Source of the DNA: Dermatophagoides farinae
Taxonomy: Eukaryota; Arthropoda; Arachnida; Sarcoptiformes; Pyroglyphidae
Reading direction: 5' to 3'
DNA length: 64,000 bases
NCBI RefSeq assembly: GCF_024713945.1
Contig: NC_134679.1
Location: 2,671,001 to 2,735,000 of the forward strand
Shown here: piece by piece, positions 1 through 64,000 of the stretch
Numbering within the stretch: position 1 is the first letter of the stretch
Layout of the letters: each line of letters starts with the position of its first letter
The notes under the pieces: model-generated
The model's input: the letters and a program-made list of their open reading frames with translations, nothing else
Databases searched by the model: none
What the model was told of the DNA's origin: nothing
Position numbers and translations under genes: made by a program

Positions 1-85
1 AATTTGACCATCTTAAATCTGTATATAAAAGCTATATGACGTTAGTTTTATTTGAATTTGGAACAGCTGTACGGAAAAAAAATAT

Positions 86-107
86 TGATGATGATGATGA
101 TGATGAT
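86..107. repeat. (TGA)n microsatellite
   Basis: Seven uninterrupted TGA units. It is the first of dozens of GAT/ATC-class trinucleotide arrays that characterise the window. Confidence 0.9.
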
Positions 108-1750
108 CGACCGTTACAAAAACAAAATTAGAAGGCTGTAACTTTAATGAAAATTTAAAATAAATTCATTTTCATTCATCTTTTTTAGAATGAAGATCCA
201 TTCAACTCACTCATTAGTTGGTTGTTTTTAATTTCTTCATTATATATTGTTTACGGTTTCTGGAACTATGCACAAAATAAGGAAATCTTCATTAAATTGA
301 AACTTAATAAAATTAAGTGCAAAAACTTTCTTTTTTTCCCTCTGTGAACAGTGTGTGTGTGTGGATCGCGGTCATTGAAATCATCATGTTATCATTTTAG
401 CAGCATCATCATCTTGATTATTTGTTTTTAAAGGGATTTGTCAGTTTACCAATCAAATTTACTTGTGTGTGTGTGTGAAGATTTACCGGCAAACGTCATC
501 ATTATAATCATCATTTTAATCAAATCAAATCGTTCGTCAAGATTATCATCATCATCATTATATTATTTTTATTATTTTGGTCTGCCAAATTGAATCAATC
601 ACCATTTTGGGTCAATTCAGATTTATTTTTTGGCTTCATAAGATTTAATGTATGATGATGATGAATGTTGAATATCATCATCACCACTGTTGTCATCAAA
701 TTTTCAGTACATGTAAGGTAATCAAATTTTTATTTATTTATTTTCATTTTTTTTTTTCATTGATCTCCGTTGTCATCGATTTCATTTTATTACAAACAAA
801 CAAGGAACTGATTTGTTTTATTATTTTTGTTTTCACGGTATTTTCATTTCCTTTTGTTGTGTGATCATTCGATTGAATATACTATATCCATGATCCATTA
901 GCATAATAAATGAGTTAAAAAGAATGAAGAAAAATATCGGGTAAAAAATACAGACACAGAGAGAGAGAGAGAGATAAAAAGAAAAATAAAATCTCAAAAT
1001 GATTATGGACACTTTGTTGGTTTTTATTTTCATTTTTCTACCATCATCATAGATGGTGAGCATCAATTTTCATTTTCTATCGGGACATTTTGGCCCATCG
1101 GGTATCTTTTTACAATATAATGATGATCCTGCTCATGATGATGAGTTAAAAATAAAAAAAAACGACATCATCGTTGTTTGTATCATCATCGACATCGGCC
1201 AATCAATGATGATTTAATTGACTATATGCTATATGTACAGATAAAGAGATATTGATGATCGAATCATTTTCACTAATGTGTAGTTCCGCTTGTTTGTTCA
1301 TTTTTTTTTCGTTCGTTCATTCGTTCATCCGTTCATCCGTTTATCACACAAATTTCGCAATAGATTAGATTTTTTCTATTTTTTCCATCCAAAAAAAACC
1401 ACAATTATTATTGTATCTAATAGGTATTACATACACATTTTTCAGGTTTTTTTTTTGTTTTTATAGTTGAAATGGTAACCATTCATGATGATGATGATGA
1501 TGATGGTTACAAATCACGTCGATTATTGATCATTAATTTTGATTTTTATAAGACTTTTTCTTTCACTCTTTTACTTTTGGATTTAGATTATCTTGATGAT
1601 TAAAAATTTCATATTTCTAAACACATACAGATAAATATGCAATAAGATTATCCAATTCATCAATCGATTTCAATGATCTGTTGTTTGAATCTATTTTTTT
1701 TATAAGCATCATCACATATATGTTTTTATAATTGTGGTGATGACGGTTGA

Positions 1751-1773
1751 TTGTTGTTGTTGTTGTTGTTGTT
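1751..1773. repeat. (TTG)n microsatellite
   Basis: Seven or more TTG units, ending just before a TTTTCAG that could pass for a splice acceptor. No coding sequence follows it. Confidence 0.85.
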
Positions 1774-3699
1774 TTCAGATTGCGAATTTATTATTCTTAA
1801 AGCATGTATAAATTTAACTTAAAATGGACATACATGTGATTATTAGATGAGGAAATTATACACACATACACACACATATACAGACACACTCAAATATTAC
1901 ATGGGTAAGTCTGCGAAAAAAAAAACTAGAAATCTAGGCGCATTTGATAAAAATAAAAACAAAATTTACAATGGCAAAATGTAAGAAAAGAAACCCTATG
2001 CGTGTTTACCTGTGTGTGTATGTGTGTTGATTTCTATCCAAAAACCAAATTATAATCTTTCAAAAATTATAATAATAATGTTGATGGATAAAAACAAAGA
2101 AAAAAGCGATAATTATGTTCAGAAAATAGTATCCAAAAGGTTTATGGATACAACAACAACAAAATCACGTGCCGAAATTTTTTTTTTGTCTTTTTTCCTT
2201 GGCATCGGCAATTTTGTGTGTTCAGAAAAAAAACCATTGCTCTTAATTGCTCCAGATTTTTGTTTTTGACTCAAAGATCTGTTTAAATAAAAAAAAATCA
2301 GAACACTACGTTGGCGTTTTAAATCGATTTCCGAATTGCTGTAGGCATCATTACTCCTTATGATGATGATGATGATGATAATGATGATGGAAAAACAATG
2401 GAAAAACAAATATGGATGCAAATCATCATCATTTCAACATTATCATCACCGGGACAATCATTTAGTTTGACCATCAACCAAAAAAAAGTATTCGTAATTT
2501 TTTTTCTTCTATTGTTTTTTTTTCTTCGGTTTCCACACAATCAATTGTGGGTGAATATAATGTAATTCATCTCAATAAAATATCGATCAAACATTCTCTA
2601 ATATCATGGATATTCATCTTTGTCCAGATATATTGAATATAAAATGATTGTGTGTGTGTGTGTTAATGGTTAAAATATCATTTTTCAAACATCATTTTTT
2701 TCTGCTACTTGTTGTTGTTTTTGTAACTAATAATGGCCACCAAATATTCATCAATCATCATCATCATCATCAAGATCGAGATGATTGTCGATATATACCA
2801 ATCCTATTGTAGTTACGAATTTCGTTTTTCAACTACTATTTTTTTTCTCGTTTTTGTTTGAGTTTGGTATATATGTTGTATTTACTTTTTAAAGCATTGA
2901 TATATTTGGTTTTGTGTATTGAAAAAAAAATTTCATAAATAACTGTTTAGGTGGCGATTATTCAACGAAAAAAAAATGATGAATCCATCTAAATATTTGA
3001 CCAAACAAACATAATATACATTGCATATACGAGCATGACTAATAATCTTATCAATCGATTTGAATATAGAGAATTTTCATGTATTTTTTTTTTGGCTTTG
3101 TTTCAACCTGTTTTTACTTTTATCGTTGATGATTTGATCTCATTTTTTTCAGAATATTACTTTTTTGAAAGATTAATTTATACGATTCATTTTTTTTCGG
3201 TTGAAATTTGTTTTGGGTAATCGTATATTTCAGACAGACAAAAAAAATGGAAACCAAAATGACAGTTGTACATTTATCGTTACAAACATAAATCGTCAAA
3301 CATATATAGAAAAATAGTAATATTTGTGAACTTTGAATAAAAATGAAAATTACTTCACGATATAATCGAAAGAAAAAAAATGATAGATCAGAGAAAAACT
3401 TTGTTTTTTTTTTGAACCTAACCTAAACTTTGCCTTTTTTGATCGATTTTTCTTTCTTACTTGTTTTTTCGTGATATAAATTGCAATGTCCAATTTTACT
3501 GAATAATATCTGGCAATGTATTCAAATTTTTGGCCGGTTAAATCATCATTATCATCATCATCATCATCAAACTGATTAGATTTAATTGAATGATAAAAAA
3601 CAACAACAAAATTAACACAACATAAATAGCCCAATGTGGGAAAAATAACGAACACGAAAGATGAATATTTTTTTTTTCTCTATCTTAATGATAATACAC

Positions 3700-3725
3700 A
3701 TGATGATGATGATGATGATGATGAT
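3700..3725. repeat. (ATG)n microsatellite
   Basis: About eight or nine perfect ATG/TGA units in non-coding DNA. Confidence 0.9.
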
Positions 3726-6339
3726 CAATGGTTCCAGGTGTCGACATCGATGGTTAGATGTTTCAACCAAAATTAGAATCAATTTTTTCTCCATTAAATA
3801 TTCATTCAACCAAAATTCATTTATTTAATCATTATAGATGTTTTTTTTTCGTTTTTGTTTTTTGAATGTACATGAATTTAAATTTACCATCTCATGATCA
3901 ACAATCCAAATTGATGATGTTTCAAAAATTGAAAGTTATTGATAGAAAATAAGAGTGAAAAAAAAATATTTTTTTACGTTATTTCTAAGAATAGAATAAT
4001 CAAGCCAAAAAAAATGGGCTAGTTTACCAGGTTTGTTATGTCGGGTTGTTGATTTTTTTCCTCTCGTTCTCTCTCTCTCTTTTTTTATGGTCGTTTTTTT
4101 GGAAATGATCATCTTCATAATCATTTTGATTAAATCTGAAAAAAATAATCTGAAATGATGAATATTGTCATTACTATTTCATATAATATACGACATTTTT
4201 TTAAAATGAAAATGACAATAGAAACGACAATTTCATAATTGAAAATTGAGAAATTTATTCAATCATCATTTATTGAACAAATTATCAACCATTTTTTTCG
4301 GACACGTGTTCGATATTTTTCTGAACACAAAAAAAAGGAAATGATGCATTGCCCACAGAGTTCACCCAGAAGCGGACATTCATCATTATAGATATGATAA
4401 TTGATTCAATTGAAGATGCAAAATTCAAGAAAAAAAAATCATTGACAAATGGCCTAAAGCTTAGCTTAAAAGTAAATTAAATCATGAAATTTTTTTTTTA
4501 CATTTCGGTATTTAATCGGTTCAACATACATGCAAATAACAATGATAATCATTTTCATCACTGATGTTTTGAGTAGGATCAATGCATTCCAATGAACATC
4601 ATCGTATTGTGAGACTACGGAAAAACCATCACCATCATCATCGTCATCATCATTATTACTACTGTGTTTATAATCATCTGCAATACTTATTTTTTTTGTA
4701 AAGGACGAGTAAAAAATGATTATTCCAATTGATTCAATTTGTGTGTGAGAGAGAGAGAATAAATCAAAAAAAAAAAAAAACAATTTGATTGATTGTAGTC
4801 GTCAATTTTTTTTCTAGTCTTCCTTACGGCCTACGCTTGAAGATAGGAAATTCAGATGGATGAATGGCTGACTGAATAGATTCGATCGAGAGGCCAAAAA
4901 AAAAATGAAAATTAAACAAACAATACACATGTTCATGTCATGATTTGACGATTACCCAATCTACCACAAAGTCCTTCAAAAATAAAAATATCGATTTTTT
5001 TTTCTCGCAGACGACCATTGACTACAATTGACGACCATGTCCCGAATTTATTATTATTAGTTTAATATAATGTATATATTCAGACATTCACATATAAACA
5101 ACAATCAATTCAACACATAAACAACAATAAAAATTAACAAATATATAGTTATGGTTGTTATAGACATTATTGAGTATTCATCATAAGAAAATAATGAGTG
5201 TTTGTGTGCGTGTGTGTGTATGAGTTTGTATATAACCTCTATTTTTTTCATTCTCTTTATCATTCTTTCAGGAAAAAAAAATCGAATTAATAATGATGCT
5301 GCTGCTGCAAGGATTATCACAAACCGATTAGATGGCTATTGATTTGTTTAATCAATACCGATTTAACAAAAAAAAAATAGTGATAAAGTAGGCAAAAAAA
5401 AAAATATTGGATAGCCAGGTAGTTGAAAACCAGATTGAAAACAAATCAGAAAAAAAATCCGATTTGATGAAAAAAAAACGATGAATCTCAATCCATCAAT
5501 GATGCTAATGATGATCAATCATTATCTAGATTGATCCATGATATGTTTATTGCCTTTAGGCTACAGATATGATAGAAATAAAATTTCCATCATTTGCACA
5601 CAAATACTTGGCATTTTGATTATGATATAATACATGCAGTTATACTACAAATTAAAAAATAACCAATGATCATTTTATAAATAATAATAACCCATTCAAT
5701 TTTAGTTATAAAATGCACGTGATTTTTGTTTTCTTATCTATCAATATCGATTTTTTTTTTATTTCTATTTATCGATATTATAGTATTATATAGCAGCTAC
5801 AATATTATTATGTCACGAGGCAAAAAAAAAAAAAAATGCACTCGTTTGTCCATTGATCCCGGCGATTTGTTGCTCGGATTTTCTACCACTCATATAATCT
5901 ACAATAAGAAGAGAGATTCGCCCGAATTTGAAATGGAAAATCGATGTGATAATTGTAACGAAAGAAAAATGATGTTTTTTTTCCATTCACAAAAACTATC
6001 ATCACTTTGTTAGAGGATTAATTTTTTCATATTTTCCAATATTTTTCCTAGTAAAAAACGATCTTATTTTTCTTCAGTTAACTTTGGTGAAAGTTAAATG
6101 AACAAAAAATTGATCATTCTTTTTTTAAAGCTAAGATATCCGATTGTTTGAGTTGGAATCAATGAAATCAAAGCAAAAAAATAAAAAATAAAAATAATAA
6201 AAACCAAAAAACGACGAAATCAAAGCCAAACCTACTTGTACAATTAAATGGGAAAAAAATCATAAGACAAATACACTGTTTTAGATAAATAAGGGGAAAA
6301 TGTTCATATTTCCGGATTATAATCATCACCATCGATGCC

Positions 6340-6381
6340 ATCATTATTATTATTATCATCATCATCATCATCATCATCACC
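6340..6381. repeat. (TTA)n-(TCA)n compound microsatellite
   Basis: A TTA run passes directly into about nine TCA units and ends in CAC CAC C. Compound arrays of this kind suggest one-base substitution followed by expansion. Confidence 0.85.
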
Positions 6382-7198
6382 ACCATCCATTCGAAAATAT
6401 TTATTCATCGATCCAAATGATGGAAACAAAAAGGATATCCAGCCAAGCCAGAAAAGAAAATATAATCTAGTAAGTGAAAAATAACTATTTTCCAAAAAAA
6501 ACCACCGATCGTGAACATCAGTGTAAAATCGTTCTACACCATAATGCTATACATAAATCTCATCATCACCAAATAAACAACAACAACAAGCGTTTCTGTT
6601 TCATTTTTATTCGGGTAAAAATAAATGTTATAGAAAAAGAGAGAGAGAGAAAAAAAATAAATCCATCGATAGAGATCAACGACAGAAACCAAACCTGTTG
6701 CCCTTATATGTTTTTTTTTTAAATATCTGTTGATGGTAGATTTTTAGCTGTCCATTTCTTTCGTTTTCATTTTCTATTTTTTTCTAAAAAAAAATCTTTT
6801 GATTATTGGTCAAATGTTGTTGTTGTTGTTGTTGATGATGGTTACTTTATCCGATCATATATATTGGTAAACATTTGTATTTAACATTCGAGTTTCTCCT
6901 CAAAGTACATGCACGTCTTTGTATTATTGTAATTAATAATTTGAAGGATGTTTACAGCTCAAACTCTTCTCGGTTTTTTTTTGTCGTCATCGTCGTCGTT
7001 TTTCTTATTAAATTCGTTATCTTTATCATTATCGACGTTTTTTTTCGCTTATTATTCTCTTTTATCTTTATTTAGAGTAAAATGAGAAATCCAGAAATCT
7101 GAATGATGAAAATCTGTTTTGTAAGAAATAAAAATATTAGAAAAAAAACCGCATAAACATAAAAACAACCACCTGACAAGACTTCCGGATTAGAAACG

Positions 7199-7224
7199 AT
7201 AATAATAATAATAATAATAATAAA
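7199..7224. repeat. (AAT)n microsatellite
   Basis: Eight or nine AAT units in non-coding DNA. Confidence 0.9.
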
Positions 7225-7653
7225 ACAACCCAAACATATGGTTTTATCTGAATTGCAAAATCGTATACAGCCACAGATTTTTTTTTTCTCATTATCCTGT
7301 TTTTTCGTTGGTTGTACGGTGGTGACAAAACTGGAAAAAAAATCATTTTTGATCGATTATCTTGATCAAAAATCTATATCACATTTCGATTTGGCTATAT
7401 AAATGATATATACATGAGTTTTTTTTCCTACTATTTCATTTGATCATGTCAATGTATATACATACACACATATGATTTCCATATCAAAGCGGTTAAAAAT
7501 TATCGGCTGTGTGTGTTTAAAATTTACATAAAAACAACAATCGTATATACACGTTGTTTGACAGGAGCGGCATTTATTGATTAAGATTATTATTATTATT
7601 GTAATTATGATTGTTACTCTCGTCATATTTTTCAGTAGTCAAATCAATATGTC

Positions 7654-7679
7654 TGTGTGTGTGTGTGTGTGTGTGTGTG
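7654..7679. repeat. (TG)13 microsatellite
   Basis: Twenty-six bases of perfect alternating TG, able in principle to adopt Z-DNA. Confidence 0.9.
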
Positions 7680-8366
7680 ACTTTTTGTCCCAAGATGTAT
7701 TGTGTAAATATTACGATTTTAAGACAAAAAAAATAACGAGTAACGAGAACAATATTTATTTTCCTATATCGATCTGATTGAGGATGAATTGGTTGAATAA
7801 ACAATTGAATTATTATTATTATTATTATTCAAAATTAAATTCACACATTTAACCATACAATTTCAATGACGATGATAATTTAAAATGTTCTACATATTTG
7901 AGTGCATTAAAATTCAATTATATTATTATATTAATCGAAATCACTATATATCTTTTGGATTTAAAAACTTGCAGATTGATTAATGAAAGATGAATGTGAT
8001 CGAAATGAATTTTTATGCTTGAATCGAATGTTGTTTTAGATAACCCTTTGTAGATTTGCATGCGATTTTTGAATTTGAATAATCAAATTATCAGTTTAAA
8101 GGTTGGCGTGAAAATTTTCAACTAATCGATAGTCATTCTATAAAGATTTCATAATATCTTTTTCAATCATCAATATTTTTTTCAATTTTATGATATCCAC
8201 TTATATTGTATTGTGAAAATCAAATTTCGAAAGAGGAATGATGATTTTCACATCACCAAAAATATCATTTAATCTAATTATATATTGAAATCACCATGTT
8301 GCTGATGAGATTCACATTTTTATTCAATAAATTGACAGAGTGGTCAAATGAATTGATGTCAGATTG

Positions 8367-8384
8367 ATTGATTGATCAATCAAT
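8367..8384. repeat. 18-bp perfect palindrome
   Basis: ATTGATTGATCAATCAAT reads the same on both strands. It grew from a short GATT run meeting its complement at a central GATC. I see no flanking gene or target duplication to make it a transposon end. Confidence 0.8.
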
Positions 8385-8825
8385 TGATTAGTGACTGATT
8401 TACGTTGATTAATACTGATGTAATACAAGTCGATTGGCACCTTTAATATAATAGATTGATTCTCATGAATCGATATGATTGGCAATCACAGATGCTAATA
8501 ATAATTAACATGGCCATTTTGACATTCAGCCTAGACAAAAGATGGTTTGATTGATTTTTTTTGTTGAAATAAAAAAAAAGAAAATCGTAATCTCATTTGG
8601 TTTTTGTTTGAAAAAAATATTTCAGACCTCGATTTAGAATAAACGCTTTGTGTTTCTGCTCTGATGACCAATGGAAAAATTGATTCAAAATTATTCAGAC
8701 ATTCATAGCTTTTAAAGATTTTGACATTTTCTTTATTGATCAGTTTGTGAACAAAGAAAACATTTATCATCATTGATTCATGAAAATTTCCATCTAAACA
8801 TTTGATACGATAATTGGTTATTATT

Positions 8826-8831
8826 TTTATT
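8826..8831 (-). terminator. Poly(A) signal of the Mo25-like gene
   Basis: TTTATT on the plus strand is AATAAA on the minus strand. It lies about 30 bp past the stop codon of the gene ending at 8,861, a normal position for a very short 3' UTR. Confidence 0.6.
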
Positions 8832-8860
8832 TTTAGAAAAATCAAACATTGCTGACTGAT

Positions 8861-10054
8861 TTAAATCAATGAGCTTAAACTTTTTATACTTAGTTCCGAA
8901 CCGAATGTTTCTTCACGAGTTACACTATTCGGATTACAGATCTTATTCAATCGATCCATTACGTCTGAATATTCTGGTGTAAACAAAACAATATCCGTAT
9001 ATGATCGAATACGTTGTGCTTTGCCTATGAATTTTATCAACAAATTATATTCATCAATAAACATCTGTTTCATTGTAGTATTTTCTTCCGTATTCACTGG
9101 ATTCATAATAAATAATCGAATGATTTCGAAAAGTTTTGTAAATTCTACATTTCGATTTTCTTTTTCTGCTTTGTTCATCAATCCATATATTAATTTAAAA
9201 TTATTCAAACTAATCGTATAGGTTTGTATTAATTTCTGTAAATGACGATTCTGTATCAATTGTCCAAACAACTTTAGCATCGATAATCGAACAAAATAAT
9301 TGGCTTTGTCACTGGCAAATATTTCATTGAAAACTTCAATCAAAACATACAAATCACGATTGAAAGCATATATTGAAACTTCGATATTAGTCAATAAAAG
9401 TTCATTGAGTACCTTGACAATTTGTACGGTATGATTAAAATCATTATTATTGATCAATGATTTTAATAATTGAATGTAAACGGGCATCAATGAAGATGTT
9501 GACATTGTTGTTGCTGTTGTAGAATCTGATGAATAAAAATCAATCAATTTCAATGCTAATGTTTTTAATTGTCGACAACAACAGCATAACATTTTAGCAG
9601 CAAAAATAGAATTATCCGGATCGGTAGCCAGGAAATGTAATAATCGTTTTAACAATAATGGACTTTTATTCTCCAATTTCTCCAGAAACGGTCTCCTGGT
9701 ACCATATGCATATTTTGTGATAATGTGTACAAAAATTTTGACATAGTTTTCGGCAATTTTTTTCCGTTCAAATCGATCCATGTTGTATATGAAATATCCT
9801 AGCATATGTTGCGAAATAAATTCACGCTCAAGTCGAAAATCATTTCGATGTTCTTTCCAAGGTTGGCGATAAAAATTTCCACAAAGATTGATGCGAAATT
9901 GTTCAATTAATTTTTCCAATTTATTCAAATGTTTAGCTTTCGCAATCGTTTCATTCTCACTGGACAACGTTGCAAAAATTTCCGTTCGTATTAATGAAAC
10001 AATTTGCTGTGGTCGACGATAATGGATAAAGTCGTTATTTTCATTGAAGATCAT
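8861..10054 (-). CDS. Mo25/CAB39-like scaffold protein, diverged
   Basis: An uninterrupted frame of 397 codons. By family knowledge, Mo25 (CAB39) is an armadillo/HEAT-like helical scaffold that activates LKB1-STRAD and germinal-centre kinases in the cytoplasm. The resemblance is collinear. Near the start RRPQQIVSLIR matches the Mo25 opening region that follows its short basic head. A middle stretch ending in TKYAYGTRRPFLE matches the segment with the conserved GTR. The clearest match is the C-terminal block running from NYFVRLSMLKLFGQLIQNRH through NFKLIYGLM and LFEIIRLFIMNP to DVMDRLNKI. The frame stays open to a TTG at 10,096, but the first ATG is at 10,054 and gives an N-terminus of Mo25 type. 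It is longer than typical Mo25 (about 340 residues) and strongly diverged, with a Cys-rich CCCCC patch and a Ser/Thr insert. It is therefore probably a lineage-specific paralogue rather than the main Mo25. It is divergent from the gene starting at 10,251. Confidence 0.78.
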   Translation of the reverse strand: MIFNENNDFIHYRRPQQIVSLIRTEIFATLSSENETIAKAKHLNKLEKLIEQFRINLCGNFYRQPWKEHRNDFRLEREFISQHMLGYFIYNMDRFERKKIAENYVKIFVHIITKYAYGTRRPFLEKLENKSPLLLKRLLHFLATDPDNSIFAAKMLCCCCRQLKTLALKLIDFYSSDSTTATTMSTSSLMPVYIQLLKSLINNNDFNHTVQIVKVLNELLLTNIEVSIYAFNRDLYVLIEVFNEIFASDKANYFVRLSMLKLFGQLIQNRHLQKLIQTYTISLNNFKLIYGLMNKAEKENRNVEFTKLFEIIRLFIMNPVNTEENTTMKQMFIDEYNLLIKFIGKAQRIRSYTDIVLFTPEYSDVMDRLNKICNPNSVTREETFGSELSIKSLSSLI

Positions 10055-10250
10055 TGCTTGGAAACCGATATAAAACAAAAATTCCCTTATATCCAAACGA
10101 CGGCACTAAAGCTGAATTAGATGATGAAAAAAAATTGGCATCAATAAATACGACTCAAAATTTTAAATTCGAAATCATTTCAAAGTTCCAAATTCTAAAC
10201 GAAAAAAAAAATTCAATTTCATTCAATTGATTATAATCAAAACCTTGAAA
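10055..10250. promoter_or_regulatory. Shared divergent promoter region
   Basis: Only 196 bp separate the first ATG of the minus-strand Mo25-like gene from the ATG of the plus-strand secreted-protein gene. Both promoters and both 5' UTRs must lie here. I see no clear TATA box; the sequence is AT-rich with an A10 run near 10,202. Confidence 0.55.
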
Positions 10251-10852
10251 ATGTTAATCAAAATTTTTCTTTGTTCATTTATTGGTCTCATCGGTAAGTT
10301 TATCGCATTCATACATGTTCTCTATCTGAATTAATGAATCTTGTAGTTTTGGTGACTGAAATTTATGGGCAATCAAATGGATCTTCAGCAATCAAAATAA
10401 AACAACATCAAGGTCGATCATTGGATTTTCTTTCCGATGTTGAAAGAAAAAAGAATTCCTTTTTCAATTATCTTAATCAAACAGTGTCGGGAGCAGCTAA
10501 TTTTAATTTGAATCAACCGTATCCACCATTCGATAGTTTCAATAAATTTAAAATACAAACGTTACAATATTTTGAACGAATGGCTCAAATGAAACAACAA
10601 CTTATTGGACAATTAATATCGGCATTAAATAGCACCATTCCTGATCCTTGCAATAAAACATATACGACAACAACTCCGTTTTCAACGACGATGCCATACG
10701 GCGAGAGAAGTACCAGTACACAAAGGATGCCATTTTCGACTAGAACGAATTCGGATACATCATCAACAAGCACGTCCACAAGCACAACATCAACAACTAC
10801 AGAATTTACATTACCACCAATTACTTACGTTATGCCCAATTCAACCAATTAA
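10251..10852 (+). CDS. Small secreted Thr/Ser-rich protein, two exons
   Basis: Exon 1 is 10,251-10,293 and exon 2 is 10,347-10,852. They are joined across a 53-nt intron that starts GTAAGT and ends TTGTAG; the split codon becomes GTT and the frame is kept. The product is 182 residues. Residues 1-23, MLIKIFLCSFIGLIGVLVTE plus IYG, form a classic signal peptide. The middle is a short amphipathic region. The C-terminal third is a Thr/Ser-rich, mucin-like tail with STSTSTSTTSTTT. N-glycosylation sequons occur at NQT, NST, NKT and a final NST. Only one cysteine lies outside the signal peptide, so it is not a disulfide-rich toxin or protease-inhibitor type. I do not recognise the family. A secreted or cuticular/mucosal role is inferred from composition alone. 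Codon use matches the neighbouring genes. Confidence 0.7.
10294..10346 (+). other. 53-nt intron in the secreted-protein gene
   Basis: It begins GTAAGT and ends TAG. Removing it joins a hydrophobic leader in frame to the long second exon. Without it the leader would be lost and the frame would open at an internal ATG (10,334) with no signal peptide. Confidence 0.75.
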
Positions 10853-10906
10853 TCATGATATATCTAAATTCAAATAAGAATCAATTCAGATTTTGTTTTT
10901 TACAAC

Positions 10907-10912
10907 TTTATT
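10907..10912 (-). terminator. Poly(A) signal of the zinc-finger gene
   Basis: TTTATT on the plus strand, AATAAA on the minus strand, about 275 bp past the stop at 11,187. It is the only such hexamer I find in this interval. If used, the minus-strand transcript overlaps the 3' end of the plus-strand gene ending at 10,852. Confidence 0.45.
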
Positions 10913-10924
10913 ATTATGATTTTA

Positions 10925-10939
10925 AATAAAACAAATAAA
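10925..10939 (+). terminator. Paired poly(A) signals of the secreted-protein gene
   Basis: AATAAA at 10,925-10,930 and again at 10,934-10,939, about 75 bp past the stop. They sit within 20 bp of the opposite-strand signal, so the two convergent genes appear to have overlapping tails. Confidence 0.6.
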
Positions 10940-11186
10940 CAAAGAAAATTGTGAGAGAAAGTATAGTATTGTTTAACGAACTTAAAATAAGATGACGACA
11001 GATTATTATTATTATCATTGTTTTTTTTTTTTTTTTTTGGTGTACAAATGGAAAAACAAGAAGGAATCGCTAATAATTTATGGCTTTGAATTCCTGTGAA
11101 GACAAATTAACACAGATGGATAAAAATGAAAACAAAATTTGAATGATTTGCAATATTTTCGATGATTTTTTTCTTCGAATTATCTT

Positions 11187-12444
11187 TCATATATTTCGGC
11201 ATACTTCACAAAACCATTCATGATTTTCGCCAGCATCGAATCCAGCACAGGAAACATGTATGGCATTCGCACCACAACGATCACAGGAGAATAGTTCCCA
11301 TTCATCATCACCATTATAATCTCGGCCACGTTCACATTTACATTCTTCAGCATCGCATTGAAATCGTACATCATCATAGGACATTTCGCCAGATAATTCC
11401 CATGTTGATTCTCTATTCGGCACGAATATTCCACCACGTTTCAATGTTGGTACAAATTTGTTCAGATCATTACAATTTGGACATTTTAAATTGAATTCAC
11501 CCTGATGATAAGCGACTTTAGACAAACATTCACGATGATAATAAGAATTACAACATTCAACATAAAGCAAATTATTATCGCGATTATCACAATTTTTGAC
11601 ATATTCTTGACACACGGTACATAATACTCGACGTTTAAATGCCGGTACCTTCAGTTTAGGCCAATGTTTTCGACAATATGATGGATATAGCTGCTGTTCC
11701 TGATGATAATGACAAAAAGCTCCATTCTGTATTCCACATGGTAAATGAAATGTTATTAAACATTCTGGTACCGAGCAACCAACTACTGCTCCTTTTTTAC
11801 CACAATATGAACACTTGAGTAATACACCTCGTCTAAGTTCTTTACGAATATCGTCAACTAGAAAACCCCAAAGACCTTCATTATGTTGGCCATTTTGACT
11901 TAGACCGGGTGAAAAATATAAACAGAAAAGATGAGCTGTGATATCATTCAAATGTCCAAGTTCACCCAACATATGGTCATCTTTATTGTTGGTGAAACAA
12001 AAATTACAAACATCTAGGATAGAAAGAAAAAATAATTAAAATCAATCTATAGAGAAATCCTTATTGATCAATCAAACCAGATGGGACTTTAGGTTTAGTC
12101 GGTGATGTTTTTGATTTTGGCTTTACTGGTGATGACCTTGGTGATGTCGATGATCTGCGTGGAGAATTAGTCAAATCTCTAGTTCGTGTTGTTGAATGAC
12201 AATTTGTTGTTGAATATTGATTTTCATTTAAATGGGAATCAGTGGATTGATGGTTCGAGGATCGAAGACGTGATGAATTTCTTCTGCGATTAGACTCTGA
12301 TGTGGGCGATGTTTTCATGTTTATCATACGATAAGATCGCAATCGTCGAAGATTTTCTTCATCGGGCAATTGAGATGATGTTGAGCTATTGCTGCTGGCC
12401 ATCGTCGACGTTGAAGTAGCTTTTGCTTTTGATCGAGTTTTCAT
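11187..12444 (-). CDS. PHF7/G2E3-like multi-PHD zinc-finger protein
   Basis: Exon 1 is 12,444-12,078 and exon 2 is 12,013-11,187; the product is 397 residues. Residues 1 to about 122 are basic, Ser/Thr/Pro-rich and disordered, with SPRRSSTSPRSSP. Then come three zinc-binding modules in the order of PHF7 and G2E3. The first is an extended PHD starting at CNFC (about residue 125), with HLFCLYFSPG, GFLVDDIRKE, CSYCGKKGAVVGC and FHLPCG. The second is a PHD/RING-like finger with CTVCQEY, ECCNSYYHREC and CPNC. The third contains CKCERGRDYNGDDEWELFSC and WFCEVC. Family members are nuclear chromatin-linked E3 ubiquitin ligases; PHF7 acts on histone H2A in the male germ line. The protein ends just after the third module and has no HECT domain, so it is of PHF7 rather than G2E3 architecture. 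The first ATG is 12,444; the frame upstream is open but has no ATG before a TAG. Confidence 0.85.
12014..12077 (-). other. 64-nt intron in the PHF7-like gene
   Basis: On the minus strand it starts GTTTGA (a weak donor) and ends TATCCTAG. Splicing makes the split codon GAT and restores the first CxxC zinc ligand pair (VCNFC), which would otherwise lie upstream of the ATG of the second open frame. The donor is non-optimal, so the exact site is less sure than the acceptor. Confidence 0.65.
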
Positions 12445-12470
12445 AATCAAAATAAAAAATCCAGGACCTA

Positions 12471-12689
12471 GGGTCCAGAACTAAATGGTTACTGTGTTAA
12501 AAGTACCAGAGAAGCAGCTACAGCAAAAAGGCGCCAACTTGCTTGGCTAGGTCGTCGTTTTATAACCGTTTCAAGTCGTGGGTATATATCGAGTGTTTAC
12601 AATGAAATTGCAGCTCGAGTCAATTGTTTTCATAACATTGTACTCAGCGATACGACCTATATGAACGATATTTTCCAATCCTTTTAAAT
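12471..12689 (+). other. Unassigned open frame between two minus-strand genes
   Basis: Starting after a TAG at 12,468-12,470, about 72 codons stay open to a TAA at 12,687-12,689. The segment has clearly higher GC than the surrounding spacers and encodes a mixed, non-repetitive sequence, for example AKRRQLAWLGRRFITVSSRG and SSVYNEIAARVNCFHNIVLS. An AATAAA follows the stop within a few bases. There is no ATG before residue 64, so if real it would be a terminal exon whose upstream exon I cannot place. The minus strand also has an open frame of about 50 codons here, so this could be chance or the relic of an insertion. I do not recognise a family. Confidence 0.3.
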
Positions 12690-12751
12690 AAATTATAATT
12701 TGAGTCAGCAATTCTGGAATTTAAATTCTGAAAATTTCTATTTAAAGTATT

Positions 12752-14611
12752 TCATTTCAATTGTTTGGTTAGATCGAAAAATTTCAGTACGTTTTCCCTT
12801 AAATAATCATTATATTCCTGCCTAATTTGTAATTTTTCTTCATGCCATTTTCCCTGCTCTATTCTATAGGTTTTTTTTGTAATATTTTCAAATTCTTCAA
12901 GTTTATGACGGAAATTTTCCACTTGTCCTGTGATCTTGAGATAATTGTCATCTTGTAGCTGCGATTCTAACCTGATGTTAATTCGTTTGAGCATTTTCAT
13001 ATGTGATTTTTGAAATTCAATTACATCGATGTGCTTTTTTCCACCTGAAAAATGTCTTTCAAAATCTGACCATTCATTTGATATGAAATTGGATATCTGC
13101 TTTTGTTGATCTATCAAAACTTGTATGATCTGATAAATTGTGTAACTTTGTCGATTCACAATGAGTTTAATGTTAAATTCCCACTTATTTGCCATGGATT
13201 TACCAAAAATAATCACTTGTTTCCAGTAATTGAACCAAGGTTTGGATGCTGATCTCAATATTGAAAATTTGTGGAAAATCTCCTGATATATCCTTTGGTT
13301 TTCTTTTCCGAGTAGCACAATAATTTGATCATCTAATGAAATAGGAAGCGAAGGCTTGAATGCAGAAAGTTTTGGGGTGGCGGGCATCTGTTGCAGCGTA
13401 GATGTGTCATTATTTAACCAAAATATTTCCATGTAAAATGATTTAATTTTGAAAAATGTTTCCTCGAAAGTTTTTCCAGAATTCAAAACTGCTACGATTT
13501 CTTGATTCAATTCAACATATGCACATTGCAATTCTGATGTGAGTAATTTCATTTTTATGTGTTGATTTTTCCAATTCATTTTTTCTAATTTAAATTGATC
13601 AAATATAGAAATCAAATTCATTTGTGCTGTTTGTAACTGCTGTTGATCGACGATCACCTGTTTGAATATAGCCATTAACGAACCGAATCGAGAAATTAAC
13701 TTCAACAAATCAGGATTCAAAAAACGTGGCCAATTTTTCCAAATTAATGAATTCGTAGACTGGTTAAAAAATAAAGGATTCATAAGAAAAATATCATTGT
13801 GAACATTTTGTTGTACAAGCCATCGTTTCAACGAAATCCAAATTGGCTGTATTGTCATCGCCGATAATTTTTCCATAGTCTTTGCCAATAATGGATCAGC
13901 AGTAGTATTATTGAAAGTAAAATTGAATAATTCATGGAGATAATAATCATTTGGTTTAACTCTTTCATCACCGACAAAATTGATGGTCGTCATTTCAATT
14001 ATGCGTAATAAATAATGATGTAAGCAAAGAAATTTTCTTCGAATTCGATCAAGAAGGACATTCAATTTCAACAGAGTTAAATTATTGTCACTATTGTTGC
14101 CTTCTATTCGTCCATCAAAAACAACGGCCGATTTGCATCCATAACTACCATATAGTTCTTCGGTTACGAAACGATAAAAATCTACTAGTTCCTGTCGTAC
14201 ACCGATTATAAATTGTTGCATTATCAATTTTTTAATATTTGAATGATTTGTCCTTTGAATTTTATTTTCTACATCATAATTATCGTCGTCTTCGTGGCCA
14301 CTCCTATTGGTGGTGTTTAATAATTGATCACATTTCCGTTGTAACCATCGATATAGGCAGCCAACAATGGCTAAACGTTTCAATAAAAAAATTTCATTTC
14401 GTTCCAATAGTCGTCGAGAATGTAATGACAATGATGTTTGATGATGATGATTATTGGTGGGCAGTTGTAAACATTTTTCAATCAATTCCAAGTATTGATA
14501 AGACTCTGATGAAAATTTTTGTGATGGCGTTTTTGTAAAGGCCAAATATTCACCATCATTACCTTGAATTAGACATAATATTTCTTGTACCTCCACCGAT
14601 AATGATGACAT
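12752..14611 (-). CDS. Gamma-tubulin complex component 3-like protein
   Basis: An uninterrupted frame of 619 codons with an ATG start. GCP3 (Grip91 in flies) is a core subunit of the gamma-tubulin small complex that nucleates microtubules at centrosomes and spindles. The order of family landmarks is kept. VQEILCLIQGNDGEYLAF (residues 8-25) matches the GCP2/GCP3 opening. ELVDFYRFVTEELYG lies near 141-155, followed by the long helical segment LTLLKLNVLLDRIRR. PIWISLKRWLVQQNVHNDIF at 256-275 corresponds to the W(I)xxGxxxDxxxEFFI block, followed by the WxxxxxRFLNPDLLKLISRFG loop. In the GRIP2 part WSDFERHF and DVIEFQKSHMKMLKRI match the C-terminal W...AHxxFLxxI signature, and the tail resembles GCP3 more than GCP2 or GCP4. 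It is shorter than vertebrate GCP3 (about 900 residues) because the N-terminal extension is missing. Divergence is high; another GCP class is possible. Confidence 0.7.
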   Translation of the reverse strand: MSSLSVEVQEILCLIQGNDGEYLAFTKTPSQKFSSESYQYLELIEKCLQLPTNNHHHQTSLSLHSRRLLERNEIFLLKRLAIVGCLYRWLQRKCDQLLNTTNRSGHEDDDNYDVENKIQRTNHSNIKKLIMQQFIIGVRQELVDFYRFVTEELYGSYGCKSAVVFDGRIEGNNSDNNLTLLKLNVLLDRIRRKFLCLHHYLLRIIEMTTINFVGDERVKPNDYYLHELFNFTFNNTTADPLLAKTMEKLSAMTIQPIWISLKRWLVQQNVHNDIFLMNPLFFNQSTNSLIWKNWPRFLNPDLLKLISRFGSLMAIFKQVIVDQQQLQTAQMNLISIFDQFKLEKMNWKNQHIKMKLLTSELQCAYVELNQEIVAVLNSGKTFEETFFKIKSFYMEIFWLNNDTSTLQQMPATPKLSAFKPSLPISLDDQIIVLLGKENQRIYQEIFHKFSILRSASKPWFNYWKQVIIFGKSMANKWEFNIKLIVNRQSYTIYQIIQVLIDQQKQISNFISNEWSDFERHFSGGKKHIDVIEFQKSHMKMLKRINIRLESQLQDDNYLKITGQVENFRHKLEEFENITKKTYRIEQGKWHEEKLQIRQEYNDYLRENVLKFFDLTKQLK

Positions 14612-17457
14612 TGCCGTTTTTGGATATTTTTTTTTTGTTTCAACACCGTTACAATATATCTGTTAAAATGTATTTATAACATGTTTGTAATGACAAAATT
14701 CGAATTTTTAAAATTCCTAAATCAAATTCGATTAAATTGTTTATGAAAATGCATAGATTTTTGAATAATTTTTTAATTTTTTGTCCTCGTTGTTTTTTTG
14801 TTAATTTGTGTTTGTGTATCATATCGATTGAAAGAAACCAGGAACAACATCAATGTCAAACTACTAATCAACAATGGCAATTTCAAAACAAAAAAAAATT
14901 ATTATTTTATCAAATATCCTTTGATCCTGTTTTTTTTTCTATCGGTCTATCAATGTTTCGATTCATAAATTACTACCTAATGTTTTTTTTTTGTTTTTTT
15001 TTACAATTTAATTTCATTTGATTATTTATTTTTTTCATTATTTCTTTTTGGTGCATTTTCATTTTCTTAATCGAAAATGAATGGTTTTACTTATTATTAT
15101 CGTTGTTTTCAATAGATTATATGGTGAAAGTAATAATTATATTGGTGCAACAACAACAACAACAACAACAACAAAAAACGATAATAATAAGAAAATACAA
15201 TTGTATTTCAAATTACAATCATCATCTTGAAAAAAAATAATTTTTGTTTGTTTGTTTTGTTTTGATTTGATTTGAAACAAAAACAGTAATGAAAAGGAAA
15301 TATAAACGATTCGAATATATATTCGAACGCAAATATATTTTCGAAAAAAAAACTCACAAGATATGGTATTATTAATTTAATTAACATAAAATTACACGCG
15401 CCAATCAATACAGTGTGTGTGTGTGTGTGTGTGTTTGACTCTTTGACTTTTTTTTATCTGTTTATTATCATTATTATCGCTACATTATCATATATACCGT
15501 TTGATTATGATGATTACTAGGTAAAAATGGATTACAATTGTTGTTTTTGTTCATCTGTTGTTTCTCTCTCTCTCTCTCTTTCCATAGATATACACACGTG
15601 TATATATAAATCTTCATTTTTTTTCATTCATAATGAAAGATTTACCTGTTTTTTCTATTCCAAATGCGTATAGTATTTTTACTACCATATTGTACAACTT
15701 TATTCTTTCTTTTTTTCATGTTAATCATTGTAATTCGTAGGTGTGTGTTTTTGAGTAAAATGTGTGTAAGCATGTATGTATTTTTGCCCATATCATTGAT
15801 ACAATTAAGTAATTGTGTGTATATTTGTGCGTTTGATTTTAGCATAATTTCTTCGTAACTCGATCTTTACGTATTTATGTTCCAAAAATTTTGGTGCATA
15901 TTTCAGCTGTTGTTGTTGTTGCTGTTGCTGCTGTTTTCTTGTTGGCTACAATCCAACCGATATCGATCAATCGATCAAACCAAAAAAATATACAAAACCA
16001 TACGAAGAAAAGAAACAAAAAAAAACGATTGGCCAAAAAATAACAATTCGTCATTTCAAATTGAAAAAAAATAATATAAAACATAATGTCCATTCAACCA
16101 TGGAAAACAAGTAAAAATTTTGTGAGTGTGTGTGTGTGTGTGTGTTGTAAATATCTATAAATGATTCGGTTGCCATTTTTTTTTGTCTGTTATTTGGTTC
16201 GACTTTATTAGACATTTCTTGTTGTTGTTGTTGTTGTTCAATTTTGATGGATGTTACATTGTATGTATATATACACATACTATACAATGATCGTCATCGT
16301 TATTTTATATGGTATTGGTAGTCGTTTGTTGTTGTAACGGGAAATCCTAATACATTATTGGTCGGAACAACATCAACAACAACCATAATAATAATAACCA
16401 CTTAGAAAGTTTTTTTTTTCTTTTTTTGGCTATAACTTTTGGTAAATAATAACATTGTTGTGTGTGTGTGTGTATAAACATGGTATCAATCCGCGTTTGA
16501 GTTTGTTGTTGATTCGGTTTTGGCTCCAATTTTTTTTTATTTCTATAAAAGAAAGAAAAAAGTTTGTTATTACGATCCATATGATATTATATGTTTATTA
16601 TTTGTGTTAGAATGCAACAACAAAAAAAACTTGGCAATTCATTCTTTGGTTGGATTTTTGTTTTTTTTTTTTTTTTAGTTCGTTCCGCTTTCGCGTTTTG
16701 TAATGTGACAATAATCATAATGTGGCCGTTATATATTGGTTATTACAACAACAACAACAACAACAAAAAGGCTTTTAAATGTTGTTTATTATGTGTTTGT
16801 TTCTATGTTTTTTTTTTTGGTGCATCGACAAAGTTTGTCCTGTGATCCATGATGATTTTTATTTCTATTTGGTTAATTTTTTTTTTAATCTAAATTATTT
16901 CCATTGATTTGTTGAGAATGTAAATGAAAAAAAATCATAAATATGAGAATGAGAATCAGTGAGTGAAAAAAAAGTAGTGTAGGATGGAAAATCTTGGCCA
17001 GATGGAATTTTTTTTTTCATTTGCTTTCTTGAAACAATACTTACAATGTACTTCCTACTGATGATGATGATCATTTATTCGTATGAACGGTTGAGAATTT
17101 TTTGTTAAAATTGGCAACTTTCATTTTTTTTTTTTGTTTTGTTTACAGATCATGGAGGTCGTGGTGAAACACTGGAAAAAAAACATTCTTTATTCAAATA
17201 GAAAAACAACTTTGACATTGCCAATTTGTTTGACATTATTATTTGTAATAATTTAATATATATTCGCCTACACACACACACACATACATCCACGAATACG
17301 AATATAAAAACGCAGATGTCTATGTTTGAAAGACATCCATAGCCGTATCATCATCATCATCATTTATGAATGAAAAAAAAATTGAATAAAAATGACCATC
17401 GACATGTTTAATTTAGCGTAATTTTTTTTTCTCTTCAAAATTCGGTTGTTGCTTGTA

Positions 17458-17479
17458 TTTTTTTTTTTTTTTTTTTTTT
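17458..17479. repeat. Poly-T tract (about 22)
   Basis: Uninterrupted T run in non-coding DNA. Confidence 0.85.
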
Positions 17480-18411
17480 GTTTCATACATGGATCAACAC
17501 ACATACCACACACAGCAATAATAATTCTTAGAATAATAGTGACAGCAATGAATCAAATGCAACAAAGCAAAACAACAGCAAACAGAAAGCAAAAAAAAAA
17601 ATTAAAGCCATATTAATTATGGCTTTTCTTTTCTTGAATTAAGGATTTTCATATTTTTCCAGTATTATTATTATTATTATTAATACAAGAACAAAAATAT
17701 CACAGCAACTTGGACATTTGATAGAAAAATTTGCTAATATTAATTATTATCAAGATATAAAATTGTATAATCCATGTAGATTATTTTTTTTTTGGCTTTT
17801 TCAAAATTAATTCCTTTCCATTTATTCTCAAATGTACAGTTTTTTTCTTTTGTTTTTTTTTCTGTGTAAATTTTATCATCATCATCATCGCCAATGATTA
17901 CAATTTGATTTTGATTAATATCCAAGAAATTTCTATAATAATAACCGAAAACTACAAATCAAACAAATGATGATGACATTTTTTCGTTTGATTTTCATCC
18001 AATCTTCATGTAATATGTAATAATTTATTGCTCTAGATCACATCCGTTTCGGTGGTGGTTGTGATTTGATTGAATGTTTTTCCTTAAAGACAATGGTTGT
18101 TCTTCTTGTAATAATTTATTTGTTTGTTTTCTTCCTTGTGGGTATTGTTCTTATTGTTTTGTGTGTGTGTGTGTGTGTGTTGTTACACACCAATCAATCA
18201 ATCAATCAATCAGTTCATTTCTGTTGTCTTTATTTATTCTTATTTTTTTCATTTCTTAATAATTGGTTTTGTTTTTTTTCTCTCTCAATTGATTTGTGTG
18301 TGTGTGTGTTTGTGTGAAAATTAATTTCATATTTCCCAAAATAGAATTTTTCTACCAAATTGCATGGTCGTCTAATGAGAAAAAAAATAGCGAAAAATTT
18401 GTATTATCAAA

Positions 18412-18437
18412 TCATGATGATGATGATGATGATGATG
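18412..18437. repeat. (ATG)n microsatellite
   Basis: About eight to nine TGA/ATG units. Confidence 0.85.
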
Positions 18438-18930
18438 TTTGGTGTTTGTTCCCATAAATAAATGGTGAAAAATTTTTTCACCCAATTTTGATTTTTCTCT
18501 TGTTTTTCTCACTATTATTGATTGATTTTTCATATAAAAAATATCGATATATATCTATTTATCAATATTGTGTTGGCAAATTTTATGTGTAGGTGTGTGT
18601 GTGTGTGTCTGTTTTCTTTACATTTCATTTTATTTATTGTTTGCAGCATATTCTATTATATCAAACACTGGTGATAATCACTGATAATTGGTCACATTTC
18701 TTACAGATTCTAGTTTGTTTTTTGTAAACACCATCATCATCATCATCAACAATCTGTAGATGACAGTAGCAATTATTAAAGATTCAAATAATTTGTGAAT
18801 TTATATGAAATTATTAAAATTGACTGATTTATTTTTTTTGTTGTCTTGTTTATTATGTTTTTTCTTTGGGTTGTGTTGTTAACGTTGTTATTGCCTCCCA
18901 TTTTTTTTCTGATTCAAATTTTTTTTATTG

Positions 18931-18953
18931 TTTTTTTTTTTTTTTTTTTTTTT
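18931..18953. repeat. Poly-T tract (23)
   Basis: Uninterrupted T run, preceded by two shorter T-rich blocks within 60 bp. Confidence 0.85.
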
Positions 18954-19823
18954 GCTACGGCTGACTCCATTTAACAAACAAACAAACAAACACACTCATA
19001 ACATGGCATTGTTTTTTTTTTCTTTCTAATTTACTATACGAAATGTATATTTATCATTGTCTCTGTTTTTATTTTCTTCTTATAATTTTAATTTAAACTT
19101 TTGAACTGAAAATAAATTGTTGAAGTTTATAATTTTCGTTCTAATTGTCCTGTTGTTGTTGTTGATGATGTTTGTGGTGTTTTACATTTGAGAAAAACGC
19201 TTAATGGGTGTGCTTGCTTGTTTTTTTTTGTTTTGTTTTTTGTTTTATTTTGAAGCTACTGGACTGAATGCTCTAAATTGTTTGGAATGGAAAAAAATTT
19301 TTTTTCTTCATTATGTGTTTATTGGTTAATAATAAGAAAATATTGCTTTTTTGGGATTTTCTCTCTTTCTCTCTCAAAGTGTTCTGAGGGTATTGTTTTT
19401 TTTTGTTGTTTACTGTGGCAGTTTTATTACGATTTTTTATTTCCATCATCGTTATTGTTGTTGTTGTCGTCGTCGTTGATACCAATTAAATGAATAAATT
19501 TCCATTGTATATTTCAATGAAAAAAAAGGAAACGAAATGAAAAAAAAACAACAAAACGGAAACAAAATTCTACTGTTATTGAAGAATTTAGATATCATAT
19601 GATTTTTGTTTTGTTTTTTTATGTCCATAATACACCGTGTTGTCATCATCAATATCATGTGGATAATTAAATTTTATTTCTGTGGAATTTTCTTGAGGTT
19701 CAAAACTGAAAGAAAACAAAAAAAAAACAAAACAAAATAATGTAATCAAATGTTTGCTCGAATGAAACCCAATAATGTAAATTTGCCAACAGCAATAGTG
19801 AGAAAATTCAATTCAATTCGATT

Positions 19824-19846
19824 GTTTTTTTTTTTTTTTTTTTTTT
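19824..19846. repeat. Poly-T tract (about 22)
   Basis: A third long T run within 2.5 kb. There is no poly(A)-tailed retroposon body beside it that I can recognise. Confidence 0.8.
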
Positions 19847-22800
19847 GGTTGTGATTTTTTTTTCTACCACACACACAACGACAACAGGCAACACATTAAC
19901 CTCTCTAATGTATTTCAATATTCATAATGAGAATTTGATTGTCAACTGAACAAAAACAAAAAATTTCAATCTACTCTTTCATTCAATTTAGATTCAATTG
20001 AAAATGTTATTCGTTCGTGTGTATTTTTTTTTCATTGAAAATAGATTGTTTTTCTCAAATAAATGACAACTTGAGAATGGGTTCAATATGGTCAAATAAA
20101 AAAAAACAGAGATTGAATCTTAACATATTCGGTATGTATGTGAATATAATTGGATATCACTTGTAGCTATATGGATTTATGTTGTATACAGAAATAGCAA
20201 TGTTTATAATGAACATTGTCATCGTCATCATCATCTTCATCATCATATCAAACATATTATGATGTTCATATATACAATTTTAAAATTATAAAAAAAAGTA
20301 AATAAGGTCGTCATTTTCATCATTCACTATATAATAGTTTTGGGTTCATATGTTGTTTATGTATTTCTGTATATATATATATAATATGTGATCCCATTTC
20401 GAATTTGTTACATTGAAATTGTCGTGTCCATTTTTTCCGTCATATTTTTACGTACAATAATCATTATTATATTATGAATGGAAACAAAAATTTTTTTTTT
20501 GATGGTGATAGTATGTCACATACAGGGAGAAAGAAAAAGACCCAATAATAATAACAATAATATTTATGATGATCCGGTTATATTAATGATTATAATCTAA
20601 TCTATACAATGAAATAATGAATGAATGTTTGTTTGTTTGTTCGTTTCGTTTTGTGTGTGTTGTGAATGTTCAGCTGATAATTGAGAATTTTTTTTTTCAT
20701 CCTCTAATTTTCTTTAGTTATATTGTCACATACATACAGGTCACTTTTTTTTCTCTGTCCACTTCAAATGGACTAAAGAGATTTATTATAATGATGATGA
20801 TTATCATGGCGGCGTCTGCTATGATGATGATGATATTCAAATCTAAATTTAATTCATTTTTTTTTAAAAGTTTGTTTTCAACAACGACAACAACAACAAC
20901 GATAACAAAAGGATGTTTTTTCAGCCATGATGATGATGATGGTAATTTTTTGTGACTAATTTGAATAGAATTGCCATCTTATGATGATAGTGATTAGATG
21001 ACCAGATGAAATTTAAATTTCTCTCTTCTCCCCTTCTCCATTCGTTTATCATTATCGAAATGATTTTAGGCTATTCAAAATTCACCAAAAAAGTAGAAAA
21101 CTGTGGAACCAAGAAAATAAAATAAAATAAGTTGTTGAAAATGTTCCAGCCGAAAAAATTCATTCAATTTGATTTAAAACCATTATATATATTGAGTAGA
21201 AAATAATTGAAAAATACTTCAACAATATTGATCAGCAATAAGTTGAAAATTGAACAATTTTTTTTCTGTTGACAATCGATTGTTTTTGAAAAGTTTTTTA
21301 GTTTCATCAAGTGAAAACAGCAACAGACAGAAAAAAAGAAAGACAAAAAAAACTGGAAACTGGAAAAACAAAACTTTGAATTGTTCTCGATCATTGGTGA
21401 TATTTTTTTTTTGACTTCTCTTCAAACTGACAATGATATGGAATATAATATTACTTTATTCAAGTGAATCATTTTATTTCCGATAAATTTTGAAACAAAA
21501 ACAAAAACGTAATGTTTTTATCCAGATCAGTGCTTCAATAATGTTTTCATAAGAATTCAAATGACAAGAATTTATTGTGATTGTTTATGTCAGTTATTTT
21601 TTTTCTAAATTTAATACTTGAGGTTAAATGAAAATCAAAAACCAACAAACTTTATAAATTTTGCAATAATATTTGAAATTCAATCTTTTCGGAATCAACA
21701 GAAATGAAAAACACTCACATAAATAAGAGGGAAGAAAACCAAGGGAAAAAGCAAAAGATTGACATCTTTTGTAAATCCTGAATTACAAAACAACAGTATG
21801 TTGTTATTGTTGGTCGTTTGTGTTGATTATGATGATGATGTTGAAAACGGTTATGTATCAAAAATCAGATAAACATTTAGTGAAATTCTTGGACATGAAT
21901 GTAAACGGTGTTCAATTACACTAATGTACAAACATGATGATGATGTTTGACTGTTTTTTTTGAATCTTCATTTTATTATTATTTAGATTACATCTAACAA
22001 TGAAGACTGGGAAAAAAAGTTTCAAAACATTCGTTGATCCGATTTTGACTATTTTTTTATGACATCTGTTCAAAGGAGGATAATTTTTTCCACTCACTAT
22101 CCGATTCTTTGTGAAAACAAAAAAAAAAGTAGAAAAAATTCATTAATTTTAATACCAGTAAAAAAGCCAAACAAAACACAAGTTGAAAAAAAGATACCTT
22201 GAAATAAAATTCGAACAAATTCGTTAGAAAATTTTGAAGTTAAATCTTGAATTTGTGAAAAAAAATATTCAAATCAAATATCAGCATTAAATCTCTTTAT
22301 TTTCATTTTACTTTTTCTCTTTTTTTCCAATGATTCTGACTAGAGTTTCGCAATTCGTTGACAAATTGATTGTTCAGTTAAAAATCATTCGTTACATTTT
22401 TGTTAATCTGGTTCCGAGAAAATCACAAATGTAATTGAAGCAATTTTAAATTGAACAACACAATCGCATAGTCCATTCAATATAAAAAAAACTGTGCATT
22501 AAATTTAAATTAGATCAGATTAAGATAATTATTATATCATTCTCATAATTAATGCATTGTAGTGAAGTTGTCGTTTAATTTTTTTTTTTGTTCTGGAACC
22601 AAGCAAAACACATGGCACACACACATGGATCATCGATCTATTCAAAGAAAAACCATAAAAAAAACAATAAATAATACAAAAATCAATATTAATAAGAAAA
22701 TAGCAACAATGACGACAATGATTTGCACTCTGTTTTGTTGTTGTCAAAAATATTGCGAATGAAGAAGAAGTAGATGATTTTTTTTCTATATATTCATGCC

Positions 22801-23290
22801 GTCCAGATGATGATGATGATGATGATCACGAAAATTTTTTTCTTTCTTTTTTACTTTTAAAAAAAACACAAAGTAAAAAAAACTGCTCATATGACGACCT
22901 CGTGTTTTTTTCTCGTGAATCTAATACACAATATTTCAAAGTATTACAATGGTTTTTTTTTCGATTATATAAATGATAATGAAATCATACAGTCATATAT
23001 TGTACAAATACTATTATGAGAACTTAATTAAAGAAAAAAAATTAAATAAAGTCATTGTTGTTGACATTAAAATTGAAAAGAAATTACATTAAATCTTTAT
23101 TAAACTGAAAGAAAAACGGGAAAAAATGAAGAAAAATGTCATGTTCAAAATTCAAAGAATAAAATGAAAAATTTTCCATTGAAATGAATCAAATATAGAC
23201 CTGATTATATTGTGTTGGATCAATATTTGTGGCATACAATTTAAATCAAACAACAGACAGACAGGGTAGAGAGAAAAAAAACAAGAAAAA

Positions 23291-23347
23291 CAACGCCCAA
23301 TAAAAACCAGGTAACCGGTTTTTATTTGTCATTCTATTGAGGCGTTG
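23291..23347. repeat. Compound hairpin sequence
   Basis: Inner arms AATAAAAACC (23,299-23,308) and GGTTTTTATT (23,317-23,326) are perfect complements around an 8-nt loop, itself a GGT/ACC mini-palindrome. Outer arms CAACGCC (23,291-23,297) and GGCGTTG (23,341-23,347) are also perfect complements and enclose the inner stem. The result is a two-level stem of 57 nt with unusually high GC in its outer stem for this region. Confidence 0.6.
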
Positions 23348-23685
23348 CCCACCGGTGTTTGATTGTGTGTATTGTGTTCCCGAACACGATTCTGTTACGA
23401 TTATATTTGTCAAACTGGACAAATGTAATAAAATTTAATAATAATAATCTTTTCTTTCAATATCTCTTTTTTCTGTTTATGTTTGTCGATTGATTGATTG
23501 AGTGCTTGACGTAGACATGATGATGATGATGATGATGACATTGGATTGTATTGTAACTGTAAACAATTTTTTCTCCATTTTCATTTGGCTATTTATTTAT
23601 CCATAAAAATAATAATGACCATCTATGGGCTTTCAAGTCATTTTTATTTTTGTTTTTACTCTGTTCATCATTTCGTGATATATGT

Positions 23686-23717
<32 letters not shown>
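23686..23717. repeat. (ATG)n microsatellite
   Basis: About ten or eleven perfect TGA/ATG units, one of the longest of its class here. Confidence 0.9.
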
Positions 23718-25625
23718 TGTGTACATTTGGCGTTTTCTTCGCACTGCTGTTGTTGCTGCTGCATCTTATACTGTCGCCACTGTCAATCATCATCATTGAC
23801 TGTGAACAGGTGAAATGAAGAAGAAGAAGAAGAAAAAAAAACTTTATGAACAACAAACATTCAATTAATTCAAATGGAAAAAAAACTTCTCGGAAAAAAA
23901 TATATGAAATCAAAATCAAATCAGATTGAAAATGAAAAATCAAAATAATAGACTTTTGCTTCAGTTGTTACTATTATACTACATTGATTAATGATAATAA
24001 AGATGTACGTTTTTTGCCTGTCTGTCATTTCATAAATGAATGATAATCGTATGACAATTTCATTGGAAAAGAAAAGTTTTTCAAAATATGAAATTTTATT
24101 TGTAAAAGATAACGAATTCGGAAATTCAAATTTTTTTTCTGCTTTCATTTTGATGATGTAGACATAAATGTATCTATAACGAGGAATTATTGTTTTGAAA
24201 TAAAAAATGACTAACCAGTAAATAACAAGAATGTCAAAAAAAAAAAAAATAAATGTTCATTATGTCCATAACAACTCTACTTACGTCAAATAATTCTTGG
24301 ATAGATTCCCGTGACAAAAAAATGTATCAAATTAACTAACTAAAGAGAGAGAGAGAGAAAAAGAGAAAAAAATGGAATGTTGATTGAATCAAAAGAATCC
24401 CAAAGAATTCATTCATTTTGGCCCTAATAATGATGTTGATGATCAACTAGATTTTTTTTCCAATGGAATTTCAAATTGTCCAAATAAAATGATTCCAGTA
24501 TCAAATGGCTTCATCAAATTTATTTGATTGTTAGCTCCTGTGTTTGTGTTTAGTAATAAAGACATCTATGTATGACATAATAATATTATCAGTTTCATCA
24601 AATAATCATATGGACAGGCTACTATTATAACACATGATGCTAGCCACGTCATATCTAATGTTATTTCTATATAATAATAATAATTGGTGAGATGCGTTTG
24701 GCTCATTATACATCATTGTCTACAATGATGACAAATTATGTCAAAGTAGATGAAAAAAAAATAGTATTTCCGAGACAAAAAAGAATGGGAATTTTCTTTC
24801 TAAAAAAAAAAAAAATTTCATTCCTTAATTGTCTATACCAGACAAATGAATGAATAAAATTGACTTGAAATCAAATCCAATTGAATGGGAACAACCACAA
24901 CAACAAGAAAAAAAATCACATTTTAAGTTCGATTTTATAACCAAATAAAATAAAAAATTTGCCTCCAACAATCAACAAATGACAATGGGAGAAAAATAAC
25001 GACAATGATGAAGAAGAGGAAGAAGAAAATTTACACCATTCATTGATCTGATCATAATGGTTTTTGTTTGTCTGTAATAATAATTCTGTTTAGTTTTCAT
25101 TTCATTGTTTATGTTTGTTTTTTTTTGTCAACTGTTGAATTGGCTTTGTATATGAATGTGTTGATAATCATCATCGTTATCATTAGGATATTTTTTTTCG
25201 GAACTAGGATTTTCCTCTATCTATGTATGTATAAATGTTGTTTTTAATGGATTTTCAATCTGGAACGAACAATTCGTTCTGATGATGATGATGATGATGA
25301 TATTTATGACATAAAAAATGTGATATTAACACAACAATGATGATTAAGATGATTCATTTTTTTTCATCTGTTAAGTGCATACTCATCATCATCATTGGCA
25401 ATTTATGTTTTGGTTTTCATTTTTTTTAGTTTCTATAGGTGAAATAACATTTTTTTCCCCACTTTAGCTTCATTACAACATCGGGCGACCAATCATATTA
25501 GTTGAAAAGAAAAAAAACTGGTCTTACAATTTAGATATTACCATTATCGTTGATGATGATATAGTGATGATTGTTGATTGTAATAATAATAATTACAATA
25601 AGAAACTTGTGGTACACTACAAACG

Positions 25626-25648
25626 TTTTTTTTTTTTTTTTTTTTTTT
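25626..25648. repeat. Poly-T tract (23)
   Basis: Uninterrupted T run. Confidence 0.85.
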
Positions 25649-25947
25649 GATTATAAACAGAGGACAAAAGGTTTTAATTATAATTGTCATAAATTTTTTT
25701 GACTTTGGCCATAGATATTATTGATATATTTATCTAGTTGTTTGTTGGAAATTGTAGAGGAATAGAAAATGAGATTTTGATTTTGATCTAATTTTTTCTT
25801 GTTGATTTAACTGTTTTTTTTTCGATGTCAACTATGGATATGGAAATTGATGCCGATGACATATGTAACAAAAATTTTTTTTTCTGTTGTATGTTTGTTT
25901 TGGTTTTCTAGGTTGCAATATATCAGATATTGAATGATTAAAAAAAT

Positions 25948-25982
25948 TATTATTATTATTGTTGTTGTTGTTGTTGTTGTTG
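25948..25982. repeat. (TTA)n-(TTG)n compound microsatellite
   Basis: Five TTA units followed without break by about seven TTG units. Confidence 0.9.
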
Positions 25983-28192
25983 GCATTTGTTGCCATAGGA
26001 TTTACATAAATCATAAAATGAAATAAAAATATGGTGATTGTGATACCCAAAAAAATATGGTTGCTCTAATTTGAACGGTGTTTTTGGAACAAAATTATCG
26101 CATAAAATGGCCACACCTCATTTGTAATGGAAATATAATGTACCGGTTGAAAACATTTTGTGGTTTGGACACCATGGCCGGACGTCATCGTGTTGACAAA
26201 AAATAAAAACAAAACAAAACAAAGCAAAATAAAAAAGTTCAGTGACCAGGTCAACAGGGTATTTCTGCAATTATCATTTAAAAATTGTGTTACTTTTGAA
26301 AATACATATCTCATTGAGTGTCATTGCCAACAATTGGGATAACGAACCAGACGAAATCGATAATGTGTGTATCTATTCATTATTTATCCAGGATATTATA
26401 ATTTTTTTTGTTTCCCAATTTTTTTTCCTTTTTTTTGATGCCAAAACTAACTGTTTTAATATTTTCCTTTCAATTTTATTTGTTTTTTTTCGTGTGTTTC
26501 GAAAAGGTTTTTTTCCTCGTTAATCATACACACACACACACACACACTCAAGGCATACGAAAATACCATCGATATATAACTTCATTGAGATTTCAATGAA
26601 AAAAACGAGGTAAAATTAACACATCATGAATGTCATCGATCATCAATAAAAGAGACTGAAATGGTTATGGTTAATCAAATATGATAAACATGCGAAATGG
26701 GAAAAAAAATTTCGGGAAGCAAAATTTGATTTTCAAAAAAAAGTGAAATTAAATGCAAATACAAAAAAAATCCATTTGAAATGATGTGTCAGATTGAATC
26801 AAATCCGTATTAATTACATGAAAATGATTTTTTTTTTTTGAAGAAATATTTGGCGCCAAATTTTTAATCGCATCCATAATGCACATTCATGATGTAAGTG
26901 GATTCTAATATCTCACATTTCATAAAACTACACATGTGTATTGCAATCGGAAAAAAATAGAAAAGCTGTTGCGCTGAATATTATCGTCATTATCATCATC
27001 ATTTACCAGGATCCAGATCCACACACACACACACTACAACTAAATATTTTTTGTATCCAAACACACCACTACAACTGGATTTTGTTGTTGTTGTTGTTGC
27101 TGTTGTTGATTGTGCCTGTATTGAACAGACAACTCTAAAACCTAATTTAACCTAACAAAATCAACCAGCCAAGCAACCAGATTGTATACAATAATAATTC
27201 TAACAACAACAACAAAAAAAAATAATATATCCAGTAAAATTATCAAGAAAGGAGAAAAAGCCAGATTGATACACACACACACGCATATTGAGAGAGAAGA
27301 AGAGAGAGGATACATAGCAAAAACACAAAAAAAAGAGAGAAACAAACTCCATGGCCGTATAGAACAACTGGCAGACATCATTTCGTGTTTGCTGTGTGTG
27401 TATGTTTTTCGTATTTTGTGTTTACCATTCGTTTATGTATGTTTATATTTGTGTATAAGGTTGGTTGGATATATTTTATTTTATTTTATTTTTTTCCTCA
27501 TTCGAAAAAATCATCAACAATCCTAAAATCAGTTGGCATTCGGCACTAGAACATTTGATACAACTATTCGTATGTGTGTGTGTGTATTGGTGTGTTTATT
27601 TGCAAATAGAAATTGAAAGCGGCGACAAGCTGACTTTAAAAAAAAAAAAATTTTTTTTCACTAATTTATCGTTTAAATTTTCCATTTATTAGTTAAAAAA
27701 TTACTGATTTTTTTCCTGATTGATCACATCTAATACTTAAAATTATTGATCATCATCATCATAATCGCACTGATGTAATACACCGAAAATAAAAAAATTT
27801 TCATTGAAAGATTATTGTAAATTGATTGATTGATTGATTGATTGAATATCAAAATAATATCGTATATCTATGAAAAAAATCGATAGAAATTATACAAGTG
27901 TTGTTGTTTTTTTTCCACAATCATTTTTTTTTTTGGTGTTTTGAATAACCGATTTTTTTTTGTATTCATCTCCATTTTCCATGATCATCATCATCATCAT
28001 CCTTCGATTTTTGATTGTGTGTCTGTGTGTGTGTGTATACATTGGTGTGATTTATGAAGAATTGATTCGAAAACCAACGCCCTCTTTTTAAACATAATTT
28101 TTTTTTGTTTTGTTTCCCGATTTTATTAGACGCCTTAGTAATAAAGTAAAAAAAAAAATTAAATCCAAAACATTCGACTTTATCAACAATTA

Positions 28193-28212
28193 TGACGACG
28201 ACGACGACGACG
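28193..28212. repeat. (GAC)n microsatellite
   Basis: Six or seven GAC units, a GC-rich class that is rare in this AT-rich window; a second ACGACGACG block occurs near 28,384. Confidence 0.85.
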
Positions 28213-28816
28213 CCCCTTTTGTCGTCATTTAATTTTTGATTTTTTGTTTCTCATTTCATTTATATTGGTAGTATTTGGATAGTGCTACAAAAAAACACCA
28301 ACAATAACACAATAAAATCCTGAATAAAAATCCCAATCTTTATATTATTATTATATTAACGTCATCAATCCCAAAAAAAAAAACGACGACGACGACAACT
28401 ACGACAATGATAATAATGTTGGATTTTATTGTATCATGTGACGCCAATTGATGATTGTAATTTACAATAATAATGATGATCTGAACGAATTAATGATACC
28501 TGTGTACAATACAATACCAAATACGATACATACGTGTTTTATTGTTTTGTTTCAATATTTTTTTTTTGTTTTGTTTTTATTTTTTTCGAAAAAAATTTCC
28601 TTTCAAATATCGATTTAAATTTTCATTTGTTTGTCGATTTCATTGTTTGTTTTGTTTTCTTTTTTTTTTGCTGTGTTTTGTTGCTGTGACATCATCAAAT
28701 ATTTGCCATTTTTTTCCATCACCACTATTATTCAGCTAACAAAATATTGAAATTATTGAAAACAAGAAAAAAAAAATGCAAAAATCCTCATCGATTTAGA
28801 TACGATAAAGGCAATC

Positions 28817-28840
28817 AAAAAAAAAAAAAAAAAAAAAAAA
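28817..28840. repeat. Poly-A tract (24)
   Basis: Uninterrupted A run, the longest in the window; no retroposon body is evident upstream. Confidence 0.85.
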
Positions 28841-31800
28841 TAGTAAATATCCTTTCAAACAAAAATTTGTCGTAACAAATTTTAAAATATATATTCAGCT
28901 TGAATATATGTGGAAAACCAAAACAAAACTCAACAACGACAACAACCGATTGAAACATTTCAAACTGTATAGGACTAACTGTAAGGAGTAGAGGCCAAAA
29001 AAAAATAATAATTTTTATACCAGGCAACATGAATATATCGAGAATTTTTTTTTCTGAATGTCATCGTCAACTAAATTTTGTCGTCATTCTTCATTTGTAT
29101 GATGTATTCAACAATTTGAATTGAGTATATCTTTCTCCTTTTCCTTCACATAAATAATTTTAACAACGGTGAAAAATTGTGCAAAAATCATTTCTGCTGT
29201 TTTTCCCCTGGTTTTCATTTGTATCGATTAGAATTAAATCGTGTAATGTTGTATGCGTGCGTGTGTGTATAACCAACAACACTGTTCGCGATATCAACAT
29301 CACACCACCATCATTACCACTTTGATACATATCTCGAAGTGTGAGTTTGATTCCTTCTGATTCGCTACTTTTAAGCCGAATTTTTTTTGTTTTCAATTAT
29401 GATTCTATAGCCAAAACAAATTTTAATAACTTCATAATACCACAAGTCTTTCAATGAAAACAAATTTACCTCTTTTTATTTTCCCGAAAATCAATCAATC
29501 AATCAATCAATAAAGTACCCTTTTCATATCATCAGGTACATAACCACTCATCCCATTTTACATCAAAACAAAAAAAAAGAAACATTCAAATCGATAACGA
29601 TTGATTGATGATCATAGCAATCGATTGCCGACCATTTCATCGATTATCACATTGTTGATAAGTGTTTTTCATTTATGTTCCGGTTTCACAGAGTTCATTC
29701 ATTTTTTCTTTATTCATTTATCTTGTGATTACTATAGAATGATTGATCAAGGTTGTTTGATTGATCGGTGATATCAAATGTCTGATTGAATTAATTTTGA
29801 TTTTTTTTTTTTGGATCATCATTATCGTCATTGACAACAATAATAACCTGCAGTATCGATCAAGAAAAAAAATCATCACCAATTTGATTTGATTCTGATC
29901 TGATCTATTACACCAGAAGAGAAAGAGTGAAAAAATTTTAAGAATTTCATTTATCACAGCAATTTTGTTTTTTTTTCCTGTCTCCATATCATCACTCGTC
30001 GTTTTTGTGCTATTTTTTTTTCTTATTTGGTGCATATATCACCACTACAATAGAAATGTAAGTAATTTGATCCATTTTCGTTCATAATCGATATCAAAAT
30101 AATTTTATTTTTGTTTTTGCATGTCGCACTTAATTCACTGTTTTCAATTTTTTTTTTTTGCTAATCCTTCATAATTATTCGTGATACCTTTTTAAATATC
30201 ATGAAGAAAATCAATAGAGGAAGAATCATTTTTTTTCAGTTGAATTCATTATTGAATGCTCTTGAAAATCATATCCTCTATCATCATTATCATCATCACT
30301 AAAAGTGAGAAAAAAAATAAATATAAAAATGTAATGATAAAGTCCACATATGTGTGCTTGTATTATTAAGCTCACAATTTCTAATCATTTATCATCATCA
30401 TGCCAATGGATGTGATTGATTGTGATCGTTGATTATATTGATGAAGAAACGATATTTTAATCAATGAAAATAATTTTCATTTCCATTTTATTTTTGTGGC
30501 TATTGAATGACAAAAAAAAAACCTGATTTGTCAATCGGCTTGTCCAACAATTTTATTTTATTTAAATGATATTTTTTTCCCCTTTTTTTAAATTGGAAAA
30601 TTTCTATTTTTAAATTTCAATTTTACTTTTCATATCATTTAATTCATTTTTTCATTTGTTGTTGTTGTTGTTGTTTGTCATTGCATCGAAACATGATGAT
30701 CAATTCAAAATCTACTGTTGGCATAATTTTTTTTCCCCATTTTTTGATGATGATGTTATGATGATTGAAATGTGTTTACGTTTGGAAAACATTCGTTTTA
30801 AAGAAAGAGAGAGAGAGAAAAAAAAAATTATCGTTTGTAGTATCATCAATGACGTTACCACGTCACCACACGTTATTTTTTTTAAACAAACGAAAGATTT
30901 TCATCCTTTTTTTACTTCTCCATAACTCTTTTTGCACACATAAAAAAAACCACCGGTATTTTTTTTTAAGAAGTAGCCGCACAGTTCAAAGTTAATCAAG
31001 TACAATACCTATTACTTATTTTCTATGCTTCTCAAAACCGGGGAGAGTGAAAAAAAAATTATCATTATTTACATTTACAAATACAGTAGAAAAAAAAATT
31101 GTTCATTGTTTTTAATTTATATTGCAATTATTCATCATTCATACACATTGCCATTCGTTTTGCAATTATATTATTATTATTATTATTATTATTGTTGCTG
31201 CTGCTATTAGATTTTCTCATGAATGAAATGATGTCAGTAATTTAAAGAATGAATATAGAGAAAAAAAATTCCATTCAAAACAGACAGAATTATAACTCAA
31301 GTTCATCATCTTTTCAAGAATGGAATCTGAATATTAAAATTCTTTAAACAAAATGGATATATATTTATAATTTCATTCTTATGGAGAAACATTTAACAAC
31401 GATGAAAAAAAACGGGATCGAGGTTGAAACTATCAATACGGAATATAATAATAATAATAATAATCCTAACAATAACAATGAAAATATTGAAAATTACTAA
31501 ATAGTTCATGTTTTTGTAAATTTTCGTTTTTTTTTCTCTCTTCTAACACACACACACACAACAAACGTGAGTTTGGTGCGCGTGCACGACATAGAGACAC
31601 ATTTTTTTATTATTATTATTATATTGAAAATAAGTTTGTTGGTGCATTTATGATTCGTTTCCCATTCTATATGATATGAATAAAATATTTCAATCTCAAT
31701 TCATTCATTCATTCACATCTAAAGAATATATTTGAACAAAAAAAAAATAAAAAATAAAACACTTGGATAGATGTTACGTTATTTTTAACTTTATATGGCA

Positions 31801-33916
31801 AACATTCGAATGATGATGATGATGATGATGAAGTGAAACAAATTTTTCGTCATCTTCATTCTCAATGTATATATAATACATACAAACACCATACGATACT
31901 TGTTTTCATTTGCTGTTCCTGTCCCGTTATAATAATAATAATAATAATGTGAATCAGAAAAAAAGTGAAAAATAACTTGAAAAAAATAGATGATGTTCTC
32001 ATTTCAATTGTTTTGGTATTTTTTGAATTCATTTCAATTCAATTCAATTCAAAAAGTTTACACAAACATACATTTCAATGTTTGTTTCATCGGTGTGTGT
32101 GTGTGTGTGTATGCACAAATGTATATATACATCATTTATTCTATAGTTGTTGTTGTTTATAAAACCAGAAAACAAGTTCAAATTTGCAACAACAACAACA
32201 ACAAAAAAAACCAAATGAAAATAGGTGATATACAAATAGCAACAGCTGTAAATTGTTGTTGCGATATATGTCGATGATGATGATGATGATGATGATGTGT
32301 TTGTATAATAACAATAATGAGATGGAAAAAAAGAAGAAGAAGAAAAAAAATGTATTCAAAATTCAATAGATGAATGAATGAATGAATGATGCTAAATATG
32401 ACGATCAAGTAGCCTAGTAAATATTTTTTGTTGTCAATATATTTGCAATATAGAAATGGGTGAATTGAATTGAAATGAGTGTGTGAGTCAGTGAGTGAGT
32501 GAAATGAAAAGAGAGGCCAAATATGTAATGTACAGCTCCCAAAATATATGCATATTTTGTATATTAATAATAATAATGATGATGATGATGATGATGAGAA
32601 CATATGGAAATATAATGAGAATAATGATGGAAAACAATGTTCTGAATGTTACTTGAACCAATACATTTATTGAGAATGAACGAGAGAGAGAGAGAAAGAG
32701 GGGGAGGAAATCGATTGAAACAAAATAGCAATCACATCATTATCATCATCGTCATTATGATTGATGTTTGAGGTATTGTATTACGGGTATTTCGATTTGT
32801 TATCCAATATATATCTTTTTTTTCTTATTTGATCATTTGATCAAATAAATAAATTTTTCATATTTCTATTCTACTACTCTACATTGATTGATGTTGTGAA
32901 TAGTAGTAAATCTTTTATGTGAAAAAAAATGATGATGATGATGATGATGATGAAGTGAATTGAAATTTTTTTCATTTTTTTTTAATTGAAATAAAAATTT
33001 CAACGTTATACACTGAATCCTATTTATATTCTTTATGCATATGCCGGTTTATAATCATCAATGATGATCTGATGTTTTGTATTTGTATTTTTTTTTTTTT
33101 TGTTTATTGTAAAAATAGAATCCATGATAATGAAATAGAGACCTACAGCCCAGTGTCGACAAATAATCAAACAAACTAACAAAAATGTTGGAATGAATAT
33201 CATATTATGTGTATATACAAATCAAATATGAGTGGCATGTTTTTTTCCTTCATTGTAATGTGTGTGATATGATGATGATGATGATTATGAGAACAAAACG
33301 CCCCTTGTTTGCTGCCAACACACACACACACACACACTATTTCATGTTATATTCGTTCTGAATGTATCTAAAAGCAAAAAACCAAAAAAAAAAAATTCTT
33401 TCCTGGTCATCAAAGCTTTGCTTTGGGTTTTTTTTTTCTTGTAATATTTGTTCGCTGAGTTGTCGAACCCACCACTTGTATATATTCGGGCATTTTTTTG
33501 TTTCGTTTTGTTTTTCATCTAACAAATGACGTTATTCATCCATTCATTCATTTCACAAATTTGCCATTCATCATATAATAATGATGATGATGATGATGAT
33601 GATAGGCTAGGATATATATGATTGGAATTCCATAAATCAGGATTTTGTTTTTTCCTCATTATCACAAACATGCTAAACAACGGAAATTTTTTTTTTTTTT
33701 TTGCTGTGATGTGATTATTGTTGATTAATACATCCATAATACATAAATAAATGAAATCTTTACATTCTTTTCGAGTAAATAAAAAAAATCATCTGATCAA
33801 TGATTTCATCATTGATTATCGTGACGATTTTCTTTTTATCATCATAAACAACAACAACAACTACAACGAAATCAAAGATCCTTGCAAGTGCAACATGTGC
33901 AATTAATAATGTTTGT

Positions 33917-33950
33917 CATCATCATCATCATCATCATCATTATCATCATC
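33917..33950. repeat. (ATC)n microsatellite
   Basis: About ten CAT/ATC units with one interruption. Confidence 0.85.
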
Positions 33951-35143
33951 ATTGATGATTATGACTATCAACAAAGTCGACTATTATCAATTTTTTTTTC
34001 ATTTCAATCAATCGATCGCTGAAAATGGATAATCATTCAATGATGAATCTATCATCATAAACATCAAAATTGCCTGGCATCAATCTTTTTCTTTTATTTT
34101 TTTTTTTAATTTTCATCTATCCTACTGGATTTTCGGATATTTTTGGTACAATTTTCCACAACGGTAAATAATGAAAAAAAAATGTATTCGGACTGATAAA
34201 AAAAGTGTGAGTCCGATATTTGTTTGTTTGTTTTCTATGGCTATTTTCTTGTTTTCCATATTTTTTCAATCATAACAAAAAAATAATTTTTTTTTCATCC
34301 CTTTTTTTGCCCGAATGATTCAATTTATACGCACACACGCACATTAATATTTTTTTTCCATTTTTTTTGGTTGGATAAATTGATCACCAGTTTGCAACCA
34401 AAAAAAAAACGGATTTATATCCGTGATTTATATTATTATTTTGAATGAAAGATAATTTCATATACCAGTGAATAAAAGTGTTATTTTCAAATGTTTATTG
34501 TTGCAAATCAAACGCATCATTGATTTTTCATATAAGATAAATTTTTCAGTCAATCAGAAACGTATTTTTTTTTCTTTTACTTGATTGATGCTTCAAACAT
34601 TTACATTGCGATTCGATTCGAATGAATTTTTTTTCTTTCGTTGCATTGATCATCGTTTATCACTTTCGATTTTAGTTTTGAAAAAAAAATTCACATTTGT
34701 TCATGTGTGTATAAGTGTGTGTGTGTGTAATAAAAATAAATCTGCAAATATCACCTTGATAATCTTTCAATTTCTATTTTTTCATCATATAAAAATTCAG
34801 GTTTCAATATAATGATGATGATGATTGCAATGGCTATTTTATTTTTATTCATTTTGCTGCATTCAGAAAAAGGGGTATAATTCTCACTTTTTTTCCTCTC
34901 ATGAACTATTTCAGGATCTCATCATCATCATCAATATTGGCGCCACTACTAAATTGATCTTTTCTCTCTCCATTTTTTTTCTTCTTTGATCTGATCAGAT
35001 ATCTGGTTGAATATTTGTTTATTTGTTTGTCATTTTTTTTCTTGTTTTACGTAAATTCCATTGCGATTTCATTCAATTTAGGTTTTGAATTACATGCGTG
35101 TGTGGGAAAAAACATTTTTGTTTTTTCATCATAGATAATTTTT

Positions 35144-35148
<5 letters not shown>

Positions 35149-35190
<42 letters not shown>
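35149..35190. repeat. (GT)21 microsatellite
   Basis: Forty-two bases of perfect alternating GT, the longest dinucleotide GT array in the window and a good candidate for Z-DNA formation and length polymorphism. Confidence 0.95.
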
Positions 35191-35193
<3 letters not shown>

Positions 35194-35210
35194 TTATCCA
35201 TTTAGTCTTC

Positions 35211-35241
35211 TGATGATGATGATGATGATGATCATCATCAT
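35211..35241. repeat. Palindromic (GAT)n/(ATC)n array
   Basis: Six GAT units switch at a central GATC to ATCATCATC, giving a self-complementary hairpin-forming array. Confidence 0.85.
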
Positions 35242-35430
35242 AATCAAAAAATATTGACGATGGTGTCTGAAAATGATGATGATGATTACAATTAGGAAAT
35301 GGAATTGCTATATCAGATTTTTGAAAATTAATTTGTCTCTTTCTCTCTCTCTCTATATATCTCACTCTCAATTGAATCACAATTTTCATCATAAGATTTT
35401 TTCCATTGAATATAACTTTTGGATCTTCTT

Positions 35431-35458
35431 GATGATGATGATGATGATCATCATCATC
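35431..35458. repeat. Second palindromic (GAT)n/(ATC)n array
   Basis: The same strand switch as the array 200 bp upstream: GAT units, a central GATC, then ATC units. A further (GAT)n lies at 35,505-35,531. Confidence 0.85.
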
Positions 35459-38400
35459 AACAACAACAACTGAAAGATTATGAATGCAATGACTTTAATG
35501 ATCTATGATGATGATGATGATGATGATGATCTATCCTTTAAGGCTATTATGCTCTTTTTATTTTTTTTTCATTCACAATCATCATAATCGTCATCATCAT
35601 CATCATCATCATCATTTAGCTTCTGTTTCTGAATCTGGAATGGAACACACACACACACACACGCAGACACTTGTTTGGCAATTAATTAATACAATAATAA
35701 TGGGCAGAAAATAAAAATGTAATTCAAAAACATCGAATAAAATCCAAGATGACCTTTTCATCACCATCATCAATGATGTGAATGGTTTCTTTTTTTTTTG
35801 TTGATTTTCATTCAATAAATATTGAAAAATTGTATCATCTTTTCATCATAATGATCGTTATTATTCAATTTCAATTCAATCTTTTTTTATTTCGTTAATC
35901 AAACAACAACAACAAAAAAATCTTCTGACTCGAAAATTAAATTCAATCTAATCAACAGATGATGATGATGATTATGAGCGATATTAATCAAACAAATCTT
36001 TTAATCTATGATGATGATGATAATGATGATGAGACATTAAAAATAATATCTTCTTCTTGTAAATTTGAGGATTTGATGTTTTTTTTTCACTCTCCAAATA
36101 AGGTTTTTTTTTGTGCAGCAAAATAAAAAAAAACACCGTTACATATTTATATATGGGATGATGATTAGAAGTAAATCACACACACACACACACATACACC
36201 GGCAATCAATGATCCAATTTACATTATATTTACATTTACATTATTACTATTATAGTGATCATGATACATTTTATCCAAATATATTTTTTATTTTCTTTTT
36301 TCAGGATTGTTTAATGATAAATGATAATGGTAAAAAATGACGAAAATTTTCATTTTTTTTTGTACAATCATCATTATGGATTATTGATGTAATAATATTG
36401 TGCCCCAAAAAAAAAATTGATCAAAATACAAATCACAATCATTAGCATCATCATACATGTTGATGATGATGATAATAATATGCTTAATCGGATTAAATAT
36501 GAAATTTCACCTATATATATAATATTATTATCATTATTGATAATTTGTTTTTTTTTATTTTTTCTTCATCAAATTCATTTTTTTTTCATCAATAGCTTCC
36601 AAATATATACGAACCAATCCTAAATAAAGTGTTACATTAAATGTATCGTATATGTGTGTAAAGATATGGGTAATCTGCATCTGTAATACGAAAAAAAAGA
36701 ATGAATTAATTTGTAAATAATGCGAAAAAAATTTTCTCTTTAGATTTTGAATATTTTTTTTTATCATAAATTTTCTTTAAATATTTCAATTTAAAGAAGA
36801 AAACAAAAACATAACGTTCAAGCAAATCATGTCAATGGCCGGAAAATGGAGAGCAATCGAGAGTTTATTGTTTTTTTTTTTTTTAGTTTCAATTTTTTTC
36901 TTCATTCATAATATTGTTTATGACTGCGATGATTATAATGAAGATGGTCAGAAGCTTTTTCTTCATTAGGATCATACTGATTATGATGATGATGATGATG
37001 ATGATGTGGACAACAGCGAAAAAATGAAGAAAAAAAATTCCATTGATATCATCATCATTGATGTCATCATCAATTTTTTCTCGTTCGTTTGTTTGAAAAA
37101 ATGTCATGCCATACATTTTGTTGTTGTTGTTGTTCTCGTTGTTGTATATAATATTTCAGTCCATATGATATTTTTTTTACATGTCATCCTCCCCATTCTC
37201 TCTCTCATCCTATTGATTATGATCATCAGGATGAATTTTATTTCATAAATACTCTTTTTCTTTTTCATCTGTAATAAAATGTATATATAAAGATACACAC
37301 TATTGCGGTCATAACAATTAACCATGATAAATGTCCTCGTCATTCGAAACATTGTTGTCGTTGTTGTTGTTGAGATAAAAAAACGCAATGGCAATGATTT
37401 AGCTGATTTTAATTCATTCAATCAACATGTTCATGTACACACACAATACCGAATAAGAGATAATAAAAAAAAAGATCAAATAACTGAATTTATTTTTTTT
37501 CTCATTTTTAGCCCATTTCCGTAACATTTTGTTGGGTGTTCATTTTTTTCCATTATTGTTACTGAAATCAAAAGAGTTAAATCACCTATAGCCTAAATCA
37601 TCATCAGATGACAATGATGAAGATTACCCGTATCAAAATGGATATTTTTCATCCATCCATCCAGCCATTCAGATAAATTCATTTCTTACGTGACCTACGT
37701 TCTTTTTTCATTTTTGTTGATTTTATATCATCATCATGACATTAATCTTTTTGAATGTATATGATGATAATGATAGAAAAAAAACGAACAAAACAAATGA
37801 ATAGATGGATGGACAAACGGATTTGAACCATAGATTTATGACATATAGATAACTATTGGAATTATTATTGTCATCATCATCATCATCATCAAAAAATGAT
37901 ATGATTATGATGATGATGATGATGATGACAACAATTTTATATAAGATTTTATTTGTCTCTTTCTCTTTTTATGTCTAATTTTAAATTCAAACCAATGAAT
38001 TAATGTATGAATGAATTAATACTATCCTGTAACATTATATTGATGCAACACGGAGAAACAAAAATAAATAAAATTCTCATCAAATACAGAAGCCGTTCCC
38101 ATTGTTTTTATTTTATTCATTCTTTCATGTACATTTTTGGTTAAAGAAAGAGCAAAAAAAAACTGGTTCTCGAAAAAGAATTTCAAAACGTGCATTTCAC
38201 GCACGCACACACACACACATTCATTGATCGAAAATGCCAAAACCACCATGAAAATATATCATAATGCACTGAACAAAAAAAAAATATGATAAGGAATTGA
38301 TCGTAAAATTGTCACTAAATTGTTTATTATCATAAACAATTCAAGTCTGTTTTTTTTGTTTTGTTTCTCTATCATTCATTTTTGTTTTGTATTTGAATAT

Positions 38401-40230
38401 CTTATTCACGAATTAATCGATACGAATGCACTGCCAATAGAATTGAGTTAAAAATACACAATTATAAACAGTATTGAAAATAGAATCATTTCAATTCACA
38501 TTTGATGATTTAAATTCATCTAAGAAAAAGAACAACAACAGATCGTAAAGCGTATCGCTTCATTTTCCTTCCAATTTTTATTTTCTTTACAAAACGTAGG
38601 CGAAAGAAAATAAAGGTTTAATGTACAGGCAAAACAAAAAAAAACAGGACAATCTTATTTTTTTTTCACCAACTACAGCATTCATTTTTCTTTGGTCCAT
38701 CATGGATCAATGTTTGATACTAAAAATAGTGACAAACAAGTGTAATACTACTCTCACACACACACAAAGTATCGCTCATGTTTGGATTTGTTTCACGATT
38801 TTTTTTTGCCAATCTAGTTTTTCTTTTGGTTCTCTGATTACCAATTTAGAATCCAAATTAACAACATACTATCACTAGATTTATGTTATGGTATTATGTC
38901 ATTTAAACGAATTCAATGAGAATAAAATGAGAAGAAAATCTAAGAATTTGTTTCGAATGAAACTTTTTCTGAAATCCAAAAAAAACCCGACAAGATTCAA
39001 ATGTTATTTTAGTATAAATGATGATGTTTTTTTGAAATCTCTTTCTTTTTTCCATGATGATGCAATGGTTCATCGATTCATTTCAAAGATTTATTTGTTG
39101 TTCATCCTCCCTCCTCAGATTTGATCCATTCGAACTCAAAATTACAAGGTCGTTTCTTTTTGTTTATTGTTACTATTATTATTATTATTATTTGTATTCT
39201 TGATCGTCGAATTAAAAAGAAATGGAAAAAACAAAATGTTTTTTATTCCGATATACTTTTTGGCTTGTTCTCATGGGGACATTTTTTTCAGGATTTTTGG
39301 TTGTTGTTGTTGTTGTTAGTTTTTCGTTTCTGTTTTGATCAAGAATTCGTTAATTGAAGATTTGTTCAGTTGAATGGCTGTTTGCAAAGTGAGGGCGATA
39401 ATGTCATTCGATTTTGACAAGAGGATTTCCCCTTATTTGTTTTTTTCTGTTTGTTTGTTTGTTTGTTTCCCCTCATTGTTCTGTGAATGTGAGCATATTA
39501 TTCTCATTCAATGAGAGTTAACTCATGTTTTTTGATCATGAGTTATATAAAACGAATTGAAAACACATTTGAAAAAAAAATTTGTTCTCAACGACAGGTG
39601 TATGAATTTTGACGGATAGATAGATTCTGATATGAAAAAAAAACAGCACACACACACACACACAAATAAAAATATCGGCACTAATCTATATATCTGATGA
39701 TGGCTATTTTTGTAGCTATGTAAAAAGTTTTTTCATTCATTTTCATTTTATCCATCCAAATCCATTACCAGTTGATTATTATTATTGTTGAACGAGAGAG
39801 AGATAGAGAGAGAGAACATTCATAATTTCCATGAAATGAAATTATTGTTGTACAGGCCAAACCAAAACGAAAAAAAAACAAATTACAACAACAATCAATC
39901 GCTATTTTGATAGGGCTGTATTTTTTTTTAATATATATCGTCATCGTTATCGTTGTTCCAACAGAGGAGCAAAAAAAAACCCAAATAAATGATTAGATGA
40001 TGAAAAACAACAAAAAAAATCAAAAAATCAAAAAAAAAAAATATCAAATCTATTCAAGCTTATAACTTAAGATGATTAAAAAGAACAGAACGGATAAATA
40101 AATAACACAACGATTATGATTATGTAATGGCGATATAATCGATCGATATAATAAGAGAAATGTGTATGTATGGGGGGGGGAAAAAAAATACTTGAATAAT
40201 TTTTTATTATAATATTCAACCAAATTATGT

Positions 40231-40231
40231 T

Positions 40232-40262
<31 letters not shown>
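40231..40262. repeat. (AAC)n microsatellite
   Basis: About ten AAC units, followed by an imperfect AATAACAAC extension. Confidence 0.9.
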
Positions 40263-40264
<2 letters not shown>

Positions 40265-41178
40265 AACAACAAAAACAACAACCACTTAAATTTGAAGTGT
40301 TGGTGATGTAATAGATTGTGTGTGTGTGTGTGCGTGTAAATGTTGGGGTTGTTCACACCTGTCGCTTTAAACAGGAATTATTATAGCATAATATGTTCAT
40401 AGTAGATTGATTATGATGATGATGATGATGATGATTATAATATCTTGACTTTTGTTTTTTTTGTTCGATTGGATTCGGTTTTTGATCAATACATATGATG
40501 ATGATGATTAATATCATGTAGGAAAAAAAATGGATGGCAAGTTATTTGGCAAACAATTCGTTTTGGTATGCTTGATTTTTTTTTAAATATTTTTTTCGTA
40601 TGAGAAACGTATACGTAATATATATCTATATAAATGGTTGATTGATTGTTTATGATTGATTGTCATTTCCAGTAGTGTATCGTATGTACCATACCAGATA
40701 ATTTCATTTCATTTCATTTTTTTTTCTGCCAACTGATGTATCAACAATAATATCATAATATATTGATACATTCGATTGTATCTTGTCAAAAATTTTAACC
40801 ACAAAATAAAAAAAACAAAACAATTGATTAAATCAATTTTAGATGATTTTTTTTCATATTATTATTATTATTACAATTTTCTTCTGAAATTTTATTTCTG
40901 ATTTTAATTTGTCTTGTCTTGTTTTTTTTCGTTCGTAAACTTTTCTTTTTTATTTGATCTTTATTTGACGAATATAAAAAAAAACATTTTCATGACGACA
41001 ATATCTGATCTAATTGAATCTAACTACAATACATTTGTGGCTAATGATCATTGTATAGAAATGAGAGAAAAAAAACATTAACAACAATGGTACCATGATC
41101 AACCACGAACACACACACACAACAATACACTGTTTTGATCGAAATTTTTTTTTTCATAAATTGAAAAATCTTTCTTCG

Positions 41179-41204
41179 TCATCATCATCATCATCATCAT
41201 CATC
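41179..41204. repeat. (ATC)n microsatellite
   Basis: Eight or nine ATC units shortly upstream of the LTR element. Confidence 0.85.
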
Positions 41205-41516
41205 GTACATTGTAATCATAGAGAAATTTCTGGATTTTTTTTGTTTGTTACTTTCCGGTTCCAAATGACTGAATTTTTATACTTGATATAACGACGATCG
41301 TCGACGACGACGACGATGATGATGATGATGACGGAAAAAAATGTACATATGTACAGGTTGACAATTTTTTAACTCGTTGTTTCGCTCGTTGGCTTTAGGG
41401 CTGGTTCATGAAACACACATGGACTTTTTTTTTATTACATGATGTGTATATATTTATATTTGTATATTTATAAGTGCAATATGTGTGTGTAAGTGAATAC
41501 CTGACAAAAATATCAT

Positions 41517-41522
41517 TATATA
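41517..41522. repeat. Target-site duplication, left copy
   Basis: TATATA directly before the TGTAAC start of the left LTR, matched by TATATA directly after the right LTR at 46,201-46,206. The low complexity leaves the exact length (5 or 6 bp) ambiguous. Confidence 0.7.
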
Positions 41523-41752
41523 TGTAACATTTAAAAAATTAAATGATATTTTCTATAAATTTCAAACATTTAACCACAACCGATAATTTAGTTATCTGGT
41601 AATTAATAAACACAAACAAAATATCAATCAACATTCTTTAAAATCCATACACAAACTATAAAAACTAAAACACAGGACACGACACTCTTTATCTTTTGAG
41701 ATCATTATGTTTGAAGTGATTTTCATGCTGAATAAAAATAAAATTTTTTATA
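41523..41752 (+). repeat. 5' LTR (230 bp)
   Basis: Begins TGTAAC and ends TTTTTTATA. By eye every base matches the right LTR at 45,971-46,200. It contains CACAGGACACGACACTC and an AATAAAAATAAAA stretch near its end that could serve as the poly(A) signal. The 3' terminus lacks the usual CA. Confidence 0.92.
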
Positions 41753-41763
41753 AGCCAGCAAGA

Positions 41764-41866
41764 AGAAATTTTGTGTCTCAACGAGAAATTTTGTGTCTCA
41801 ACGAGAAATTTTGTGTCTCAACGAGAAAATTTTGTGTTTTACCGAAGAAATTTTGTGTATCAACGG
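41764..41866 (+). repeat. Tandem 20-22-bp repeats after the 5' LTR
   Basis: Three perfect 20-bp units, AGAAATTTTGTGTCTCAACG, are followed by two diverged units of 21-22 bp. The array begins 11 bp past the LTR, where a tRNA primer-binding site would normally be, and I see no TGG-starting primer site there. Because 20 is not a multiple of three, the units are read in shifting frames as FVSQRE, LCLNEK and FCVSTR, which shows that this stretch did not arise as protein sequence. Confidence 0.85.
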
Positions 41867-41871
41867 AAAAA

Positions 41872-44800
41872 ATGACAGATTCACAGAAGATAACAGATCA
41901 ACAAATGCAAAATTTGTTGAAATATAAAGAAGTTCTTCAATCAACGCTAAGATTGATTTTTCAAGAATTTGAAAACGGAACAATCAGTATGTTCCGATTT
42001 ACGTTTGAATTCGCACAATTGTTGTTGCGGATAGAACTCTATGAAAAAGACGTCAGCCAATTTGTAAAAAATAACGCTGAACGATATGATTGTGGTACCC
42101 TGAAATTTAGAACAATGGATAACGAAATGATTTTGAATCAATTGCAACAAAAATATAACGCAATGGATCAAGAGGGTTTGCATAACCCAGAGCAAACTAT
42201 GGCGACAGGAATACGAAATCATTCCCGTGATGAATTTATGATACCTGTCAATCCGAGACCCCATTCAGTACTTGACGAACGTTCTATGGCTTATATGGCA
42301 CAGACTCAACGATCTCAGTCAATGATGGATATTGCCAACCATCAGAATGTTCAAAGATCAAATCTGGCTCGATCTTTTTCGGCCATGGAAACAGTACCAA
42401 CACGTGAACAGTTAACAAATTTTTTTGAACCAAGTCATCAAATTCCAACTTCGTCGACGGGACGAAATAATGTTAATCGATTTAATGACCGAAACTACCA
42501 CGAAACGGAGGAAATGTTGATACATTCTAATTCAAACGATGCTGGGCAACATGAGGATAATCAACAAATAAATTGGCGATCGTCAAATGATAATTTGCAA
42601 AGTAATCAACATTTTTTGCCAGAACCTCGCCCTAGATTGGCATTTCAATCGTTTGGAAATCAGGATGTTAACCATACAACACACAATCTTCCCGAAAGAC
42701 GCATTCCGTTTAAAGCAAACAGAGTGCAATTTATCAACAAATTTGATGGCAATTTTCGGAATTTTAATGATTTTTTCCAACCATTTTGCAATAATGTTGA
42801 CAAAACAGATTTGGATGACGCAACAAAACTGCAAATATTGAAATCAAAATTGGATTCGAAAACAAGGACGTGGCTTGAAGGTTACTCCACTGATGAAGAT
42901 TATGAGAATGCTAAAAGGACATTATTGCGGCATTTTAATTCAATGTTTGCATTGAAAAACGATGTATTAAAAAAGTTTGCGGAACTTCAACCGCCATATG
43001 ATGATCATGATTTGGAAGGCTATCGACGCATGATGACTTCAGCTCGAAGTTCATACTTGAGTTTAAAACGTGCCGGGGCAGACGCTTTCACCATTACCTT
43101 GTTAACAAAACAAATAAAGGGGAAGCTATCTCCAATCAGGCTTTCTATCTTGGAAGAACGTTCAGATCAAGAAGATATTGAACAAGTAATCAAATATCTC
43201 GAAAATATTGTTGATAAACTGCAAGACAATGCAGATCCGTTTTTGGTGAATAATAAAAAATTTACAAGACAGGCAAATAGATCGTTCAGAGAAAATCGTG
43301 GCGCCTGTATATTTTGTGGCGATAAAACTCATTCTGCAAAAAATTGTAAACTGGATTTGACAACCGCAGAAAAGCGGCAGCTGGCATTTGATGCAGGAGT
43401 TTGTACTGGATGTTATCAACAAGGACACATCTTTCGCTATTGCCGAAGTGCAGAACATTGTTCACAATGTAATGGTTCGCACAAACTCGTGGATTGTCCG
43501 TCTAAACAAAGCAAATCAAACTGGAGATCACAAACAAATCAGAAATCCAGTGAAAAGGAGAAACAACAAACGATCCCGAAAGCTGTAAATTCTTTGGACG
43601 CCGAGCCACAAGCATTAATTGATTTGAATACTCCTGACAATTCAGAGGAGTCGGAAAATGAACAAGGCGAATGTTTCTCAGTTAACAACATGGAAAAAAA
43701 GTCAATACCACCAATATTGGCACGTGCTCGAATAGACAACAAGAAAGTTACAATTTTACTGGATCCGGGATCGAATATTAACATTATTTCGAAATCGGAA
43801 TGTGACAATTTGAAATTGGATATTTTCAAAAGTAAAATCTCAATAAAAGTCACCGAACATCGATTAAATTCATTTCAAGCATGCTTTGCTCACATGAAAT
43901 TGGGGACAATAAAACGGAAGATTATCTTTCGAATCGTAAATGATGATGATATGCCGATATTGCTAGGACGAGATGATATCCATGCATTTAAAATAATGTT
44001 GTTCCCAGGCGATCGTGAATTGATCCCAATGCAGATGACAACGTTACAACGTCCGGAACCTAGTGAATTTCGAAAAAGTTGTTATCATGTTAAAGCCAAA
44101 GATGAACAAACGGAAAAGCAAAATTTAAATGATTTATTACAACTTGACGATGTTTTTGCTAAATCAAAATTCGATATTGGATTAGTTTCAACCGAAAAGT
44201 GTCAAATTCAGTTGACTAACAACATGCCAATAGTTCGGAAAGTTTATCCGTGCTCAATTGAGGACCAATCAAAAATTGATAATCAATTTAAAGAATTGCT
44301 CGACAATAAAATTATTGAATCACAAATAAAGAAAACGGCAAGATATCATGCCCTTATGGCAGCAATACTGGTCATGATGTTTCTTCCAACTGGTTTCCTT
44401 GCGGGAATACCTACTACTGATCCCATTATTTGGAAAAAAACGCAACATGCGGTGGCAACTGGAACAGAATATCGAACTTATATGGTTGGATTACAAGATC
44501 CGTGTAAGGCATGGGTTGGAGCTAATAAAGAATTTCATCAAGGATATTACACCACTAAAATAAAAGAAAATGAAAACGATTGCCTTTATGAAATGATGAT
44601 AATCTCACAAATTAAAAAACATTGTGATTCTGAAACTGATTTATCATACAAAATCAATAATCAAAGGAAAAAACGCAGCTTAACAGCTTTGGCTTCAACA
44701 GGAGTATATGCAATTGCTACTAATCCAGGCCAAGTAATTTCCATCTTCAACTCTATTATTGGTTTTGTTTCAAATTTTCGTACACAATATCGTGTAAAGG

Positions 44801-45975
44801 CCTATCAAAAACAAACAGAAGAGAAAATTGCTGAAATGGAGCAACTGTTGGAAAATCAAAATCAATTGATTAAAGAATTAAAAGACCAATGGGATGAACG
44901 TTTTTTGAAATACACGTTTACCGAAAAAGCAATGGAAGAATTGGCGGAGATCAATGCCAAATTAAATACAATATATCCTCATTTGATGGCATTCTTACGC
45001 CAAATGCAAATGCCAAGAATCGATGCGGATGTAGACTTTCTTTTCCCAAATATGATAACTGAAAATGAGACCTGGGAATTATGGGAACCTCAAGGTTGCA
45101 AATTTGATGCTAACGATAATGTTTTACAATTGGATTTCATTGTTCCAATTGTTGATCCAAAATATCAAGTTTATCGTGGGCACCCCTTCAAGATTATTCA
45201 AGAGCGGGGGGAAAATAGATGTCTTTTTCGTTATAGTGGGCCACAATACATGTTTGTCAACACTAAACGTGATTGTGCAATAGAGGCGGATATACAGCCG
45301 AATGGTTATCATGCTGAAGCATTCCTTGTATCTCATCCAGATGAATGTAGAATTCAAGCTCCTATGAAGAAAACTTTTTGGCAAGAAGATGAATGCTTCA
45401 CCGAATTTGAATGGAACGATCAAAGAAAGAAAAGTCAACAAATAGATTATGATTCAGAATTCGTTTACATTTATTGTTTAAATCAAACATTGAAATTGGC
45501 AAATGTAACATACCGATGTGAAAATGCTGTCTATCGTATTCCTCGAGATCAAGAATTCACAATTGATGAACATGAATACATTGTGAGGAAACAGACAAAG
45601 AAAGCGAATTTTGTATTGGAATATCATACATCCAGAACAATTAACGCTTTATTATTCCATGATCAATTTGAATACGAAAAATCTTTTAAAAATATCGGAA
45701 TTCTTTTGGACAACTATCAGCATTCAAGTCGTATTGCTCCGATAGAATCAAATTGGACTGTAAGGGGATTGATGATAAACGCGCTGATCTGCTTGCTTGT
45801 TTTGGCGATTATCACTATTTTCGTTGTTATCCTATATTATAAATTCTATCGCTTGCGAAGAAGAACCGCAACAAATATGGAACACCTTACTGCAGTTCAT
45901 CTGAATTATGTTGACAACAGTGCTGAATCCTCAAATCCTCCTCCTGCTACGACCTCTCTTGGGGGGGGCATGTAA
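41872..45975 (+). CDS. Gag-protease-(partial RT)-envelope fusion polyprotein
   Basis: The frame is open from an ATG at 41,707 inside the LTR (1,422 codons), but I prefer the ATG at 41,872, just past the tandem repeats, giving 1,367 residues. Numbering from 41,707: a DUF1759-like gag core starts near 345 (FDGNFRNFNDFF). Zinc knuckles CX2CX4HX4C lie at 534-547 and 566-579, and a CX2CX3HX4C at 585-597. The protease motif LLDPGSN has Asp686, with LLGRDD about 75 residues later. RT N-terminal residues VYPCSIEDQSKIDN to KIIESQ end at 873. From about 874 the sequence is envelope-like: a hydrophobic leader near 882-900, a furin-type site RKKR at 987-990 followed by a hydrophobic SLTALASTGVYAIA, several cysteines and NxT/NxS sequons, a membrane anchor at about 1355-1382 and a short basic tail. 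It ends at TAA in the right LTR. There are no stops or frameshifts over 4.1 kb. Confidence 0.88.
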   Translation: MTDSQKITDQQMQNLLKYKEVLQSTLRLIFQEFENGTISMFRFTFEFAQLLLRIELYEKDVSQFVKNNAERYDCGTLKFRTMDNEMILNQLQQKYNAMDQEGLHNPEQTMATGIRNHSRDEFMIPVNPRPHSVLDERSMAYMAQTQRSQSMMDIANHQNVQRSNLARSFSAMETVPTREQLTNFFEPSHQIPTSSTGRNNVNRFNDRNYHETEEMLIHSNSNDAGQHEDNQQINWRSSNDNLQSNQHFLPEPRPRLAFQSFGNQDVNHTTHNLPERRIPFKANRVQFINKFDGNFRNFNDFFQPFCNNVDKTDLDDATKLQILKSKLDSKTRTWLEGYSTDEDYENAKRTLLRHFNSMFALKNDVLKKFAELQPPYDDHDLEGYRRMMTSARSSYLSLKRAGADAFTITLLTKQIKGKLSPIRLSILEERSDQEDIEQVIKYLENIVDKLQDNADPFLVNNKKFTRQANRSFRENRGACIFCGDKTHSAKNCKLDLTTAEKRQLAFDAGVCTGCYQQGHIFRYCRSAEHCSQCNGSHKLVDCPSKQSKSNWRSQTNQKSSEKEKQQTIPKAVNSLDAEPQALIDLNTPDNSEESENEQGECFSVNNMEKKSIPPILARARIDNKKVTILLDPGSNINIISKSECDNLKLDIFKSKISIKVTEHRLNSFQACFAHMKLGTIKRKIIFRIVNDDDMPILLGRDDIHAFKIMLFPGDRELIPMQMTTLQRPEPSEFRKSCYHVKAKDEQTEKQNLNDLLQLDDVFAKSKFDIGLVSTEKCQIQLTNNMPIVRKVYPCSIEDQSKIDNQFKELLDNKIIESQIKKTARYHALMAAILVMMFLPTGFLAGIPTTDPIIWKKTQHAVATGTEYRTYMVGLQDPCKAWVGANKEFHQGYYTTKIKENENDCLYEMMIISQIKKHCDSETDLSYKINNQRKKRSLTALASTGVYAIATNPGQVISIFNSIIGFVSNFRTQYRVKAYQKQTEEKIAEMEQLLENQNQLIKELKDQWDERFLKYTFTEKAMEELAEINAKLNTIYPHLMAFLRQMQMPRIDADVDFLFPNMITENETWELWEPQGCKFDANDNVLQLDFIVPIVDPKYQVYRGHPFKIIQERGENRCLFRYSGPQYMFVNTKRDCAIEADIQPNGYHAEAFLVSHPDECRIQAPMKKTFWQEDECFTEFEWNDQRKKSQQIDYDSEFVYIYCLNQTLKLANVTYRCENAVYRIPRDQEFTIDEHEYIVRKQTKKANFVLEYHTSRTINALLFHDQFEYEKSFKNIGILLDNYQHSSRIAPIESNWTVRGLMINALICLLVLAIITIFVVILYYKFYRLRRRTATNMEHLTAVHLNYVDNSAESSNPPPATTSLGGGM
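44341..45972 (+). other. Envelope-like glycoprotein segment of the retroelement
   Basis: This part carries the features of a class I-like viral membrane fusion protein: hydrophobic leader, dibasic cleavage site with a following hydrophobic fusion-peptide-like stretch, a heptad-rich region EEKIAEMEQLLENQNQLIKE just after it, cysteine-rich ectodomain and a C-terminal membrane anchor. Errantivirus and insect endogenous retrovirus envelopes have this plan. Which envelope family it belongs to cannot be settled by eye. No separate start context for a spliced env message is visible because the frame is continuous with gag-protease. Confidence 0.7.
45961..45968 (+). other. Polypurine tract of the retroelement
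   Basis: Eight G residues followed by CA immediately before the TGTAAC of the right LTR, the expected place for the plus-strand primer. These bases also encode the last glycines of the polyprotein. Confidence 0.65.
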
Positions 45976-46200
45976 CATTTAAAAAATTAAATGATATTTT
46001 CTATAAATTTCAAACATTTAACCACAACCGATAATTTAGTTATCTGGTAATTAATAAACACAAACAAAATATCAATCAACATTCTTTAAAATCCATACAC
46101 AAACTATAAAAACTAAAACACAGGACACGACACTCTTTATCTTTTGAGATCATTATGTTTGAAGTGATTTTCATGCTGAATAAAAATAAAATTTTTTATA
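45971..46200 (+). repeat. 3' LTR (230 bp)
   Basis: Reads identical to the left LTR. It supplies the TAA stop codon of the polyprotein at 45,973-45,975. It is followed by the right TATATA target duplication. Confidence 0.92.
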
Positions 46201-46206
46201 TATATA
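46201..46206. repeat. Target-site duplication, right copy
   Basis: TATATA matching the six bases before the left LTR. Confidence 0.7.
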
Positions 46207-46895
46207 AAAAAAAAATTCAAGCATTGTGTGTGTGTATGTCATTCGATGATTTTATTTCATGTTCATTTTCTATATTATAATCGTATATATATGAGATAAT
46301 AATAATAATGATAATGAGAGAGAGAAAAAAAATGGATAAAAAAAATGAAAATTGTTATTAACAACAACAAACAATCAAGCTCAGGTGTTTATGTGCGCGT
46401 GATTTATACTATAAAATACACAAACAAACAAACAAACAAATGAGCAAATACAGACACGAAATAAACTAGTTTTTATTATTATTATTATTACCTGATTATA
46501 GTTTATTTTTATTTATTTTTTTTCTTCTTCTTCTTCTTCATTATTATTAATATTTAATGATCATCATCATTATATCATTATTATTGTGTGTGTGTCTTAT
46601 AAATATCATCATCAAAAACAGCAGCAACAACAACAACAACCATCACATTTTTACTCAATTTTTCAATGAATTCATTCATAATATACGGAAGTCATGAACT
46701 GTTGCTATTGTTTTTGTTTTTGTTTGTTTGTTTGTTTGTTTTTTTTCTGTATTCCAATTGGAACGATTTTCTAGACTTTTTGTTTTGTTTTGTGTCACTA
46801 CTTATTATTATCATTATTATATAACTATAGTTATTTTTCTTGTTTTTTTTTTTGTTTGGTCATTTCGATTCAATTAAACGTGTTTGTTTTTGTCA

Positions 46896-46919
46896 CCATC
46901 ATCATCATCATCATCATCA
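46896..46919. repeat. (ATC)n microsatellite
   Basis: Eight ATC units. Confidence 0.85.
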
Positions 46920-47416
46920 AAAAAAAAGATTGTGACAAATTGCATGAAGCAAATCATTAATTACACACAATACTTACACAATTGGGGACAGAAATGTATC
47001 GTTTGTGTTTTTAAATCGATTGAATCCATTGAAACTTGACACTGTGAATATCTTGGTGGTCGGTGGTGATGATATATAGAAAACACACACACACACACAC
47101 AATTGAATAAATAAAATAAATGTAAAAAAAAAGAAAAATTTCCAGGCACAATAAAATCAAAGATTGGAAATTGCCTTTTTTTTCTCTTCTTCTTCTTCTT
47201 CCACTAACATTAGCAATAACAATTGTTCATTTTTCCCCCTCTCCGATTTTGTTTCGTATCTATCGATCTAATCGAATCGAAACGAAACGAAATGAAAAAA
47301 AAATCATAGATTTTTTTCCGCTTTTTGTCCGCTATTGAATAATGAACAAAAAAAATCACAGACATCATCAGATATCATTTTGGGCCAGGTCGGTTCATTC
47401 ATTTATTTTTTTTCTG

Positions 47417-47440
47417 CTGTTGTTGTTGTTGTTGTTGTTG
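47417..47440. repeat. (TGT)n microsatellite
   Basis: About eight TGT/TTG units after a CTGC. Confidence 0.85.
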
Positions 47441-50400
47441 CCTGAATGCTGAATGTTTTCTTCTCTCTCTCTCTCTATTCGGTGCCAATCTCCATATCAT
47501 TTTCCTACTATCTTTTCATTTTATTCAAAATAAATGTATTTAATGGAAAAAAGAAAAAAAAGTTCAATTTAACATTCATTAAATTATAATATGGTCTACT
47601 AGAGAAAAAAAAGGGGCAACGAGAATAGATATCTACTATTTTTTTTCTTCTTTTGATTCGTCCATCATCATTGGATGTCGATTTCAATTTTTTTTTTTGT
47701 TTTTTTCGCTATTCTCCATCCAAAAACCCCCTTCCAGCTCCACACCATATATACTAATGACAATAAGTATTTTACTTGCCATATAATTATACGACCCGAT
47801 TTCGGTAGACCGGTTCTTTCGATTCAGCAAGATGATCAAGAAGAAAAAAAAAACGAACAATAACAGGTGGAATATAAATAATAATATAAAATAAACGACA
47901 AAAGCAACAAACAAACAAACAAACAACAACAACAACAAGAGGAAAAATCATTCATTCTATCAATGTATAGAGTTTATTTATTCAGTTATCATATAATATG
48001 ATGAATAGAATTGATGTAACAACAGTAAAACTTGAAAAAAAACCAATTCGATGTAAAATTGGACTTTCCCTTTTTTCTGGTTAACTAATCAATGATGATG
48101 ATGATAATGGTAATGTTGAAGAATTTCATTCAAATCCTATTAACTTTTTTCCTGCTGTTTTTTTGTGATTCAATTTGATTCAATAATCTATGTGTGTGTC
48201 TGTTATCCGGAGGTTGAATGTATTAGGCTCGTTTGTAAATTGTAACCGAAAAAAAATAATTCGGTCGCTAGATAATGATCAAATATCACAGTACATCACG
48301 CCTTTTCATTAATTAGTACAGGAATTTTATCAACAAAAAAAACATACACACACACACAATAATCTTGATGTTTCAAATTAAAATCGTGATTATGCACAAA
48401 GTGCACAAAAAAAAATGGTTCAATTTTTAGCTATTACACGTGTGCACGAAATTTCATACCACACATGTACTCTGTACATCATTCATCATATATGATTGTC
48501 GATTGATTTTAATGTGGAAAAAAAAAGAAAATCTCACGGAAGTTTTGAATCCATACGTATATATGTATTTTATTTTTGTTTTTTTTTCAATTTTTCAATC
48601 ATCATCATTATCATGACAGATGACATCGATGAATGTTTGATTTGGTGAATATGTACATGTATCGAAAAAACCGTTGAATTATTTTTTTTCTTCTTCTTCA
48701 TTTTTCATCTTTAAAAATTTGTTCAAAGATAGATGATGATGTTTATGTAAATGTAAATATTCGATTCGTCATTTTATTTATCAGTGGATATTTGTTTACA
48801 TTCAGTTAGCAAATATATATATATATATATATGCACACATATATTTCAAGAAATCCAACAACAACAACAAGTTGTGTTTGAACAAAATTATGAGAAAGGG
48901 AAAACAAAACAAAAAATTATTGAAAGGAAAAACGATGAGGAAAAAAAATAACCAACAACAACACAAACCCATCGATATATTCAGTTTATTTTTTGTTTTG
49001 TTTTGTTTATATATTGCACTATATTTCGAATGTTATTGTATTTGATGATGATTTTCCACTGTGTGCGATCTGTTTTTACTTTTTCATTTTTTCTCATTTT
49101 TTTTGACCAATCGATGAGTATAACAAACCGGATTCAGACAAATGCATGCATAGATTAAATATGATGATGATAAATGCATTTATGGCTATCATATTTTTCT
49201 AAAACAAAAGTCTGGCCAATCCAATTGATCAATGTTTCACAATCATATGGTAACCATAGACAATCAATACAAGATGACTACTGAAATTCTGGACATATGG
49301 TAATCCTAAATGCTTTCTATCCATTAATGATGGTGAAAAAAAAATCGTTGTTATTTCCGGCTAGTATTTTCTTTTTTTCTTAGCTCTATTTAGGCTCAAA
49401 CACTGAGCCGATCACCATCATTAACGCCATTGCCGGTTTTTTTATCATCATCATCATCATCATCATCCGTATGACCAATACCATTTTGGCTATTTTCTTT
49501 AACGTTTTTTGAATAGTAGAAAAAAAATGAGAAAAGAATGAAAAATGTAAATGATGATGATGATAATAATGATTGTTTTTTCTTGGTTTACTCTTTTCTC
49601 TTTAGTTGGTGGTTTTAATCCTCGGTGGTGTCATCATTATTCAACAAGAGAAAAAAAAATTTCAATCTTGTCATTATGGATTGAATTGGCCATTTTTTTA
49701 TGAATTGTTGTTGTTGTTAATGATCAGAAAAGATTATCATCATCATCTTTAGATCATTGTAGATGGGTAGTGATGATGATGATGATATGATATTTCATGT
49801 TTACCAGCCATTATTACAAAGATCAATTCAATTTTTCCACTCTCCCTCTTCCTGGATAATGATTTTTTGTCTTCAGTTAATGATTCTTGTAGTCTTTGAA
49901 TACAAGAATAAAAATGAAAACTTTCACTTTGAAAAAAAATTCAAAATCTCACGTACCTTTCTATTTTCTATTTTCATCTTCAATATTGTTTCATTCATAC
50001 AATACAGTCATTACTTATTCTCTATATGAATAAAAGTATCAGAAAATGAAACAGAAAAAATCCATACAAAAGTCAAAAGTCGTTTATGTCATCAAATGAA
50101 TAAAAAAAAATGAAATCTGAATCTGAAATGCAATGATCGCAAACACACATTACAATGGCTTACGTTGAGACTACAAATTTTGATCGATTTCTTCGAATTT
50201 TTCACGCTTTTTCTCTCTCTCCCTCTCTTTTCTCGATTTAGGAAGGAAATCCGGAAAATGTTTAAAAATTTTCAGGAAATTTTTTTTCCACATTTTGTCA
50301 TCATTTGCCATTATTCACATTCATCATCATCATCATCATCAGATCGATTAATGATCAATCAAATGTTGAATGAAAATTCAATTTAAGAGAATATAATGAA

Positions 50401-50642
50401 AAAAAAAACTCAAAGATATCATCATGACCATTAGAATTCAATTAGTCAGTTTTTTTCTTTAAAAGTTAATTTATTTTTTCACGAAATCGTTGGCTATCTT
50501 GATGTAAGACGTTTTTTTTTATTTTTCTTTTTTCAATCATCAAAAAAAAAAACAAACAAACTTTTGATAATAAAAGTGATTCAATTTTATAGTTAATTTA
50601 ATTTTGTTTAATGAGAGAAATAATGTTTATCTAGTGTGTTGT

Positions 50643-50644
<2 letters not shown>

Positions 50645-50695
<51 letters not shown>
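50645..50695. repeat. (TC)25 microsatellite
   Basis: Fifty-one bases of perfect alternating TC, the longest uninterrupted simple repeat in the window. Polypyrimidine/polypurine mirror repeats of this length can form triplex DNA, and GA arrays are bound by GAGA-type factors in insects. Confidence 0.95.
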
Positions 50696-50699
<4 letters not shown>

Positions 50700-51834
50700 A
50701 AAATATGATGATAAATGGCTTAAATATTCTCATCATCATAATGATTATTGATTATTGAGCATGACCAAGAAAGTTTGACATGTGACGAGTAAACAAATGA
50801 CATTGACGTGATACAATTGCCAGTGTTAACAACAAACAAGTGGAAAGTTTTGGAACAACAAAAAAAAAGATTAATCAAACAAAATGTTGACCGATAATAA
50901 TAAATAATGATGATGATTAATTGAAATTAATGATTTCAATCATCAATGAAAAAAAAATTGATTTTACTAACTGGGAAATTTTTTTTCCTTTTGTTAATGA
51001 TCAACAACAACAATTTCATGATTTTTCGTTTCAAGTCAATCATCATTTTATCATTTTATTTTATTATTATCATTATCATTCAGTACATTGTGGTATCTTT
51101 TTTTTTTTCCTATGATCGGATTGTTGTTTTGGTTGATCATTTTTGATTTGTGTCGTTTTTTCCCCCTATATATATCTGTTTGTTTGTATTTTCGGTACAA
51201 AACGTTTACCTAGTTTATTTTTTTCTCTCCATTTGATTCAATCTTCATTTATTTCGTTTTTTTTTTGGTTTTTGGTTTTATAAATACACATTTCATTTAT
51301 GTCAAAAATATTTTTCTTTTTTTTGTTGAAAATAAGTGTTTTTTTCATTATTCAATCCCGGTTCATAATAATGTATTAGTGATCGATATTTTTTATTTAA
51401 GTTATTTTTTTTTCTCCATTACAAACTGGATGAAAATGAAAATGTTGAAATTGCGTCCGATTTTTGTTTTCAGGATTATTCATTGGTATGGATCAATTGG
51501 CTAGCAGGATTGAGTGATGATTATAAATCCTACTGCAATGCAATCATTACGATGATGATGATGATGATATTAATGAAAATCCCATATAATATGGTCATTT
51601 TTTTTCATACGATTCACTTGTTTCATTTTTGAAAAAAAAAATTTTCTCTATTTTTAAAAATTCTATTGTTAAATTTTTTTTTTAAAATCCACACACAAAC
51701 ATCGAATAAAAGCAAAGCAAAAAAAAATGGACAATTGCCGGACCACTACTACCTACACTGCTCTAACTATATATATATATTATGGCCAAATATTCCAAAT
51801 GAGCAACAGTGCACAAAAACTGAACGTTTTGAAC

Positions 51835-51854
51835 AAAAAAAAAAAAAAAAAAAA
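51835..51854. repeat. Poly-A tract (20)
   Basis: Uninterrupted A run. Confidence 0.8.
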
Positions 51855-54696
51855 TGAAACAAGCAACAGGTTAAATTGACTTTTTTTTCTCTCGCAACAG
51901 GTGAATGATCACAACCAAAAAAAAGAAAAAAAAATTATTTTCCAATCAAAACAACAACGAACCATATTAGACCTTAAGTGAATATATACGCTATAGACCA
52001 AGGAAACACAAAAAGAGTTTGAATGTGGTGATGAAAAAAAAAAATTGATTGAGCCCGTTTTTTATTTTATTTCTTTTTTTTCAGATTCTCTTCTTGTTTT
52101 GATAGAGAAACATGATGAACATTGAACCGAAATGATGAAAAAGATTATGCTTCGTTTTTTTTAATAGGCCCATCATTTTCAATTTTTTTTACGGGCATGA
52201 ATTTTTTTCCCTTGATTTGTGCTTCAAAATTAAAAAAAAACGGTTAACTTTGAAAATGCGAAAAAAAACTACACCGAAAACCGAAATGTACCAAATATAT
52301 GAGTGAAAAAAAAAATTAATTTTCACACCACCGCGACCACGATCAAAATCTTAGCCACTCTGTTGATGATGATGTGAAATGATGATGAACAAAACAATAA
52401 CAGCAACAAAATTCGATCGTAATAAAATAAAAATAGTTTTTTTTTTAGGTTCTTATAACACCGAAATTCTACTCAAGTTTCTATTCTTCTCTCTTTAAGT
52501 TTAATCAAATTGACTTGACAAAACAACAACAGAAAAAAACAATACAATAACAAAATGAGGAAAACAAGAAAACTTTTACGACCGATTCATATTATGGTTT
52601 TGGTGGAGATGATGGGTATTATACAATACAATGGATGAATGAATTTTATGCTTTAGTTTTGTTTAGTGCATACTGTCTCTTGATGTTATTGTCGTTTTTT
52701 TTTATTTTGTCATTTATTCTGGCAGCCTGAATATCTTCTTCTTGTTGTTGCTGTTGCTGTTATGATTGTGTTACCTGTAGAGCACTATCCATCATCCTTT
52801 TTTTTCATTGTCGTCGTTGTCGTCGTCGTCGACAATAATAATAATGATAATAATCGTAATAAGGGCTCCAGGTTTTTTCTTCTTTTTTTGTGCTTGGCTA
52901 GCTGGGCGCATCATTTTCATTATCATCATCATCATCATCATAAGAACCGCATATAGTGCGAATAATACACAAAAAAAGCAATTGTACAATGTTCTTGCAT
53001 CAACCACCATCACAATATATACACATCACAGTCTATACGACCACAACAACCAACCAACTAACCAACCCTCGAAACAACAATTCAAATTTTTTTTCCTTTT
53101 TTTGCCTTTGACCTTTTCGAATGACCTCTGAAGAATGAGAAAAAAAAGGGAAAAAAAGAAAGAATGAAAAACAGTTCACATGCAAGATGATGATACCTTT
53201 TTACTGAATTGAATGAATGAATGGATAAAATGACCATATATGTAATGTATCATGAACAACATTTTTAAACAACAGAAAATGATGACGATTTATGATGATG
53301 ATATTTGGCGTTGACCCCTAGAATGATTGTGTGGCTAATTATTGTATGGAGATAAAAAAAAAGTTTGACCATCATGATTTTGATCATTATCATCTTTATA
53401 TAAAGAAATCAAGAATCTCGAGCAACAGTCACATTATTGTATTTTTTGTTGTTGTCGTTGTTATTGCTTAACAATATTGGTTTTGAGGAAATGAAAGTTT
53501 AATTCTGTGATTTGAATGTTGGACAGTTGTCAGTTTTTTCTCAATTAGCTATCTATTGTCTAATTCGGAAGTAAATTCTTTGCAATAAAGTAAAGTGATT
53601 GATTTTTGTTTCATACAAAATTTAGAAAAAAAAAATTTACACTTCAAAAGACTTGATGATTAACAACATTTAAAACATGTTTGTTTCAAATTATTTTTTT
53701 TTGTTTCTTCATTACAATTTTGCAATGAAAATTATTAGATTAGATTATAATAATCATCATCATAATAATTATGATGATGATGGCTGGTATCATCATCATT
53801 ATTATTATATTTCGACCATCATGATTTGTATATTACATATAATTTGTCATTCAATAATTGTGATTTGAATCACAAATAATTTTTTTTTTGTTGTATTCAA
53901 AATCTCGTCTTTATGTCCATGTTTTTTCCGCCTATGTAAATTATTATGTATATATGTTGGCGTGTATATGGTTCGTTGATTATAACGTTCCATTATGGGA
54001 TATATAGATGTGTATTTGAGAGGCATTATATTTGAGTTATGTTTTTTTCCTGTCGATTATCATCATTGTTGTTGCTGTTGTGGTGGTGGTGGTGGTGCTG
54101 GTGATAATGATGATCATGATAAACGTAAATCACTCTTATGATGAGTATGATTTATAGTATAGTTGTATTATTTGTGTTGTGATTAAAAAAAAAATTTGTC
54201 AAACTTTTTTGTCTATCTTTATATCAGTGTGTTTGATTGGGTTATTAAAGTTTTTTCAATTTTTTTTAAAGAAAAATTGGCGTATGTGGTTGAATGGTTA
54301 GATATTTTTGGTTTGTTTTTTTTTCGGTACTTTTATTATTTGTGGTAGTGGTGTTTGTGTGTGATGGCGTTGATCGATAATAATCATCATCATCATTAAC
54401 CAAGAGAGAGAGAGAGAGAAAAAAAAAATCCAACAGTCAAACACACACACACTAAAATCATTTGGTGTGTACCTTATTCATTAATATTCGTAACACCCGA
54501 AAGAAGAAGAAGAAGAAAAAATTTTAAGATAATTAAATTGTGAGAATTTTTTTTTTGCTCAAATCAAAATCAAAAATAATTATGGTTGTGTGTTGTTTAA
54601 CATTATCGATATGGTTGATGAAAATATTTCGTTTAAAAAAAAAGAAATTACCAACGAAAATCATGATGATGATGATATAATGATCGCTACAACTTC

Positions 54697-54722
54697 AACA
54701 ACAACAACAACAACAACAACAA
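54697..54722. repeat. (ACA)n microsatellite
   Basis: Eight or nine ACA units. Confidence 0.85.
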
Positions 54723-55261
54723 AAAATCTACAAAAAATTTCATATATATGCATCTTATCATTTTTATTCACACATTTTACAACCAATTTGTAATCATCAT
54801 GTAATTTGTAGCTAACAAAAAAAAGATAGGCTGAATGAAAAGAAAAAATAAAATTTTAAAAAATCATTCATAAATTTTATTTTCTCGGACTTCTTTTTTT
54901 TATTCAGAATGAAAAAAAAACTCAATCTTTTCACTTTAAAACTTGTAACTATCCTATTTTATTATTGGTTATTATCATTATTGAAATTATGACATAACCA
55001 CAATAACAATGATTGAAATTCTGTATAATCAAAAATAAAAAAATTTTTCATTTTAAATTATAAAATGTTGAAAATTTTTTTCATTTTCCATCCAGCACAC
55101 ACTAGCACACACACACACACACACACAAATACAATGTTCATAGATGTGAATCTAAAATTGATCTAAACGTCTAATTGTTATCATCATCATCATCATCATA
55201 ATATCGGATAAATAATGATCACGATATACGAACGAAGCGATGATGGTGGCTTCTCACCTTT

Positions 55262-55322
55262 TTATTATTATTATTATTATTATTTTTGGTCTCGATCATC
55301 ATCATCATCATCATCATCATTA
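55262..55322. repeat. (TTA)n and (ATC)n paired microsatellites
   Basis: A TTA array (about 55,262-55,286) is followed after a short spacer by an ATC array (about 55,297-55,322). Confidence 0.8.
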
Positions 55323-57973
55323 TCTATATATCTTTCTAAGCTTATTGCTTATATTATAAAACAAAATTCTATCTGTTAATCTTTTAAAATCTGGATCGAC
55401 AGCTTTATACATTGATTGAAATGAAAAAAAAATATAAATATAACGAATATGGTTGAACATATTTGTTGACAAGCATCTCATCAAAATGTTTCAGATGTGT
55501 ATAATATGTCGGTCGTACTTTTTTATTTTATTTATTTATTTATTTTTTTCTTGTTAGCCACAAACAAATTTCTTATGCATTCACCAATATACTATTTTCA
55601 GCCTTTATGTATTTGATAATGATAATAATAATAATAATAATAAGAATAAGATTCGTAAAAATTTGACAAGAAGATAAGGAGAGAAGAATTTTAGAAAGAA
55701 ATAAATAAGAAATGAAAATCGTGTTCTAGTCCGAAATCATCTCATGATCATGATGATCGAAAAGCAGATTATACATAATAATATATAATATCCGAATAGT
55801 TTTTTGTTGTTGTTGTTGTTGTTTGGCGATTTATGGAAACTAGATAGATAGATCTCATTACCGCTTCAATCTATCCGTGTTGTTGTTATGATTTATTTAA
55901 CAACAACAACAACAACAACATAAAGATAAAAAATGAAAAGAAATGAGCTGCTAATTTGTCGGCCTAGTTGTTCAATTTGGTTTTTTTTTCCCATTATAAT
56001 AGTTCAAGACTTGATATATATAAAAAAAATACACACACACACACACATACAAGAACCATATACAGGTTGTCGATCATTCATTCTTTTTTCTTCTAGTTTA
56101 TTTCGTTGATCTGATTGATCAGTATACACTTGAGTGAATAAATGAATGAATGAATGAATGTGTCGAAACATTCATTCATTTGATTATCCAAGTAATAGGG
56201 TCAACAACATATATGGCTACATCATTATCATTCAATATTCTCTTTGGGGGCAACAACAACAACAACTACAACAAAAAAATAGTTGTGGTGAAGAAGGGAA
56301 GTGAGAATTTTTCTCACACATATACACTAGATAGATATTTGTTGAATTTGGTCTCTTCATTATAATAATGATGATTCAATGATTATAATGATTGTTATGG
56401 CAATTTATATAAAGAATTTTCAATGTTTTTTCCCTACTTTTTTTTGATATATTCACATCATCATCGTCATCATTATTATCATTGTTGCAAATAGAAATTT
56501 ATTTTTATTTTTTACTTTCGAGATGAATGATCGATTGATGATGACATGGATGAAAAAAAAAGATGGATATATATGGTATAAATGAAAATGAACAAGTAGT
56601 AAATTATTATTACAATCAAACTAAAAAAAAAATGGTCAAATGGTTACCATTTTTTTCTCTTTATTGCCACGACCTTTGGATATCTTGATTTTTATTCTTT
56701 CTTATTCTTTCTTTCTCTCTCTCTATCTTCACTTATTTATCATCATTAACGAACAGCAACAACAAAAAAACCAGCATCAATAATCATTATTATTAATCCA
56801 AACAAACATCATTGTTATACATTATTGGTATGGTTAATGATAACCGAACAATCTGGCCTATCTATCCATTCTACTAGATATCTTTTTTTTCATCATTAAA
56901 AAATTTCGATTGTGATTTATCTAAATAAATCTTTATGCACCGATTTTTTTTAAAAAAAGGTGTTTAATCTATAAACCAAATGAATATAAATGAAATTCAA
57001 ATGTCAAAATAAAGGCATCGATGTTGATGATGATGATGATGATAATAATAATGATAAGACATAGTGCAATAATCTACATAACAATTCGATCTTTGTTTAA
57101 TCATATAAATCTATGATTGTGTCGGTGCAACGTGAAAAATCTTTTTTAATCTTTAGAGCTTGGAAGGTACACAGTAAGACAATTTTTTTTTGAAAGAGGG
57201 ACTACAGCATTGTTACTTTTTGACCAAACGAAAAATCTATCAATTTTTCGGCTGTTATATGAATCATCATCATCATCATCATTTTCCATTTTTCTTGGTG
57301 TGCATATATATTTTTTGTTTTTGTATAAAAATGATTACTGGAATGGTAATGATGATGATGATGATGATCGAAAATCTTTCCGCCTACGAATCAAAATACA
57401 TAGTGTTTTTTTTTCATTTCCATTTTTTTTTATTTTCTGGTTTCCTAGCTTTTTCTTTCTTAGCTTTTTGGTTTGTTTTTGGTGCAAACTCATTAAAATC
57501 TTTCAGCAGGTTTTTTTTGTTGTTGTTATGCAGTGAATATTGAATATCATCATAATCATCATGAAGATCATGATCATGATCATCATCATCATTGAATCGG
57601 ATTGATCAATGTTTTATACTTGGTTTTATCTTTTATATTATAATCGCTTTTCTTATATATCATCATAAAACAATTTCGATTATTGATTTCTGTAGGTATT
57701 TTTTAGGTTTTATAACGATGAGAATATAAATCAATAAATCTGACCAATTGAATTTCAATCGTTGACCACAATTGGAATTAATTTTTTTTTGTTTGGTTTG
57801 TTTATATATTTTTCTCTTTCTCGTTCACATTCATTCTGGATTTTAGCTTGATTTTTTGTTTTGTTTGGTTATTATTATTGTTCATCTGTTGGATTTCGGT
57901 TGCTGTTTTGATCTGATGCAAGCATTTCAAAATCTATATAGATAATTATAACTTTTTTATATTGTTTTTTTTT

Positions 57974-57999
57974 TCTCTCTCTCTCTCTCTCTCTCTCTC
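57974..57999. repeat. (TC)13 microsatellite
   Basis: A perfect TC run after a poly-T block. Confidence 0.85.
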
Positions 58000-60141
58000 G
58001 TTGGATTGCAATGGCACGATTCTTGATGAATGATCAAAAAAAAGCAAAAAAAAAATGTTGTTATGGTCAACGATGATGCTAAAATTGTAAGAGATAAAAT
58101 CTAACAATTAAAGATTCAGGTTCATATACTCTTATATATGATGATATAAATCCACAATAGTATGGACTATGTTTTCTAATATTGGCCACTCAAGAAGATC
58201 ATCATCATCATCACACACGCATTAACACTCTAACAAACTATTTTTGGTCATTTTATTCCAATAAATGGATTGTATAATAAAAGATGTTTATGGATTGATT
58301 GTGTGTGTGTGTGTATTTTGCACAAAAATATATATTCATGCTTAAAGTTCATTTGATCAGCAATCAGAAATTTTTATCTATCTATCTATCTCTCACTATC
58401 CATCAATCCGATTCGCTTTCAGTTAATTGTCTTTTATTATATTTTATTGTTACAACTAAAAATCTACGCATACATTTATTAAGTAAACCGGTAGATCTCT
58501 CACAATATATACACGATATTGGAAATCCAAAAAAAAAATCTAAATGATAATGATTTTTTCACTATAAATGTGTTGATAGTGTCCATATAATAATGGTAAA
58601 TAATGATAATGAATCAAATTATAGTGAGATAGAAGAGAACAACAATGAGAAAAAAACCAGATCATAAACGAAAGAATAAGAACAATAATCGACAAAATAT
58701 TAAAGTGATCCATTTTTTTCCATTTTCTGCATATCATTTTTTTTGTTGTTGTTATTGCAGATCATCATCTTGTTTGGTGATGATGATGATGATGGTGATA
58801 TAGTTTATAATAAATGAATGAATATATTTGTTGATACTGGATAAATGTTGTTGCTTGTTTTGTTTTCTCTCTCTTTCTCTCTAATCCATCTCTTATCAAC
58901 AACAACAGAAGCCGATAAAAATGATGATGGATCGATCATAAAATATATATATAACGGTTATATATACAATATATAATAATCTGTCCGATTTCATCATCAT
59001 CATCATCATCAACATCATTGGTAACAGCATGGCGCCCATTCTTAACCCTCTTTTTTTTGGGGATGATCATTTGATCGTCTATATAGATATATATTATTAA
59101 AATATAAGATCCTTAAGATATTGAAATCAACAACCAGAAAAAAAATTATGTATAACAATAGATCATTGAAGAGTTTTTAAATGAATAGGCAAAAAAAAAT
59201 ACATTGAAAATTGATTGATTTGATTATATGAAATTCGGATTGTTGATTCAGATAAATCAAATGAAATTTTCTATATATACAATATATACTACAACAACAA
59301 CGACGACGGATAACAATGGATAAGCAACAAAACCAAAAAAAAAAACAAAAATGGGCCGAGTCAATTTATTCTGTCTATTTTAATTAATGCTTGTTACCTG
59401 CCATCACCACCAGCACCATCACCACCACTGTGATTTTTTGAATTTTTATTTTTTTTTTTTTTTTTTTGAAAAAAATTTTTCATCAAATTTCATTATTGAT
59501 TGTCATGATGATGGTTGTTTAAAGCTGAAACAAACAAAAAAAAATCATCACAAATGTAGATCATCAATCTATCTTGGTCTTGTTCATCTTGTTAGTGTTG
59601 TCATTCGTTATCTATTCATGATCATCATACACAGCTGGGATTCTTTATATAATATTTTGTTTTGTTTTGTTGTTTTACAAGTTGAAAAACAAAATTGAAG
59701 AAACAGCAAAAAAAAAACTAACCAAACAAACCAAACAAACAAACAAACATTGTCCACAAATCAATGATTTGTTATATATGAATAAATGATGATGATGAAG
59801 ATGACGAAAAAAAAATATCAAAACAGAAAATCCATTTATTTATTCATTCATTAATAATTTGGTCGACCGGTCAAGTAAAACATTTATCAATCAACCATTT
59901 TTTTTTTCTTTATTTATTTGAAGCCCGGTAAATTGGTATTTGATTTTTTCAACAACCTGTTGCTGTTGTTGTTGTTATTTTTGTTTTGTTTTATTTTTTC
60001 TTTGGCCGATCTGATTTATTATTTTAGTTTGATATGGATAAATGGATGAATGAATGAGAAACAAAACAAAACAAAACAAAACAAAAAAATTGTTGAAGTA
60101 AAATCAATTGGCGTAAAAAAAAGAAAAAAAAACCTTCTCTC

Positions 60142-60163
60142 GACACACACACACACACACACA
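60142..60163. repeat. (AC)n microsatellite
   Basis: Eleven AC units. Confidence 0.85.
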
Positions 60164-60919
60164 TAGTGCTCACACATCTCATCAGTTGGTTGGAACAAAA
60201 AAAAACAATAATGAAAAAATCCATTCACTTCAATTCTTTATTTTTTTGTGTGTGTGTGTGGATGCTACAGTCAGTCCATCAATCTTTTTCTTTTTTGTTG
60301 TTGTTGTCCCTCTTCCATGGTTGGATTTTATTTTTTTTTTATTATTACAGAAAAATTTATCGTTCGAAAAAAATGATAAGGCGTGTATTTTCATATTGTT
60401 GGTAGTTAATTTTTTTTTTTTTTTTTGGAATTTTCAATGAGTAAACTTTTTTTCATTTTTGTTTTGTTTTGTTTTTTTTTTTTTTTTGAATTATTTAGTC
60501 AACGAATCATTTTGACAATATCTCCAATAGTTACGGAATTTTTTTGTTTGACATTTGCATTTATTTCAAAAATGATGATTAGAAGATTCGCGTGACATAG
60601 CATAAACATTGAAATGTTAATTTGAATTTTTATTTTTTTTTTTAGAGAGAATAAAGTTGCTTATTATTTTCAACGTATACTTCAAGAATCTAGATCAATG
60701 AATCGATTTCTATTGAATTTTTTTTATTTAGAATAATGAAGAGAAAAAATTCTTCAATGTCGTGTGATATTTTTTTTTCTTTCATTCTCAATTCTCAACA
60801 AGAATAATTATGAATCTATGAACAATTGTTCTGTTGACAAAGTCTGTATAAAAAAATTCTTGTTTTTGTTTTCACTTGTTTGATAATTTAATGATATAAT
60901 TGATACTAATTATTCTTAT

Positions 60920-60949
60920 ATTGTTGTTGTTGTTGTTGTTGTTGTTGTT
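60920..60949. repeat. (TTG)10 microsatellite
   Basis: Ten perfect TTG units, the longest of this class in the window. Confidence 0.9.
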
Positions 60950-61621
60950 ATGTTCATTTCATGGAAACCAAAAAAAAAAAAAAATTTGTTCTATTTTTTA
61001 TTTTCATTCATTCATTATTTAATAATCAAATTGATGACCCGAATTAACAACAACATTGTCCATACAATTCAATGTAATTAATGCTATCAATTAATTGAGA
61101 GGTACCATCAATATGATTGACATCAATGTATTTGTTGATATAAATAAATTTAATGATCATTATGATGATTGTTGATGAGAATGATGTCGATCTGATCGAT
61201 GTTTGATTCTAAAAAAAAAACAAATGAAAATATTTTCCATTATACCTGTGTTGATTTTTTTCGTAATCGATTTTAACCCGCCCCAGCCCGCCTCATACTG
61301 ATCAATATATCAACATCATATGTATATATTTTGCATGCTATAAATCATGATCATCATCAATTTGACATTTTCGATTGCGTAAAAAAAATTCTCGATCCTT
61401 ATATCATCATTACTAATTTTATTTTATTCATTTTTTTTTTAAAAGAAAAAAATGTGATGAAATTTTTATTTTAAAAAGTCTAGAAATGAAAAAATTTGTG
61501 TCGTTCATAACCCACCAATTATCAACGCACACAACTTTTTATATACCTGACTTGAAGTAATTTGTTCATATTGGCTTTCAATTTTCATTCATTTAATACT
61601 ATGGGAACTGTACAAGTTATA

Positions 61622-61629
61622 CTTATGCT
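61622..61629. repeat. hAT target-site duplication, left copy
   Basis: CTTATGCT before the left terminal repeat, repeated exactly at 63,811-63,818. Eight-base duplications are the hallmark of hAT transposases. Confidence 0.92.
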
Positions 61630-61641
61630 CAGGGCCGGCCC
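61630..61641 (+). repeat. hAT terminal inverted repeat, left
   Basis: CAGGGCCGGCCC, the exact reverse complement of 63,799-63,810. Similarity stops at the 13th base. Confidence 0.9.
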
Positions 61642-61668
61642 AGGCGCCTGTGCAGACTGTGCACCGCA

Positions 61669-61850
61669 CAAGGCCTCGCGCTACTGAAGGCCTCGCGCTG
61701 CCGGAGGCAGCGCGGTTCCGGAAACAGCTCGCAGTCCCAAAAGCCTCGCAGTTCCAAGAGCCTCGTAGTACTAAGAGCCTCGCAGTTCCAAGAGCCTCGT
61801 AGTACTAAGAGCCTCGCGGTTCCAAAAGCCTCGCGGTTCCGAATTTTGGA
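61669..61850 (+). repeat. GC-rich subterminal repeats
   Basis: A set of roughly 16-17-bp units built on AAGCCTCGCGGTTCCAA and its variants AGAGCCTCGTAGTACTA and AGCCTCGCAGTTCCA, about nine to ten copies. Clustered subterminal motifs of this type are transposase-binding sites in other hAT elements; that role is inferred here. Confidence 0.75.
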
Positions 61851-62341
61851 TGATTTAATAAAATGAAAATGTTTTTTGTTTTGATACATTTGAATATTAT
61901 GGTAATCCTGAATCAAAAACATGTACTTCATCTAGTCAAATATCTATTAATAGTTGTGCGAATTGTTTGTAGTGGAACCAATATAGGAAAAATAAATAAA
62001 CAAACAATGTCGATGGCTAAATATCTAACCTAGTAAGTGATAAATCATCAAAGGAAAATGAATAATGAATGCATTGCCTGACTTCTTTAAGATGGATTTA
62101 TCAATAATTCCAAATTAAACCGATTTTCAATGGATCATGGATCATTTATCCCAAAAATTTGGTGACGAATAGGGTATGCACAATCCCGTTTGTTCACCAG
62201 TCGCCTCATAATTTAAATTCTTGTCTAAAATTCTAAAATCACAAATCAAAAAATTGACTGATTGATTGATTATTTAAATTGGAGAAACAATTAAATGAAA
62301 AAAATGTTGTGTCGACAAATTTCCAACAATCAACATCATAA

Positions 62342-62551
62342 GCGATTCCAGAAAAAAGAAGTACAGTTGATTCTGTTGAATCAATATTCAAACAATTGGA
62401 ATATATAAAACAACTTTCAGAAGAAATACTGGAAATCTTAGAAAAAGATTATTCGTTGGCGAAGCAAAAATATCCAAAGGATGATGATCCTTTTAAAGCT
62501 GAAAGCCAAAGAAAGATAAATGAAATGACCAGTTCAAAATCGAGAAAATAA
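62342..62551 (+). pseudogene. Short open frame inside the hAT element
   Basis: Sixty-nine codons without an ATG start, opening after a TAA and ending TAA. The peptide is charged and helix-like, e.g. SIFKQLEYIKQLSEEILEIL and KQKYPKDDDPFKAESQRKIN, unlike the low-complexity peptides elsewhere. The last residues, MTSSKSRK, are encoded by the first unit of the minisatellite, so the repeat seems to have grown from the end of this frame. It may be a captured host exon or a transposase relic; I do not recognise the family. Confidence 0.4.
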
Positions 62552-62935
62552 CAAGTCCAAACTAACACGACCAGTTCAGAATCGAGAAAATAACAAGTCC
62601 AAACTAACACGACCAGTTCAGAATCAAGAAAATAACAAGTCCAAACTAACACGACCAGTTCAGAATCGAGAAAATAACAAGTCCAAACTAACACGACCAG
62701 TTCAGAATCGAGAAAATAACAAGTCCAAACTAACACGACCAGTTCAGAATCGAGAAAATGACAAATGTCCAAACTAACACGACCAGTTCAGAATCAAGAA
62801 AATGACAAATGTCCCAACTAACACGACCTGTTGAGAATCGAGAAAATGACAAATGTCCAAACTAACACGACCAGTTCAGAATCGAGAAAATAACATGTCC
62901 AACCTAACACGACCTGTTCAGAATTGGGAAAGTAA
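62528..62935 (+). repeat. 42-bp minisatellite, about ten units
   Basis: The unit runs ACCAGTTCAGAATCGAGAAA then ATAACAAGTCCAAACTAACACG, with variants carrying ATGACAAATGTCC instead of ATAACAAGTCC (43-44 bp). Units are about 90% or more alike. On the minus strand the units read as the peptide repeat YFLDSELVVLVWTC, which is a by-product of a length divisible by three. Confidence 0.9.
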
Positions 62936-62953
62936 TCAATAAAGCATTGTCAA

Positions 62954-63048
62954 CCAATTCTGAACTGGTCGTGTTAGGTTGGATTTGCCATTTTCTCGAT
63001 TCTGAACTGGTCGTGTTAGTTTGGACATTTGTCATTTTCTCGATTCTA
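62954..63048 (-). repeat. Inverted copies of the 42-bp minisatellite
   Basis: About two units in the opposite orientation, separated from the direct array by a spacer of roughly 20-25 bp that contains CAATAAAG. CCAATTCTGAACTGGTC here pairs with GACCTGTTCAGAATTGG of the direct array, so the junction can form a long imperfect hairpin. Confidence 0.85.
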
Positions 63049-63152
63049 GTAAATCTTTGAAAGAACAACTCTTTTGCTATGCACTGGTGAAATATGTGTG
63101 TATGTATTTTTGATTTAAATGAAATAAAAAGATTAAATGTACGTATACGTAT

Positions 63153-63290
63153 TTAACCCATTCACGACCAAGCGTCACACATGTGTGAGGCTCAAATTTT
63201 CCACCATCTCAAATACATTTATCGAGAGCCACAAATAATCTTTTAAAGAGCCGCAGGTTGGCCGTTGGTTGCGGTTGGTTGGTTGGTTAT
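63153..63290. mobile_element. Relic ends of other DNA transposons (probable)
   Basis: TTTAACCCATTCACGACCAA followed by the 14-bp palindrome TCACACATGTGTGA resembles piggyBac-type termini inserted at TTAA. Shortly after, CTTTTAAAGAGCCGCAGGTT with an upstream GAGAGCCACAA resembles the 3' ends of common hAT families. Both resemblances are from memory of the general pattern, not a search, and I cannot define the matching opposite ends. Confidence 0.3.
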
Positions 63291-63798
63291 AGTGATTTAG
63301 AATCAAAAATGACACAAAAATCTTAATGCACTTCAGAATAGAGATTGAAAAATTCTTAAAACAATTTCCTTTGTTGAACGATCATGGCAATAGTTTTACT
63401 TGGATTGAATGATTGGTAATGTTATTAATTTCATGAATCTGAAATTTTCAACGCATTTTATAATCAATTTATAGAAAGTCCAAATAAAATCTAAAATAAC
63501 CAAAATAGAGTCGAGGTGACATTACTGATTCGAATGACGTTGATGATTTGATGATCATTAGAAAAAATTTAAATTGATTGATACAAGCTTTTGGAAATTT
63601 TTTCGGTCATAAATTGCTGCACAGACTTTATGAACGATCGCAGTTTTTTGCCAGTTGTTTTTTAGCGCGCTTCAAATTAACAATCAAGATTTTTAACGCT
63701 TCAAATTTTTTTTAAGCAATCATTTTTTGAAAATTCCTTAATTTTTTTAAGGCCTCGCGTTTTTCAAGTTGACTTTGCACAAGGCCTCGCGATTTTCC

Positions 63799-63810
63799 GG
63801 GCCGGCCCTG
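63799..63810 (-). repeat. hAT terminal inverted repeat, right
   Basis: GGGCCGGCCCTG, the exact inverse of the left terminus. Confidence 0.9.
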
Positions 63811-63818
63811 CTTATGCT
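63811..63818. repeat. hAT target-site duplication, right copy
   Basis: CTTATGCT, identical to the left copy at 61,622-61,629. Confidence 0.92.
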
Positions 63819-64000
63819 TATGGATCGATCACATTTATTTTCTGACCTCATTTACGGAATATTTCTTTGGATAATAATGATGATGATGATGATGATGATA
63901 ATGGTTGTATTCCTAATAGTGGTTGGTGTTTCTAGGGTGGTTGAAGGGGTCTCTCTCTCTGTGTGTGTGTGCGTGTGTGGCGGAATGCTGACATATTTTT

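What the first reader, a model, noticed from the sequence alone, without database searches (positions are those of the whole stretch)
41523..46200. Recent LTR element whose gag-protease is fused in frame to an envelope, without RT, RNase H or integrase
One stop-free frame runs gag, zinc knuckles, protease and the first ~35 residues of reverse transcriptase, then changes at about 44,323-44,340 into an envelope-like glycoprotein. A random deletion of the remaining pol would keep frame only one time in three and would soon decay, yet 4.1 kb is intact between identical LTRs. Two explanations: reverse transcription of a spliced env message that joined early pol to env, or a recombination deletion that became a successful non-autonomous lineage that still makes Gag and Env.
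Basis: partly seen in the sequence, partly recalled or inferred. Interest (0 to 1): 0.78.

Follow-up and report, generated by a model that had tools for sequence, protein, structure and literature searches.

The report
Dust-mite retroelement fusing Gag to Env
A house-dust-mite genome carries a small retrovirus-like element that has lost its copying enzymes and encodes its core protein and an envelope-like surface protein as one joined frame; it occurs in two related forms with young copies, so it must have borrowed the enzymes of other elements.

Summary
Between two identical 230-nt LTRs the window carries one open frame (likely start 41872, 1367 aa): Gag (DUF1759 capsid, zinc knuckles), a retropepsin-like domain, about 70 residues leading into RT, then an envelope-like glycoprotein. 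The RT core, RNase H and integrase are absent. The host is Dermatophagoides farinae. It is no assembly accident: a second copy with the same junction and an intact frame lies 2 Mb away with different flanks, and a sister subfamily (74% DNA identity over 578 bases; two intact copies with identical LTRs, one decayed) has the same junction. The fusion is therefore old, though the intact copies are young. Capsid and protease domains show purifying selection between subfamilies (dN/dS 0.08, 0.09), but recent changes do not. Best reading: a long-lived pol-less Ty3/gypsy-type lineage mobilised in trans, making a membrane-spanning Gag-Env polyprotein. No close pol-bearing relative was found in this assembly, so spliced-RNA versus deletion origin stays open. 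Arabidopsis Athila (separate Gag and Env ORFs) is the closest precedent found.

The parts
41519..41522 (.). target site, TATA; repeated after the 3' LTR (46201-46204); length ambiguous (4-6) within a TA run
   Evidence: flanks printed
41523..41752 (+). 5' LTR, 230 nt, starts TGTAAC
   Evidence: identical to 45971-46200 and to both LTRs of copy 2
41753..41763 (+). presumed primer-binding site AGCCAGCAAGA; same or nearly same core after the LTR in the sister subfamily and L039, AGCCAACAGGA in L040 and upstream of the gag frame of L038
   Evidence: primer identity not shown; L038's LTRs were not found
41759..41874 (+). leader with 20-21-nt repeats; copy 2 lacks one 20-nt unit
41872..45975 (+). 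single frame Gag - protease-like - RT lead-in remnant - Env, 1367 aa plus stop (the stop lies in the 3' LTR)
   Evidence: start codon inferred from copy 2 and sister
42742..43137 (+). capsid-type domain DUF1759 (PF03564)
   Evidence: E 5e-9; dN/dS 0.08 over a 202-codon CA segment against the C4 sister
43300..43497 (+). three Cys/His zinc-knuckle-like motifs
   Evidence: translation; motif by eye
43723..43974 (+). retropepsin-like domain (PF13975/PF13650); active-site motif D-P-G at 43762-43770
   Evidence: dN/dS 0.09 over a 126-codon PR segment
44110..44322 (+). remnant of the lead-in to reverse transcriptase, ends ...KIIES
   Evidence: alignment with L040 and L038; ends before the RVT_1 core
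44320..44352 (+). junction; SQIKK..YH shared with sister subfamily, possibly the tail of integrase
   Evidence: integrase origin is a guess
44341..45972 (+). Env-like glycoprotein
44353..44409 (+). internal hydrophobic segment, signal or signal-anchor
   Evidence: hydropathy; a hydrophobic segment is kept here in the sister
44665..44676 (+). furin-type site RKKR, absent in sister
45781..45837 (+). C-terminal transmembrane segment
   Evidence: hydropathy; kept in sister
45961..45970 (+). presumed polypurine tract (eight G then CA) before the 3' LTR
45971..46200 (+). 3' LTR

Best explanation
A pol-less, non-autonomous Ty3/gypsy-type lineage of the house dust mite. One event joined the lead-in to RT to the end of pol or start of env, in frame, in an ancestor of two subfamilies. 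The element keeps its cis parts (LTRs, presumed primer site, presumed polypurine tract) and one polyprotein. Inferred mode of action: Gag is made in the cytosol, the internal hydrophobic segment takes the rest into the membrane, and the C-terminal segment anchors it, so Gag is physically tied to Env unless signal peptidase, furin or a helper's protease separates them. Its Gag packages its RNA; RT, RNase H and integrase come from a pol-bearing relative.
For: Shown: two copies with the same junction, intact frames, identical LTRs and unrelated 1.5-kb flanks (2 substitutions and one 20-nt unit apart); sister subfamily at C4 and C2 with the same junction, all four LTRs identical, and a decayed third copy on C10; low dN/dS between subfamilies on CA (0.08), PR (0.09), NC (0.17), TM2 and tail (0.20); open frame far beyond neutral expectation; pol-bearing Ty3/gypsy-type elements in the same genome with similar primer-site strings: L040 (open gag-pol frame, two identical 147-nt LTRs) and L038. 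Precedent: pol-less Athila elements with Gag and Env ORFs under purifying selection (PMC2410132, passages). Inferred: topology, processing, packaging, helper.
Against: No close pol-bearing partner was found: outside the family the best PR/RT match is 28% over most of the query, and the best gag match is 37% over 88 aa, 26% in L040. Env constraint is weaker (0.39 overall, 0.43 in the aligned ectodomain) and the sister lost about half of Env. Recent changes show little constraint: C4 versus C2 dN/dS 0.51 and 0.63 in two overlapping pieces (5 syn/10 nonsyn; 7/17), and both substitutions between the window copies change an amino acid. dS is near saturation in several segments. The relative P0001 has a Gag-PR frame without fused Env. 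Expression is untested.
Confidence: 0.68

Rival explanations
1. Spliced-RNA origin: a spliced message joining the start of RT to the env acceptor was packaged and reverse transcribed, founding the family.
For: Gypsy Env is made from a spliced subgenomic RNA (PMC4276936, passages). The junction leaves a clean Env start with its hydrophobic signal-like segment. Spliced retrotransposed copies are described for human L1 (PMC5860796, title and start of abstract).
Against: The gypsy spliced env mRNA lacks gag and pro-pol, so a donor at the start of RT would be unusual. No parent was found in the assembly to test GT..AG.
Confidence: 0.25
2. Plain internal deletion by template switching during reverse transcription (or DNA recombination) of a gag-pol-env element, in frame by luck and then selected.
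For: Template-switch deletions are common in LTR elements (own knowledge, no call). L039 is another internally deleted element in the same genome, lacking gag, protease, RT and RNase H but keeping integrase and Env in one frame.
Against: No parent with short repeats at the endpoints was found; not separable from splicing here.
Confidence: 0.55
3. Dead-end copies: the shared structure reflects a few recent amplifications of defective elements and their frames are open only because they are young.
For: All four intact copies have identical LTRs; recent dN/dS is 0.5-0.6; both changes between the window copies are nonsynonymous.
Against: The sister subfamily shares the junction at dS about 0.6-2.4, with CA and PR at dN/dS below 0.1 and the frame open through the fused part.
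Confidence: 0.12
4. Assembly collapse at the junction.
For: None found; reads were not available.
Against: Five loci have this junction; the 1.5-kb flanks of the four intact ones share nothing longer than 45 nt at 78% in any of the six pairs, consistent with simple repeats (one 3' flank read for 1252 nt). The published assembly used PacBio reads (PMC11074847, passages).
Confidence: 0.02

Closest known systems
Athila non-autonomous elements of Arabidopsis (Ty3/gypsy; PMC2410132, passages)
   Same: LTRs, Gag and Env coding, no pol, purifying selection, long survival, mobilisation in trans inferred
   Different: Gag and Env are two ORFs in Athila; here one fused frame with a retropepsin-like domain whose active site is D-P-G; animal host; whether the Env proteins are related was not tested
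TR-GAG elements of plants (PMC8704663, passages)
   Same: non-autonomous LTR element with one ORF encoding Gag; transposition shown in Arabidopsis
   Different: no Env, and a similar, potentially autonomous member is reported there
Errantivirus / gypsy of Drosophila (PMC4276936, passages)
   Same: Ty3/gypsy-type element with an Env bearing a furin site and a TM segment
   Different: gypsy has full pol and makes Env from a spliced RNA; Baculo_F homology was not detected here (test inconclusive)
Trans-complemented defective ERVs, above all cattle ERVK D-type; koala RecKoRV and mouse ETn named with them (PMC10924933, passages)
   Same: central part of the element replaced with flanking parts of gag and env kept (cattle and koala); in cattle the defective form outnumbers the competent one and moves in trans
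   Different: cattle D-type elements lack functional genes; the mite family keeps an intact fused frame

Membership tests
Ty3/gypsy (Metaviridae) LTR retrotransposon | two LTRs with TG start, short target duplication, primer site and polypurine tract | tested here: met
   the LTR ends in TA, the duplication is ambiguous in a TA run, the primer tRNA is not identified
Ty3/gypsy (Metaviridae) LTR retrotransposon | pol order RT-RNase H-integrase | tested here: not met
   absent here; placement rests on Gag, PR and RT-start similarity to L040 and L038, which have that order, so it is filed only as a probable pol-less derivative
Non-autonomous LTR element with Gag and Env (Athila type) | no pol, Gag and Env coding kept by selection, multiple copies | tested here: met
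   Env constraint weaker than Gag, and not visible between the most recent copies
Non-autonomous LTR element with Gag and Env (Athila type) | Gag and Env as separate ORFs | tested here: not met
   single frame; sister likewise
Errantivirus-type Env | homology to baculovirus F protein (PF12259) | tested here: inconclusive
   no Pfam hit to it, no match in the genome, but the 14 control genomes did not ring either; single-sequence fold too poor to use (pLDDT 42)
Retropepsin | D-T/S-G catalytic motif (recalled as defining) | tested here: not met
   D-P-G at 5 of 5 family loci and in P0001; D-T/S-G at 12 of 12 other loci in which a D-x-G motif was read
TR-GAG | single ORF encoding Gag only | tested here: not met
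   Env follows in frame

The most novel reading that the evidence does not exclude
Gag and Env are made and selected as one membrane-spanning polyprotein: the protease has lost its normal active site, so Gag stays tethered through Env's first hydrophobic segment, and the sister subfamily has gone further and cut Env down to a two-pass membrane anchor plus helical middle for Gag. The family would then be a retroelement that repurposed Env from entry protein to particle-membrane tether, living on helpers.
Probability: 0.25. Interest if true: 0.75.

Novelty: new variant of a known kind. Interest (0 to 1): 0.55.

Why it matters
Pol-less elements that keep Gag and Env pose the question of what their proteins do for them. 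A fused frame that survived the split into two subfamilies, with constraint on capsid and protease but an altered protease active site and a trimmed Env in one branch, makes that question testable in a small, well assembled genome. The published D. farinae repeat table lists 8 LTR pieces totalling 370 bp (PMC11074847, Table 2), so these elements seem to have gone unannotated there.

Tried and rejected
Env identity: two protein-database searches, Pfam, PDB sequences and Baculo_F in the genome (42) gave nothing usable. A single-sequence structure model had mean pLDDT 42 and was not used for fold searches. A viral-contig scan with the capsid region found no relative. The third protein search gave one relative, P0001, 71% identical over the capsid-protease query: it also reads D-P-G, but its frame ends 39 residues after homology stops, without a fused Env; its 4.3-kb contig could not be read, so whether pol or env follows is unknown.

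Of the other LTR matches, those at C4:3831246, C7:4077677, C7:4557486 and C3:6817404/6833042 were read with flanks for this family's gag, PR and env and for L040/L038 pol; no match at E 1e-3, so they look like solo LTRs or fragments. Those at C4:3500338, C3:6498471 and C2:1420366 were not read. C9:412951-414459 has LTR-like fragments followed by an RT fragment 66-68% identical to L038: a possible old pol-bearing relative, too broken to decide. ARAGORN found no tRNA in the three loci tried, so the primer is unnamed. Troyka (PMC12440569, abstract and passages) was dropped: CG..CG ends and no Env. Ten print searches (listings of at most 20 papers each, passages of eight papers) showed no description of a fused Gag-Env pol-less element; the library lacks most subscription papers. 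The per-site list was misregistered by one base and discarded; one search replaces it. The label '270-codon' printed is wrong; the count there is 250.

Full report
Where it is. The window is G000:C3:2671001-2735000 of a 62,435,336-base assembly. A Blo-t-5-family gene of that assembly matches the Der f 21 structures letter for letter over the aligned core, and the published chromosome-level D. farinae genome is 62.43 Mb (PMC11074847, passages), so the host is taken to be the American house dust mite.

What is there. The two LTRs are identical over 230 nt. The internal part carries a presumed primer site directly after the 5' LTR, a leader of 20-nt repeats, one frame from 41872 to 45975, and a G-run just before the 3' LTR. 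Pfam gives DUF1759 and a gag-type aspartyl protease, nothing of RT, RNase H or integrase. Against pol-bearing relatives the frame follows the lead-in to RT until ...KIIES and then leaves it, short of the Pfam RVT_1 core. What follows aligns at 22-28% identity with the protein in Env position of L038 and the one after the integrase of L039, with hydrophobic ends and an RKKR site.

It is a family. Searching the genome with the Env part gave 17 matches: two at 100%, short sister-subfamily stretches at 37-47%, and others at 25-31%, the best-scoring of these 27%. The second full copy, C3:4777578-4782235, has the same junction, an intact frame, identical LTRs, 2 substitutions (at window 42265 and 42538, both amino-acid changing) and one 20-nt unit fewer. 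Its 1.5-kb flanks do not align to the window's. A sister subfamily sits at C4:3995540-3999074 and C2:1593568-1597102; it is 74% identical in DNA over the 578-base query, all four of its LTRs are identical, and its two copies are 99.1-99.2% identical in the pieces compared. Its 1005-aa frames also run Gag-PR-linker-Env with the same SQIKK..YH junction. A third, decayed sister copy on C10 has it too. The junction is thus shared by 5 of 5 family loci found that keep the region, and one origin before the split is the simplest reading.

Selection. Nei-Gojobori dN/dS between window copy and C4 sister: Gag N-terminus 0.40, CA 0.08, NC 0.17, NC-PR linker 0.29, PR 0.09, RT remnant/linker 0.27, Env overall 0.39 (aligned ectodomain 0.43, TM2 plus tail 0.20); dS 0.6-2.4, partly saturated. 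Against this, C4 versus C2 gives 0.51 and 0.63 in overlapping pieces, so constraint is not visible on the recent scale.

Two new features. First, the protease motif is D-P-G at all five family loci and in the only database relative, P0001, while 12 of 12 other loci in which I could read a D-x-G motif have D-T-G or D-S-G (one search lists 32 protease places, and not all could be read). Together with dN/dS 0.09 this suggests a domain that is kept but perhaps not as a standard retropepsin; activity is untested. Second, the sister has lost the furin site and about half of Env (250 against 554 residues from the junction on), yet keeps a hydrophobic segment at each end and a middle stretch aligning to the helical region. 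That fits Env as a membrane anchor for Gag, but it also fits simple erosion.

How it moves. It has no RT core or integrase, yet copies of both subfamilies have identical LTRs; each needed those enzymes from elsewhere (inference). Candidates in the assembly are L040 (C4; gag-pol in one frame, identical 147-nt LTRs, no Env in the frame) and L038 (C5; gag-pol and a separate Env frame, LTRs not found), whose primer-site strings resemble the family's. Neither is close in sequence (26-28% over the PR/RT query), so the true helper may be missing from this assembly, lost, or distant. Deciding between splicing and deletion as the origin needs the parent.

Context. Athila of Arabidopsis is the nearest precedent found: pol-less elements with Gag and Env ORFs, under purifying selection and long-lived (PMC2410132, passages). 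Here the two are one frame. House dust mites are reported to have a rewired RNAi-based genome surveillance (PMC5805368, title and start of abstract; a search of its text found no mention of LTR or gypsy).

Noticed in passing
L039 (C5:4888000-4896000), 3448-6784: Another non-autonomous LTR element: 474-nt LTRs (5 differences), one frame starting in the LTR and running integrase core - Env, with no gag, protease or RT detected. Only one two-LTR copy; the other LTR matches listed are partial.
   Followed up: partly
L046 (C3:3159000-3168000), 3045-5036, minus strand: A 664-aa open frame related to the Env family with no direct repeats of 60 nt or more found in the 9-kb stretch: possible lone or domesticated env gene.
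   Followed up: partly
L015 (C7:2882091-2886005) and L014 (C7:2786004-2790077): Further Env-related open frames (348 and 479 aa); L015 has another open frame beside it that looks like a copia-type Gag by eye. Not resolved.
   Followed up: no
L034 (C9:412416-415550): LTR-like fragments related to the family's LTR followed by an RT fragment 66-68% identical to L038: possible remnant of a pol-bearing parent lineage.
   Followed up: partly
L040 (C4:2767000-2775000): Compact gag-pol element in one 1390-aa frame with identical 147-nt LTRs: a possibly complete env-less Ty3/gypsy-type element.
   Followed up: partly
D. farinae genome: Published repeat table lists 8 LTR pieces, 370 bp (PMC11074847), although searches list 31 gag, 32 protease and 21 integrase matches.
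   Followed up: partly
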